This document shows positions 1 to 47,531 of a stretch of DNA of 47,531 bases, piece by piece (the stretch's first letter is position 1; every line of letters starts with the position of its first letter). The stretch covers positions 1 through 47,531 of the IMG/VR virus record IMGVR_UViG_3300010430_000079, one strand, 5' to 3'. A model generated the notes under the pieces. The model had not been told where the DNA came from. It did no database searches and worked only from the letters and a program-made list of their open reading frames with translations. The position numbers were made by a program, and so were the translations under genes. The DNA is from a virus.

Positions 1-79
1 CTCTTCGTTCATCACTTCTTTCCTTACTTCTTCGGGTTCTGCGAGTGCTCGCATAGCAAACACGGCCTTCGCATTCTTA
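1..79. repeat. Terminal direct repeat, left copy
   Basis: These 79 bases are identical to 47453-47531. The capsid fusion gene reads in the same frame through both copies, so the repeat is best explained as an assembly overlap of a circular (or circularly permuted) genome rather than a biological duplication. Confidence 0.95.
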
Positions 80-576
80 TCCTGTCCTGCTACAACCGCA
101 GAACCTTCGATCAGCTTCGAGCGTGTAATATTCATCGCCTTCCCCTGATATTCACGTTCTAATACTTGTGCACCGACAGAGAAATCCGTCAGGTGTCCAT
201 CTGCGTACTTTTCGAAAGCGGCACGGCTCATGTCATCAGACGCAAAATACGCCCTTCCAATCAGCCTCCCACCATCTATCCTCAGGTCACGGATTGACCC
301 GAGAACACGAGACACGCTTTGCCTCTCGTGAGTATCTACCATTGGCACCTGCCCCTTTAGGGGGATCTCCATTCCATCCATCTTCAATGACTGCTGGACG
401 ACTCGCATCGACGTCTTGTCGTATGTAAGAACAGGCTCCTCGGTCGCAAGAACCATCTCGATTGATCTGTTTTCTCGATCCACTCCATCAGGGATAACTG
501 TTGCCATGCGGCATACGTCAAGTCCCTGCTGTTTGGACCGCTCCAGCTTGCGCGGGTGCTGTCGTTTCTTTGCCAT
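1..576 (-). CDS. Prohead protease part of a protease/major capsid fusion (N-terminal 192 residues; continues across the contig joint)
   Basis: This is the N-terminal part of a 703-aa protein whose remainder is at 45917-47531; the reading frame is open across the 79-bp overlap. It matches the HK97-type prohead protease (peptidase family S78/U35): the catalytic His lies in DTHER (about residue 83), followed by the VLGSIRDL strand, then the catalytic Ser in LTDFSVGA (about residue 133). In the family this protease cleaves scaffold and capsid N-termini inside the procapsid. The start at 576 is chosen for its GAGGTGG ribosome-binding site. That gives a 59-bp overlap with the portal gene, so translation is probably coupled. 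A weaker alternative start is ATG at 507. Protease and capsid are usually separate genes, but fused versions are known. Confidence 0.88.
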   Translation of the reverse strand, partial: MAKKRQHPRKLERSKQQGLDVCRMATVIPDGVDRENRSIEMVLATEEPVLTYDKTSMRVVQQSLKMDGMEIPLKGQVPMVDTHERQSVSRVLGSIRDLRIDGGRLIGRAYFASDDMSRAAFEKYADGHLTDFSVGAQVLEREYQGKAMNITRSKLIEGSAVVAGQDKNAKAVFAMRALAEPEEVRKEVMNEE

Positions 577-2077
577 CTGCCACCTCAGTTCCGATTTCCT
601 GTTCGATTAACTTTTTCTCTTTGCCACGCTGCCGGATATTGGACCTGTAGTCGCCTCCGTCGCGTTTCAGCGTCTCTTTCGCGAGTGTCGTCAGGTTCAT
701 ATCAACGGCCTTCTCGATCGCCGTAACTTCCTTCTGTGGGTCTACCCATTCCCAACCTGGCGGCTGCCATTCGTGTTCAGTCCACCGCTGGAAGTCTGCA
801 ATGAACTCAAATGGTGTCGGCATGTCCGGTAGTTCGGTAGCGACCGCCAGAGACAGGAACCGTTCCCACACAGGGACACAGAAATGGTCAATCAACCACT
901 GCTGTTCCATGCGGAACTCTCGCCTGTCCTCAAGGTCAGATGCCCGGTTACTGCTGTAGTTTGTCTGTGAGTAATCGCGCGTCAGTCGCTCATAACTCAG
1001 GCCAGTCCCAACGCCCATTGACCGCAGCATCAGCGTAATCCAGGCAATCGCCTCGGTCTGATGCCGTCCAGGGTCTACAACCTGAATGTCTTCACCGGGA
1101 AACAGCCTTGCGACAAGACCCGGTTCCAGATACTCGAACTGGTTGCCGTTCTTATCCTGTCCATCGTCGTTGGCATCACCCAGCAGACCGCTATCTGCAC
1201 CGCCTGAAATCGACTTGATCACCGCTGAGAAACAGCTTGAGATAGTCGAAGATGTCATCTCGTTATCCATGTACTTATCAAGGCTTTTCAGCCATTGGAT
1301 AACAGGAGAGAAATCGCTTACACCACGCGTCTGACCTACTCGATTTGGACGGAACAGATGGATAAAATCCTCCGCTGGCTGACGTTCGGCAGTTACATGG
1401 ACTGTATTCAGGTCATTTGGATGGTACGGGTACAGCCAGTAGGCAACGGTCTTGCCGCTGGCGTCGATTTCCACGCCTCGCCGGATCTCGTTGCCGTTCT
1501 GCTGGTTGATCTGCAATTGATCGTCCGAAAGCCGGTCGATGTCGATTAGTTCCAGCGCGAACGGGACAACCCTCGCCGGATCGCTCGACCTGACGAACTT
1601 GACCAGCACTTCACCGGCTTCCGCAACTTCTGATACAATCGTCTGCTGCATTTCGTAGAATGTCTGGCGGCCAGTTACGTCAACTTGACGCTGAAAGCGG
1701 TCCCAGAGTTTTTCCACCTGTTCGTTGAATGATTCGTTCTCTTCACCATTAGTCGATTTAACGCGAGCCTGTGGCCTGATGCCTGCACCTACAACGTTAC
1801 GCACTTTGGCGCGGATGATTCCACGTGCATAGGCGTTATTGCGTACCAGATCGCGAGCTCGGGCACGGATAGTGTCGGCGTCGTCCTGTAATTCCAGGTC
1901 AGCAGATCGGTTATAGGCTCTCCAGCTCTTGTTCAGTCGGCTGGTACGTGCGGCATCGTACGCTCGCTGGATCTCGTCTTCCTTATCTTTGGCGAAATCG
2001 TACGCGCGTCGGTCCTGCATACGGTTCAACGCCGCAGAGGGAGAGAAATACCCAATTACCCGGTCAACCACGTTCAT
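518..2077 (-). CDS. Portal protein, lambda gpB type
   Basis: A 519-aa protein matching the lambda-type portal family. The portal forms the dodecameric ring at the capsid vertex through which DNA enters and leaves. The N-terminus has the YDFAKDKEDEIQRAYDAA and DADTIRARARDLVRNNAYARG segments typical of this family, and the central part (YERLTRDYSQTNYSS, then WLIDHFCVPVWERFL) is characteristic. Length is normal for the family. It starts on an ATGA overlap with the gpW-like gene and ends inside the start of the protease/capsid fusion, matching the lambda order W-B-C. Confidence 0.92.
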   Translation of the reverse strand: MNVVDRVIGYFSPSAALNRMQDRRAYDFAKDKEDEIQRAYDAARTSRLNKSWRAYNRSADLELQDDADTIRARARDLVRNNAYARGIIRAKVRNVVGAGIRPQARVKSTNGEENESFNEQVEKLWDRFQRQVDVTGRQTFYEMQQTIVSEVAEAGEVLVKFVRSSDPARVVPFALELIDIDRLSDDQLQINQQNGNEIRRGVEIDASGKTVAYWLYPYHPNDLNTVHVTAERQPAEDFIHLFRPNRVGQTRGVSDFSPVIQWLKSLDKYMDNEMTSSTISSCFSAVIKSISGGADSGLLGDANDDGQDKNGNQFEYLEPGLVARLFPGEDIQVVDPGRHQTEAIAWITLMLRSMGVGTGLSYERLTRDYSQTNYSSNRASDLEDRREFRMEQQWLIDHFCVPVWERFLSLAVATELPDMPTPFEFIADFQRWTEHEWQPPGWEWVDPQKEVTAIEKAVDMNLTTLAKETLKRDGGDYRSNIRQRGKEKKLIEQEIGTEVADGKETTAPAQAGAVQTAGT

Positions 2078-2286
2078 CAGTCGGTAGGCTCCTGTAGCTT
2101 GGCTACTCGAAGCATTCCGTTAGAACGTCGATGTACCAGACCTTCCAGCAGGGTCGCCGCTTTGATTTGCGACTCCACAGAGCCACGCTTGACGCGCCTG
2201 CCGTCTTTGGTGATTTCGTACTCTTCCACAACGTCGTTGTTTAGAGCAGAGTTCAGGGCTGATTGTGCTGATGTGTAGTCCGTCAT
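2077..2286 (-). CDS. gpW-like head-tail joining protein
   Basis: A 69-aa protein resembling lambda gpW in size, position and motifs: the EITKDGRRVKRGSVESQIKAA segment (its core DGRRV is seen in gpW) followed by a short helix and a basic tail. gpW plugs the filled head and makes the tail attachment site. The gene lies between terminase and portal as in lambda, and its stop overlaps the portal start by ATGA. The assignment rests on length, motif and synteny. Confidence 0.75.
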   Translation of the reverse strand: MTDYTSAQSALNSALNNDVVEEYEITKDGRRVKRGSVESQIKAATLLEGLVHRRSNGMLRVAKLQEPTD

Positions 2287-2316
2287 ACCCTAATCATCGC
2301 GATCAGGGCAGAAAGG

Positions 2317-2517
2317 TTAATTGGAGTTATCTACGCTTGTAGACTCGCGGCGAGAATTCTGTTTCCAGTTGTGACCACAATTGCGACACTTGCACTTATG
2401 CTGCGTAATCGGCGGCAATTGCACTGTCCCCTGCGTGTACGTGTTCCACGATCCGCATTCAACGCATTGGGGTGCTTTGAATCGCTGGCCTTCCTCAAGA
2501 TAGATCGTGCTAATCAT
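2317..2517 (-). CDS. Small zinc-ribbon protein in the packaging cluster
   Basis: A 66-aa protein starting on an ATGA overlap with the TerL stop. Two metal-binding knuckles are visible, CVEC near residue 18 and CKCRNC near residue 43, spaced as in a zinc ribbon. A longer reading upstream would lie inside terL and is less likely. The role is unknown. Small ribbon proteins next to terminase genes may bind DNA or the packaging motor, but nothing here proves it. Confidence 0.7.
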   Translation of the reverse strand: MISTIYLEEGQRFKAPQCVECGSWNTYTQGTVQLPPITQHKCKCRNCGHNWKQNSRRESTSVDNSN

Positions 2518-4484
2518 TTCTTGCTGATGACTCCGTACTTCCGCTGTGATGTCGTCCGTCTCATGGCTTCGTCTGTCTTTACAACCATCCTTGCCACCAT
2601 GTTCCCAACGCAACCGTCCAGCATGTGGTTGTGCCTGCGTATTTTGAACCACTCTTTCTTTTCTCCCTTCCCTTCCTTGAAGACGCTCTGAAACTCTTCC
2701 GCTGTCACCTGCTTGGCATACTCCGTGTGCTCCATTGGATCGCTACCGAATAGAGTGATGCACCCTCGGTTGTATCTATGGTCTGACTCTGGATTGACAA
2801 GAAATCCGGAATGCACCCGGTGTTTGAGTGAGTCAGGGTCGAAGTTAACCACCCACTGACCAGAGTCATCTTTTGATAGGTGGTAGTTTCTGTTTCCATC
2901 AATCGGGATCTTGATCTTACCCGCCTGCACCTTTCCGTTTTTGTTCTCTGGGTGTGAATATCGCGGTAGACCATGGCTCGCCATCCATTTCCCCGGCAGA
3001 GTCGGTACGACTTTCAAGATCAGCTCACGCCAGTTACCACAGTCAACCAGCCCCAGTTTCATATCTGGGTACTTCTCAGACAGTGCAGGGCAGAGTTCCT
3101 TCAACCCCGCCTCAATCGCCTCCAGTTCTCCGATCACTTCAGGGTGTGGCGTCTCGTGAAACCCGTAATCCACCACATGGATACGCTGATCTACCTTGAC
3201 CTCAACCGACCATTGCAGGACTCTCATCGAAATATCGACAAAACAGGTCAACGGATTAGAGCCGAAAGGCACCTCCCCGCGAGGAATACCGCTGCAACGC
3301 TGCTTGTATCGCCTGTCTGAACCGCGCACAATTGCGACTGAAACCGGGATTTTCTCCGTGCTGGTGTCTTCCGCAGGCAATGCCCAGATGAATTGACGCA
3401 TTTTGAGCTGTGCCGCGTCTGGATCTTCTGACCTCTCGGCTTCCCACTCCATTTCCCCCAACCGCTGAGCTGTCGTGAACATGTTGTTAAACGCATTCCA
3501 CCGACCGCCGAAGGTGTCTGTATCGACCGCTGTGCCGGTTATCTCTCCTTCCGGCGTGATCTCCTGCCCGGCATGAACCAACTTCGCCTGTTCGTTCATG
3601 GTCAACCGCTGCTGTTCGGTCCAGACCTGCCCACACCCTTCTTCCAGGCACGCAAACGCCGCATTACGGCCCGCTTCCAGCTTCGATTCTGCGCCCTGCC
3701 ATCCGACAAGGTTTTCACGCTCAGGGCACACCCACGCCCCACAGTGCGGACACTGGCACATAATCTTAGATGCAGTGCTGTTGATGTATTCCTGCCATGT
3801 CCGGCCCTCGTCAATCGAGACTGTGCACTCCATGTAGATCCTGTCGGTTCCAACTGACTGATAGGCATTGGTTCGCACTTCAAGCTGCGTGATCTTGTCG
3901 GCCTCGCGAGATGTGCCGCCGATCTCGTCCATGCCGTCTGTTTCGGTAATCACAACCACCGGAGCCGTTGCGCCTGCGCGCCCCTTGTCGCCACCGCCGC
4001 CAGTCATGAAAATTAGGGTTGCCCCGTTGGTGAAGTGGATCTCGGTAGGTGTTCCACCCTGGGAGCCTGCCCCCTTCTTTGGTAGCAGCTTCCTGTAACG
4101 GCTTGCATCAATCGCTGGCTTAATATCATTCAGCCACTTGTTTCTTACCATATCCCCAGAGGGCACACCGCAGATCACGTTTTCCCCTCTTTCGAATAAA
4201 TGCCACATGATAGGACCAACAAACGCACTTAATGACTTCCCTGACTGGGTTGGGCCTGTGAATACATGACGCCGCCAATTCCCTGCCTCGTTCATCAACA
4301 ACCGCGTGTATGGCTGACGATCTGCTTTAAACCGCATTCCCTTATATGGTCCGTCAGGGATGATCAGTTCGTCCTGTATCCACTCAAAGTAAGACCGCAG
4401 CCGCTTCGGGCGTTTCTCTGCAAGAACATCGAGCAAGGCCCCCCTGTCATTGGTCTGTATCTTCGTCATCGTCAGCAAGCTCAT
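2514..4484 (-). CDS. terL: Terminase large subunit, GpA family
   Basis: A 656-aa DNA-packaging motor of the lambda GpA family. Walker A is GPTQSGKS (residues 77-84) and the acidic Walker B segment is VVVITETDG (176-184). A cysteine pair (CQCPHCGAW) follows the ATPase. The C-terminal nuclease shows acidic clusters at CFVDIS and GLVDCGNW and a late HMLDG. This family makes cohesive ends, so the virion DNA probably has cos ends. Two starts are possible, ATG at 4484 or ATG at 4469; both overlap the terS end. Confidence 0.95.
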   Translation of the reverse strand: MSLLTMTKIQTNDRGALLDVLAEKRPKRLRSYFEWIQDELIIPDGPYKGMRFKADRQPYTRLLMNEAGNWRRHVFTGPTQSGKSLSAFVGPIMWHLFERGENVICGVPSGDMVRNKWLNDIKPAIDASRYRKLLPKKGAGSQGGTPTEIHFTNGATLIFMTGGGGDKGRAGATAPVVVITETDGMDEIGGTSREADKITQLEVRTNAYQSVGTDRIYMECTVSIDEGRTWQEYINSTASKIMCQCPHCGAWVCPERENLVGWQGAESKLEAGRNAAFACLEEGCGQVWTEQQRLTMNEQAKLVHAGQEITPEGEITGTAVDTDTFGGRWNAFNNMFTTAQRLGEMEWEAERSEDPDAAQLKMRQFIWALPAEDTSTEKIPVSVAIVRGSDRRYKQRCSGIPRGEVPFGSNPLTCFVDISMRVLQWSVEVKVDQRIHVVDYGFHETPHPEVIGELEAIEAGLKELCPALSEKYPDMKLGLVDCGNWRELILKVVPTLPGKWMASHGLPRYSHPENKNGKVQAGKIKIPIDGNRNYHLSKDDSGQWVVNFDPDSLKHRVHSGFLVNPESDHRYNRGCITLFGSDPMEHTEYAKQVTAEEFQSVFKEGKGEKKEWFKIRRHNHMLDGCVGNMVARMVVKTDEAMRRTTSQRKYGVISKK

Positions 4485-4923
4485 GCTTTACGTATTCCGT
4501 CGCCTGGTCCCACGCATCCAGCAGGATCGCTAGAGCCTCATTCCCGAACTGGCGGTCCAACTTCTCCCCTGCGTCTTTCATGAAATCTAATGCTGTCAGC
4601 ATCGCCGGTCTGACCACATCCAGATTGACCATCTGTTTTCGCCGTTCATGCAGGTCCATCTCGGCCAGATCCGCTTTTGCTCCCCGGTATCGCTCAAGGT
4701 TGTCAGAATCGCCGCCTGCCATTAAAGGGTCTGACGCCTTGCACCAGCGGTTGACCTTCGCCCATTCCATCATGAGGTCTAGCGGGTAATGCCCTGGCTT
4801 TCCTGGGCATCCTTCCCCCACCCAGTTCTGTATTGTCTTCGGATTGACCTTAAAAAAACGGGCACACTCAGCGTATGAGCCTGCCTCAAACTCGGCCCCC
4901 GATTTGGAAGTAGAAGCAATCAG
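4447..4923 (-). CDS. terS: Terminase small subunit with a non-canonical start codon
   Basis: A Nu1-like DNA-recognition subunit, about 158 aa. The winged HTH sits at the N-terminus (SYAECARFFKVNPKTIQNW, then the wing PGKPGHYPLDLMMEWAK), and the C-terminus is acidic. The HTH lies upstream of the first ATG/GTG that would give a full product: a GTG start at 4821 would cut the HTH in half. The frame is open to 4924, and the only sensible initiators are CTG (4921-4923) or ATT (4918-4920), preceded by AAGGGGTG at a normal distance. Either initiation is non-standard or a base is miscalled. It lies directly before terL. Confidence 0.82.
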   Translation of the reverse strand: MIASTSKSGAEFEAGSYAECARFFKVNPKTIQNWVGEGCPGKPGHYPLDLMMEWAKVNRWCKASDPLMAGGDSDNLERYRGAKADLAEMDLHERRKQMVNLDVVRPAMLTALDFMKDAGEKLDRQFGNEALAILLDAWDQATEYVKHELADDDEDTDQ

Positions 4924-4994
4924 TTTTCACCCCTTATCGACACAATTTTTTGGCATGATAGAACACGCCGCGCGTTGTTTCCTCTGGAAGGTAG

Positions 4995-5288
4995 CTACGC
5001 CATCCTGCTCATCTCAGGCATTGTTTTTGCCTCACAGCCGCCTGCATGAACCGCAACCTCAACGCACATCTGCACAAACTCTTCAGTCGTCATCGTTCCC
5101 TTGGCTCTATTGACATCCATGTGCAATATCTGGATGTTCTCAATCTCGTGCTCTCCACCTCTGGATGCTGGCATCATATGATCTGCGTCGGCGGTTTGAG
5201 GTGTTAGCTCTCTCCCGGTTAAAGCACATCGATAGTTCTGCCTCTCTATTAACCCTCTGTACTCAGATACTTTCACTCTTCTCGACAT
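4995..5288 (-). CDS. HNH endonuclease beside the terminase genes
   Basis: A 97-aa HNH nuclease: CALTG, then ADHMMPASRGGEHEIENIQ with the invariant His and Asn, then LHMDVNRAKG. HNH proteins next to TerS/TerL, such as HK97 gp74, stimulate terminase cleavage at cos, and that role fits here. It overlaps the preceding gene by 26 bp. Between it and terS lie about 70 bp that hold no gene and could contain the cos site. Confidence 0.88.
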   Translation of the reverse strand: MSRRVKVSEYRGLIERQNYRCALTGRELTPQTADADHMMPASRGGEHEIENIQILHMDVNRAKGTMTTEEFVQMCVEVAVHAGGCEAKTMPEMSRMA

Positions 5289-5772
5289 ACTTATTCATCC
5301 TTCTTTGTTGATTTCTTGCTACGCTCTCTGCCCAGCAGTCCCATACCCCTCGCTCCGTCCTTTTCAATCTGTAATTTAAATACGTATTCATCCTACGTAC
5401 TGCTGATTCCCAGTCTTCTGATCTGCGTGGTCCTGCTTGGTTATTCTTCCCTGCACCATCCGATGCACATCTCCTACGTGTCCCCAAAGATGACTGTCTG
5501 TTCTCTGCCCATTTATGCCATTCATCCACTTCTGCATTAGCCCTGTAATGCTTGTCATCAAGCATCTTTGCCATTCTTTTGAACGTATGATTCCAAGGGC
5601 TTCCTATATTCTGTGTGCCCTCAACACCAAGTAGTTGATCCTCAGTAGGCTCTGTAACCTCATCAATCTTAAATCGAATCCGTTTCTTGCCGCGATAGAT
5701 GTAAACATACTCGCCGCACCGGATACATGGAAACTTGGCTGTCGTGATCTCTGCCGTTAGAACTTCATCCAC
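5263..5772 (-). CDS. Hypothetical protein with an N-terminal CxxC
   Basis: A 169-aa protein not recognised. It has one CIRC pair at residues 16-19 and a basic, Trp-rich C-terminal half (WHKWAENRQSS, DWESAVRRMNTYLNYRLKR). The GTG start has a GAGGAAG site upstream. It heads the packaging gene group and overlaps the HNH gene, so it may be a packaging accessory, but no function can be assigned. Confidence 0.65.
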   Translation of the reverse strand: MDEVLTAEITTAKFPCIRCGEYVYIYRGKKRIRFKIDEVTEPTEDQLLGVEGTQNIGSPWNHTFKRMAKMLDDKHYRANAEVDEWHKWAENRQSSLGTRRRCASDGAGKNNQAGPRRSEDWESAVRRMNTYLNYRLKRTERGVWDCWAESVARNQQRRMNKYVEKSESI

Positions 5773-5775
5773 AGT

Positions 5776-5850
5776 TCACTTCCTCACACACATTGTACAC
5801 CCATATTCGATATCGACTCGCCTGACATTAGCTTCTGATATTTGCATCAT
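5776..5850 (-). CDS. Possible 24-aa small protein
   Basis: ATG at 5850 follows a strong GGGGAG site at 5-nt spacing and opens a 24-codon frame ending in CTMCVRK. Its stop overlaps the ribosome-binding site of the next gene, so it could be a leader peptide that couples translation. It is too short to judge by composition. Confidence 0.3.
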   Translation of the reverse strand: MMQISEANVRRVDIEYGCTMCVRK

Positions 5851-5866
5851 TCTCACTCCCCGCTCA

Positions 5867-5894
5867 GACCCTAAGGAAAATTTTACTTAGGGTT
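5867..5894. repeat. 28-bp near-palindrome, intergenic copy
   Basis: The left arm is GACCCTAAGGAAAA and the right arm TTTTACTTAGGGTT, nearly self-complementary around AAAATTTT. Closely related copies are at 23350-23377 and 39731-39758. This copy begins 2 bp after the stop of the 115-aa gene. It could be a protein-binding site or an RNA hairpin. Confidence 0.75.
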
Positions 5895-5895
5895 A

Positions 5896-6243
5896 TCACG
5901 CCACCACAACGAGCTCTATCTCAAGAATAGGCTTCTGTGGTGTAGAAGCGTCCGTCTTCAGGAATATCGCTATTGTGTATGTTCCTGCGTCTGTTGCTTC
6001 CACATCTATCAGTACTGACTCATACGCTGCAACAGTCCTGCCGTTGATCACTTCCTCTGTTGTTGAGACAGTCGTTGCATTTATTGTCAAACCTGAGGCT
6101 GTTGTTGCTGCTGGGTATGCTGGTGGACCTGCGTCAGTAACCAGTTTTTCTCCTTCATTAAGCAGGTTGCTGCAATCTACGAACAGCGTACGATCTGACG
6201 TATAGCTTCCCCTGGTTGCAATGATCGTGTAAGAATCAGCCAT
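5896..6243 (-). CDS. Putative virion protein with a beta-sandwich-like fold
   Basis: A 115-aa Thr/Val/Ala-rich protein with alternating hydrophobic residues (VAAYESVLIDVEATDAGTYTIAIFL), typical of immunoglobulin-like beta modules on phage tails. The DAGTYTI motif in particular is Ig-like. It overlaps the preceding 46-aa gene by 8 bp and is the last gene of the fibre group. The exact role is unknown. Confidence 0.6.
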   Translation of the reverse strand: MADSYTIIATRGSYTSDRTLFVDCSNLLNEGEKLVTDAGPPAYPAATTASGLTINATTVSTTEEVINGRTVAAYESVLIDVEATDAGTYTIAIFLKTDASTPQKPILEIELVVVA

Positions 6244-6376
6244 TAGTGATATCCTCTAGTTCATATTCCAATTCTTGCTCGTCAGTTGACGGGTCTTCTA
6301 TGTAAGGTGCCGTATAATGCAGCGGCTCTGACCTGATCCTGTAATGCAACTCGCCATCTGTGATTGTGTAGTCCAT
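6236..6376 (-). CDS. 46-aa protein with LHY repeats
   Basis: It starts on a TAATG overlap with the preceding gene. The N-terminus carries two LHY units (GELHYRIRSEPLHYTAPY) that resemble the C-terminal tail of the 260-aa repeat protein (KKLHYQTTDSPIHYTAQ); the rest is very acidic. It is probably a small virion or fibre-associated protein that shares a module with that neighbour. Confidence 0.6.
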   Translation of the reverse strand: MDYTITDGELHYRIRSEPLHYTAPYIEDPSTDEQELEYELEDITNG

Positions 6377-6774
6377 TAGTCTGCCGTTATTGTGAGTGTC
6401 CCGGCTGCGAATTCCGGCGTGATGTTGGTTGATATCGCAAGGCTGGCATCGAGTGCTCCCCACAGCAGCACGTTTCCAGCACTGGATGCGTCAACAATTG
6501 CAAAGTGCGTTACAGTTGCAGAGCTGCCTGTGCATTTGGGGAACGTCACCGCATTGGCGTTGTCGATGCTCCCGCCACTGGCTGAATTCCAATCGCTACC
6601 GGCTGTGCTCACCCTGGCATAGCTCGTATAAGCCGCCTCGGTAATGGTTGAGCCTGTGCTGGTGTCGTCTGGTGCTGCCGTGCAAAGTGCCACGTATGCG
6701 GTCGGTGTTGAGAATGCGGTCTTTCCTGTCATGAGTTCAAGCAGTGCATTCTCTGCGTAGTCTGATGCTGACAC
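6376..6774 (-). CDS. Gp80-like tail fibre protein
   Basis: A 132-aa protein starting at GTG with an excellent GGAGG site. The opening ENALLELMTGKTAFSTPTA followed by YVALCTAAPDD is the hallmark of the small Gp80-like tail-fibre family found in many siphoviruses. A central GSIDNANAVTFP segment and a beta-rich C-terminus follow. It sits among other adsorption genes. The precise structural place is not established in most phages. Confidence 0.75.
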   Translation of the reverse strand: MSASDYAENALLELMTGKTAFSTPTAYVALCTAAPDDTSTGSTITEAAYTSYARVSTAGSDWNSASGGSIDNANAVTFPKCTGSSATVTHFAIVDASSAGNVLLWGALDASLAISTNITPEFAAGTLTITAD

Positions 6775-6776
6775 TT

Positions 6777-7559
6777 TTAAACCTCCTGTGCTGTGTAGTG
6801 AATGGGGCTGTCTGTTGTTTGGTAATGCAGCTTCTTGTCGCTGCTCTTGTAGTGCATCCGGCCTGAGTTGATCCAATAGTCGAGAGGCGTTGCATCGATC
6901 TGGTAGCCTATCGGCGGCTCGGTGCTCGTGTAGTGCAGCTGGTCGCCTGTTGCTGTGTAATCGAGATACCCATAGATTGGGTCGATCAGGTTAAGTGATG
7001 CGAACGTTGTGAATATGACGCCAGTTGTTCCTGAAAGGCTGCCTGTGCCTGACAGATCGCCACTCGCTGCAAATGTGATGGACGCTGTCCCGGTCGCAAA
7101 CACCACCAGCCGCAGGTCTCCAGATGCACCGAATGTGATGTCGGTAGATCCAGATAGATCCCCCGTTCCGGTCAGGTCGCCTGTTGCATCCAGCGTGATA
7201 TCAGTTGTCCCTGACAGTGATCCAGTGCCGGTTAGCGCTGCATCCCCGGTTGTGAACTCTACCGATGTGCTGCCTGAAATCTCACCGATACCAACGATAT
7301 CAGCGCTGGCGTCAAACTCGATGGACGTTGAACCGCTCAGGTCTCCTTTGCCTGCTATCGCTCCGCTGGTTGCCAGCTCAATTGATGTTGTGCCGCTGAG
7401 TGATCCTGCGCCGGTAAGATCACCGCTTGCATCAAGCGTAATGGAAGTAGAACCAGACAGGTCGCCAGTTCCAGTCAGGTTGCCACTTGCTGACAGGCTG
7501 AACGATGCCGTGCCGCTCATCTGCCCGCCTTGAGATGCAATTAAGAGCTGAATAAACAT
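6777..7559 (-). CDS. Fibre-like protein with tandem 20-residue repeats
   Basis: A 260-aa protein. From about residue 14 to 185 it consists of about eight copies of a roughly 20-residue unit of the form GDLSGSTSITLDASGDLTG, a regular beta repeat expected to form a rod. The DNA repeats with a 60-bp period, so copy number could vary by recombination. The C-terminal 65 residues switch to short HY units (LDYTATG, LHYTSTEP, MHYKSSD). The low-charge Ser/Thr/Gly composition suits a surface-exposed fibre or adhesin. An internal start at 7520 is also possible. Confidence 0.75.
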   Translation of the reverse strand: MFIQLLIASQGGQMSGTASFSLSASGNLTGTGDLSGSTSITLDASGDLTGAGSLSGTTSIELATSGAIAGKGDLSGSTSIEFDASADIVGIGEISGSTSVEFTTGDAALTGTGSLSGTTDITLDATGDLTGTGDLSGSTDITFGASGDLRLVVFATGTASITFAASGDLSGTGSLSGTTGVIFTTFASLNLIDPIYGYLDYTATGDQLHYTSTEPPIGYQIDATPLDYWINSGRMHYKSSDKKLHYQTTDSPIHYTAQEV

Positions 7560-7562
7560 GGT

Positions 7563-8423
7563 CTATCGCACCTTTGATCCAATGACAACGCATACATCCC
7601 CGTCCGCTGGTGCCGCCGGCATAGTCTCCGTTGTGATCTTCAGCTTGTTATTGCTGTTTGTGGTTGTCCCCTCTGAACTGGATATGAAGTATGTCCCTGT
7701 GTTTGCTGGTGAGCCAGATGAATTGAACCACGTAATAGCCATACCAACGAGCGTATCATCGTCTGTGATGATTCCGTCTGTCTCGAATGCCGTAGTTGTT
7801 GGTGTAAACGTGGCATCATCCACCGTTAAGGCAATGGCTGCATCATTCAGGTATTGGCATTTCTGGGCTGCTGTCGCGCTGCCGTTGATCTTTCCGACGT
7901 CAACCGTATCAGCCGTAGAATCAAACCTCGACAACGCTGTTGCCCCGCTGTCTGCGGATGTAAGAGGGAATGCGGTTGATTCATCATAAGCCGCTGCCGT
8001 AATCACGTCATTCGCCATTGCCATTGTTCGTGAATAGAGATTACTTCCAGAGAATGTTAGTTTGTCCGTTTGTGCCTTAATGGTGTTGATGCTTGGGTTC
8101 ATGATCACAGTGATGAAGCCGTGAATATTCGAGTAATACTCCCGCATCACAGCACCGATTCCAGTTGGCACACAGTCATATGTATAAGTATCGTCTTTGA
8201 TATAAAGATCGAGCTTTTCGCGAAGTATGCTGCCTTCATACACATTCACACGGTAATCACCAGAAAGTGCCGCTGTAATATCAAGAGTGTACGTGCCTTT
8301 ATCGTTTGTCTTTTCGGTTAGGCTTTGCCCGGTCAATGAAGCCGTGTCGCTATGACGTGGAAAGATATCAACCGTCAGCGTCTTGCCCGGCTTATATACT
8401 AATTCAATCGGTGTTGTTGCCAT
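7563..8423 (-). CDS. Putative baseplate or fibre protein
   Basis: A 286-aa protein beginning 1 bp from the preceding stop. The N-terminal 90 residues (VYKPGKTLTVDIFPRHSD, GTYTLDITAALSGDYRVNVY) look like a beta-sandwich attachment domain. The middle resembles fibre shaft sequence (TADTVDVGKINGSATAAQKC), and the C-terminus is a beta domain (SGSPANTGTYFISSS). The domain order suggests tail attachment followed by an exposed part. No catalytic motif is visible. Confidence 0.65.
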   Translation of the reverse strand: MATTPIELVYKPGKTLTVDIFPRHSDTASLTGQSLTEKTNDKGTYTLDITAALSGDYRVNVYEGSILREKLDLYIKDDTYTYDCVPTGIGAVMREYYSNIHGFITVIMNPSINTIKAQTDKLTFSGSNLYSRTMAMANDVITAAAYDESTAFPLTSADSGATALSRFDSTADTVDVGKINGSATAAQKCQYLNDAAIALTVDDATFTPTTTAFETDGIITDDDTLVGMAITWFNSSGSPANTGTYFISSSEGTTTNSNNKLKITTETMPAAPADGDVCVVIGSKVR

Positions 8424-9500
8424 TTAGAGCCTCGCGTCTGCTGTCCAGTGGAAGTGAATTAGTTTTTCTGCTGCAATATTGCCGCCACCGCTAAATTCGA
8501 ATCGAGACTGATACTTCCTGATTGCACTTGATGTCTTGTCCGATTCATACACGTCGCCAGACGAATGCTGAGCCACATTGCCGCTTGCTCCGGTCTCTGT
8601 GCTGTAGAGGGTGACTGTTGACGGTGCGGCTCGTTTATCGACTTTGAATTCTACAATGCTGTCATAAAGTGAATATGTGTCGTGGCTCCATCGCAAGATT
8701 TCATTTGCGTTCTCAGATGACTCCCCTGGTGCCACCCCGTCTGTGTATGACTTTTCGAAATACCGCTGGCACTCATTCAGCTGTTCATCGTAAACAGGTG
8801 CAAAGAACTCAATATCATCTGTTCCAGGATAGAGCCATGCTTTGGAAAGCCGGAAGTTGTTGCTGGTAGAGTCGCAGGCGTTGACCTGGTTTGATGTTGC
8901 CAGATAGTCACCACTCGCCCAGCTCCCCGCTGTGGTCTGGTAGGTTGATCCGCCGGCAAGGGCCCACGCCACTTCCAGTCCAATTCCGTTGGTGTAATCC
9001 CACGTACCGCCCGTCGGTGAGGCATCAACCCGAATGGTTGCGAGCTCCCACGTGTCAGTTGTGTCCTGCGTGTACTCGGCAATAAATGAACGGTCGCTTC
9101 CAGAGTTGCGGAATGCTACGCAATATGTGCCTGTTTTTGTGTGCTTGTGCAAAAACCTGAGCGTGAACGACTGCTGCAACACCGGCAATGCCCGTCTGCC
9201 CTCAATACGCTGTGAGACGCAGCAATAGTCACCTGCCGCAATCGATGCGTCTGCTGTCGTGCAGTCCAGCTTTAGCGACTTCGTTGACAGGCTACCTGAT
9301 TCCGCGACAGTCGGCACATCGGTGTCCTGGCTGCCAGTGTGCACCATCGCCCCAGATTTGAGGTACTTGTACCCGTCCATGATGTAATCGCCGGAAGACA
9401 TCGAAGCGAACGACGTACCTTCCTGCGCGATCAGAAAGTCCGGGTTGATCAGCAGGTTGTGATATTCGTATTCTGGAGGAAACACTCCGTAACCGCTCAT
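8424..9500 (-). CDS. Tail fibre / receptor-binding protein with carbohydrate-binding-like domains
   Basis: A 358-aa protein of a type common in marine and environmental phages. It opens with YHNLLINPDFLIAQEGTSF (the NLLINGDF-type start), followed by a jelly-roll-like domain, then the segment LSKAWLYPGTDDIEF leading to DEQLNECQRYFEKSY, which is highly characteristic. The C-terminal domain ends in FHWTADARL. Such proteins usually bind cell-surface sugars. It is translationally coupled (TAATG) to the 57-aa coiled-coil gene. Confidence 0.8.
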   Translation of the reverse strand: MSGYGVFPPEYEYHNLLINPDFLIAQEGTSFASMSSGDYIMDGYKYLKSGAMVHTGSQDTDVPTVAESGSLSTKSLKLDCTTADASIAAGDYCCVSQRIEGRRALPVLQQSFTLRFLHKHTKTGTYCVAFRNSGSDRSFIAEYTQDTTDTWELATIRVDASPTGGTWDYTNGIGLEVAWALAGGSTYQTTAGSWASGDYLATSNQVNACDSTSNNFRLSKAWLYPGTDDIEFFAPVYDEQLNECQRYFEKSYTDGVAPGESSENANEILRWSHDTYSLYDSIVEFKVDKRAAPSTVTLYSTETGASGNVAQHSSGDVYESDKTSSAIRKYQSRFEFSGGGNIAAEKLIHFHWTADARL

Positions 9501-9673
9501 TACACCTCACCTTTTGCTGACTGGACCATCTGTTCTAATGGTGTTTGTGTTGCGAGCATATTGGTAATGACTTGCTCGATTTCCTTGGTTCGTTTTTCTT
9601 TTTCCAGCTCTTCTATTTGCTGTAATAGCTCGTTTGTCTTTTTCTGGATTCGCTCCATCATCTCCATGCTCAT
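9500..9673 (-). CDS. 57-aa coiled-coil protein
   Basis: A short frame with GGGGAG upstream and a TAATG overlap with the fibre gene. Residues 5-37 form an uninterrupted charged amphipathic helix (ERIQKKTNELLQQIEELEKE), predicted coiled coil. Its place directly before a fibre protein suggests a fibre chaperone or trimerisation partner, but this is inference. Confidence 0.65.
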   Translation of the reverse strand: MSMEMMERIQKKTNELLQQIEELEKEKRTKEIEQVITNMLATQTPLEQMVQSAKGEV

Positions 9674-9701
9674 TACCTACTCCCCAATAACCACGGCGGA
9701 C

Positions 9702-10064
9702 CTATTTCGATTTGGCCCGCTCCTTATCCCGTGTTGCGTGTCCCGATTCCACCATCAGTTCGCTGACATTCTCACCATCCAGATACAACCGCCCTAACAC
9801 ACGACTCATTGAAATTGACTTGCCGACGTCCCCGTTATGCTGTGTCGGAATCTCCAGCAATACTGCTTTGCCGTCGATCAGTCCTCTCAGGTGGTCCCGT
9901 GCTGCTATTCCACGCTGCTTCTCATCGTCGTCCGTTGTCCTCACCTCTGCCGCCCAACAACCCAGCAACCGCACGCGGAATTCCTTGGTAACCCTCACGG
10001 TCACTGTATCCCCGTCGTAGACCTCTGTTACTTCGGCTGCTGTTGTCCATCCGGGCTCAGGCAT
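9702..10064 (-). CDS. Staphylococcal-nuclease-like protein
   Basis: A 120-aa SNase-fold protein. Visible family signatures are VYDGDTVTVRV with the Ca-binding Asp, the strand FRVRLLGCWAAEVR with the catalytic-type Arg, the helix GIAARDHLRGLIDGK, VLGRLYLDGENVSELMV, and the terminal SGHATRD. No signal peptide is visible. A phage copy may degrade host nucleic acid or act in the virion. It is coupled by TAATG to the gene before it. Confidence 0.8.
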   Translation of the reverse strand: MPEPGWTTAAEVTEVYDGDTVTVRVTKEFRVRLLGCWAAEVRTTDDDEKQRGIAARDHLRGLIDGKAVLLEIPTQHNGDVGKSISMSRVLGRLYLDGENVSELMVESGHATRDKERAKSK

Positions 10065-10489
10065 TACGGTACTAAATCCACTTCGTATTCTGTATTTGTG
10101 TCTGTGTTTGTCACGGGCGCTGGTTTCTGTGCGTTTTTGATCGCATCTGCTATCATGTAACCTCCTGCAGGTACACCGATCCCGGTTGTCAATAGGCCCG
10201 CTCCGATTGCCAGCTTTGCCAGTGTGCCCATTGCGCTGCCCTGCTGCTGCGATGGGTAATAAATGTTGCGCGTGCTGTTGTCATCCCCTACGTGCATCTC
10301 TTCGCCCTCAGGACGATGGTTGTCTACGATGTCTTTTCCGAGGAGCTTTTCGCGCGTTGCCATTGTCAGGGACTCCACATTGTTAAACCGCTTGTTCGCC
10401 TGTCTCAGGTTTTCCGCCCTCTCCCCCAGTTTGATCCCCCACCACTTCTGTGCCAGTTTCTCCTTCCAACTCTCCGGCGTCTCCGTCAT
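10064..10489 (-). CDS. Hypothetical protein with one membrane segment
   Basis: A 141-aa protein using ATG at 10489 with a GGAGG site. The first half is charged and helical (ESWKEKLAQKWWGIKLGERAENLRQ). Around residues 85-115 there is a Gly/Ala-rich hydrophobic stretch (LAKLAIGAGLLTTGIGVPAG) that fits one or two membrane passes. The C-terminus is Pro/Thr-rich. It lies between lysis/protease genes and fibre genes. Function unknown. Confidence 0.6.
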   Translation of the reverse strand: MTETPESWKEKLAQKWWGIKLGERAENLRQANKRFNNVESLTMATREKLLGKDIVDNHRPEGEEMHVGDDNSTRNIYYPSQQQGSAMGTLAKLAIGAGLLTTGIGVPAGGYMIADAIKNAQKPAPVTNTDTNTEYEVDLVP

Positions 10490-10625
10490 TCTCCTGCCTC
10501 CATGAGTGCACAAGCTGACCGAACGTCCCCGCTTGGAACGCCCGGTCTAGCTCGTCGTTTTCCCTGATCATTCGGTCGAATGCTTTGTTCGACTCCCTGA
10601 TAAGTTCTTCAAGTGGGTCAACCAT
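10383..10625 (-). CDS. Hypothetical acidic protein overlapping the next gene
   Basis: An 80-aa protein starting on a TAATG overlap. Residues 1-46 are an ordinary charged helix (EELIRESNKAFDRMIREND). Residues 47-80 are Gly/Glu/Thr low complexity read over the start of the following gene in another frame, a 107-bp overlap. Either the overlap is real or a small deletion has extended the frame. Confidence 0.5.
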   Translation of the reverse strand: MVDPLEELIRESNKAFDRMIRENDELDRAFQAGTFGQLVHSWRQENDGDAGELEGETGTEVVGDQTGGEGGKPETGEQAV

Positions 10626-10897
10626 TAGGCAGAGGTCGGCCCGGCGGGAACGGATTTACTGGAGACCTCACGGACACCGATTGCCTCATCGAGAGTCACC
10701 ATCCGCTTGTTTTCCAGGTAGTCGTAATCGACGATCTTCTGCACGCCAACGAAGTTGTTCTGTGCAATGGTGCCAGTCTGCATAAGCTGAGTCAGCATGT
10801 GATTGGCGACGTTATCGGATAAATCCACAGTCATCTCCTTTTCTCCTTTGTCCTTAATCGGGACTTCCACATCTAAAATGTCATTGCCGTCTGGCAT
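10625..10897 (-). CDS. Hypothetical protein
   Basis: A 90-aa protein, helical and acidic, ending in KRMVTLDEAIGVREVSSKS followed by PAGPTSA. The middle (NHMLTQLMQTGTIAQNNFVGV) looks like an oligomerising helix. It is not assigned to a family with confidence. Adjacent to and in the same direction as the secreted protease gene. Confidence 0.6.
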   Translation of the reverse strand: MPDGNDILDVEVPIKDKGEKEMTVDLSDNVANHMLTQLMQTGTIAQNNFVGVQKIVDYDYLENKRMVTLDEAIGVREVSSKSVPAGPTSA

Positions 10898-10906
10898 ACA
10901 TAAGCC

Positions 10907-11749
10907 TCACTTGTTAACGGCCTTGAAACGTAACTTGATCGGTTGACCAAGAGGGTAGGTCTGCTTTGCGATTGGTTTATCCTGCTCATTCATGATCCAG
11001 ACAGGAATTTGTGTTTTATTCAGCTTGTCGATATCGGCCCTCAGACGCTCAATTTCCACCTCTAAGGCCGCTATCTCGTCGCTGTTGTCGATTTCATCTG
11101 GTTGCGGCTGTAGCTCATTCTGGACGATTACAGGCGGCTCACAGTTGCAACAAGGCATCCGGCCATAGATCGCAACCAGTCGCTGCCTGATGCGTACCGA
11201 GTCCGTGTAGATGGTCTGCTGATAGTCGTGGCCTTTGATGATGCCGACCACCTGACCGTTGACCAGAATCGGCCCGCCTGAATCACCCTTGGCTACCACC
11301 TTCGAGAAATAGCGACCACTGGGAGTGACGCGGATTTTCGCCCGCAGCACTCGCATGTTGTAGATGCCCTGTGAGTAGCCGCACGCCATCGCTGGTGCCC
11401 CGCTTACTGGAACTCTGTTGGCGACTTCAAAGCACTTCTGAGCGGGTATCTGCTGAGTTTCCAAGATGGCATAGTCAGCGTCTGCTGTGTACTCACGGTA
11501 CTTGACCGCGGCTCCCCACCATTTACCGCCATAACCAACGTGAACAGTTCGAGCATTGTTGATGTTATGAGCAGCGGTAATGTAAACCGATCTGTCTTCA
11601 ATGTTCCCCACAAATGCACATGCACCAGTTCCCACTATCTGGGTACAGGCGTTGCCAGTGCAGTCGGTTTCGGTCGTGCGGATCGCCAATGCCTGCGCCT
11701 GCACAAACGATGTTGTTATCAGCACAAATAGAATTGTGATTGCTCTCAT
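10907..11749 (-). CDS. Exported trypsin-like serine protease
   Basis: A 280-aa protein with a clear signal peptide (MRAITILFVLITTSFVQAQA). The chymotrypsin-fold triad is visible: His61 in VYITAAHNIN, Asp92 in TADADYAIL and Ser157 in the GDSGGP motif. A Cys-rich linker (CCNCEPP) and a C-terminal coiled coil (IAALEVEIERLRADIDKL) follow. Such a secreted protease is unusual in a phage. Placed after a PLA2-like protein and a membrane protein, it may help break the host envelope, or act in the periplasm or on the surface of a lysogen. Confidence 0.85.
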   Translation of the reverse strand: MRAITILFVLITTSFVQAQALAIRTTETDCTGNACTQIVGTGACAFVGNIEDRSVYITAAHNINNARTVHVGYGGKWWGAAVKYREYTADADYAILETQQIPAQKCFEVANRVPVSGAPAMACGYSQGIYNMRVLRAKIRVTPSGRYFSKVVAKGDSGGPILVNGQVVGIIKGHDYQQTIYTDSVRIRQRLVAIYGRMPCCNCEPPVIVQNELQPQPDEIDNSDEIAALEVEIERLRADIDKLNKTQIPVWIMNEQDKPIAKQTYPLGQPIKLRFKAVNK

Positions 11750-12000
11750 TTGTCTACCCTGATTCTTCTTGATTCTGCAATGACTTCTTTACGACTCCAG
11801 GAAGACATATCAATCGGCTCCATCATATTGCACCACCGCGATGTATTTACGAATTTTTCTGCACCTCTTCGTTCGTACCAGCGCTGGAACTGATTACCAA
11901 ACTCAATCAGCTTTACAATGCCAAGTAGGATAAAGAATATTTGCATCCAGTCGTCTACCATTTCAAATACCGATCCCAGAATAAAAGCCAATAATGCCAT
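11746..12000 (-). CDS. Small membrane protein, holin-like
   Basis: An 84-aa protein with a hydrophobic N-terminal half (ALLAFILGSVFEMVDDWMQ then IFFILLGIVKLIEF), giving one or two membrane passes, and a basic soluble tail. It overlaps both neighbours (46 bp with the PLA2-like gene, 4 bp with the protease). Position and shape fit a holin or an envelope-disrupting partner, without proof. Confidence 0.6.
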   Translation of the reverse strand: MALLAFILGSVFEMVDDWMQIFFILLGIVKLIEFGNQFQRWYERRGAEKFVNTSRWCNMMEPIDMSSWSRKEVIAESRRIRVDK

Positions 12001-12329
12001 GGGTTAGTTGGGACTTTTCCGTGGTGCCAGTTAAATGCAGCTACCCCGAACAATCTGACACGCCGGTAGTAAACGTTCGCCATGAATTTGCCGAGATCAC
12101 ACCGCCGCAGGTTGCGATATAACTGCTCGTCTGCCATTGCTCTGTCTCGCTTGCACCCACCCCGCTGATATGCCCAGTCATGCCAGTGGCAGGCTGGCCG
12201 CAGATCGACACCACCCCACCTGTCAGGTGAATAGCTGCAACCATTTGACACGAACTCAACGGGCGGCTCCGGTCCTTCCATCAGTTCAATCAATGATTCT
12301 GGCAGGTCTTCAATCCGAATCTCCACCAT
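11955..12329 (-). CDS. Phospholipase A2-like protein
   Basis: A 124-aa protein. The sequence NGCSYSPDRWGGVDLRP followed by ACHWHDWAYQRGG reproduces the PLA2 calcium loop and the active-site CxxHD motif (His50-Asp51), with a following helix KRDRAMADEQLYRNLRRC that also fits. Similar small proteins occur in phage lysis or late regions. A role in attacking membrane lipids during lysis or entry is inferred. It has a strong GGAGGGG ribosome-binding site and follows a structured intergenic element. Confidence 0.7.
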   Translation of the reverse strand: MVEIRIEDLPESLIELMEGPEPPVEFVSNGCSYSPDRWGGVDLRPACHWHDWAYQRGGCKRDRAMADEQLYRNLRRCDLGKFMANVYYRRVRLFGVAAFNWHHGKVPTNPWHYWLLFWDRYLKW

Positions 12330-12353
12330 CGCAACCCCTCCTGATTTATAAGT

Positions 12354-12421
12354 GCCTGCCCACCATTAACCGCAGTGACCTACCGGAAAGCCCCGCTTGA
12401 GCTGTAACGCTCTGGGCAGGC
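12354..12421 (-). ncRNA. Structured intergenic element between two lysis-region genes
   Basis: A perfect 9-bp stem, GCCTGCCCA paired with TGGGCAGGC, encloses 50 nt that contain a second small hairpin (GAGC-GTTACA-GCTC). It begins 1 bp after the stop of the 77-aa gene and ends upstream of the ribosome-binding site of the PLA2-like gene. No T-run follows, so it is not an ordinary terminator. It could be a processing site, a translational control element or a cis-regulatory RNA. Confidence 0.45.
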
Positions 12422-12422
12422 G

Positions 12423-12656
12423 TTATTCGTGCATTGATTTCAAGTGTGACTTCAGAAGCTCAATATCCAGTGTGTGCGAGTTCGACAACGTATAAAGGTC
12501 TTTGATGTATTCGTCGTACTCTTTGTGACGGTTTAGCGCTGATTTGTTCTGCTCGACCATCGTTGCAACAAGACGCTCCATGCGGAACATCCATCCGCCA
12601 AGTGCTGTCAGTGCAATAATCACAATGCCCCACACTGTATCTGAATCAATTTCCAT
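12423..12656 (-). CDS. Single-span membrane protein, holin/XhlA-like
   Basis: A 77-aa protein with one N-terminal membrane segment (VWGIVIIALTALGGWMF) and a helical C-terminal domain (KSALNRHKEYDEYIKDLYTL, LDIELLKSHLKSMHE). This layout resembles haemolysin XhlA-type and one-pass holins. It is the first gene after the terminator at 12674-12704. Confidence 0.6.
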   Translation of the reverse strand: MEIDSDTVWGIVIIALTALGGWMFRMERLVATMVEQNKSALNRHKEYDEYIKDLYTLSNSHTLDIELLKSHLKSMHE

Positions 12657-12673
12657 TCCCGCAGCCCATACGT

Positions 12674-12704
12674 AAAAAACACCAGCAAGTTATCTCACTG
12701 GTGT
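12674..12704 (-). terminator. Intrinsic terminator at the early/late boundary
   Basis: On the minus strand ACACCAG pairs with CTGGTGT (7 bp, 12-nt loop) and runs into TTTTTT. It follows the NrdR-like gene and is only about 20 bp before the next start codon on the same strand. Confidence 0.8.
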
Positions 12705-12775
12705 CATTTTAATTTATCGAGTTGTGTACGCGGTTCGAGAAATATAACGAGCGTTACATTTTTTCGAAAGTCATG
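12705..12775 (-). promoter_or_regulatory. AT-rich spacer with a small palindrome
   Basis: Non-coding. It contains TAACG-CT-CGTTA (a 12-bp palindrome) flanked by TTCGA/CGAA arms about 30 bp apart. This could be an operator for late control. No clear -35/-10 pair is visible. Confidence 0.35.
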
Positions 12776-12976
12776 TTAGCAGGTAACATTTCCGCTCCGT
12801 CCAACGATGCTTATTATCGTTTCTGATGTCCATATCCGCTGATTACAGCCCTTACAACTGCGCAGTCTGACATTGGATTCACGCTGCCTTCGTGTGTTTA
12901 CCGCAAGTAGCTTCTTGCATCCGCAGTTCGGGCACACTAGGCCGGGGTTTTGTTCTTCTGGGTCTACCGTGACCAT
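12776..12976 (-). CDS. NrdR-type zinc-ribbon protein, candidate regulator
   Basis: A 66-aa protein with CPNCG (residue 15 on), the strand KLLAVNTRRQRESNVRLRS, then CKGCNQRIWTSE. This is the ribbon pattern of the NrdR N-terminus and of small phage regulators (CPxCG...TRR...R.C..C..R..T.E). No ATP-cone is attached. Being the last gene before the terminator that precedes the lysis/structural genes, it is a good candidate for a late-gene activator or antiterminator; this is positional inference. Confidence 0.65.
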   Translation of the reverse strand: MVTVDPEEQNPGLVCPNCGCKKLLAVNTRRQRESNVRLRSCKGCNQRIWTSETIISIVGRSGNVTC

Positions 12977-12985
12977 GGGTGGCTC

Positions 12986-13219
12986 CTATTGTCCGCTGGT
13001 CGGGAATACTTCTTTTGTTCGGGTTAGAAATCTCTTCAATGATTCCTTTGTGCCATTTATACTCATTTTAAACTCATTGTCATTGATCCGATCTATTGAC
13101 GAGCAGTGCCCACCGCAGGCGTTAAACAGTTCGTGAAGTGCCATGAACAGCTCTTCTGTGTTGTGGTCGCTGACGTTTTCAAATCTGATCGTGAAGCTGC
13201 TCTGAATTAGATCGCTCAT
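12986..13219 (-). CDS. Hypothetical protein
   Basis: A 77-aa protein. ATG at 13219 is preferred over the longer frame because of its GGAGAAGGA site and overlap with the upstream stop. Pattern: FTIRFENVSDHNTEELFMAL, then FKMSINGTKESLKRFLTRT, a small alpha/beta protein. Function unknown. Confidence 0.55.
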   Translation of the reverse strand: MSDLIQSSFTIRFENVSDHNTEELFMALHELFNACGGHCSSIDRINDNEFKMSINGTKESLKRFLTRTKEVFPTSGQ

Positions 13220-13416
13220 TCCTTCTCCCCTATCTCTGGACAGTGCAGCCATCTAAGTCTTGATAGCAGTTCGCTACCCATTACGATCTTTATTCTATCT
13301 CCGTCAAGCTGGCATTCGCTTGCTGAGATCACCGGCCCATTTGCTGCGGAGTGTGCCTCTTCCAGGTAGTCGAGATCCTTAGTGTCATCGACCTCTAGCA
13401 ACACATACCTTTTCAT
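13216..13416 (-). CDS. Hypothetical protein
   Basis: A 66-aa protein with a strong GGGAGAAG site; it opens with MKRYVLLEVDDTKDLDYLEE and has an alpha/beta pattern (GDRIKIVMGSELLSRL). Not recognised. Coupled to neighbours on both sides. Confidence 0.55.
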   Translation of the reverse strand: MKRYVLLEVDDTKDLDYLEEAHSAANGPVISASECQLDGDRIKIVMGSELLSRLRWLHCPEIGEKE

Positions 13417-13679
13417 TTCTTCTCCCCTGTGTCTGAGATATCTGGATACTGGTAACTGTCGAACCGATCACATAATATCCGCTCGGTATCGTCTCTTAGG
13501 TCAATCGGGTCCAGACTTGGCTTTACGTCAGGCTTTCTGCAATAGCACCACTCGCACTTATTATCTGTGCTGTCTGGGTCTGACCAAGGCTCTCCTAGCC
13601 ATTCGTTATAAAACTGATCAGGCATCTTGGATCGATCACCAGTATGCCATATGCTCTTCTGTGGTTCTTCGTTTGTCAC
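13413..13679 (-). CDS. Hypothetical protein with a CxxCxC motif
   Basis: An 88-aa acidic protein with CEWCYC at about residue 43, which could bind metal with a fourth ligand elsewhere (Cys70 or a His). No family recognised. Member of the coupled small-gene array. Confidence 0.5.
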   Translation of the reverse strand: MTNEEPQKSIWHTGDRSKMPDQFYNEWLGEPWSDPDSTDNKCEWCYCRKPDVKPSLDPIDLRDDTERILCDRFDSYQYPDISDTGEKK

Positions 13680-13882
13680 TAGTCCTTCTCCCCTGTATTA
13701 AGTCGCTTAAAGCAATCATCGCAAATGCAGACACGCCCACCATTATCGAGCGTTCTCCACATCACATCATGTCTTTTATTCCAACAGCTTTCGCAGGTCC
13801 ACCAGCGATCTGGCTCTATCAACTTCTGCATTTCCTCTAGACTTGGCTCCTGTTTGTCTGGGTCATTGCTTGTGTTTGTCAC
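13679..13882 (-). CDS. Small zinc-finger-like protein
   Basis: A 67-aa protein with two Cys pairs, CESC (residues 30-33) and CICDDC (residues 53-58), separated by WNKRHDVMWRTLDNGGRV, consistent with a four-Cys zinc site. Function unknown. Confidence 0.55.
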   Translation of the reverse strand: MTNTSNDPDKQEPSLEEMQKLIEPDRWWTCESCWNKRHDVMWRTLDNGGRVCICDDCFKRLNTGEKD

Positions 13883-14157
13883 TGATCATTCTCCACTGTG
13901 TCTGGTATGGAATATTTGGCTAATCGTTTTTTCGCTTTCTTGAGCTTACGTTTCCATCGCCTGACCTCAGATTCGCACATCAGAACTTCCATCTTGCACT
14001 GAGCTTCGCTGTATTTGCGGTTGTCCGCTTCGCAGGCATCACAAAAGCAACCCTTGAAGTTTTCAACTCCAACGGATACTGTGCTTCCGCACCTGATACA
14101 CTTCACCACATATTCGCTATCAGGGACCCTCTCTTCCCGTTTCAGTTCTTCAGGCAT
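13879..14157 (-). CDS. Zinc-ribbon plus coiled-coil protein
   Basis: A 92-aa protein starting at MPEEL (ATG 14157) behind AAGGAGCAATAGACCC. Cys pairs CIRC and CDAC surround VSVGVENFKGCF, followed by a strongly basic helix (RRWKRKLKKAKKRLAKY) that could bind nucleic acid. The first ten residues match those of the gene starting at 14356. Confidence 0.55.
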   Translation of the reverse strand: MPEELKREERVPDSEYVVKCIRCGSTVSVGVENFKGCFCDACEADNRKYSEAQCKMEVLMCESEVRRWKRKLKKAKKRLAKYSIPDTVENDQ

Positions 14158-14161
14158 GGGT

Positions 14162-14356
14162 CTATTGCTCCTTTGAAAAAGGGCTTTGAAGTTCATATCC
14201 CTTCGGATAGTATCCAAGCGACTTCAGCAAATCCAGATATCGTTCTGCCTCTCTCATTTGCTCTTGTCCATGCGTGCCTTGAATAAGGGAGTTTGCCGGT
14301 TCCTTGTTCAAGACAGGGCACAATACAGCCTCTTCCAGTTTCAGTTCTTCAGGCAT
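14162..14356 (-). CDS. Hypothetical protein with MPEEL start
   Basis: A 64-aa protein. Its first residues, MPEELKLEE, nearly repeat those of the next gene at DNA level. Its end, ending in SKEQ, also matches the end of the gene at 14607. It contains a helical REAERYLDLLKSLGYYPKGYE segment. Probably shaped by local duplication. Confidence 0.5.
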   Translation of the reverse strand: MPEELKLEEAVLCPVLNKEPANSLIQGTHGQEQMREAERYLDLLKSLGYYPKGYELQSPFSKEQ

Positions 14357-14359
14357 GAC

Positions 14360-14602
14360 TTATAGCCCTCTCCGCTGTACTTGATTTGGACTAAGTGGCT
14401 CGCCGCCAACATATCGCCAGAGGCAAGGCACAATTTCACTGTGATACAAATTCGCTGTCCCTGCATCCTTTTCGGCAAGCCATCGGTTTCCATAGCGAAT
14501 AAGCCTGTCTTTCCATATAGTGCCTTGTTCAATCACTTCGCATACGGAGTGCTCAATCGGTAGATCGACTGTTGAATCTATCCATTCTTGTTCTTCAGGC
14601 AT
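14360..14602 (-). CDS. Hypothetical protein with MPEE start
   Basis: An 80-aa protein from ATG 14602, with the same AAGGAGCAATAGACCC leader as the gene at 14157. Sequence LIRYGNRWLAEKDAGTANLYH and IVPCLWRYVGGEPL resembles small DUF551-like phage proteins (short beta proteins of unknown function), a tentative similarity. Confidence 0.55.
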   Translation of the reverse strand: MPEEQEWIDSTVDLPIEHSVCEVIEQGTIWKDRLIRYGNRWLAEKDAGTANLYHSEIVPCLWRYVGGEPLSPNQVQRRGL

Positions 14603-14606
14603 GGGT

Positions 14607-14822
14607 CTATTGCTCCTTTGATTTTGAAAGCTCGCGGTATTTATCAGTGAACTCACGCAGCTTTTTATTCCATCGCCTCAGGAATTGTTCATACTGGCAC
14701 ATCTTCTCACCAAATCGCTCATAATATGCTATCAGTTTCTGCTTTAGAACTTCAATTTGGGACTCAATATCGTGTAGTTCTGCTATCAGGTTATTCTCAT
14801 CCCATTCGTCGTCCATTATCAC
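14607..14822 (-). CDS. Coiled-coil hypothetical protein
   Basis: A 71-aa protein, almost entirely charged helix (IAELHDIESQIEVLKQKLIA then RRWNKKLREFTDKYRELSK), predicted coiled coil. Start ATG 14822 or the second Met, 6 bp downstream. Function unknown. Confidence 0.5.
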   Translation of the reverse strand: MIMDDEWDENNLIAELHDIESQIEVLKQKLIAYYERFGEKMCQYEQFLRRWNKKLREFTDKYRELSKSKEQ

Positions 14823-15253
14823 TTACCTCCTTCCGGTACTTGGTCGGGGGATGGAAGTGTAGAAATCAGGTCGCCAATCTCAACGTACCATTCCACATCT
14901 TCCCATTCCCAACCCCAGTCTTCAGGTTCGCTTGTGAAATGCAGTGGCGTAACTTCGTCGCAAACCGCTTGGACTACGAAGAATTCCCACCATTCACGGC
15001 GGTCTTCCCCTTCACCTGTACCAACGCGGAGTGCAACAAAGATTCGCTCACCGTCATAAAAACCGGTGCGCGAATTTCCCGTCTCCCAAGGAAGGCTTCC
15101 TATCGGCTTCCCATCCCCACCGCACACAACGCAACGCTCCAGCTCGGCTATGCGGGCGTTGGCAGCGGCGAGTTGTCTCAGTGCTTCGTGCTTTTCATCC
15201 GTTAGCATCTTGAAGCGGGACTCAACTGCTTGAAGTGGATCTATTTCCATCAA
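14819..15253 (-). CDS. Hypothetical protein with N-terminal coiled coil and CxxC
   Basis: A 144-aa protein: helix residues 5-40 (ALRQLAAANARIAELERC), a CVVC pair at 41-44, then a Trp-rich acidic domain (EDWGWEWEDVEWYVEIGDLI). Short helical leader plus variable domain is common in phage accessory proteins. Function unknown. Confidence 0.5.
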   Translation of the reverse strand: MMEIDPLQAVESRFKMLTDEKHEALRQLAAANARIAELERCVVCGGDGKPIGSLPWETGNSRTGFYDGERIFVALRVGTGEGEDRREWWEFFVVQAVCDEVTPLHFTSEPEDWGWEWEDVEWYVEIGDLISTLPSPDQVPEGGK

Positions 15254-15265
15254 TCACTCTCCTTT

Positions 15266-15493
15266 CTAAGCCAGTTTCATTTCCCTAAGCACAATCTTCT
15301 TTACATGCTTGACGACGTTTAGGCAGTCTTCGCAATCAACCTTGTGTGATGTACGCTTGGCTTCGTTCCATTCTCCCCAGCATCCACTAAGATCCATTCC
15401 GCAAAGAGTGTCCTGCCCGTCCACGCCGTTCCAGTGGACTAATTTTGTGCTGTTCGACGGCCCTTTAATTTCCTTGATTTCGTACTTCTTCAC
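15266..15493 (-). CDS. Small Cys/His protein
   Basis: A 75-aa protein starting at GTG behind GAAGGAGAGTAGACC. LVHWNG, TLCGMDLSGCW and a late KVDCEDCLNVV give Cys/His ligands in the order seen in small zinc-binding phage proteins. Function unknown. Confidence 0.5.
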   Translation of the reverse strand: MKKYEIKEIKGPSNSTKLVHWNGVDGQDTLCGMDLSGCWGEWNEAKRTSHKVDCEDCLNVVKHVKKIVLREMKLA

Positions 15494-15496
15494 GGT

Positions 15497-15682
15497 CTAC
15501 TCTCCTTCCTCGACTGAATTGAATGCCTGCTTTTGAGACAGTGAATAATACTGTTTTCCGCACGGACACTTTACAGCGGGGCAATGGCTTCTGTGTTGCA
15601 TCCATGGTTGCGGAATCAGGGATGTGCAGAATCCAGATAAAGCATGAGTACAATCACATGCAGGTTTTCTTTCGTCACCCAC
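15497..15682 (-). CDS. Small Cys-rich protein
   Basis: A 61-aa protein starting at GTG behind GAAGGAGAATAGACC, almost the same initiation sequence as the next gene. Cysteines in ACDCTH, GFC, HC and KCPCGKQYY suggest a metal-binding fold. Function unknown. Confidence 0.45.
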   Translation of the reverse strand: MGDERKPACDCTHALSGFCTSLIPQPWMQHRSHCPAVKCPCGKQYYSLSQKQAFNSVEEGE

Positions 15683-15685
15683 GGT

Positions 15686-16027
15686 CTATTCTCCTTCCTG
15701 TGTATTAGCAGATAGATTGACACCTAAATGATCACATATTTTCTGGCCGTACTTTTCCAGGAATTCATCGTGCTGCCATTTTGCAATAGGGTCACACACT
15801 TCTGATAGTTTATGCCTAAAGAATTCCCTTTCGATCACTTTGGCCCTGTCTTCTTTTGTTCCGCGCACCTGCGACAACATAAACAGGTCAATTGCAATTC
15901 GCTTACAGCAGGTCTTTTCTCCGATCTGCGCCGTATATCTGATATGCAACGTTCTTCCATTTGCCACCCATGCCAGCGCCCTGAAGTGCGTATCGACAAT
16001 GCTGATTTCCGGTGTCGCATCACACAT
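15686..16027 (-). CDS. Hypothetical protein
   Basis: A 113-aa protein from ATG 16027, chosen for its GAAGGAG site and overlap with the upstream stop. Beta-rich first half (FRALAWVANGRTLHIRYTAQ) and helical second half (AKVIEREFFRHKLSEVCDPI). Not recognised. Confidence 0.5.
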   Translation of the reverse strand: MCDATPEISIVDTHFRALAWVANGRTLHIRYTAQIGEKTCCKRIAIDLFMLSQVRGTKEDRAKVIEREFFRHKLSEVCDPIAKWQHDEFLEKYGQKICDHLGVNLSANTQEGE

Positions 16028-16481
16028 CGTTTTCTCCTTCATTAGATTCATTAGCAGCACGGCAGGACTCGGGGTCCCAGTCGTTTTGTTCGAAGAATTC
16101 TTCCATCGGTTCAAGATCGCCGTTCTGGTGCCAGTTAGCGACAGACAGCCCCTGACCGTAGAACATTCCCCAGATCTCGTTGACGATCCTGTTCAGGTTA
16201 TCCCTCTCAGCCTTAACACGCTCCAGCTCATTCTGCATGGCGTATACTGCATTGACTTCGCCTTCACTGATGACGTAGGACATGATTGACTCTTGTAGGT
16301 TGTCGTCGAAATTCAGGCCACCTGAGAGCTTTCCTTTCAGGAACTCCAGCTCGGCCAACAACTCCAGCTTCTGCTCATAGATATCGTTTGCCGTATCCAT
16401 TGCGTGGCTGAAGTTTGTTTTCCATTGCTCCAGCTCTGCGGCAAGCTCGTCTCGCTCGGCCTTATCTTCTTCATATCCCAT
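16020..16481 (-). CDS. Coiled-coil hypothetical protein
   Basis: A 153-aa protein with two long helices (ERDELAAELEQWKTNFSHAM and NAVYAMQNELERVKAERDNL) and an acidic C-terminus. A cytosolic structural or adaptor protein is likely; no motif identifies it. Confidence 0.5.
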   Translation of the reverse strand: MGYEEDKAERDELAAELEQWKTNFSHAMDTANDIYEQKLELLAELEFLKGKLSGGLNFDDNLQESIMSYVISEGEVNAVYAMQNELERVKAERDNLNRIVNEIWGMFYGQGLSVANWHQNGDLEPMEEFFEQNDWDPESCRAANESNEGENDV

Positions 16482-16500
16482 TATACTGCATCTCCTTTGG

Positions 16501-16740
16501 TTATTGGCATTGGAAATTATTTGGCTGCTTTCGAAAACATAGGCGTAGTGGAATTGTCAGCCTCCACCCATGCTCAACACACAGTCCACTTACAGTTGTC
16601 TCTGTCTCCGTCAAGATGATCTTATCCACCTTGAACTCCCTGTATTGGTTTGGAAAATGCTCTCCATAGATAACCTCGCCGATGGTAAATGTGCTTCCGT
16701 CACCACCTTCAAACTTTAAATCAAAGTAATCATCATCCAT
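16501..16740 (-). CDS. Hypothetical protein
   Basis: A 79-aa beta-rich protein (GSTFTIGEVIYGEHFPN, KVDKIILTETETTVSGLC) ending in a basic RLCFRKQ tail. It begins on a TAATG overlap with the preceding gene. Unknown function. Confidence 0.5.
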   Translation of the reverse strand: MDDDYFDLKFEGGDGSTFTIGEVIYGEHFPNQYREFKVDKIILTETETTVSGLCVEHGWRLTIPLRLCFRKQPNNFQCQ

Positions 16741-16949
16741 TATACCTCCCTGTTCCTTTCTTCAATCATTGCGTCTGCGTGATTGTATGCCCACATTGCA
16801 ACATCATCGTAAGAGACACGCTCTCCGGGTTTGATTGACGCTAGGGTTCCAGTTAGCGCCGCCTTTGCGAACTCATCCCGCAGCCTCATGTATTCTTCTG
16901 ATTTCTTGACATTGTTCTCGTAAACAATTCTATCCATCTCGTCCATCAT
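16740..16949 (-). CDS. Conserved small phage protein
   Basis: A 69-aa protein of a type frequent in temperate phages: a helix, then FAKAALTGTLASIKPGERVS, then AMWAYNHADAMIEERN. The pattern FAxxALTGLLA...A..A...AD.M..ER is widespread. Its function is unknown. Coupled to the putative resolvase gene by ATGA. Confidence 0.6.
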   Translation of the reverse strand: MMDEMDRIVYENNVKKSEEYMRLRDEFAKAALTGTLASIKPGERVSYDDVAMWAYNHADAMIEERNREV

Positions 16950-17284
16950 GCTTCCTCCGCCATTATCAAAAACAACTTATTAGCCAGTGCCGGTAAGTAA
17001 TCGAGTGGCACGATTGCCAGCCAGTCCTTTCCGTTCTTCCGATGGCACACCAGCGGGATATCCTCTCCTGCGTCCTGTGTCGCCTGCTCAACCGCATCGT
17101 ACAGCCGCAACGACTCAACCCGCTTGCACTCGATGTGGACTCCCTGAAGCCCTACCACGTCGCGTCCGTCGATCCCATTGAACTGCTGGCCTCGCCTGCA
17201 CTCCACGCCGAATAATCGCGTCAGTTCTTTGGACAGCTCCCGCTCTCCTGCCTTACCCTTGTTTCTTGACCTCTTGCCGCTCAT
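16946..17284 (-). CDS. PD-(D/E)XK nuclease, putative Holliday-junction resolvase
   Basis: A 112-aa protein from ATG 17284 (ATGA overlap with the previous stop). Motifs: basic N-terminus SGKRSRNKGKAGERELSKEL, GIDGRDVVGLQGVHIECKR holding the D and ExK active site, and a helix YDAVEQATQDAG. This matches the small PDDEXK resolvase-like phage nucleases that replace RusA in some genomes. It would process branched DNA from recombination-dependent replication. Confidence 0.72.
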   Translation of the reverse strand: MSGKRSRNKGKAGERELSKELTRLFGVECRRGQQFNGIDGRDVVGLQGVHIECKRVESLRLYDAVEQATQDAGEDIPLVCHRKNGKDWLAIVPLDYLPALANKLFLIMAEEA

Positions 17285-17598
17285 TGGATTCCTACGTGGA
17301 GATGTTGTTCCCTTAAAGCCATTCGTGCCATTCTCAGCTTTTTGTCCCATTCATGGCGACGCCCGTATTCTTCTTTGCATACGTCCTCTAGATAGCACAT
17401 CGCAGAAACAGTGTCGTTCAGGTGGAACATTTCCGGCGGGTCGTGTTTCCAGATCGTCTCGTATCCTTCGATTCCCTCATACTCAACCTTCCAATAAAGC
17501 ACATGCTCATCTTGAATAGTCCCCTTGCATACGTCTCCGTTTTCGTCGATGATCCAAACTGGATCGCCATTCTCGATCTTTCGCCTCTCTCTATCCAC
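17281..17598 (-). CDS. Hypothetical protein
   Basis: A 105-aa protein: beta-rich first half with repeated short strands (DPVWIIDENGDVCKGTIQD), helical C-terminus. A small SH3-like barrel is possible. No function assigned. Confidence 0.5.
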   Translation of the reverse strand: MDRERRKIENGDPVWIIDENGDVCKGTIQDEHVLYWKVEYEGIEGYETIWKHDPPEMFHLNDTVSAMCYLEDVCKEEYGRRHEWDKKLRMARMALREQHLHVGIQ

Positions 17599-17620
17599 TG
17601 GTTATGCCCTCCGTGTTGGG

Positions 17621-18040
17621 TTAGATTGATTCTCTGTACAGATTAAGGATGAATTCCGTTTCTTTTACATCTACTCCGATAATCGCAAGTTGACTACAGT
17701 CTCCATAAGAAGAGAGCCAGAGCGGAGTATCTTTTCCCATTTTGTACTGACCTCCTTTGTAACCCTCGTACTCTTTGCCAAGTGCTTCTGTGCATATTTT
17801 GATAAATTGACAAACTGTTACAGGGTTTCCGTGCGGTTCGAATGCAAGGTCATCATAGTAACCTCTGTAGCTTCCTAGTGATCCAGGAATACATCCATTC
17901 TCACATCTGACTGGTAAGTCTTGATCTGCAATCGCCAATTCGCTTATCAGTTTTCCAAGCGTCAGATGGAACGCCTCTCTCTGCTTTCTCCAGTGCTCAG
18001 CCATTCTGTCAACCAACCTTAGTATCTGGTCATCATCCAT
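17621..18040 (-). CDS. Conserved phage hypothetical protein (SYRGYY/GYKGG family)
   Basis: A 139-aa protein belonging to a type seen across many phages: LTLGKLISELAIADQDLPV, then GSYRGYYDDLAFEP, VTVCQFIKICTEALG, YKGGQYKMGKDTPLW and a final AIIGV strand. Its function is not established. Recognition rests on the series of motifs. Confidence 0.65.
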   Translation of the reverse strand: MDDDQILRLVDRMAEHWRKQREAFHLTLGKLISELAIADQDLPVRCENGCIPGSLGSYRGYYDDLAFEPHGNPVTVCQFIKICTEALGKEYEGYKGGQYKMGKDTPLWLSSYGDCSQLAIIGVDVKETEFILNLYRESI

Positions 18041-18062
18041 TCCCTACTCCTCCGGTAAAGTG

Positions 18063-18548
18063 TTAAACAAACTCAATCATTTCAAAACACATCTCCCACC
18101 AGTCACTTCCCTTTTCGAACTCGTCACGCTTGCGACTTAGCCAGGCTATAGGACATTGCCCGGCGGCTTCGCGTAGTTCGTCGAGGTTGAACTCACCCGC
18201 GTGTGGGTTCCACTCCTGGTCGTACAAGTCACACCATTTCCGTTTCTTCTGCCACTTGGCATACATGCTGGCAATGGTCAGCTCTATCGGGTTCTGGTCA
18301 TGTCCCCAGTTTCGATGAATGATGGAATCAATGATGATTACATTACTCAGGGAGTCGATCTTGTGGCGAGAACGGTGCCAGATATGATGCAACTCCAGTT
18401 TTCGATACTGTGGGTATGGTCTTAGTCGCTCAACTTTCTTGCGTGCTTTCTCTGGAAGCATTGAACCGATCTCACACTTGTGACCGTACTTTTCCCAATA
18501 CTCCGCTATCAGCTCAGCGTCTCTGTACTTACTTAGGCTGGTTGTCAT
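18063..18548 (-). CDS. Putative HNH-family nuclease
   Basis: A 161-aa protein; ATG 18548 follows AGGAG. The core LELHHIWHRSRHKIDSLSN followed by VIIIDSIIHRNWGHD gives His-His...Asn...His in HNH order, although no zinc Cys pairs flank it. The helical C-terminus is of unknown role. It could be a free-standing endonuclease acting in recombination or host DNA breakdown. Confidence 0.5.
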   Translation of the reverse strand: MTTSLSKYRDAELIAEYWEKYGHKCEIGSMLPEKARKKVERLRPYPQYRKLELHHIWHRSRHKIDSLSNVIIIDSIIHRNWGHDQNPIELTIASMYAKWQKKRKWCDLYDQEWNPHAGEFNLDELREAAGQCPIAWLSRKRDEFEKGSDWWEMCFEMIEFV

Positions 18549-18699
18549 TGGATTGAACAACTCCTGTTTCTACGACTTCCGTGTCCGGTTCATCCTTGAG
18601 CCTTTCGAGAAACGAAATTAACGGCTCCCAGGTCACATCTGATTGCATCTCTGAAATACGGTCGTCGAAATCGTCGCCGCTATATAGCTCCTCACTCAT
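18529..18699 (-). CDS. 56-aa acidic protein
   Basis: ATG 18699 is preceded by AAGGAG at 7 nt. The frame encodes a 56-aa acidic protein (SEEL-YSGDDFDDR, WEPLISFLERLKDEPD) and overlaps both neighbours by 8-20 bp, which supports it as a real coupled gene. Function unknown. Confidence 0.55.
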   Translation of the reverse strand: MSEELYSGDDFDDRISEMQSDVTWEPLISFLERLKDEPDTEVVETGVVQSNDNQPK

Positions 18700-19096
18700 C
18701 GCTGCTCTCCTTTACTGGTTGGGTGGATGGGATTTCTATAAAATAATCTGGAATATCAATCTCTTTCCTCTTTAAGAACTCGATGATATCCTCTCTTGTC
18801 GCGTACCTGATTCTAGACTTTTCGTGTATCTTGTTTGGTATCTGCTCAGTCTGGAACCACCCAGCAATCAGGTTAGATCTAAGATTCAGAATCTTTGAGA
18901 GGTCAAAGGCTGAGTATCCGGGAATGGTATATTCGGAGTCAGTGTGACCATTCCTATCCTGTGCTATGCCATCAATCTCAGTAGCCCATGAGCGAATCCA
19001 GAGTTCGTCTTCATCACTCAGACTTTTACGATTCTTCCAGAGCATCTCCCTGAGTTCCTTGGCCAGAACATTGAGCTTTTGCCTCCAGTGCTCCAT
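18692..19096 (-). CDS. Protein with a C-terminal excisionase-like HTH
   Basis: A 134-aa protein; start ATG 19096 behind AAGGAGTAATAGACAG. An N-terminal helical region (RQKLNVLAKELREMLWKNRK) is followed by YSAFDLSKILNLRSNLIAGW and a wing ending RYATREDIIEFLKRKEI. This is the layout of MerR/excisionase-type winged helices. It may be a DNA-binding regulator within the early operon. Confidence 0.5.
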   Translation of the reverse strand: MEHWRQKLNVLAKELREMLWKNRKSLSDEDELWIRSWATEIDGIAQDRNGHTDSEYTIPGYSAFDLSKILNLRSNLIAGWFQTEQIPNKIHEKSRIRYATREDIIEFLKRKEIDIPDYFIEIPSTQPVKESSDE

Positions 19097-19131
19097 CTGT
19101 CTATTACTCCTTACTGATTGGGTGTGGTGGG

Positions 19132-19734
19132 CTAGAAAGGGACTTCTGGCGGCCAGATACGATCCCGGACTTTGCCAATCTTCCATTTGATGTTTCGTCT
19201 CAGGTTTCGAAAGAAGTTGTAAACTTTCGCCAATATCTTTTGTGTTCGCAGCAGTGGATAACAGCCAGGATTCACATAAAAACTACCACGGAACTGTCCG
19301 AAGAACTGACGCCATTCGCCAGCCAGCAGGTAAAGCCATAGTTCAGCCTCACTTGACCATAGGCCATAATCCTGATGTTCAATACGCCCAGTTATCGTCA
19401 CACTTTCAGGGTCCTCTGGTGGAATCGATGTACTTCCCTCTGGGATAAAGAAATGGAATCCGCAGAACTCGAACTTCATCAGTCTATGGTAGATAGTCTG
19501 GAATACTCCTGTTCCGCAGCATCTTGTGCATTGTTCACCTTCGCAGCCACCATATTCGTGCCACATGTAGTCCCATTCACCCCAACATGGCTTTTCAATC
19601 TTCTGTAGCGTGTCCCCTTTGTAGGTTCCGTACTTCAACAGCAGACGCTTCTTCAACTCGTAAAAACGGTCACCGTCACTCGGACATGAATTTGCGTAGT
19701 GAAGAAGCTTGGCAAGAATTCTCTTTCGCATCAC
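19132..19734 (-). CDS. Hypothetical protein with a Cys-rich knuckle
   Basis: A 200-aa protein. A DnaJ-like Cys cluster (CEGEQCTRCCGTGVF) at about residues 64-78 suggests a zinc site; the rest is aromatic-rich (FEFCGFHFFIPEG, LWLYLLAGEWRQFFGQF). The C-terminus is very basic. Starts at GTG 19734 or ATG 19731. Function unknown. Confidence 0.5.
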   Translation of the reverse strand: MMRKRILAKLLHYANSCPSDGDRFYELKKRLLLKYGTYKGDTLQKIEKPCWGEWDYMWHEYGGCEGEQCTRCCGTGVFQTIYHRLMKFEFCGFHFFIPEGSTSIPPEDPESVTITGRIEHQDYGLWSSEAELWLYLLAGEWRQFFGQFRGSFYVNPGCYPLLRTQKILAKVYNFFRNLRRNIKWKIGKVRDRIWPPEVPF

Positions 19735-19742
19735 TATCTCTC

Positions 19743-20174
19743 CTAAAAAGGTACGTCGTCATCTGGTCCGCTGCCGCCTTCCGGCTTGTCGTAGAACTTC
19801 TCAGCCTCTGTGCGTGTGTCCTGACCGCCTTCGCCATCCTTCTTTCCGAGCATTGTCATATTTTCCCCTACCACCTTGAGCTTTGACCGCTTCTGTCCGC
19901 TCTCATTGTCATCCCACTGGTCAAGCTGGAGACGGCCTTCAATCAGAACGCTACGCCCCTTGGTCAAATACTCGTTTGCCACCTCTGCGGTACGGCCCCA
20001 GAGCGTGACATCCACGAACGTTGTTTCCTCTTTGCGGCTATTGCTGTTCTTGTCGAACCATGAGCGGTTGACAGCCAGACCGATTTCACCAACGCTCGCG
20101 CCGCCTGGTGTCGTTCGCAGATCAGGATCTCGCGTCAGGTTGCCCACTAGAATTACCTTGTTAAAACTCGCCAT
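19743..20174 (-). CDS. ssb: Single-stranded DNA-binding protein
   Basis: A 143-aa SSB with the OB-fold hallmarks FNKVILVGNLTRDPDLRTT, the WGRTAEVANEYLTKG helix and VLIEGRLQLDQW. The acidic tail ends in DDDVPF, the tip that binds helicases and recombination enzymes. It is coupled by TAATG to the gene before it and belongs to the recombination/replication cluster. Confidence 0.95.
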   Translation of the reverse strand: MASFNKVILVGNLTRDPDLRTTPGGASVGEIGLAVNRSWFDKNSNSRKEETTFVDVTLWGRTAEVANEYLTKGRSVLIEGRLQLDQWDDNESGQKRSKLKVVGENMTMLGKKDGEGGQDTRTEAEKFYDKPEGGSGPDDDVPF

Positions 20175-20545
20175 TACTCTGCATCTCCTCTCAGTTGAAT
20201 AAGTTGGTCAATACACCGCATACGCTCTTCTCTGTCCTTTGTGGTGTATCCTTTCATTAGTAGCATCGCCAATCGTGAATCTTCCCGGTGTGCCTTTACT
20301 CGCTCCTCGATAGCTTGGATTGCCTTAATATCTGTTCGACAGCCCAATGATTCCATGAGTGAAGGTACGCGCCGGACATCAGCTCCGTTGACTTCTCCCT
20401 TCGCGTGCTGTTCCATCTCTTGGATGCAAGCAGCAATCTTTTCGTTTGTGATGTTCGAGCTTTTCACCCGGTCGCGGATTCCTCCACAGTCGAGCAGGTA
20501 GGCACCGAACAGCGCCCATTCGAGCTTTTCAATATCCGTGTTCAT
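20174..20545 (-). CDS. Hypothetical helical protein, possibly DnaB-N-like
   Basis: A 123-aa all-helical protein just upstream of ssb. The opening EKLEWALFGAYLLDCGGIRD recalls the start of the DnaB helicase N-terminal domain, which binds primase, but no helicase domain follows. It could be a helicase-loading or primase-interacting factor; the similarity is short and uncertain. Confidence 0.45.
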   Translation of the reverse strand: MNTDIEKLEWALFGAYLLDCGGIRDRVKSSNITNEKIAACIQEMEQHAKGEVNGADVRRVPSLMESLGCRTDIKAIQAIEERVKAHREDSRLAMLLMKGYTTKDREERMRCIDQLIQLRGDAE

Positions 20546-20557
20546 CGTTCTTCCTTG

Positions 20558-20713
20558 TCAGTCGATACAAGTTGTCCTAATCCCGCGTTTATTTACAGAC
20601 GCCGCAACAGCCCGCACCTTGCGAACCCACTCCCGAAGAAGCTCCTCACGTCTCAATCAGTCCATTGCACCCGCCCCGGCATAGTCACGCCGGTATTCAT
20701 GTTTTTCACACAT
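20558..20713 (-). other. Short open frame interrupted by one TGA
   Basis: An 18-codon frame (ATG 20713, MCEKHEYRRDYAG...) ends at TGA and is followed at once, in the same frame, by 32 codons from TTG (LRREELLREWVRKVRAVAAS). This may be two micro-ORFs, a decayed gene, or nothing. Ribosome-binding sites are poor. The rest of 20546-20814 holds no gene. Confidence 0.2.
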
Positions 20714-20738
20714 ACGGCTTTGGGTGTCTGATTTGTTC

Positions 20739-20777
20739 GTGTGATCTTTTACGCCTCAGCGTTTCCGGTAATCACAC
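20739..20777. promoter_or_regulatory. Nested inverted repeat
   Basis: GTGTGAT (20739) pairs with ATCACAC (20771), with an inner ACGC/GCGT pair. It lies in the 269-bp gap between the helicase and the gene upstream of ssb. No T-run. It may be an operator or an RNA structure. Confidence 0.4.
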
Positions 20778-20814
20778 CGTTTAACCGGGTGCCAACCTGG
20801 GCTATGTTGTTGTG

Positions 20815-22347
20815 TTACCTTCCGATCAGATCGGTTGGTGGTACATCCTTAACTTTCCGTTTCCAGTCGAAGTCATCCTTCGGCATGTATGGCATATCCT
20901 TTGGCGGCCAATATCCGTGCTCGCGTTTGAATAATCCTTGAGCCTGACTGAATGTCATGTTGCTCTTCTTCATCCGGTAATACATGCTCGTCCAGAGCTT
21001 CTCTGTGTTGGTCCGGTTCTCCCGGTGTTTCTTCCGCAGGATCTTGCCGGTCTGCTCTTTGAGGTCGCCGTTCTCTTGTACGACCATCCGCACAGACTTT
21101 GCGTGCTGGTGGCCACATGAGACACACTGAGGGCCTTTCATGCGGACTGCACCGCACGCCGGACATACGATTGGTTCGGGCTCCTTGCCCTCTGCCATGC
21201 GTTCCAGGCGTGTGTTAGAGATAACCGTGTCGCTGAGTTTCCATTCCTGCTGCCAGAATCGGTCCATGTTCGGTGAACCATGCCGCCAGAAATTGCCGCC
21301 GTGGTCCTGTATGATTACGTGGTCGTATCCTAGGTAATATCGAAGCACGCGCCCGACCGTCTGTAAATAGCTCAGAAGTGACCCAATCGGCGTAGCCAGA
21401 ATGCAGTGGTACAACTCTGGAATGTCGATCCCTTCCCGCAAAACGAAACGATTGCAGATTACGTCAATGCGTCCCGCTCGCAGATCCTTGACAACCTGCT
21501 GCCGCTTGTCCGGTGATGATGGGTATTCCTCGCCATCCTGATACACGTTGTTACCGTCGATGTGTGCGGCCCTGATTCCTGCTTCCTCAAGTTGATCGAC
21601 GAACCACATGGATTCTTTAACACCTGGTGCGAACAGTATCGTCGGCTTTCGATCCGGGTTAAGCCGGTTGTAATAATCCACCACTCGCCCGATGATGGTC
21701 TGTGTCCATACCTTGTAGGTCTGCTCGCCAATCTGGAACTCGCCTGTTTTGTTTCGTTTTACCTTCCGCAGGTCCGGTTCATCAGGTGCGTATACCTTGC
21801 AGGGCAGGTGTGCGCCGCACTTCCGAAGTTCGCTATTCACGCCCGCAATAATCAGCTTGTCGTACAGGTGTGATATTCCTAAAGGTGTCGCAGTCAGACC
21901 GATGTTGACCGCTCCCGCGTCTCCATGATGTTTGAATATCTTCTCGGCGGTCGCTGCCTTCTGCATGTGGGCTTCATCCCACAGCACCAGCTTGGCATGA
22001 TGCAGGTTACGTGTCTTCCTCTGAAAAACTCTTGAACGCTCTGTCGGCACGCTGGCAATCTGAATCTTGGCGTCCAGGTTCTCATGCTCCCACATCTCCG
22101 AAGCCCTGACGCCGTACTCGATTCCGTAATCGTCCATTGACTTCATCAACTGTTCAATCAGCATGTTACGGGTCGCGTACAGCACAACAGGCCAGTCGTG
22201 CCGCTGGGCATAGTCGATCATTTCAAACATACACCGCGACTTCCCGCCGCCTGTCGGACTGGTGAAGCACAACCGCTTCTCGCCCGATTCAATCGCGCGG
22301 AACGTCGCTTTCAGTCCTCGCTGCTGGTGTGGCCAGAGGGCGCTCAT
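20815..22347 (-). CDS. SF2 DNA helicase with C-terminal zinc ribbon
   Basis: A 510-aa helicase of the UvrB/SSL2-type SF2 group; ATG 22347 overlaps the previous stop. Motifs: Q-like LWPHQQRGLKA, Walker A SPTGGGKS (30-37), DEAH (123-126), motif III GLTATPL, motif IV ILFAPG, motif VI QTVGRVLR. A zinc ribbon (CPACG...CVSCGH) follows at about residue 395. It probably drives recombination-dependent replication together with exonuclease, annealing protein and SSB. Confidence 0.92.
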   Translation of the reverse strand: MSALWPHQQRGLKATFRAIESGEKRLCFTSPTGGGKSRCMFEMIDYAQRHDWPVVLYATRNMLIEQLMKSMDDYGIEYGVRASEMWEHENLDAKIQIASVPTERSRVFQRKTRNLHHAKLVLWDEAHMQKAATAEKIFKHHGDAGAVNIGLTATPLGISHLYDKLIIAGVNSELRKCGAHLPCKVYAPDEPDLRKVKRNKTGEFQIGEQTYKVWTQTIIGRVVDYYNRLNPDRKPTILFAPGVKESMWFVDQLEEAGIRAAHIDGNNVYQDGEEYPSSPDKRQQVVKDLRAGRIDVICNRFVLREGIDIPELYHCILATPIGSLLSYLQTVGRVLRYYLGYDHVIIQDHGGNFWRHGSPNMDRFWQQEWKLSDTVISNTRLERMAEGKEPEPIVCPACGAVRMKGPQCVSCGHQHAKSVRMVVQENGDLKEQTGKILRKKHRENRTNTEKLWTSMYYRMKKSNMTFSQAQGLFKREHGYWPPKDMPYMPKDDFDWKRKVKDVPPTDLIGR

Positions 22348-22988
22348 TCGCTGGCCCTCCATTCGTCGTATTTGGCAGATAGTTGCTTGAGTAGAGACAT
22401 GCACTCATCGCGATATCCTGTTCCCCCCCTCTTGTCGTGAAGCCTGTCTAATGCCCTTGCAAGCCCTCCAATCTGGACAGACAATGAGTTCTCAGTTCTC
22501 TTTTTATCGCTATACCGATATTCATCAGGAAGCCTCTTTGCAACACGACCAACCGACGCTGTTAATAGATCTGCTCTAATTTGATAAGCTTTTTCATGCT
22601 CTCCTCGATCAACCAGATCATCTATAGCATAAATAATCTTAACTCCATCAGCAGCAGTCTGGCGATGTATTCCTGCCCCTCTTAAAGCATTTTCCCTGGC
22701 TGAGAATTTACCATCTCCGTCACAAACAACACCATGTAGCATGTCTCTAAGTTTAATATATTTTCTGATCCTTGATTCTGTCGTATCATATCCTTCAGCT
22801 ATTGCCTCTCTCACTAATCTGCATAGTATTTCATCATACTCGTTTCTTGCATCTTCTATTGTTTTAAAGCTCCTGTTGTGATTCTTACCTGTGGACAGTT
22901 CTCTCCACATTACTCTATAAGTGTTCCTTTTCTTTGCGTATGAAATACAGATACTCACCTTGACTGGTTTTTTTTGGCTATTGCCCAT
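22344..22988 (-). CDS. ParB-related protein with an AP2/Arm-like N-terminus
   Basis: A 214-aa protein. Residues 10-60 (VSICISYAKKRNTYRVMWRE, NRSFKTIEDARNEYDEIL) resemble the AP2/Arm-type DNA-binding domain of phage integrases. Residues 96-153 align with residues 139-198 of the adjacent ParB-like protein (e.g. IDDLVDRGEHEKAYQIRADL against IDELEEAGAVEEAAELRETL). The C-terminus (ALDRLHDKRGG...CMSLLKQL...EWRA) matches the ParB-like C-terminus as well. It thus looks like a paralogue with a swapped N-terminal domain. Its codons are visibly more AT-rich than the neighbours. A partition or replication-regulator role is inferred. Confidence 0.65.
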   Translation of the reverse strand: MGNSQKKPVKVSICISYAKKRNTYRVMWRELSTGKNHNRSFKTIEDARNEYDEILCRLVREAIAEGYDTTESRIRKYIKLRDMLHGVVCDGDGKFSARENALRGAGIHRQTAADGVKIIYAIDDLVDRGEHEKAYQIRADLLTASVGRVAKRLPDEYRYSDKKRTENSLSVQIGGLARALDRLHDKRGGTGYRDECMSLLKQLSAKYDEWRASE

Positions 22989-23755
22989 TATTTCGCCCTC
23001 CAAGCCTTCAGAGCCTTATCAAACGCCTTGAGATGTTTCAGGCACTCTCCCTGCTCAGCACGTCCGTTCTTGGCCTCATAGCGTGCGTCAACGGCTCTCA
23101 CGAGTTTGCCGAACAGATCGTCAATGGTCTTCTCGTTGAACGGTTTCGGCTTCGGTTTCTCCGGTGCAATCTTGCGAGCAGCACCGCTTACGGACTTGTT
23201 GAGAGTCTCCCGCAGTTCGGCGGCTTCCTCGACCGCTCCGGCTTCCTCCAGTTCGTCGATCTTCTCAACCACTTTGGAAGCCTTCTCTGCGGTACTGCCA
23301 GACATACCAACTTCCTTGGCTGCGATGTCACGAGATTGGCCCTTCTTCTGACCCTCAGGTAAATTTACCTTAGGGTCGGTTTTCCCTGTTTTCATGCGTT
23401 TTTCGGCCTGCTCCGACTCAATTTCCTTCAGCCGCTGGTACTCCCGCGCCTTCAGTTCGGTTGTCTTCTCCCGCTGCTTGTTGGACAGAATCAGAGTCTT
23501 CTCAATCTCAAGCGGGTCGGTCAGATCCTGACGGATGATTACCGGCACTTCCTTGAGTCCGAGCATCTTTGCACACTGGTTGCGACGGTGCCCGGAGATA
23601 ATTGTATTGTCCGGTGTGACAACGATTGGTTCCAGTACGCCGTTCTCATCGATCAGTTTTTTCAGCTCCGGGTCTGGCTTGTCTCCGTACAGCTTGATAT
23701 TGAGCATGTGGTTCTTCAGGTTCTTCGGATCGACTTTGTTGAATATCGCTTTCAT
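22988..23755 (-). CDS. ParB-like protein
   Basis: A 255-aa protein with a ParB/Srx N-terminal domain: VDPKNLKNH, ENGVLEPIVV, and the ISGHRRNQCAKMLGLKEV box (GHRR at 55-58, the CTP-binding motif of ParB). The HTH follows (SRDIAAKEVGMSGSTAEKAS), then a helical dimerisation region with a C-terminal AWRAK. No ParA is present, so classical partition is unlikely without a host partner. Such phage proteins may act as nucleases, regulators or replication factors. The gene contains one copy of the 28-bp palindrome, encoding DPKVNLPEGQK. Confidence 0.85.
   Translation of the reverse strand: MKAIFNKVDPKNLKNHMLNIKLYGDKPDPELKKLIDENGVLEPIVVTPDNTIISGHRRNQCAKMLGLKEVPVIIRQDLTDPLEIEKTLILSNKQREKTTELKAREYQRLKEIESEQAEKRMKTGKTDPKVNLPEGQKKGQSRDIAAKEVGMSGSTAEKASKVVEKIDELEEAGAVEEAAELRETLNKSVSGAARKIAPEKPKPKPFNEKTIDDLFGKLVRAVDARYEAKNGRAEQGECLKHLKAFDKALKAWRAK
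23350..23377. repeat. 28-bp near-palindrome inside the ParB-like gene
   Basis: GACCCTCAGGTAAA followed by TTTACCTTAGGGTC: self-complementary at all but one base pair. It encodes TDPKVNLPEGQ in the gene. The flanks (CTTCT before, GGTTTT after, plus strand) are also shared with the copy at 39731. Confidence 0.8.
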
Positions 23756-24279
23756 TTGCTCGCTTCCTTAATTGCATCTTCGATTGCTTTTACTGCGTCT
23801 TTATTTGGCACCCACCAGAACACCTCTTTATCCTTAGTGCCCTTGTCGTAGTATTCGCCTCGATTTGAATCGACTCTGTAACCGCTTAGGATCTCCGCTT
23901 TCATTGGTGGCAGAAGGTAAAGTGATCGACCGATTCCCCATTGCACTGCCGCTCGCTTCATCGAGTCGGACAGACCGCCTTTCAGCTTTTCAATGTTTGT
24001 GTCTGGTGCACCATCCCATTTTGTCACAGGGCCGTTCTGAGAGGTGTTGATTGTGATCCCGCAGAGCTGACCGCCTTTCCAGTCGCAGAATTCATTCCAC
24101 CAGTTCCATGGCAGGCACACTTCATCTAGTCTGTCCTGTATCGCACGGGCAGTAACATATGGCGTAATCATCGCATCGATGTCACCGTTGTTCTTTTTTC
24201 TGACCCTTAGCGTTCTCCAGTCGAGATCTTCGATTCCAAACGGTCTAGCAAGGTCCTCTGGTTTAAAAGTAACTCCCAT
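23752..24279 (-). CDS. Rad52/Rad22-family ssDNA-annealing protein
   Basis: A 175-aa protein from ATG 24279. It matches the Rad52_Rad22 fold: PYVTARAIQDRLDEVCLPWN, WKGGQLCGITI, and the signature LKGGLSDSMKRAAVQWGIG followed by RSLY. It anneals complementary single strands made by the adjacent exonuclease, forming a Red-like recombination pair. The stop/start overlaps on both sides show translation coupling. Confidence 0.88.
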   Translation of the reverse strand: MGVTFKPEDLARPFGIEDLDWRTLRVRKKNNGDIDAMITPYVTARAIQDRLDEVCLPWNWWNEFCDWKGGQLCGITINTSQNGPVTKWDGAPDTNIEKLKGGLSDSMKRAAVQWGIGRSLYLLPPMKAEILSGYRVDSNRGEYYDKGTKDKEVFWWVPNKDAVKAIEDAIKEASK

Positions 24280-25109
24280 CAAATCGCCTCCGCTAATGCG
24301 TCGTTATCGGCCAGCCACTTCATGGACGGCACGTAGGTTTGTATCTGTTCTGCCAGCGGTTCAGTCCATTCGCCAGATTCCCGACATTTGGCAATGTCTT
24401 TCAGAGCTTGTCGGACGTCCCTGCGTGCTACCGCAATCACGTCCTCGTGAAGTTCATGAACCACACACCGGAATGGTGGCTTGTTCTCAACGGCAATGAA
24501 CTGGTAAGGAATGTCCCTGTCGGTCTCTAGGTATGATTGAACCGCTAACTCATAGTGAGCCTGCGAGTAATGCCAGCCGCGCTCATTAGTTGCCTGATAG
24601 AAGAACTTCTCTGGTGTTGGGTCTTTCGTTGTCTTCAGGTCAACAACTGCGTCTGACTCCAGCCACATATCAAGGCGGGCCTTGCATTCAACTCCTGCAT
24701 ATTCGAACAGCAACGCCCGCTCAACCTGCACAGTCTCACCCAGAAGGCGGACCGCATCATTGTTTGAAAAGAACGATTCACGCATCAATGTCAGGTCATC
24801 GAGTTCGTCTTCAGATATCAGCTCTAAACCAGCTTCGGCACACTCACGCTTGTAATCCTGGTATTCGCCATTCCGCTTGTTTCCGACGTACGGTTCTGCC
24901 CATGTCTTCCGGTCTTCGAGAATCCATGCGTGTAGTAGCCGACCAATTCGCATTGCGTCGGTATCGTTCGCCTCACGGAACAACCCAAGTTCGTACTTCT
25001 GCCAGTACGCACGCGCTCCGTACTTGAGGTAATACTTGAGCGCCGTGGACCGAATCCCCGGAAGCTTGTTGTACTCCTCTTCGCTCATTTGTTGGTCTGG
25101 TAAATTCAT
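24279..25109 (-). CDS. PD-(D/E)XK exonuclease, RecE/DUF3799 type
   Basis: A 276-aa nuclease with MRIGRLLHAWILE (residues 53-65), the catalytic CKARLDMW...VVDLKTTKD block (Asp147, Asp157, Lys159) and the QAHYELAVQSY helix (Gln183). This is the RecE-type/DUF3799 exonuclease that resects double strands to give 3-prime tails. It is paired with the Rad52-type annealing gene directly downstream. Confidence 0.88.
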   Translation of the reverse strand: MNLPDQQMSEEEYNKLPGIRSTALKYYLKYGARAYWQKYELGLFREANDTDAMRIGRLLHAWILEDRKTWAEPYVGNKRNGEYQDYKRECAEAGLELISEDELDDLTLMRESFFSNNDAVRLLGETVQVERALLFEYAGVECKARLDMWLESDAVVDLKTTKDPTPEKFFYQATNERGWHYSQAHYELAVQSYLETDRDIPYQFIAVENKPPFRCVVHELHEDVIAVARRDVRQALKDIAKCRESGEWTEPLAEQIQTYVPSMKWLADNDALAEAI

Positions 25110-25345
25110 TCTGTGTCCAGTTTGTAAACAGCCTTGTATCCGTCGATTGAGTAGCTTTGGAGTGTGTAGTAGTAGCCCTCAACCTCTGGATTGATTGGAA
25201 TAGAAGTGTCTTCCACTGGGTCGATAGTCAGGTAAAGCGGTGGCTCTTCCAGGAACTCGAAAGCGACAGTGGACCCGTATGGGTGGCAGACTTTATGTTC
25301 TTCGGCGTTCGCTCTATACGCCTCTCTGAGTTGGTCACGAATCAT
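25106..25345 (-). CDS. Hypothetical protein
   Basis: A 79-aa beta-rich protein with a Pro/Tyr-rich core (EEPPLYLTIDPVEDT, YYYTLQSYSIDGYKAVYKL). Overlaps both neighbours by 4 bp, so it is part of the recombination operon. Function unknown. Confidence 0.5.
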   Translation of the reverse strand: MIRDQLREAYRANAEEHKVCHPYGSTVAFEFLEEPPLYLTIDPVEDTSIPINPEVEGYYYTLQSYSIDGYKAVYKLDTE

Positions 25346-25617
25346 AAAGCACCGTGCTTTCGCATGAACTCATTGACGGAGTCGGTTCGTTCCTGAATAA
25401 TCTGCCAAGCCGTTTCGATTACTTCACTGGTTTCAGTTGCTTTAAACAGGAAGTCTTCCCAAATGTCAGCCTCATCTTGGAAACCATCAATTGCGATTGC
25501 GTACTCATTTCCAACATCTCCTTGGTAAACTATTGCAGTAATGCAAGCTTCCTTAATTTCACCGTGATCGTTTATAAATAGAACGTCTTCGCTGACTGAG
25601 AACCTTGGATTTGCCAT
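25342..25617 (-). CDS. Hypothetical protein
   Basis: A 91-aa protein; ATG 25617 in a TAATG overlap with GAGGTG upstream. Beta-rich N-terminus (FSVSEDVLFINDHGEIKEAC, YAIAIDGFQDEADI), helical end. Not recognised. Confidence 0.5.
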   Translation of the reverse strand: MANPRFSVSEDVLFINDHGEIKEACITAIVYQGDVGNEYAIAIDGFQDEADIWEDFLFKATETSEVIETAWQIIQERTDSVNEFMRKHGAL

Positions 25618-26789
25618 TACTTCACCTCCGCATTCTTGGCGTACTCGCGGTGGAACCATGACAGATACTGCTTGGCTTGTGCATTACAGTCATCGCGCTG
25701 CTTTGTGATAATTGCCAGCAGTTCCCGGTTGTTCCTCATTTCCGCTTCGTGGTCAGCCTCTGATACTGCACCGTCTAGCTGCTCCTGAAGTTTCTCAATC
25801 TTCTGACCATAAACAGAACTGCAATTGGTATAGTCTTCGCGAACCTGCTGTAGCTCTTGCATTCTGCCGCGATATTTTGTTTCGCACGATTTCAGCTCCT
25901 GCTCAAGCTCTGCCACCCGCTCTACCAGTTCCTCATAAGACGGTTTAGCGGTAGAGCGTTTTGAAAGTTCGGCGGATATGTTGCGAACGGCTTCGCAGAG
26001 GTCTTCATTGAAAGTGTCGTCACTAAATTCTTTTAGTGTGTAATCTCCTGTTCCTGGTCCGTCTTCAACCAGCACTCTGTCTGAGTAGATTTTATATGTG
26101 CCTTTGGGGTCGTACTTGATAACAACATGATCGTCGTTGACTGTATACGCTGGCATGTACTCCAATCTGTCAACCCACCCCCTCACAGCCTCTTCCAGCG
26201 TCTGCTCTGGCTGATCGGATGGAGTGAGGAGGGCGGCGATAGATTCAAGGCACTGTACGAATTCAGGAATATATCCAGAATCCGATAATGGGGCCTTCTT
26301 ATTCGTTGCCCATGAAAACACACCGTCTGGATATACGATTAAGTTAGGTGATGATCCGCCCGAACTATATACGAGTTCAACCCTGTCTTTTCCAGCATGT
26401 TTCACATATGGCTTTACATATCCTTTCCCGCTTTCAATTATCTCCCTCACCTTCTCCTCAAGCGTCTGCTGTTCCCCTGTGATAAGACGCACGATACGCT
26501 CACACATGGAGATAATCCGCTGCCACTCTTCTGGCTCGTAGTGCTGGCTGATTGCTGATAGGTCGTAGTTGCCGGCGAGGAAGTCGGGAAAATCTATTGC
26601 TATTCGTCTTATTTCGGATTTCGCAAAGTCGATTGTTTTGCCATAGCGTGGGAAGAAAGTAATTCCTAATTTGCTATAGTTTTCAATTGTGAAATATCCA
26701 CCTTCTTCGAATGTAAATGATGGACTCTTTTCACTTATCTCCCACCCCTCAATCAGCTCTGCCTGTATGTCTTGCTCTGTTGGTTTCAT
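25617..26789 (-). CDS. Large hypothetical protein with internal repeats and a coiled coil
   Basis: A 390-aa protein. Residues 1-285 look like three diverged copies of a roughly 95-residue unit ending in a helix (CERIVRLITGEQQTLEEKVR; CLESIAALLTPSDQPEQTLE; CEAVRNISAELSKR). Residues 290-385 form a coiled coil (EELVERVAELEQELKSCETK). It is the first gene after the terminator at 26814. No enzymatic motif is seen. Confidence 0.55.
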   Translation of the reverse strand: MKPTEQDIQAELIEGWEISEKSPSFTFEEGGYFTIENYSKLGITFFPRYGKTIDFAKSEIRRIAIDFPDFLAGNYDLSAISQHYEPEEWQRIISMCERIVRLITGEQQTLEEKVREIIESGKGYVKPYVKHAGKDRVELVYSSGGSSPNLIVYPDGVFSWATNKKAPLSDSGYIPEFVQCLESIAALLTPSDQPEQTLEEAVRGWVDRLEYMPAYTVNDDHVVIKYDPKGTYKIYSDRVLVEDGPGTGDYTLKEFSDDTFNEDLCEAVRNISAELSKRSTAKPSYEELVERVAELEQELKSCETKYRGRMQELQQVREDYTNCSSVYGQKIEKLQEQLDGAVSEADHEAEMRNNRELLAIITKQRDDCNAQAKQYLSWFHREYAKNAEVK

Positions 26790-26813
26790 GATTTGCTCTC
26801 CCGTTTATGTTTT

Positions 26814-26837
26814 AAAAAGCGGCCCAATCCCTGGGCC
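26814..26837 (-). terminator. Intrinsic terminator after the Xre gene
   Basis: On the minus strand GGCCCA pairs with TGGGCC around a 5-nt loop, followed by GCTTTTT. It lies 58 bp beyond the stop of the Xre gene and only about 24 bp before the start of the next gene on the same strand. The stretch 26790-26894 otherwise holds no gene. Confidence 0.8.
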
Positions 26838-26894
26838 ATCCGCCTCATGCGGTCGGGTCCCTATTCCGGTTGACCGTCGATTCATTCGCCCGGT

Positions 26895-27098
26895 TTAATT
26901 ATTAAGTTCAAGCAGGTAGTCCGATGTCACATCAAGCACCTTGCAGATTTTGATTACCGTGTCACAGTTCGGCATTTTCTGCGTGCCGTTTTCCAGGTTG
27001 TAGATCGTCGTGCGGCATACGCCCGACTTGTAAGCCAGATCATCGACTGACATCTTTCTCCGGCTTCTTGCAATGTTTAATCTCAGTCCAAAGCTCAT
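26895..27098 (-). CDS. Xre/Cro-family transcriptional regulator
   Basis: A 67-aa HTH_3 protein: LRLNIARSRRKMSVDDLAYK, SGVCRTTIYNLENGTQKMP, VIKICKVLDVTSDYLLEL. The size is that of Cro-type repressors with no extra domain. It is co-directional with the early genes and directly follows csrA and a small membrane peptide. It may be the main phage regulator, as no divergent CI-type gene is seen. Confidence 0.9.
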   Translation of the reverse strand: MSFGLRLNIARSRRKMSVDDLAYKSGVCRTTIYNLENGTQKMPNCDTVIKICKVLDVTSDYLLELNN

Positions 27099-27184
27099 CT
27101 AATCTTCCTCACTGCAAATGCGACGAATGCCGCACAAATAATGAATGTTGCCAGGTATGCTGCCGGTGCGTTAATTGGTGTCAT
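27095..27184 (-). CDS. 29-aa predicted membrane peptide
   Basis: A short frame between csrA and the Xre gene. It overlaps the end of csrA by 14 bp and shares an ATGA overlap with Xre. The product is MTPINAP followed by one hydrophobic span ([17 protein letters not shown]) and a basic RKIR end, the shape of a single-pass peptide with a cytosolic C-terminus. AGGAG lies 11 nt upstream. Small hydrophobic phage peptides can act on membrane proteins or as toxins. Confidence 0.5.
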
Positions 27185-27362
27185 TGGCCTGGTTCTCCTG
27201 CTCCGCTTTGATTGCCTCGTAGACTTCCTGACGATGGACTGGCACACCTTCTGGCGCATTGATTCCGAACCTTACAGTGTTGCCGCGAATGTCGAGCACC
27301 TTGATTTCGATGCTGTCTCCGATCATGATTGACTCGATTAGCTTCCTGCTTAAAACTAACAC
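27171..27362 (-). CDS. csrA: Carbon storage regulator CsrA
   Basis: A 63-aa CsrA/RsmA homologue: [47 protein letters not shown], with the RNA-binding Leu4 and Arg44 preserved. CsrA binds GGA motifs in mRNA leaders and represses or stabilises host messages. The GTG start has AAGGAG at 7 nt. A phage copy could reprogram host metabolism or control phage genes. Confidence 0.95.
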
Positions 27363-27380
27363 TTCCTTGCTCCTTTACTG

Positions 27381-27986
27381 TTAGGTTGTTTGAAACTCTT
27401 TTAATGACTCGATTAGCTTCCTGTTCCATTCATTTCTATCATTAGTCCGGTCAATTTCTTCTTGGTAACTTTTGCGGTAACTTGGTATGGTTCGTTCAAG
27501 ACGTTCGATCTGTTCTGCCCTCCATTGCTTTCCATTCTTCTTGACAGGAATAGTCAGATAAGCTGTTCTGCAATCGTGATCGATTGAGTCTTTAAGTTGA
27601 CCCTCCATGAACTCTTTCAGATTAGCGTGATCTGGCGTTGGTGGTTCCCATGCTTTAACATGCTCAAGCATGGCGTTGTATCGATTCTTTTGCTCGTAAC
27701 GATCAATGATGCAACTACGGTAATATTCGACCGCTTTTCGGTATTCTTCCTGTGCGGAGTTCTCGCACTCCTCGTCGGTCATCGCCCGAATCGTGGACAA
27801 CATACGGTTCGCCTCGTCCAGTCGCTTCTTGTAGAAGTCGCTTGGCTGGTACTCCTCAATGGGCTTATCCATCGGCTCATCACGCATCAGGACATTCGCA
27901 CCAAAGGCTCTGGCGCATTGGAGCGCAAAGTCTCTAAAGTCAGTAATAGTTCCGTCTTGAACTCCACATGTGTAACCTGTTGGCAT
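27381..27986 (-). CDS. Conserved phage hypothetical protein (MPTGYT family)
   Basis: A 201-aa protein starting MPTGYTCGVQDGTITDFRDF, then ALQCARAFGANVLMRDEPMD and a YQPSDFYKKRL segment: a start seen in many tailed phages. The rest is helical. Its function is not known. The gene lies directly upstream of csrA. Confidence 0.65.
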   Translation of the reverse strand: MPTGYTCGVQDGTITDFRDFALQCARAFGANVLMRDEPMDKPIEEYQPSDFYKKRLDEANRMLSTIRAMTDEECENSAQEEYRKAVEYYRSCIIDRYEQKNRYNAMLEHVKAWEPPTPDHANLKEFMEGQLKDSIDHDCRTAYLTIPVKKNGKQWRAEQIERLERTIPSYRKSYQEEIDRTNDRNEWNRKLIESLKEFQTT

Positions 27987-28047
27987 TTCACTTCCACCTT
28001 ATTTTTGCGCATATTTTCCACGCAGTTAAAAACGATTGATTTAAAAC

Positions 28048-28109
28048 GCCCGGCTGGTAGTGCCAGTGGGTCAGGAACTCTGCAACAAGTCAACCCACAC
28101 CAGCCAGGC
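28048..28109 (-). ncRNA. Long stem-loop in a 222-bp intergenic region
   Basis: On the minus strand GCCTGGCTGG pairs with CCAGCCGGGC over 10 bp with one G-U, while the plus strand would have a C-A mismatch, so the RNA is probably made from the minus strand. An inner GTGGGT/ACCCAC stem closes the loop. A short TTTT run follows. It may be a terminator or a structured leader for the 201-aa gene. The rest of 27987-28208 has no gene; a GCGGG/CCCGC hairpin lies near 28125. Confidence 0.5.
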
Positions 28110-28208
28110 TTTAAGAACTGTAATGTGCGGGCCTTCCACCCGCTTGCCTGTTTTCAGTTGCGCCCCGGACAGGTGACCAGAGGACCGAAGGTTACCCAAC
28201 CTTCAATA

Positions 28209-28448
28209 TCATGTTTCGTACTGCCTCAGCCGGTCGAAGACTTCGCTCCGGCCTCTCTGCATCCCGTCATAAAATATCTTGTCCTGCGATTCTGTTGTCA
28301 GAACTTCCACTTTCAGTATTGTCCAGCTCGGAGCAAGTGGCCCGACCAGTTCGTTGGCGAGTGCGTGCAACGCTGGCAGCTCATCTTGATACTGTGCCTG
28401 TATAATCAGGAATGAGCGTCCGTCTTGAGTTGATGGTACGATCCTCAT
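28209..28448 (-). CDS. Hypothetical protein
   Basis: A 79-aa protein from ATG 28448 (ATGA overlap). Alternating strands and helix (RSFLIIQAQYQDELPALHAL, ILKVEVLTTESQDKIFYDGM). Not recognised. It is the last gene before the structured intergenic region. Confidence 0.5.
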   Translation of the reverse strand: MRIVPSTQDGRSFLIIQAQYQDELPALHALANELVGPLAPSWTILKVEVLTTESQDKIFYDGMQRGRSEVFDRLRQYET

Positions 28449-28648
28449 CTGCACGCCTCCACAACCCATGCCGCGTTAATATTCCGCTGCCGCATATCCA
28501 GGATACGAATCGTCAACCTGTCCCGGCCAAGCGTAAACCGGATGCACTCCGCATTGAGCCGGTCAAACAACCGCTTGAACTGATGCCAGTTGCAAGCCAC
28601 TGTTAATACGCCTGATCGCTGGTTGCTGGTGATGCGCGGGCTTGTCAT
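28445..28648 (-). CDS. Hypothetical basic protein
   Basis: A 67-aa basic protein (FKRLFDRLNAECIRFTLGRD, LTIRILDMRQRNINAA). Fold and role unknown; coupled to the downstream gene. Confidence 0.5.
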   Translation of the reverse strand: MTSPRITSNQRSGVLTVACNWHQFKRLFDRLNAECIRFTLGRDRLTIRILDMRQRNINAAWVVEACR

Positions 28649-28651
28649 TGC

Positions 28652-29137
28652 TTATTCGCCTCCATCCACATCTGGCAGGTAACGTTCACATAACTTTGTA
28701 TGCAGGTTATCGTAGGCGAGACTATTGCCATGTTCTGATCGAGCTCGAAAGCATCTCAGAACTTCTTTCTGCTCGGCTATAGTTAATAGGTCATCTGAGT
28801 CCATAGTGTTGTCTTTCACATCTTCAAAGACGAACGAATCATGTGGGTAGCTTGCATTTGGTTTGTACTGCTTCAGGACTCGACCTACGTTTATTTTGAA
28901 TTGACCTTTTGAGAATCCAGATGTAGGACCGTGGTAGAAAACCGGATACCTTGCATTTACATGCTCTTCCTCATCTGGGTCTGGTGATTCGTAGTTGCTG
29001 AACTCCAGCAGAATCTCAGGCTCCATCTGCTCAACATGCGTGCCGTCAGACACACGGACATCCTTTAGGGTGTGGCCGATGTAATCCTTGAGGATATCAA
29101 CGGCTCCTGGTCTGTCTTTTACGATTACTGATTTCAC
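28652..29137 (-). CDS. Hypothetical protein
   Basis: A 161-aa protein; GTG 29137 behind AAGGGGAGAACCA is preferred to longer frames. It opens VKSVIVKDRPGAVDILKDYI, has an acidic centre and a FVFEDVKDNTMDSDDLLTIA segment. No family recognised. Confidence 0.5.
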   Translation of the reverse strand: MKSVIVKDRPGAVDILKDYIGHTLKDVRVSDGTHVEQMEPEILLEFSNYESPDPDEEEHVNARYPVFYHGPTSGFSKGQFKINVGRVLKQYKPNASYPHDSFVFEDVKDNTMDSDDLLTIAEQKEVLRCFRARSEHGNSLAYDNLHTKLCERYLPDVDGGE

Positions 29138-29174
29138 TGGTTCTCCCCTTATGACTGGCGACGGGTGGCGATAG

Positions 29175-29636
29175 TTATGCTTCTGTTTTCTCTGCCTCTT
29201 CCGACTTCTGTTTAGACTTGGCATTTGACTTCAATTTATCGCAGATCGTTTTCAGGATCGGCTTCCAAAACTGCCACTGTTCGATGCAATTATCTGCGCG
29301 ACTCATTGAATGAATCGCGTCATCGTCGAACGTGAACCACTCTTCGTGCGTGTAGTTCTTGCATCCAATCTGCATCGTTTCGGAGTTAATGTAGACTTGA
29401 TACTCGTCCGCTTTGAGGTGAACCAGATTGGCAGACCGCAGATCGGCATACCGCAGATTGGCAGACCGCAGGTCGGCATACCGCAGATTGGCAGACCGCA
29501 GATTGGCATTTGAAAAATCAATCACCGTCAAATCAGTTTCACTAAAATCTGCCCGTTCCCCACCGTCTTCACTGTTCCGCCATTTCTGATGCAGTTCGAC
29601 GGCTTTGTTGAATTCATCCTGTGTGATCTTTTTCAT
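29175..29636 (-). CDS. Pentapeptide-repeat protein
   Basis: A 153-aa protein from ATG 29636. Residues about 24-60 hold seven or eight pentapeptide units of the A(N/D)LRx type (FSNANLRSANLRYADLRSAN), a short right-handed beta helix. At DNA level the unit is an almost exact 30-bp tandem repeat. Pentapeptide proteins can mimic DNA (gyrase protection) but the short repeat here does not prove that. A Lys/Glu tail ends the protein. Confidence 0.8.
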   Translation of the reverse strand: MKKITQDEFNKAVELHQKWRNSEDGGERADFSETDLTVIDFSNANLRSANLRYADLRSANLRYADLRSANLVHLKADEYQVYINSETMQIGCKNYTHEEWFTFDDDAIHSMSRADNCIEQWQFWKPILKTICDKLKSNAKSKQKSEEAEKTEA

Positions 29637-29685
29637 AGTTCTCCCCATTGTGTTTAGTTGGACTGGCGACGGGCGGCGGGTACGG

Positions 29686-29913
29686 TTAGGACTCTATACC
29701 GGATAGATATGACATCAGTGATCTTCGGCAAATAATCAGTCGATTTGTGCCGGGATGCTTCCCCGTTCGGAATCGGTTCTCTTTGACGTAACGCCACACG
29801 GTTCGTTCGCAGACACCAAGCAGGTCAACGGCTTCATTGATGTTTAAGACACCATCGCAGCCGAACACATAACCGTGCTTTTCATCTGCTGGCGATTGGG
29901 TTTTTGTTGACAT
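29686..29913 (-). CDS. Excisionase-like HTH protein
   Basis: A 75-aa protein with a MerR/HTH_17-type winged helix: VLNINEAVDLLGVCERTVWR, KENRFRTGKHPGTNRLIICR, then RSLMSYLSG. This fold is used by excisionases and small regulators. It is the first gene downstream of the early promoter at 29958-29985, near the integrase. Confidence 0.75.
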   Translation of the reverse strand: MSTKTQSPADEKHGYVFGCDGVLNINEAVDLLGVCERTVWRYVKENRFRTGKHPGTNRLIICRRSLMSYLSGIES

Positions 29914-29957
29914 GATTTACTCCTCGTTGTCATTGATATGCACTCGCAACAAGAGGA

Positions 29958-29985
29958 AAGATACAGCCTTTATCGGATGCGTCAA
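29958..29985 (-). promoter_or_regulatory. Probable early promoter
   Basis: On the minus strand TTGACG (29985-29980), a 16-bp spacer and TATCTT (29963-29958) resemble a sigma-70 promoter. It lies 45 bp before the HTH gene and reads into the early operon. Confidence 0.6.
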
Positions 29986-30008
29986 CGCGGTTCAGAACAG
30001 CGCGCAAC

Positions 30009-30024
30009 GTGGCAAATTTGCCAC
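30009..30024. promoter_or_regulatory. 16-bp perfect palindrome, candidate operator
   Basis: GTGGCAAATTTGCCAC is fully self-complementary. It lies about 24 bp upstream of the -35 element of the early promoter and 6 bp from the direct repeats. A dimeric HTH repressor or activator site is likely. Confidence 0.65.
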
Positions 30025-30030
30025 ATTGAA

Positions 30031-30085
30031 AATAACGAGGAATGACCCGACAATAACGAGGAATGACCCCACAATAACGAGGAAT
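30031..30085. repeat. Three 21-bp direct repeats (iteron-like)
   Basis: AATAACGAGGAAT recurs at 30031, 30052 and 30073, exactly 21 bp apart, with the spacer GACCCSAC. Two helical turns per unit suits cooperative protein binding, such as integrase arm sites, excisionase sites or replication iterons. Confidence 0.75.
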
Positions 30086-30093
30086 AAAACTTT

Positions 30094-30392
30094 CCTGTTT
30101 TTTGAAAGATTGTTTTGCGGGTGTGCGTTTTGAGGTGTGTAGCTGAAAGTAGCAACGCAGGTAGCAACCAGAAGTCGCAGACTTGCGCCACTGTGCAACG
30201 GAATAGATAGCATGTTGCAATTAGTGCGTGAGATATGATGTCGGCAATGTCAACGGTATGCACCGGACGGCCATAGTTGATCCTGGATCAGCCGCCCTCA
30301 GGCGTTGCGTAGACCGCATAAAGCGTTACAGGTGAACGTCTTGCATCTATTGCCGATGATGCTTGCAAGTGCCAAAAGTAGCGGTTAGGTAG
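30094..30392. other. Non-coding region beside the integrase, probable attP area
   Basis: No gene is visible. It contains two GTAGCAAC copies (about 30149-30168), other GTTGC-like motifs and CTTGCA/TGCAAG arms near 30341-30370. Such short repeats are typical of integrase arm sites. The core attachment site cannot be identified without the host junction. Confidence 0.4.
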
Positions 30393-31493
30393 CTACGAGC
30401 CGAATAATTCGTCTATTTTGGCTGCAACCTGCGATCGTCTTGGCGGGAGTGCATGAGCATAGACCTCAAGCGTCATGGATGTTGATGAATGCCCAAGTAG
30501 CTGCGATACAACCAGCAAATCAGCACCAGCAGCCAGCAGCTCAGAAGCGAACGTATGACGCAGGTGATGCAGCCCACGAACATCTACGCCCGCTTTCCTG
30601 AGTATCGGGTTCCATATTCGCGGACCGTGCTTATCTGAGTTGATGCGACCACCACGCACTCCACAGAATATGAACTCGTTATCCTGATGGCCTTTGCTCT
30701 TGAGCTTTGCGCGCTGATCTTCCATGATCTTCTCAATGCCTGGAGTCAGGTCAAGAATGCGGTTGCTTCCCTTGGTCTTCAGCTTGCTGATTTCGCCGTT
30801 AATGTACTGTTTGTTGACGCTGATTGTCTTTGTCTGGTAGTCAATGTCGGACCACTCCAGCCCAAAGACCTCTGAGGATCTCATCCCAGTCGAAAGAATG
30901 AACTTGTACATCGGCAGGTGAAACGAGTCTTTTGCCTGTTCGAATATCGCCGCACGTTCATCCCTGGAGAACGGTATCACTTCCCGCTTTTTGTGTGGTG
31001 GCTTGGATACCGGATCGCATGGATTCCGCATGATGATCTCATCAGATACAGCCCTCCCCAGTGCCGTTTTAAGGACCACGTAAGCTAACTGGACCTGACG
31101 GCTACCTACACCGCTTTCACGCAACGAGGTGAGCATTGTACGTATCTTGGAGGGTTTCAGCTTGTTGAGCTTCAACTTGCCGATCTGGGGGATTATGTGC
31201 GGTCTGATTACGTTGTTGTAACATTTGAACGTTTTGCGTGCATGGTCGCCGTTTTCGATGTCCCGCAGGTATTCCGTGAGGTAGGATTCAACCGTGTGGT
31301 GCTGCTCGTCCATGTCGAGTTGTTGCGCCTCCCTGCGCAACTCATCGAGCTTGGCTACTGCATCGGCTTTCTTGTCACACGTCCGCTTCGGTCGCTTGAG
31401 CTTGCCATTCTTCCAGTAGCTTATCTGGGCAATCCATTTGCCGTTGTTCTGGTAGATCGTCCCCTCTCCGTTGGAACGTCTACGCTTTGGCAT
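30393..31493 (-). CDS. int: Tyrosine-recombinase integrase
   Basis: A 366-aa integrase. The N-terminus has an AP2/Arm-like domain (GTIYQNNGKWIAQISYWKNG), followed by a SAM-like core-binding domain. The catalytic domain shows Arg205 (STGMRSSE), Lys near KTKGSN, His309 and Arg312 (HHLRHTFASE), His335 (LLGHSS) and nucleophile Tyr345 (LEVYAHA). It is complete and shows lysogenic capacity. Confidence 0.96.
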   Translation of the reverse strand: MPKRRRSNGEGTIYQNNGKWIAQISYWKNGKLKRPKRTCDKKADAVAKLDELRREAQQLDMDEQHHTVESYLTEYLRDIENGDHARKTFKCYNNVIRPHIIPQIGKLKLNKLKPSKIRTMLTSLRESGVGSRQVQLAYVVLKTALGRAVSDEIIMRNPCDPVSKPPHKKREVIPFSRDERAAIFEQAKDSFHLPMYKFILSTGMRSSEVFGLEWSDIDYQTKTISVNKQYINGEISKLKTKGSNRILDLTPGIEKIMEDQRAKLKSKGHQDNEFIFCGVRGGRINSDKHGPRIWNPILRKAGVDVRGLHHLRHTFASELLAAGADLLVVSQLLGHSSTSMTLEVYAHALPPRRSQVAAKIDELFGS

Positions 31494-31803
31494 TTAGTAA
31501 ATCCATTTCTTCTGAGTACGAACCACAATGCCCATGAACCTCTATCTTTCCTCCAAAGTTAGACTCTTCCCATTCTAAAGCCTCGTCGAAATTGTAGAAC
31601 ACGAGATCCTCTAGTTTGATATGGATTTGACCTTCGTCGTGATATTCTACCACCTCGACTTTAAGCCGGTGTGATCCATACCTGACATGCTCTCCGATTC
31701 GCGGCACCTGATATAGGCTCATAATTGAACGTGTGGAAAAAGCATATCTTTTTTCTGTGTATTTCATAAACAGACAATCTACATCAACTCTTGCATCAAT
31801 CAT
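31480..31803 (-). CDS. Hypothetical protein
   Basis: A 107-aa acidic protein between an HTH gene and int, overlapping int by 14 bp; GGGGAGAG lies before ATG 31803. A central beta motif (RIGEHVRYGSHRLKVEVVEY, DEGQIHIKLED) suggests a small barrel. Unknown function. Confidence 0.55.
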   Translation of the reverse strand: MIDARVDVDCLFMKYTEKRYAFSTRSIMSLYQVPRIGEHVRYGSHRLKVEVVEYHDEGQIHIKLEDLVFYNFDEALEWEESNFGGKIEVHGHCGSYSEEMDLLNAKA

Positions 31804-31815
31804 AACTCTCTCCCC

Positions 31816-32061
31816 TCAAATAACCCGTTTCTCGAAAGCACCGCGGAAGTCATCAGCATCAATAAAAATACACTTCTGACTTGGCCCCCAGTGCGGAATG
31901 TGAAACTCTTTGATCCAATCCCTTATCTTCTGCGGTGTTACGCTACAAATCACCGCCCACTCATTTAAATCAAATGCACCAGAATCAGGGAATTTTTTCC
32001 CACCTGACCTGTTTGCACTTGACGTACCTCCGCTAGAATGACTATCGTCTTGGTTAGTCAT
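31816..32061 (-). CDS. Small HTH protein, excisionase-like
   Basis: An 81-aa protein with a disordered Ser/Gly start and a winged-HTH body: FDLNEWAVICSVTPQKIRDW, then KEFHIPHWGPSQKCIFIDAD. The family resemblance is to excisionase and small MerR-like proteins. It heads the operon that ends with int. Confidence 0.65.
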   Translation of the reverse strand: MTNQDDSHSSGGTSSANRSGGKKFPDSGAFDLNEWAVICSVTPQKIRDWIKEFHIPHWGPSQKCIFIDADDFRGAFEKRVI

Positions 32062-32114
32062 GTTATCAATCCTTGCTTAGGGGATCTAACTTGATTTCAG
32101 ACTTACCAATTCAG

Positions 32115-32149
32115 CCCGGCAGGAGGTGCGAACTTCTGTCGGGTTTTTT
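32115..32149 (+). terminator. Plus-strand intrinsic terminator
   Basis: CCCGGCAG pairs with CTGTCGGG and is followed by TTTTTT. It points against the integrase operon, so it must end some plus-strand transcript reaching in from the region below. Confidence 0.75.
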
Positions 32150-32159
32150 GGTGTCTGGG

Positions 32160-32188
32160 TAAACGCACTTTTATCCGTAATGCGTTTA
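32160..32188. promoter_or_regulatory. 8-bp inverted repeat
   Basis: TAAACGCA and TGCGTTTA are perfectly complementary, 13 bp apart. An operator or a hairpin; it sits between the two plus-strand terminators. Confidence 0.45.
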
Positions 32189-32611
32189 GGTGGCGGGCGG
32201 GTCACGACCACAAGAAATGACCGGCTGTAATAGTTGTGCCGGTAAGGTGGTGCAGAGAATATAGAATAGACGGCGCGGTGAGAAACGCCGATAAGGTTTA
32301 ATGGCTTCCATGATGGCCCAGCTGATACCTGGTGCTGTCTGGACGCAACGAAAACAATGGCGGTTCCAGCCGTCAGTGTCTAGGGAAAGCGGGTCAACGT
32401 GGCCCGCTTTTTTTACGTCCAGACGTTTTTGGATTGGGTAAAAATACCCGCTTGATATGTGTTTGTCAACAGAATCCATTCTTATGCCTGCTGCCCGCAG
32501 AGTTTCAAGCGTGCCTGCTTTTTGGTCTGGGGTTGGCGGGGTTGAACAAAGATAATCATATTCGCCGTGGTTTTCTAATGCTTTCTTAACGATTTTTCCG
32601 AATTGTCGCAT
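32186..32611 (-). CDS. Doubtful open frame
   Basis: A 141-codon frame with no visible ribbon, HTH or enzyme motif and no ribosome-binding site. The N-terminal part (QFGKIVKKALENHGEYDYLC) looks protein-like. The rest runs across a plus-strand terminator and several hairpins. Either a degenerate gene or chance; the plus-strand RNA candidate is the competing explanation. Confidence 0.3.
   Translation of the reverse strand: MRQFGKIVKKALENHGEYDYLCSTPPTPDQKAGTLETLRAAGIRMDSVDKHISSGYFYPIQKRLDVKKAGHVDPLSLDTDGWNRHCFRCVQTAPGISWAIMEAIKPYRRFSPRRLFYILCTTLPAQLLQPVISCGRDPPAT
32190..32414 (+). ncRNA. Candidate structured plus-strand RNA ending at a terminator
   Basis: The stretch contains a 6-bp ACCGGC/GCCGGT hairpin (32220-32243), a CGGCG/CGCCG hairpin (32271-32290) and ends in an AGCGGG/CCCGCT terminator with seven Ts. 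No convincing plus-strand protein is present; a 15-codon frame (MTGCNSCAGKVVQRI) starts at 32217. A small regulatory RNA of about 200 nt is possible, but no promoter is clear. Confidence 0.4.
32388..32414 (+). terminator. Plus-strand intrinsic terminator
   Basis: AGCGGG (32388) pairs with CCCGCT (32403), then TTTTTTT. A canonical plus-strand terminator with no obvious plus-strand gene in front of it. Confidence 0.8.
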
Positions 32612-32944
32612 TATGAGTGATTACCAGCATATCGCGCAGCAACGTACACTTAAGGTAGTGACATAAGTCACTTACATGGCGTTCATTAATGAACAGAAGC
32701 AACGCGGATTATGCAAATCTTAGTGGTCGTCTACAGCAGACCACACGCGGCTGGCACCGGCCAGACATGGGATAGGTTATGGGTGCCAGTATAATATGCG
32801 TACAGGTATAATCAACTTCATTTGCCGGTTTTTTCGGAAAAGTTTGAACCCTGTCATTGATCCGCCGTTTCCATCTGATAGCCTCATTAATGTATAGCAG
32901 GCACGCTAATCAGGGAATATTAATTCAGAGGGAGTGGACGGACA
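32612..32944. promoter_or_regulatory. Control region upstream of the plus-strand gene
   Basis: No gene. It holds GTGAC-ATAA-GTCAC (32658-32671), the perfect 14-bp palindrome GTTCATTAATGAAC (32681-32694), a CTGGC/GCCAG hairpin near 32751-32764 and two TATAAT boxes (32790-32795 and 32807-32812) without good -35 partners. This looks like an operator-promoter region for the plus-strand gene. Confidence 0.5.
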
Positions 32945-33316
32945 ATGGTTATTTGCACTGCTGTGTTAGGACTGTCGATGTTGCTGCATTACGAGACAGA
33001 CGGCAAGGTCGGTAATATTGAGTTCAGCGTTGACTCTGTACAGACTGCCGGCGGTATCACCACTGTCACGGCGACATACACAAACCGTGGCACGCTGCCG
33101 GCTTCATGTGCTGGACCTGATTTGCTGTGGAATGATCGCGGCCAGCAGCGCAAGGCACATCCAGAAGTGAGCAAGGGCAATCCGCTTGGATACATGCAGC
33201 CGAATAAGCCGATTAAGGCCACATTTCGTTATAAGCGGACCGGTGGTACAAAGCTGCGTATTTATGAATCCGGCTTTCGGTCGCAGGTGCGGTTCAAAGA
33301 CGTGCCGATTCCCTAG
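32945..33316 (+). CDS. Only plus-strand gene: small secreted or surface-like protein of unknown role
   Basis: A 123-aa protein opposite to all others, tail-to-tail with the last tail gene (4-bp overlap). The start has a short hydrophobic stretch (VICTAVLGLSMLL), perhaps a weak signal, followed by a beta-rich body (NIEFSVDSVQTAGGITTVTA, KATFRYKRTGGTKLRIYESG) like an immunoglobulin or C2-like fold. GAGGGAG lies 10 nt before ATG. Its own upstream control region suggests expression apart from the lytic genes, as in a moron expressed by the lysogen. Confidence 0.7.
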   Translation: MVICTAVLGLSMLLHYETDGKVGNIEFSVDSVQTAGGITTVTATYTNRGTLPASCAGPDLLWNDRGQQRKAHPEVSKGNPLGYMQPNKPIKATFRYKRTGGTKLRIYESGFRSQVRFKDVPIP

Positions 33317-34329
33317 ACCTGCGCCACGGTCACGGATGTTGGCAGTTGGTCTTCATAGTTGGTACGGACATCGGTTACACTTGGCGGAATGAGTGTGACC
33401 TGACCGCCAGCATATTCAGAGACAGTAATAGACGTTCTGGTGTAAGTCTCTGAGCTGGGAAAGCACTTCTTATTCTCTTTCTCGTACAGTGCTGTAAACA
33501 CGTAGCTGGCGTAGTAGTAGCTCCCGGCATAGATGCTTGCCTGCAATAGTATCTGTCGATTCACGCCCTTGTGCCTCAGTAGCACAGCCAGCCTGTCCTT
33601 GCTATCATCCCACGGATATTCGAAGATTGTTCCTGGATTTCCGTAATAGGGCGAATTCTCATAGTCATACAGGGCATCGTCTCCGATCCCAAGAAACGCC
33701 GTATCGTTGTAGAGCTTACCTGCCCGGCAGGATTCGTATCCAGTCGTCCCTGTCGAGTCTGTGGTGCCCTGTGCATCCGTGTAAGACGATCCGTCAGGAC
33801 TGGTGATCCCATAGACCCAGATCGGGTCCAGGTCGTCTGTGAGCGTGTGGGTTTGCTCGCTCATCTTAATCCAGTAATCATCCACTGCCGGCACCGTGAC
33901 TTGCCATTCAAGGCCCTTCTGCTTTCGGAGTGCATTGCAGCGATTGCACCCAAAGCCCTCCATCAGTGGCACAACAAACAATTGACCATTCTGCCAGAAC
34001 CCGGCCAGATAAGTTCCCTCACGGTAGTACGTCCTTGCCATGCCTCGCGTCTGTGCAAACCTTCCAACCACAGGACCGTTTCCCATGTTGAACGCATAGA
34101 ACCGCTTTCCGGTATCTGTGGCTGTGATCTCTGGAACATCTCCGGTTGTGTCCCACTTCACATCTGTCAGCTCTTTGACGTACCAGACAGATTGCGTGTT
34201 AGCGATATCAGACGACGTATAGACTGAGCTTCCGGGAGCCGTGGCTGTAAATGTCGGCAGTGTAGGGTAGGCCGTGCTCGGTTCAGCGAGCGTCTGATAG
34301 ATCCTCCATCCTTCGAAGCACTTTTTCAT
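33313..34329 (-). CDS. Tail tip / fibre protein
   Basis: A 338-aa protein, last gene of the structural operon. The sequence is Tyr/Thr/Gly-rich beta protein, with a CNRC pair near residue 130 and DRLAVLLRHKGVNRQILLQA towards the C-terminus. No enzyme motif. By position it is a distal tail or receptor-interaction protein. Confidence 0.6.
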   Translation of the reverse strand: MKKCFEGWRIYQTLAEPSTAYPTLPTFTATAPGSSVYTSSDIANTQSVWYVKELTDVKWDTTGDVPEITATDTGKRFYAFNMGNGPVVGRFAQTRGMARTYYREGTYLAGFWQNGQLFVVPLMEGFGCNRCNALRKQKGLEWQVTVPAVDDYWIKMSEQTHTLTDDLDPIWVYGITSPDGSSYTDAQGTTDSTGTTGYESCRAGKLYNDTAFLGIGDDALYDYENSPYYGNPGTIFEYPWDDSKDRLAVLLRHKGVNRQILLQASIYAGSYYYASYVFTALYEKENKKCFPSSETYTRTSITVSEYAGGQVTLIPPSVTDVRTNYEDQLPTSVTVAQV

Positions 34330-35504
34330 AATTGGTCCGCCAGTTTAACTGCGCGTGTGTAGCCGTTGTTAGGTCGCTTAACAGTGATCGTGCTGGGCAA
34401 CTTGCCGGAATCTGTAGTCAAGTCGGTACTAAGAGTGAATGTCATGCGTGAACCGTTGTCGAAACTGAAATCAGCTTTGTCACATGTGTAGGTGAAAGAG
34501 TCGCCGGTGATTGTGACAGATATTGTAAACACCTCCGTGCTGGCATTGTAGCCCATGCTGTAGGTCGCTGTCTGGCGGGTGCCGTCGCTCAGGTGAAAGT
34601 AGCCTTTTGACGGTGCGTAGCTCGCGTTCGTCGAGTCCTCCCAGTAATCAGGCCAAAGCGTGTACAGCCCATTAACCGGCAGCGTGCTCTCTGTGTCCAG
34701 TTCAAACCAGAGCGGCATGTTGCCCGTCAGGGTGTATCTGAAGTAAATATCGTTCGGTAGAGTGGAGTCGCCGGAATCCTTTGTCAGTTGATCCGTGTGG
34801 CCGCTGTATACAGTCGTGGTAATATCGTCGTGCGTGATGGTCAGTGTTTTCTGAGTCTCCACAACGCCATCATAGACAACGCCGGACCACTCCATAGACA
34901 TTGCGGCTCCTGCCTTGCCTTTCAGGTCGGTCCCCATGCACCCGAAGTTCTTGCGAGTCCGCTTGCCCTCGACTCTCTCGAAGTATGAAAGAAGCGTATA
35001 GAGCCCATCTAGCTCGGCCTTATAATCACCCGTCGTTATCAGCTCGATTGTGTATGGGATATGGTCATACGGGTTAATCTGAACAAAGCCTCCAGTATAG
35101 AGCGCCGGATCATCGTTAAACGCCGTGCTGCCATCAGACAGGGCTAGCGTCTCGCCTTGCCTTGACTGCAACGGCATCGCCACAAAGCAGTCCTGTATCG
35201 CAAACAGCTTGCCGTTAATCCACTGGCAAAGAATCACGGTCCCCGGCAGATATTGTGCACCGTAGACAATCTGCGTTTCGCCGGATTCGATGAAGTTGAA
35301 GTATGAGTATTGATTTGAACTTGGTAAACCACCATTCCAGTCGTTATCTGTATATGATGGATCAGTAATCTTGCGGGCATAGCTCCAGTAGACGCCGAAC
35401 TGGTCCGGCAGGTATTGTATGGTGTTTGGATCATATTCATCGTCAACGAAAGGCCAGCTCCGATTGGGTATGACCATGTAGAACTCTGGTTCCTGTATGA
35501 TCAC
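34326..35504 (-). CDS. Tail tip / fibre protein
   Basis: A 392-aa beta-rich protein coupled by ATGA to both neighbours. It shares style with the next two genes (YWSYARKITDPSYTDNDWNG; WINGKLFAIQDCF), suggesting a repeated fold in successive tail-tip proteins. The C-terminal half alternates short strands. Exact role unknown. Confidence 0.6.
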   Translation of the reverse strand: MIIQEPEFYMVIPNRSWPFVDDEYDPNTIQYLPDQFGVYWSYARKITDPSYTDNDWNGGLPSSNQYSYFNFIESGETQIVYGAQYLPGTVILCQWINGKLFAIQDCFVAMPLQSRQGETLALSDGSTAFNDDPALYTGGFVQINPYDHIPYTIELITTGDYKAELDGLYTLLSYFERVEGKRTRKNFGCMGTDLKGKAGAAMSMEWSGVVYDGVVETQKTLTITHDDITTTVYSGHTDQLTKDSGDSTLPNDIYFRYTLTGNMPLWFELDTESTLPVNGLYTLWPDYWEDSTNASYAPSKGYFHLSDGTRQTATYSMGYNASTEVFTISVTITGDSFTYTCDKADFSFDNGSRMTFTLSTDLTTDSGKLPSTITVKRPNNGYTRAVKLADQL

Positions 35505-35842
35505 GAGTAACCCCCGTCGTTGCGACCTTCCGAGCCAAATGAGTACAGCTTCCCGTTAATTCGCCTGCACAGCATCACCGTCCCTTCGTCCGGCTGGTCA
35601 GCAATATATGACGTAAAGATGTAATCATAGATATCCGTTGTGTCATAACTCAGCGTCTGCAATCCGACTGTCTCGGTAAAGCTGACGTTGATCACCTTGC
35701 GTGCGTAATAGCGGTTCCACGGCCTATTTACACCACCATATATGAGCGACATATTATGCAGTTCGACATATCTCTGAAATGGTGTCTGGTAGAATGCTGA
35801 TCCAGGGAACTTAGCAGTCAACCAGAATTCAGGCTGGCTCAT
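35501..35842 (-). CDS. Small tail-tip protein
   Basis: A 113-aa protein related in phrasing to the N-terminal third of the 392-aa protein: RYYARKVINVSFTETVG against YARKITDPSYTDND, and RRINGKLYSFG against WINGKLFAIQ. It looks like a shortened paralogue and is coupled to both neighbours. Probably a tail component. Confidence 0.6.
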   Translation of the reverse strand: MSQPEFWLTAKFPGSAFYQTPFQRYVELHNMSLIYGGVNRPWNRYYARKVINVSFTETVGLQTLSYDTTDIYDYIFTSYIADQPDEGTVMLCRRINGKLYSFGSEGRNDGGYS

Positions 35843-37707
35843 TGGTAAGCCCTCGTTTCTAAGACTGTCCGCTGGTTCTGGTAGTCAAACAGTACCTTGG
35901 TGATTTGCAGGTACTTCTTGGTCGCCGCATACGTTGAGTTGCGATTGAATGAGATGTTACGCCCTTCCACTTTCGTCAGCAGATCACCGCGCTGATAGCT
36001 GTTAATGATTCCGAACAGAACAATAGCCGCCTCAATGTTGGCACTGTCGTTGATGTCTCGCAGGTTTTCTGCGTACGTCTGAATGGCTGTGGAATCGTCT
36101 TCTTCAAGAGCGTCATATACTCCGAAGAACGTTGAGCCGCTATCAACCTGCTTATTGAAGAACCGATCTGAGGCGTCGATATACAGCTCAATATTCCTGC
36201 TGTTCGGGCTGCTGTCTTGTCGTACTGCCGTGTACTCGATCCGGGCATCACAGGCAATTACGCACGTCAGACGCAACCGCATATTGTCGATGTCGTCGGT
36301 CCCCTGTGCCCACAACTCAGATGGTGGCGTGTTGCCGTCGAAATAGACGCCTATTTCGTCTTCCAAGATCTCATAACCCCATTCTGGAGGTACGGGCTTC
36401 CAGGCTGATAGACTGTTGTCGTAGTACTCAAGGTAGGGATCTCGGTAATCGGTTTTTTCATTGAGTGTCAGCAGCTTTGGTGCAATCTTGCGCCGCTTGT
36501 GGACGTAGTATTCACCAGCACCAAATACAGTCAGGTCTGCCGGTGCGCTGCCGGTCTCTGTCCGCAGGTCGTTGTAGTCGCCGCCCTCGTTGAATATCCA
36601 TTTTCTGTGAGCGTTCGGGTAGGTCTCGTACTGGCTACCGCTTTCATCCTTCTTCTGGAGTTCGTCAGGCGTCAGGGCGTCTTGTGCAGCGGCCCAGCCT
36701 TTCTTGAGTTCCAGCGTGGCCTCTTTGCGGATAAAGTCGCCGTAGACAGTGACCTTGTTAGCAAGTTCTGTCAGTGATGTCTTGACCGTAATCTCAGGCG
36801 CGTTCGACTTCTTGTTATCCAGCACCTCGCCGGGTCGCTGAAAGTAAACCTGCTTCTCTGCTCCGTTTCCCTGCTCGATAATCGTGATGGTTCGCGTCAG
36901 GTCTCCGCTGGAGTCAATCGACAGCTTGACATACCACGAGTAGCCGTGTGGCTCCAAGATCATATCAAGTGCGTCTGTTAAGTACGTTCCGCGTTTGATT
37001 CGGAAGTTCTTCAGTGCTGGTGCACTGTCAAGAATGTCATACGATCCGGGGTTATCAATCAACGTCTCGGCGCTGTTCGCCAGCCGGCAGAGTGCCTTGA
37101 CTGCCGTCTTCACGTCCCACATAGCGGGAGTTGCACCGATGTACGTTTCCGCTGTCGAAGTCCATGCGGAATCCGGGTCAACAAATACATAATGTGTTGT
37201 ATTGTTTGGGTCTGTTCTCTGGTTACCGTAGATCCGGCCCCTGATATCCGGGTTAAATATGATGTCCTTATCAACCACTGTGTTGCTGTCGTCTGACTTG
37301 TCGTATTCCTCAGGTCCCCTGATGGGACTCCCGAAGTGCTGCTTCTGGATTGCTGCTGTTATTACAACTTGCTCGCCGTCCACGACTCGCAGGTCTTGCT
37401 GACTAAACTCACCCCAGAACAGCGGGACGTTATCGCCGCTTTCTGATATGGCGTAGACTTCAACCTGGCGGTTCATTTCTTTTTCGGTCTGGCTATCTAC
37501 AATTCGCAGGTTCTGTGCACCCAGATCTACCGCAAACGTTGCCCGGTCCAGATCCCGACCACCTGTGCCATGCTCAAGGCTCAGCAGATTCACATAGATA
37601 GTCTCGTCGGTCTCGGTCGGCGCGTTCCCGTCTTCGTCGCCTACACGCACAACAATTGCCGTGTAGAGCCTCGCCAGTTCGATTGAGTTCCTTGGTGCAC
37701 TTACCAT
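35839..37707 (-). CDS. Tail baseplate hub-like protein
   Basis: A 622-aa protein, the largest of the tail tip. The N-terminal region (EHGTGGRDLDRATFAVDLGA, QVEVYAISESGDNVPLFWGE) and the central TYLTDALDMILEPHGYSWYV segment are typical of hub or central-spike phage proteins (gp27-like fold). No lysozyme or peptidase motif is seen. It would bind the tail tube end and carry the tip proteins that follow. Confidence 0.65.
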   Translation of the reverse strand: MVSAPRNSIELARLYTAIVVRVGDEDGNAPTETDETIYVNLLSLEHGTGGRDLDRATFAVDLGAQNLRIVDSQTEKEMNRQVEVYAISESGDNVPLFWGEFSQQDLRVVDGEQVVITAAIQKQHFGSPIRGPEEYDKSDDSNTVVDKDIIFNPDIRGRIYGNQRTDPNNTTHYVFVDPDSAWTSTAETYIGATPAMWDVKTAVKALCRLANSAETLIDNPGSYDILDSAPALKNFRIKRGTYLTDALDMILEPHGYSWYVKLSIDSSGDLTRTITIIEQGNGAEKQVYFQRPGEVLDNKKSNAPEITVKTSLTELANKVTVYGDFIRKEATLELKKGWAAAQDALTPDELQKKDESGSQYETYPNAHRKWIFNEGGDYNDLRTETGSAPADLTVFGAGEYYVHKRRKIAPKLLTLNEKTDYRDPYLEYYDNSLSAWKPVPPEWGYEILEDEIGVYFDGNTPPSELWAQGTDDIDNMRLRLTCVIACDARIEYTAVRQDSSPNSRNIELYIDASDRFFNKQVDSGSTFFGVYDALEEDDSTAIQTYAENLRDINDSANIEAAIVLFGIINSYQRGDLLTKVEGRNISFNRNSTYAATKKYLQITKVLFDYQNQRTVLETRAYQ

Positions 37708-38396
37708 ACCACCGCCGTTGCTGTGCTCGGTGCTGTCGGCCCGGTCGCGTCTGCCGTGACCGCAATGCCTGTAATAAGGTCTTTTGTTGATGAACCGTTC
37801 TCTGCGACAATCTTAAAGGTGTACGCTGAGGAATCACTTAGCGCTCCCGTTGTAAACGTGATTAGGTCAGTAGGTGCCGTTACGGTGCGACTGACGGTAA
37901 CGTCTGCCGGTGCTGTCGGTCCTGCTGTGCGCGTGAGACGGAACAGGTTTGGCTGAATCCCGGTATCTTTGCGATAGTATCGCATTCTGAGCACTACAAC
38001 ACCGCCTGTCTGAATCTCGGTAGCAACAAGCGTCCCCGTGCCATTGATAGCAGACTGGCTATTACCACTGCCGTCGATATCCAGCGTGACTGTTCGATAG
38101 TTCGTGGTTGCGTTCTCTACGTCGTCCTCATAGTGCCTGATGTCGAATGTGACCGTTTCCGAGTTGAACGACGATGGCAGAGCCCACGTGTCGCCTGATT
38201 CTATGGTGTCTCTTCGGGCGGTCTTTTCAACATTCGTGGCCCCATAATCCAGTTGTACAGAGCCAATAACGCCATCGCTAAGCAGCCTTAGATTACGGTA
38301 TTGCACGCTGGTCCCCACTGTGGCATATAGTGAGTAGCCGCTTCCGCTAAATGGCCTGTGGGCGAACATTGCCTCTCCGCATACAAGACGACTCAT
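37701..38396 (-). CDS. Tail protein with fibronectin-like C-terminus
   Basis: A 231-aa protein. The C-terminal half (DLITFTTGALSDSSAYTFKI then VAENGSSTKD) resembles an FN3-like domain, often found on phage tails and thought to bind weakly to cell surfaces. Coupled to both neighbours. Confidence 0.6.
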   Translation of the reverse strand: MSRLVCGEAMFAHRPFSGSGYSLYATVGTSVQYRNLRLLSDGVIGSVQLDYGATNVEKTARRDTIESGDTWALPSSFNSETVTFDIRHYEDDVENATTNYRTVTLDIDGSGNSQSAINGTGTLVATEIQTGGVVVLRMRYYRKDTGIQPNLFRLTRTAGPTAPADVTVSRTVTAPTDLITFTTGALSDSSAYTFKIVAENGSSTKDLITGIAVTADATGPTAPSTATAVVW

Positions 38397-39058
38397 CCGA
38401 ATACCGGCCAGTCTACGTATCGAGTCACCGCCACGCTGTTCTCTGTAATCACGATCTCGTGCTCATACAGTGAATCGGCGGTAAAGTTTGGTGAGGCCTT
38501 CGTGTATTCGAAGTAGCCAGCATCGGTAACGGGGTTGAGCGTACCTGAGTTAAACAAGTCAGTTCCCCCAAGCACGCGCACTGTCAGAACACCTGTGGCA
38601 GCGTTGGCTAACTGGTAGAACTCGCCATTAACGTTCAGTCGAATCAGATATTTGACAGACGTTCCCTCGGAGCTGGTGTTGCAGCCCTTACAGTCTACTG
38701 TAATTTCCTGCTCTCCATACCGTGAAGCCTGCACGCTGAACTCCTGCTTTGCACCCACGGCAACATCGGTTGCCGCTGGTGTTGCATTGTCATAGGCACG
38801 GATTACGTAGTCTTTCAGCGCTAGCGTACTATTGATGTTGGCGAGGTCTACAGCCACCGTGTATGAGCTGTAGCTGGTGCCATTTTCTGCGGTCTGCTCT
38901 GTGCACGCCAGGTAGGGGGTTGTAGCACTTCCCAATGCCTTAAACGTGTCGTCATCCGCGTCATAGACCTTGCCAACGTCGGAGCCTGTGCGACCGAAGA
39001 TTCTGACATACAGGTTCGCACCTGCGTCATAGTCGAATGAAAAGACTTTCGTTGCCAT
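38393..39058 (-). CDS. Tail-tip beta protein
   Basis: A 221-aa protein with two tandem beta domains; the second starts KQEFSVQASRYGEQEITVDC and contains KYLIRLNVNGEFYQLANAAT. Cysteines near 124 and 127 (CKGC) could bind a metal. Function as a tail component by position. Confidence 0.55.
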   Translation of the reverse strand: MATKVFSFDYDAGANLYVRIFGRTGSDVGKVYDADDDTFKALGSATTPYLACTEQTAENGTSYSSYTVAVDLANINSTLALKDYVIRAYDNATPAATDVAVGAKQEFSVQASRYGEQEITVDCKGCNTSSEGTSVKYLIRLNVNGEFYQLANAATGVLTVRVLGGTDLFNSGTLNPVTDAGYFEYTKASPNFTADSLYEHEIVITENSVAVTRYVDWPVFG

Positions 39059-39714
39059 TACGCGCTCGCCTCTGTGAATGTAAATGTAGCAGTGCCGCTG
39101 GTTGCTGTGACCGTAAAGCGTGTGCCGTCCGATTGCAGTGGTACGTCTGGCGGGTACGACAGCACATCTACCGTCAGGGCCTTGGCTGTCCCCAGGTTCC
39201 CGCTCGATGAACTGCCGTTGGGCGGCTTGTCGTCACGCCCGGTCACTTCCAGTTTCCATGTGCCTGAGCCTCTGAATGTATCGTCCTTGGGAACAATCAT
39301 CGTGTAAGTGCGGTTGGTGTCGAAGAGCTCACGATAGATCAGGTTTCCGTCGTCCACGTCGCCGCCTGCGGTCGTTCCGGCAGTCACGTCGATGTATTTG
39401 GCGTCCGTCCAGCCTGAGATTGTGGCGCTGATCTTAGCGCGGTTGTAGGGCCTGTCTGGTAGCAGGCTACCGAAGTCGCTGCCAGCCTGATCCGCGTCAA
39501 CCGCTAACAGCGTGATGTGTTCAGGCCAGTCGGTTGGCTGCATTGTCCCGACAACCAGACGGTCGTTATATCCTGCCGTTTCGCCCACAAGCTGACGGCC
39601 ACAGTACAACTGATGGATTTTGTCCGAGTACGTTGAGCTGAACCACACACCAAGGGAGTGAGTATCCAGCCACGCATACGACGTGATTTCAAATCCACCC
39701 AGGTACGTACCCAC
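39058..39714 (-). CDS. Tail-tip beta protein
   Basis: A 218-aa protein with domain-like segments (GFEITSYAWLDTHSLGVWFS; RTYTMIVPKDDTFRGSGTWK). The C-terminus (GTRFTVTATSGTATFTFTEA) is a beta module. It fits the row of baseplate or tip proteins between tape measure and hub. Confidence 0.55.
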   Translation of the reverse strand: MGTYLGGFEITSYAWLDTHSLGVWFSSTYSDKIHQLYCGRQLVGETAGYNDRLVVGTMQPTDWPEHITLLAVDADQAGSDFGSLLPDRPYNRAKISATISGWTDAKYIDVTAGTTAGGDVDDGNLIYRELFDTNRTYTMIVPKDDTFRGSGTWKLEVTGRDDKPPNGSSSSGNLGTAKALTVDVLSYPPDVPLQSDGTRFTVTATSGTATFTFTEASA

Positions 39715-39926
39715 TATTTAGCGTCCTTCTGACCCTCAGGTAAATTTTCCTTAGGGTCGGTTTTAGCGTGTTCTACCAGTGATTCGGCTGCTTTGTAGCA
39801 GTCTGCGAACTCATCGACGGTCATCAGACTGGAGTCGAATTCCACCTTGTCAGATTTCTTTTTCTGCTCGACGAGCTTCTGGACCGTTTCTTTCTGTAGC
39901 TTGGCTTTCACTGGGCCTGTCTCCAC
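39714..39926 (-). CDS. Small helical protein ending in the palindrome-encoded peptide
   Basis: A 70-aa charged helical protein (KETVQKLVEQKKKSDKVEFD, DEFADCYKAAESLVEHA). Its last residues TDPKENLPEGQKDAK are encoded by a copy of the 28-bp palindrome and match the linker of the ParB-like protein. The gene overlaps the previous one by 19 bp. Probable small tail accessory. Confidence 0.6.
   Translation of the reverse strand: METGPVKAKLQKETVQKLVEQKKKSDKVEFDSSLMTVDEFADCYKAAESLVEHAKTDPKENLPEGQKDAK
39731..39758. repeat. 28-bp near-palindrome inside a tail gene
   Basis: GACCCTCAGGTAAA followed by TTTTCCTTAGGGTC, one base different from the copy at 23350-23377 and read in the same frame there. It lies at the very end of the 70-aa gene. 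Confidence 0.8.
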
Positions 39927-40309
39927 CTGAAAAGTATCTTTGAGTAATATTTCGCTGATAACGGATCGTACTTGATGCCGCCGGCTATCTTGTCAGCCCC
40001 CTTGAACGTGCAGTACGCATAATCGTTAGGGCGTGTGCTGGGAAAGATGATCCGCAATGTGCCGAATAATGGCGTGTTAGCGTAGCTCTGAATGGTCGTC
40101 AGTGCGGACTGTAGATCGCCCTCGGTGTTGTAGCCGAACGCATCGACGACACACCACAGGTCACGCCCTTTAGAGCGTCCGACAAGGTGCGACTCTCCTA
40201 TCAGACCCGTATACTGACCGACTTGGAAGCCGAAGTCATACGGACCTTCCTGGATGTCTGAATGCGTGTTGTTTCCAAACAGGGTGGTTCCGGCGTGTAC
40301 CAGTGCCAT
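39908..40309 (-). CDS. Tail protein (after tape measure)
   Basis: A 133-aa protein directly after the tape measure gene (1-bp overlap). Beta-rich with FGFQVGQYTGLIGESHLVG and TPLFGTLRIIFPSTRPNDYA. By position it is a distal tail or tail-tip connector protein. Not recognised beyond that. Confidence 0.6.
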   Translation of the reverse strand: MALVHAGTTLFGNNTHSDIQEGPYDFGFQVGQYTGLIGESHLVGRSKGRDLWCVVDAFGYNTEGDLQSALTTIQSYANTPLFGTLRIIFPSTRPNDYAYCTFKGADKIAGGIKYDPLSAKYYSKILFRWRQAQ

Positions 40310-41955
40310 TAGGTTGCCCTCCGGTCCAGACGCGCTGCTGGTGTTTTGTATGGAGGCTGCTTTGCTGGACTGGGAGAGAGTATCCCAGGAAATATCTCTT
40401 TTATTGTTCTTGTGAGACCGTCAATTGCTTGCAGTAGCTCCACTGTGCCCTGCTGTTCTGCCTGCGGTATGCTTTCTTTAATTGCATTGCCTATAATTCC
40501 CTCGAATACTTTCAGTTGGTTTGCTGAGAATCTTTCTGCAGCAGTAACCTCATCAGGAACAACAGTTGGTTTTTGGAACTTGCCAGCGGGTGGTATGATG
40601 CGTTCTGTAGCAAGCAGCCTTTTACGTTCGCTCTTTAGGATTGCTTGTGCCGCCTGAAGTGGGTCAACCTGCCCTGCCGATGTCTGCGCCTCGAACTGTA
40701 GCAGCAGCCCCTTTTTTCTGATGTCTGAGTAGTTCGCTGAGTCCAGGGCCTCTATTAGCGTATTGCGCACGCTGGCTGCTCTTCCGCCTATCTCATCTTG
40801 AATATTTGCGACATCGGCAGCAGCGCTAGATTGTCTCGTTAGTCTGCTTGTTGGCGTTACTGATTTTACCTGTGCAACAGTTTTATCATACCTTTTACGT
40901 GCCTCTTCCCTGCCTCCAACCTGAGCTATTCCGGCGATGTACGATTGAGCCAATGCACTGGTTGGATCAAGTAGTTGCCTCAACGTTGTAAATGCACCGG
41001 CTTCAACGCTGGCACCGGGGAACTTTTTGCCGTTAAACTCCCCGCCTTCAAAGAATCGCTTTCTCAGATCTGGGTCCTGCTGTAACATTCTGAGACCCTC
41101 GGCAGTACTCCCGCCGATCCCACGTTCCTCAATCTGCTTGGCTATTTGAATGGCTGCCGTTCGGGACCTTTCGCCAGTCTTATCTTCAGACCCTTGCGTG
41201 ATAGCCGCAATAAGTGACCCTGCTTCCTGTGGTGTGTTTTTAAATTCCAGCAGTGCGTTTAGTGCTGGAGTGACATTTTTCGCAATGAGTTCTGGTCTAG
41301 TAATACTTGCGAGTGCAGACACATTCTGTGATAGGCCGATTGCCTCTTCTGGACTGAACCCTGTTTTCTTTGCTATTCCGACACTAGAACCGGCAAGTAT
41401 CGCCGCGCCTTCTGCGCCTAGCTCCGGAGCGAACTTCAATGCCGCCTTCGTTCCAGAGATTGCCTCCAATGCCTGTGCCTTATTCGTTGCACCGCGAGAA
41501 GAAAGCGTAGAACTAATTACATCAGCGACAATCCTTGGGCTTACGCCAGTCTCACCGCTCAGCTTAAGTGATTTATCCCTAATCTCTTTGCCTGTAAAAA
41601 AGTCTCCTGAGTTGCGGATTGCATTTACAAGAGACTTTTCAAACTCGATCTGCTTGCTTGCGTCCGTCTGCTGTAGCTCCTTAATCCTCTGGAACTCAAC
41701 AAACAACTGACGTGCAGCTAGAGAGATGCCACCGACAACACCTCCGATCCCGGTAATAGCTGCCGTGAACTTACCAAGCGTACCCAGTGCAGAGTCGAAC
41801 CCAGACTTTACCTGACGCGCAGAACGTTTCCCAGTGGCCCCTAAATTGGCCAACTTCTGCTGCTGTTTGGAGACTTCCGCAAGCTGCCGCTGCCACATGG
41901 TAAGGACGTCGCGGTCGTCTCCGGTAATCTTGATTTCAACACTATTTCCCGCCAC
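40309..41955 (-). CDS. Tape measure protein
   Basis: A 548-aa protein: N-terminal coiled coil (LTMWQRQLAEVSKQQQKLAN), a hydrophobic segment FTAAITGIGGVVGGISLAAR, and a long helical, Ala/Glu-rich body. This is typical of tape measure proteins, which set tail length and may enter the host membrane. The length is short for the family, implying a short tail. The start overlaps the preceding gene by 14 bp. Confidence 0.75.
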   Translation of the reverse strand: MAGNSVEIKITGDDRDVLTMWQRQLAEVSKQQQKLANLGATGKRSARQVKSGFDSALGTLGKFTAAITGIGGVVGGISLAARQLFVEFQRIKELQQTDASKQIEFEKSLVNAIRNSGDFFTGKEIRDKSLKLSGETGVSPRIVADVISSTLSSRGATNKAQALEAISGTKAALKFAPELGAEGAAILAGSSVGIAKKTGFSPEEAIGLSQNVSALASITRPELIAKNVTPALNALLEFKNTPQEAGSLIAAITQGSEDKTGERSRTAAIQIAKQIEERGIGGSTAEGLRMLQQDPDLRKRFFEGGEFNGKKFPGASVEAGAFTTLRQLLDPTSALAQSYIAGIAQVGGREEARKRYDKTVAQVKSVTPTSRLTRQSSAAADVANIQDEIGGRAASVRNTLIEALDSANYSDIRKKGLLLQFEAQTSAGQVDPLQAAQAILKSERKRLLATERIIPPAGKFQKPTVVPDEVTAAERFSANQLKVFEGIIGNAIKESIPQAEQQGTVELLQAIDGLTRTIKEIFPGILSPSPAKQPPYKTPAARLDRRAT

Positions 41956-42607
41956 TTACTCCCCCACAGACAACGAGAAGAGACTCAAGCAGATTCGATT
42001 GACTAAATAGCCCAAGCTCAGAAACTAGCTCACCGGTTATCATGTAATTCAGCTTGTATACCTTGAGGATATATTGATATAAGTCTCCCCATTCGAATTC
42101 CCCGTCAGGTCCTTCTTTTCCAAACTTGTCAGCCCACGCGAACGCCTCTGCCCACACGTCGTGATATTGTCTCTGTACGACAAACTTCACGCTTCCGTCA
42201 TCAGCTAGTTTCAACTCATTTGGCAACTCTTTAGCAATTGGAACAGTCCACTCGTTTCCATCATTGAGCGCAACATGCACTCCAGGATATGGGTATGGGC
42301 GCTTTAGGTTTTGTGGTGTAGGTTTTTTATCGTTCCAGATTCCGACCCAATACCGCTTAGCAGCTAATCCTTCGCTTGGTACAGCAGGGACCCATGTCTG
42401 CACCTCTGGTTTGTAGCCGGTATCTGCATCGCCTGTGGTGGGCCAGCTCACCAGAATCCCATGCTGGTCCTCTGGCCCGATAGATTCCTGTCCGGCTGCA
42501 TTAGTGATCAAGTCAGCCAGCCCCACAGCTTCCAGCGGTTGCTGTGGCAGCAGGTTCTCTAGTGGTACTTGCTCTGATTTTGGTATAAATACTTGGAATC
42601 GTGCCAT
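41942..42607 (-). CDS. Putative tail assembly protein before the tape measure
   Basis: A 221-aa protein from ATG 42607 (MARFQVFIPKSEQ). It lies between the tail tube and tape measure genes, where tail-assembly chaperones are normally found. No clear -1 slippery site is seen at the end of the gene. Contains AKRYWVGIWNDKKPTPQNLK and a helical C-terminus. Confidence 0.55.
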   Translation of the reverse strand: MARFQVFIPKSEQVPLENLLPQQPLEAVGLADLITNAAGQESIGPEDQHGILVSWPTTGDADTGYKPEVQTWVPAVPSEGLAAKRYWVGIWNDKKPTPQNLKRPYPYPGVHVALNDGNEWTVPIAKELPNELKLADDGSVKFVVQRQYHDVWAEAFAWADKFGKEGPDGEFEWGDLYQYILKVYKLNYMITGELVSELGLFSQSNLLESLLVVCGGVSGGK

Positions 42608-42608
42608 G

Positions 42609-43493
42609 TTATGTACTGATTGCTGATGTTGCGGATACTGTGAGAGACTTGCCAGTGATACGAATTGTGGCAGAGCCGTCGGAGGTGTCCTGAGCACCGA
42701 ACCGCTCGACCGTGGTAATGCCGTCGCTTAGCGTGAATGCAATGTGTTCGGCGGTTGCATCTGCCACGCGGGTTGATCCGTCAACACACTTGCGGAAGTA
42801 GGCCACCGCGTCGATTGAGTCATTAGTGACGAACATCGGACCGTATGTGTCGATCTCGTCGAACTTCGCCACTGTCAGCTCAATGGTGGGATTTCGCTGA
42901 GTAATCACGCACACTGTCGGATAGACTGAACCATCGTATTTCCGTGTTTCGACCGTCAGCCCCGGATTGACAGTAATGCTGGTGATCTCATTGACCTGTG
43001 TGCCGTCGATGGTTGCCGGCCCCAGTGAGTAAGCCACATTGTAGGCATTTGCGGAAAGCGTGGCCCCAGTAGCGGACGACAGCGGAGCCGCCAGACCGTT
43101 GGTGGATAGGAACATGATATCCACATTGGCGCTCGCGTCCTGTCCCTGTGATGCCGTGTAGGATGTCGGGTATCCAAACGCATTGGCCCCGGTTACTGTG
43201 AAATGGCTTGTGGTTCCTGCGAATGTCGAACCGGCAGCACGCCGTGAGAATGGTAGCGTGACCGTACCAGAGGATACCGAAGCCCCGACAACTCCAAAGA
43301 TGCCAACAACTCCAGCCACGTCATATGATGAGATTGACGTGCTTGGCTCGGCTTCCATCACACCAGTGAACGCCGGGTCAACGTCGCCGGAGTCCCTGCC
43401 GATCAACAGGCTTATATTGTTGGAGTGGTCAACAGACTGACATTGCTTGATTGCCACGCCTGAGCCGAAGATTACATCATGCAATGCGTCCAT
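42609..43493 (-). CDS. Putative major tail (tube) protein
   Basis: A 294-aa, Ser/Thr-rich beta protein with domain-like repeats (SGTVTLPFSRRAAGSTFAGT, SITVNPGLTVETRKYDGSVY) lying where the lambda gpV-type tube protein is expected. FDEIDTYGPMFVTNDSI and the C-terminal TIRITGKSLTVSAT complete the fold. Identification is by position and composition only. Confidence 0.6.
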   Translation of the reverse strand: MDALHDVIFGSGVAIKQCQSVDHSNNISLLIGRDSGDVDPAFTGVMEAEPSTSISSYDVAGVVGIFGVVGASVSSGTVTLPFSRRAAGSTFAGTTSHFTVTGANAFGYPTSYTASQGQDASANVDIMFLSTNGLAAPLSSATGATLSANAYNVAYSLGPATIDGTQVNEITSITVNPGLTVETRKYDGSVYPTVCVITQRNPTIELTVAKFDEIDTYGPMFVTNDSIDAVAYFRKCVDGSTRVADATAEHIAFTLSDGITTVERFGAQDTSDGSATIRITGKSLTVSATSAIST

Positions 43494-43958
43494 TTATGTT
43501 ACCCTCTTCCTTCGTTTTCGTTTAAACTGGCGGCTGTTCGCCATTTCGATGTAACGCCGCTTCATGGTTTTGGCGTATTTGTATTGCTCCATCTGGCTGA
43601 TTCCTTCCAGCTCCTGACGCCTCTGGAATGTCAGCCTGTAACCTGTTGCGAACTTGATTGTGCCCCGTTTGGAAGTGGCCCTGACTGTGGCATTCTTCGC
43701 GTTCTCCCGTGTCTTTCCGCTCCACACGTTGGGAGCCAGTGTCCCCTTGACCTTCTGTTTTCTCCTCTGATACCTGATCGATCGCTTGCTAAAACCGAAC
43801 TCACCGCCCGGCCTTGTCTTTGGTCCTCTCCTGAATCGCGATTGCAGCCCGGTCTGCTTATGCCTGGTCATCGTCTCCCGGTAATTGATGTTCATAATCT
43901 TGTTATGATTACGAGCAGTTACCAGTTCTGATGTCTGTTCAATTTTGAAGACGATCAC
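43494..43958 (-). CDS. Basic head-tail connection protein, gp10-like
   Basis: A 154-aa very basic protein (RHKQTGLQSRFRRGPKTRPG, EQYKYAKTMKRRYIEMANSR). Basic proteins of this size between head-tail joiners and the tube protein are often HK97 gp10-like connection components. The assignment is by position and composition. Confidence 0.5.
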   Translation of the reverse strand: MIVFKIEQTSELVTARNHNKIMNINYRETMTRHKQTGLQSRFRRGPKTRPGGEFGFSKRSIRYQRRKQKVKGTLAPNVWSGKTRENAKNATVRATSKRGTIKFATGYRLTFQRRQELEGISQMEQYKYAKTMKRRYIEMANSRQFKRKRRKRVT

Positions 43959-44449
43959 TAGCTAAGATCCCGAATAAATTTCACTCCATACCAGAGGTAT
44001 CTCACACCGCCGTCTGTGTCGTCTGGCTCCATTACCAGAACTGAGTCTGCCGCCTCCATCTGGTTAACGATCACATAGCCGTCTGTGCCTTCCAGGGCCA
44101 GCATCTCTGCAACTACCGTGTTGATTGTTCCCAGGAAGGACTCGACCGCTGTTTGATCGTTGTCGGAAGTCGGCAGGAATTCGAAGTCAGCACGCACTGC
44201 ATAACCTGAACTCCAGTGAGAGACTCCCTTCTTCATAGATGCGCAGGTGTCGTAACTGAGGATCACACGCGGTCGCGATACGGCAGAGTTGCTACTATCG
44301 TAATCCTCGTCGAACACCTCGAATGGATAGATCACCGCCTTTCCTTCGTTCACTGTGGAAGCACTCACCGCAGTACGGAACGTCGAAGAATTCGCCATCA
44401 GTGTGCGGATTCCATAGATCGGGCCGTAGATGAAGTTCGTGTCTACCAT
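43958..44449 (-). CDS. Tail terminator-like protein
   Basis: A 163-aa protein: YGIRTLMANSSTFRTAVSAS, SRPRVILSYDTCASMKKGVS, ADFEFLPTSDNDQTAVES, then a beta end. The style matches tail-terminator/gpU-like proteins that cap the tail tube at the head. It precedes the basic gp10-like gene. Confidence 0.55.
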   Translation of the reverse strand: MVDTNFIYGPIYGIRTLMANSSTFRTAVSASTVNEGKAVIYPFEVFDEDYDSSNSAVSRPRVILSYDTCASMKKGVSHWSSGYAVRADFEFLPTSDNDQTAVESFLGTINTVVAEMLALEGTDGYVIVNQMEAADSVLVMEPDDTDGGVRYLWYGVKFIRDLS

Positions 44450-44452
44450 GTA

Positions 44453-44821
44453 TTAGAAGTCTCTCCGTGCTTTCGCGTTGCCTTCGGTCTTAACCTGCTC
44501 GGTGCGAGTGACTAGAACCTGCTTCATCCCATCAATGACGCGACCGTCTACAACGGTCTGCCACTTCTCTGAATTGCGTATCCACTCATCTTTCTTGGTG
44601 ACCGTCACGCTGCTGGCGATCCTGATAGTGGCGTTTCGGACGTAACGCTTACCTTTTGGGTGGTCCTCAATCTTGACCCGTGAGTCTTCGATAAATACCA
44701 CCGTTCTGGGTGTATCGTTATCCGAATTGCCAGCCGGACGGTGAGTGATGCTTTCCGCAAAATCGTTGGGATTGAGGAAAACACCACTCGTGTCCGCTTC
44801 GATCAGGTCATGCAGGCTCAA
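44453..44821 (-). CDS. Head-tail joining protein, FII-like
   Basis: A 122-aa protein whose opening LHDLIEADTSGVFLNPNDF then AESITHRP follows the pattern of the small head-tail joining proteins related to lambda gpFII. A beta domain (KRYVRNATIRIASSVTVTKK) follows. It overlaps the capsid-decoration-like gene by 4 bp. Confidence 0.6.
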   Translation of the reverse strand: MSLHDLIEADTSGVFLNPNDFAESITHRPAGNSDNDTPRTVVFIEDSRVKIEDHPKGKRYVRNATIRIASSVTVTKKDEWIRNSEKWQTVVDGRVIDGMKQVLVTRTEQVKTEGNAKARRDF

Positions 44822-45501
44822 CGCTTACCCCATACCTTGATGTAGTCGATGGTCACACCGTCAGTGTTCGTGTCTGCGGTCTTCTGGAGCTGGACGAACG
44901 GCTGCAGGCTTCCTGTGTAGTTCGACATGTCAAAGGTCGTACCAGCGGCCACACGCCGCAGTCCGTTGGCATCGTCCATATAGAAACGCACGTCAGACGT
45001 ACCCTGACTGAAGTCGATCTTGAACAACTTGTATGCGTTGATCAGTGTCTGACCTGTGGCAACGTCGTCGTTGTTATTGGTCCCGTCGTCAGACTCGACT
45101 ACAACAGCCGTAGTTGAGTCAGCACCAATCACGCGGAAGATTGCCGCCTGTGCAATGCTGTCGATTGCGTCGTTCCGGTCTCCAATTAGACCAAATGCCA
45201 GCGATGTAGTAGCATCAACAGCCGCCTGATTCATCTTGACGCGGAATTCCGCGCCCTGAATCTTGTCGATATCGAGCGCCAGAACGTCACCGAATGACAG
45301 ACAGACGTTCTGAATCTCACTTGTGTTGTCAAAGTCGATAGCGACTTCACCAGCCGCAGACCCATCTACGAACGCATATGTTGGCGTACCGGATGAGCTT
45401 GTGTCTGCAATCGCCCACGGCGAACCTTGACCAGCAGTCGAAAGCGTCCCGCCTCCGAAGAAATCATCCTCAAAGCACCAAAAGTCTTGCATTCCAGCCA
45501 T
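44818..45501 (-). CDS. Capsid-associated jelly-roll protein
   Basis: A 227-aa protein with a LamG/concanavalin-like beta sandwich: opening QDFWCFEDDFFGGGTLS, core IDKIQGAEFRVKMNQAAVDA, and end FVQLQKTADTNTDGVTIDY followed by IKVWGKR. Placed right after the capsid gene group, it is a good candidate for a head decoration or fibre protein. The strong AAAGGAG ribosome-binding site suggests high expression. Confidence 0.65.
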   Translation of the reverse strand: MAGMQDFWCFEDDFFGGGTLSTAGQGSPWAIADTSSSGTPTYAFVDGSAAGEVAIDFDNTSEIQNVCLSFGDVLALDIDKIQGAEFRVKMNQAAVDATTSLAFGLIGDRNDAIDSIAQAAIFRVIGADSTTAVVVESDDGTNNNDDVATGQTLINAYKLFKIDFSQGTSDVRFYMDDANGLRRVAAGTTFDMSNYTGSLQPFVQLQKTADTNTDGVTIDYIKVWGKR

Positions 45502-45572
45502 AGCTTAAATCTCCTTTAACCTGTCTTTATCAAGGTGCAGGCGACCTGTTGAGTGATCCAGCTACGCGCTGA

Positions 45573-45830
45573 TCATTTACCTTTATTGGGTTGTTTTGGT
45601 TCCGGCTTCGGCGCTGGTTTTTCGACAACAGTCTTAATTGCCTGCTCGATCTTGCCCTTGTCGCCATCTGCCGCAACCACTAAGTCACACTGTTTATATG
45701 TCAGTTTATTGGCAATCCCTGCGGCCTCTTTGCGTCCGCATTCCTTCGCCACTTCAATCGCGTTTCGAACTTCGACGAGGCTTTTATGAGGTGCCTTTTC
45801 CTGTTCTGTTCGCTTGTCGTTCTGGCTCAT
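45573..45830 (-). CDS. Small protein after the capsid gene
   Basis: An 85-aa protein with a helical core (SLVEVRNAIEVAKECGRKEA) and a Pro/Lys-rich C-terminal tail (EKPAPKPEPKQPNKGK). Between the capsid fusion and the decoration-like gene; could be a head assembly factor. Function unknown. Confidence 0.5.
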   Translation of the reverse strand: MSQNDKRTEQEKAPHKSLVEVRNAIEVAKECGRKEAAGIANKLTYKQCDLVVAADGDKGKIEQAIKTVVEKPAPKPEPKQPNKGK

Positions 45831-45860
45831 TTCCTATCCTTATCTGTTATTTATTAGGGT

Positions 45861-45903
45861 TGGGACCGGGTGGGAGGATTTGACACAGGCACACCCGGCC
45901 CCA
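45861..45903 (-). promoter_or_regulatory. 12-bp stem-loop after the capsid gene
   Basis: On the minus strand TGGGGCCGGGTG pairs with CACCCGGTCCCA (one G-U), with a 19-nt loop. It begins about 13 bp after the capsid stop and is not followed by a T-run. Such structures often protect abundant capsid mRNA 3-prime ends or partly terminate. Confidence 0.55.
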
Positions 45904-45916
45904 GGGAGAAAGTCTC

Positions 45917-47531
45917 TTAGCTGTTACCCTGATAAAGTCCTCGGTAGTCAATAGCCTTGATTCCGTACGTCTGGCGGATCTTGGCCTTGATCGTGTCGGT
46001 TTCGAATCCGTTTTCACGCTCTACCACCGGGGTCCGTTCACCTTGCAGGAAGCTGATCTCCACGGTATCAACCATGTTGTTGTCAGCAGCCAACCACCAG
46101 ATGGTTGTGGAGCCTGACAGTGCGTCGATCTGACCGTCTGAAATCACCTCCAGCGATCCATACAGTGGAACGTTCGTGGTCGTCGCCGGGACAACGCCAC
46201 CGTTGACCAGTCGCATTGCGGTCGGTCGCAGTGCAGCAGGAACGATCAGGTAACGCGGAGTCAGTCCCAACACGGTCGTTGAGTCAGTACCGGACTGCGT
46301 TGCCATGACGGTATGCCCGGTATCGAGTGTGCCTTCTGCCAGTGCTCCAGAGTCCAGGTTTGCGCCGTGGCTGGAAGCGTGGAACAGTGCAACACCGTCT
46401 GCAAGGGCGTTGTTGTCAATCAGGATGCTGTAGGCGTCCCGGTTGATCTTGCGCCGCATTGCGTTACCCATCATCTGCACCCGTCGGCTCATTGCGTCAA
46501 GGTCGTCATTGACCAGCATCTCCAGCGTGATCGAGAAGATTCCACCATGCTTAGCGACCTTGTAGGACTCTTTCGCGTCAGTGGTGGTCATTTCCTGGTA
46601 CTTGCCGTTTTCTGCAACTTCACTCGGCATCCCCATTTCCCCGAACACGATTTTATTCATGTCCCGGAAGTCGGTAGCATCAGACGCAGTACGCACCCAC
46701 TGCTGGTATGTTGATGGTGCTTCGTCGTATGCCTTCCGGAGCGTCTTGTGCATCGAGTTCAGGAAGATATTGGAGAAACTTCCCGTGGTATGGTAAGCCG
46801 GTCCAGAACGTTCAACGAACGACTCGTGAGAGATCGCACGTTTGACAATTTCCTGAGTAGGTTTTCCAGTAACGTCGATGCCGGCCCGTTCACAGTACTC
46901 GCGGGCGAGGTCTGGGATACGACGATACATCAAATCGCTAGAACCTGCGGGGGCCTCTCCGATCTGCTGCTTCAGTTCGTCGGATACAGGAGCATCACCG
47001 ATAGACCGCTTGACCATTGCGTACTCGAACGCATCATAGAACTTGTCACGCTCAGACGCACCGCGTTCGATGTTCTGACCTGGTCCGACTGGAACGCCTG
47101 TCGGTTGATAGTTCCTTTTCAGGATCTCGCCTGCGACCTGGTCGGCTGTTTTGTCGCTGTCCAGAAACTCCTGGCGTGCCTTTTCGTCAACATTGTGGCT
47201 GCGGCACAGTTCGTCAACAGCGTTCCAGCGTTCCTTAAATGCTCGCTGGATCTCTTCCAGATCCTCTTTGCTGGCCTGCTTTACTGGCTCAGGCTGCTTT
47301 GCAATGGAATCTTTCAGGCTTCGCACCACATCCAGTGCAACCTTCGGATCAAGACCGGGCTCTTCTTTTTCAAGCTGCCGTTCCAGGAATTCCAGGGTTT
47401 CTTTGTCGTTCGCTTCTGCGTCAAGGCCACGCTCAACCAGAAGTTTTCTGAGCTCTTCGTTCATCACTTCTTTCCTTACTTCTTCGGGTTCTGCGAGTGC
47501 TCGCATAGCAAACACGGCCTTCGCATTCTTA
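45917..47531 (-). CDS. Linker and major capsid part of the protease/capsid fusion (continues at position 80)
   Basis: The C-terminal part of the 703-aa fusion. Directly after the protease comes a charged helical linker (NEELRKLLVERGLDAEANDK to EPGLDPKVALDVVRSLKDS), comparable to the HK97 delta or scaffold domain. From about residue 330 the HK97-fold major capsid protein follows: FSNIFLNSMHKTLRKAYDEA, the GGIFSITLEMLVNDDLDAM segment, FHASSHGANL and a C-terminal TIKAKIRQTYGIKAIDYRGL. Proteolysis by the attached protease presumably frees the capsid during maturation. Confidence 0.9.
   Translation of the reverse strand, partial: KNAKAVFAMRALAEPEEVRKEVMNEELRKLLVERGLDAEANDKETLEFLERQLEKEEPGLDPKVALDVVRSLKDSIAKQPEPVKQASKEDLEEIQRAFKERWNAVDELCRSHNVDEKARQEFLDSDKTADQVAGEILKRNYQPTGVPVGPGQNIERGASERDKFYDAFEYAMVKRSIGDAPVSDELKQQIGEAPAGSSDLMYRRIPDLAREYCERAGIDVTGKPTQEIVKRAISHESFVERSGPAYHTTGSFSNIFLNSMHKTLRKAYDEAPSTYQQWVRTASDATDFRDMNKIVFGEMGMPSEVAENGKYQEMTTTDAKESYKVAKHGGIFSITLEMLVNDDLDAMSRRVQMMGNAMRRKINRDAYSILIDNNALADGVALFHASSHGANLDSGALAEGTLDTGHTVMATQSGTDSTTVLGLTPRYLIVPAALRPTAMRLVNGGVVPATTTNVPLYGSLEVISDGQIDALSGSTTIWWLAADNNMVDTVEISFLQGERTPVVERENGFETDTIKAKIRQTYGIKAIDYRGLYQGNS
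47453..47531. repeat. Terminal direct repeat, right copy
   Basis: Identical to positions 1-79, marking the assembly overlap of a circular contig. Confidence 0.95.

Follow-up and report, generated by a model that had tools for sequence, protein, structure and literature searches.

Many phage ParB-like genes appear, from the way in which site and protein vary together, to contain a palindrome that is recognised by their own product. In the window, by which the whole analysed stretch of 47,531 nucleotides is meant, a 28-bp near-perfect palindrome within the linker codons of a ParB-like gene is predicted to be a parS-like site to which the ParB-like protein itself binds, a reading to which we assign a probability of about 0.9. 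What chiefly argues for it is that the spelling of the site tracks the HTH of the same gene, so that the protein named as the obvious binder in the original prediction is now the candidate best supported by the data. To our knowledge, no target is known for most phage 'ParB-like' proteins; the present finding proposes such targets from sequence alone and accounts for an in-gene palindrome that would otherwise be odd.

The window phage and its palindromic sites

The window is a viral contig that carries identical 79-bp terminal repeats at 1-79 and 47453-47531, and represents a genome that is either circular or terminally redundant. Its genes include those for portal, terminase, head protease, helicase, exonuclease VIII, integrase, Erf and single-strand binding protein, and the integrase gene identifies it as the genome of a temperate phage. 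The coordinates of the main features are collected in Table 1.

Table 1. Features of the window around the ParB-like gene and its palindromic sites
Feature	Position	Strand	Basis or remark
ParB-like gene, 255 aa: ParB_N domain, disordered linker, HTH domain	22988..23755	-	Pfam, PHROG ParB-like, AlphaFold2, Foldseek
ParB_N domain, residues 30-89, motifs SGHRR and SNKQR	23489..23668	-	Pfam PF02195, E=3e-9
HTH, residues 139-160, GQSRDIAAKEVGMSGSTAEKAS	23276..23341	-	model helices 140-149 and 153-171; covariation
28-bp near-perfect palindrome in ParB-like gene (gene strand GACCCTAAGGTAAATTTACCTGAGGGTC)	23350..23377	.	13/14 pairs, window's best
Second palindrome, near 3' end of 70-aa gene, half-site spelling TAAGG as in ParB site	39731..39758	.	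12/14 pairs
Third palindrome, between genes, immediately past stop codon of gene 5896-6243(-)	5867..5894	.	12/14 pairs
39-bp segment in common with 39726-39764	23345..23383	.	one mismatch
70-aa gene	39714..39926	-	C-terminus KTDPKENLPEGQKDAK encoded by second palindrome and its shared flanks
DNA helicase, same module as ParB-like gene	20815..22404	-	PHROG_16, 2e-66
Erf-like single-strand annealing protein, directly upstream of ParB-like gene	23752..24282	-	PHROG_1097, 2e-44
Exonuclease VIII-like gene, module shared with ParB-like gene	24279..25109	-	
Integrase	30393..31493	-	

From a structural point of view, the AlphaFold2 model of the ParB-like protein consists of a confident ParB_N domain and a confident HTH with a disordered linker between them, and its Foldseek matches are ParB, Noc and KorB. 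The ParB_N (CTP-binding) domain of the family is thus present according to both Pfam and Foldseek, and the HTH that follows it, predicted to read the palindrome, is indicated by the model together with the residue-base covariation described below; the motif-like stretches SGHRR and NKQR, present in the sequence, may relate to CTP binding and clamp sliding. In the numbering of aligned HTH columns used here, H1 corresponds to Q140, H3 to R142, H16 to S154 and H20 to K158.

The palindrome of the ParB-like gene, which encodes linker residues 127-136 (DPKVNLPEGQ), forms with the second and third sites the top three 28-bp palindromes of the 47.5-kb window, at the positions originally predicted, and the next best has 11/14 pairs. 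No further place in the window lies within 10 mismatches of the 28-mer, and a reversed control pattern gave zero matches there. As had been described, the two in-gene copies differ by one base and encode DPKxNLPEGQK in the same frame. Both extra sites spell the half-site in the same way as the linker copy. The third site had correctly been called intergenic, its exact place being corrected here to 1-2 bases after the stop codon. The label of 'tail protein' given to the 70-aa gene, on the other hand, finds no support, as this gene has no Pfam or PHROG match; a search of the phage collection and of 151 genomes returned no homologue of it. The 39 bp of near-identity between the first two sites suggest that the second was copied from parB. 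The site in the ParB gene is to be seen as the family feature described in the next section and the other two as extras of the same spelling; near copies of the full palindrome were not found in the plasmids or isolated phages searched.

Linker palindromes across phage ParB-like genes

A search of 2.9 million viral contigs for exact matches to CCCTNAGGNAAATTTNCCTNAGGG returned four, three of them distinct, all of which lie in linkers of ParB-like proteins differing from that of the window. Similar linkers do recur in such proteins, as first proposed. A scan free in synonymous codons (those for PxENFPEG) recovered mostly palindromic DNA, in ParB linkers and a few other places. A looser-palindrome scan of genomes and viruses recovered many ParB linkers (Planctomycetota, Synergistaceae, Polaromonas and others), the remainder including ordinary terminator-like hairpins and chance coding matches. 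Since the window ParB, used as a direct query, found no relative in the viral contigs, homologues were then gathered by protein similarity alone via alignments of palindrome-bearing ParBs, which gave 127 ParB-like genes after dereplication. At least 12 of 14 pairs were present in 46 of the 127 linkers, whereas of 1056 windows of equal size taken from other parts of these genes one reached that level; in this comparison, the search seeds were genes found through the palindrome and retrieval used other conserved peptides.

The palindromic linker DNA sits just before the HTH and occurs in all three reading frames among the 127 genes. It mostly exceeds synonymous-codon shuffles of the same gene, and the peptides that it encodes are unrelated, such as LLPQNSAEVN (TTACTTCCGCAGAATTCTGCGGAAGTAA), ELVSNLTQAL, GLPPHVAEVP, DPERNSSQGV and AEGASRDAPS. 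Because peptide, reading frame, centre and palindrome sequence vary between ParB families, it is palindromicity and not the peptide that is kept, in line with the earlier suggestion of conservation at the DNA level; a palindrome recurs at the homologous linker in unrelated ParB-like genes, and the ParB-like gene is the home of the element, as had been suggested. In each of the 22 phage records that contain the site, no palindrome elsewhere in the genome surpasses it; it stands alone at the top in 21 and shares first place in one, and it almost always occurs only once. Cultured phages with a linker palindrome include Pseudomonas phiAH14a, Vibrio eugene 12A10, Staphylococcus EW and Mycobacterium phiGD22-1, which belonged to the statistical set and are not independent tests.

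A linker palindrome of at least 11/14 pairs is absent from about half of the dereplicated genes, and it may have decayed between close relatives, as in L168 compared with L166. In the 29 Spo0J/Noc-type genes examined, no linker palindrome rises above background, and the in-gene palindrome is also absent from plasmid relatives (pCAR1, Rts1 and others; L412, L408, L411). Thus, the protein fold does not require the palindrome.

Covariation between HTH residues and half-site bases

Similarity between half-sites is correlated with similarity between HTHs (r=0.21, p=0.001), and remains so once N-domain similarity is controlled for (partial r=0.30, permutation p=0.0005); for N-domain similarity itself, r=-0.05. 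Taken by column of the HTH alignment, the association is strongest at 0, 1, 3, 4 and 15, 16, 19. On the strength of this covariation it is proposed that a dimer would place one of its HTH domains on each half-site, where base 7 would be read by HTH residue 1, base 6 by residue 3, base 5 by residue 16 and base 3 by residue 20.

The clearest rule concerns H1, the residue before 'S/T-R-D', which predicts base 7 in 43 of 48 genes, Q going with A, K with T, D or E with C, and R with G. These rules have 6-11 origins each, and base 7 changes at least 40 times on the N-domain tree. Furthermore, R or K at H16 goes with G at base 5 (43/43), R at H3 with G at base 6 (39/42), and R at H20 with C at base 3 (21/23), this base otherwise being mostly A. 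The rules persist where the palindrome and the H1 codons are separate, and a difference at H1 between close homologues is matched by the expected one at base 7 in at least three separate clades. The Staphylococcus phages EW and 85 (L386, L387) each have two tandem ParB-like genes adjoining repressors, and their first ParB-like genes have T versus E at H1 and T versus C at base 7, as the code predicts. When each gene was left out in turn, base 7 was predicted correctly in 78% of cases, compared with 29% for the commonest base and with 31% when the next-best palindromes of the same genes were used. For the window protein, the rules call for A from Q140, G from R142 and A from K158, and the site has all three. 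L145 is an exception to the code, and a later gene, L403, fits it at bases 7 and 6 and misfits it at bases 5 and 3.

The pairings follow known amino acid-base chemistry, in which arginine goes with guanine, glutamine with adenine and aspartate or glutamate with cytosine. The DNA-reading columns match those of Caulobacter ParB (R/Q173, Q162, N178), whose residues 162, 173 and 178 contact parS and whose Q173 reads adenine (PMC7383237). In our own alignment, H3, H15 and H20 are placed opposite positions 162, 173 and 178, and are predicted to be their counterparts.

Secondary sites and alternative explanations

The extras of the window, together with a second copy in a related phage (G004, L060), show that secondary sites are real in some phages. 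In that phage the second copy is spelled in the phage's own way (TCGGG) and is found where a capsid-module gene ends; many short contigs carrying the same gene have it too.

Two further records deserve description in their own right. A provirus of Iningainema tapete (L011, L016, L051, L067 = L022, L044, L031, L033) contains several dispersed palindromes of the CCCTNNGGAAAATTTTCCNNAGGG type, one of which is translated in frame at the C-terminal end of an unrelated protein. In a Pirellulaceae MAG, several neighbouring palindromes of the same type lie around 4900 of L018, with PVENFPQ read repeatedly.

Rickettsia palindromic elements (RPEs) are one repeated sequence inserted in frame in many genes, where they encode tolerated loop peptides, and the phage sites resemble them as in-frame palindromic DNA that encodes peptides of this kind. 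A mobile element of the RPE or REP/SDR repeat type, inserting into tolerant loops that include ParB linkers, would explain the extra copies in the window phage, the 39-bp copy with its shared flanks and frame, and the dispersed copies in the Iningainema provirus, the Pirellulaceae MAG and L052. However, instead of one palindrome in many unrelated genes, the different ParB families have palindromes unrelated in sequence yet located at one fixed place, mostly single per genome and specific in spelling to the HTH of the same gene, which makes such an element improbable. Thus, of the original idea of a moved palindromic module, the Rickettsia-type mobility is unsupported as main explanation, whereas the copy in the 70-aa gene, in the same frame, does look copied from parB.

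Less probable still is a hairpin of mRNA or single-stranded DNA in the linker codons that would act in translation pausing or RNA regulation. Although any palindrome can fold and this one lies between two domains, the two central pairs, which would form the loop, are complementary as often as the arms, and the mispairs reveal no G-U bias (9 G-U versus 19 A-C). A hairpin, moreover, offers no reason for bases to track HTH residues, and plasmid relatives do without the palindrome.

Equally hard to sustain is the view that a host factor or repressor reads the site and that the covariation with the HTH reflects linkage of neighbouring DNA. It is true that the site adjoins the HTH codons and that H0, H1 and H4, the columns close to it, also score, as linkage would produce. 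Nevertheless, the peaks include the DNA-facing columns 15, 16 and 19/20, and the intervening structural columns 5-10, 12, 14, 17 and 18, which are nearer to the site, score low; the pairings match amino acid-base chemistry and arose repeatedly. L180, which is without a linker site, argues in the same direction, since a 12/13 palindrome 68 nt past its gene fits all four rules.

Finally, a coding coincidence, in which a conserved and recurrent linker peptide has codons that are palindromic by chance, as those of DPxxN(L/F)PEG intrinsically nearly are, is the least credible account, being refuted by the unrelated peptides in all frames, the excess over synonymous shuffles and the palindrome-free canonical Spo0J/Noc and plasmid relatives.

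Comparison with known systems

As a putative binding site of its own product, the linker palindrome can be set beside several described systems. ParB-parS, Noc-NBS and KorB-OB share with the phage family a ParB_N fold followed by a HTH and a palindromic site. In contrast to them, the phage genes are phage-borne, the predicted site has a constant place within the gene of the protein that would read it, in the linker, and the sites measure 24-28 bp and diverge widely between relatives, no ParA being found. The ParABS arrangement, with ParA next to ParB, is absent from the 39 window ORFs that were compared with PHROGs, which include the ParB neighbours and all but a few short ORFs. Bacillus subtilis also has a parS inside spo0J, that is, a ParB site inside a ParB-family gene; however, it belongs to a set of many parS sites that share one conserved spelling, whereas the spelling of the phage sites follows the HTH of each gene. 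A different precedent is lambda, in which the iterons lie in the middle of gene O, the four of them adjoining an AT-rich tract (PMC7466680). The likeness consists in a phage DNA-binding protein with sites in its own gene within a replication module, binding being predicted for the window; the difference lies in the unrelated protein fold and in the four iterons, as opposed to the usually single palindrome of phage ParB-like genes. In some phages a separate O-like initiator gene adjoins the ParB-like gene. The literature, outside subscription journals, yielded no description of the peptide core, the core DNA or in-gene phage ParB sites.

Proposed function and genomic context

Since the linker is under little structural constraint, the spelling of a site located there would be free to change with HTH specificity. 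Located within the reader's own gene, where its codons are least constrained, the site would also travel together with the protein when phages exchange modules, and the finding would then show that a DNA-binding protein and its site are able to evolve and move as one piece. More tentatively than binding itself, a ParB-type, probably CTP-dependent clamp may load at the linker site and act on the replication and recombination module, either by autoregulation or by helping replication. In several phages, the neighbours of ParB-like genes are replication genes (helicase and primase, O-like initiator, replisome organiser), which makes control or support of the replication module likelier than partition; chromosome-type partition is also less likely in view of the integrase and of the lack of ParA among the scanned ORFs. 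Taken as a whole, the picture of a diverse phage ParB-like family that records its own specificity in-gene, as protein-site pairs with a readable recognition code, and whose clamp loads at its own gene and controls the replication module, seems to us somewhat more probable than otherwise.

As site spelling keeps step with the DNA-reading residues, these genes would constitute a natural table of protein-DNA recognition pairs and, if the reading is true, a recognition code for the ParB-type HTH that can be read without experiments. With so many natural protein-site pairs, the way in which DNA-binding specificity evolves would become open to direct testing, and new orthogonal pairs of the ParB-parS type for DNA labelling may be gained.

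With regard to a lambda-type origin in the window, the skew profile does not turn at 23 kb, but nearly all genes lie on one strand. A fourth palindrome, CGCAACGTGGCAAATTTGCCACATTGAA, at 30003-30030 (11/14 pairs) is similar to ParB-linker sites that are spelled differently (GTGGCAAATTTGCCAC) and adjoins a tandem repeat at 30028-30090, in which the 21-bp unit GAAAATAACGAGGAATGACCC occurs three times upstream of or within a short ORF. Another tandem repeat, of 15 bp, is found at 29409-29523 inside gene 29175-29648, where it encodes a repeated five-residue unit.
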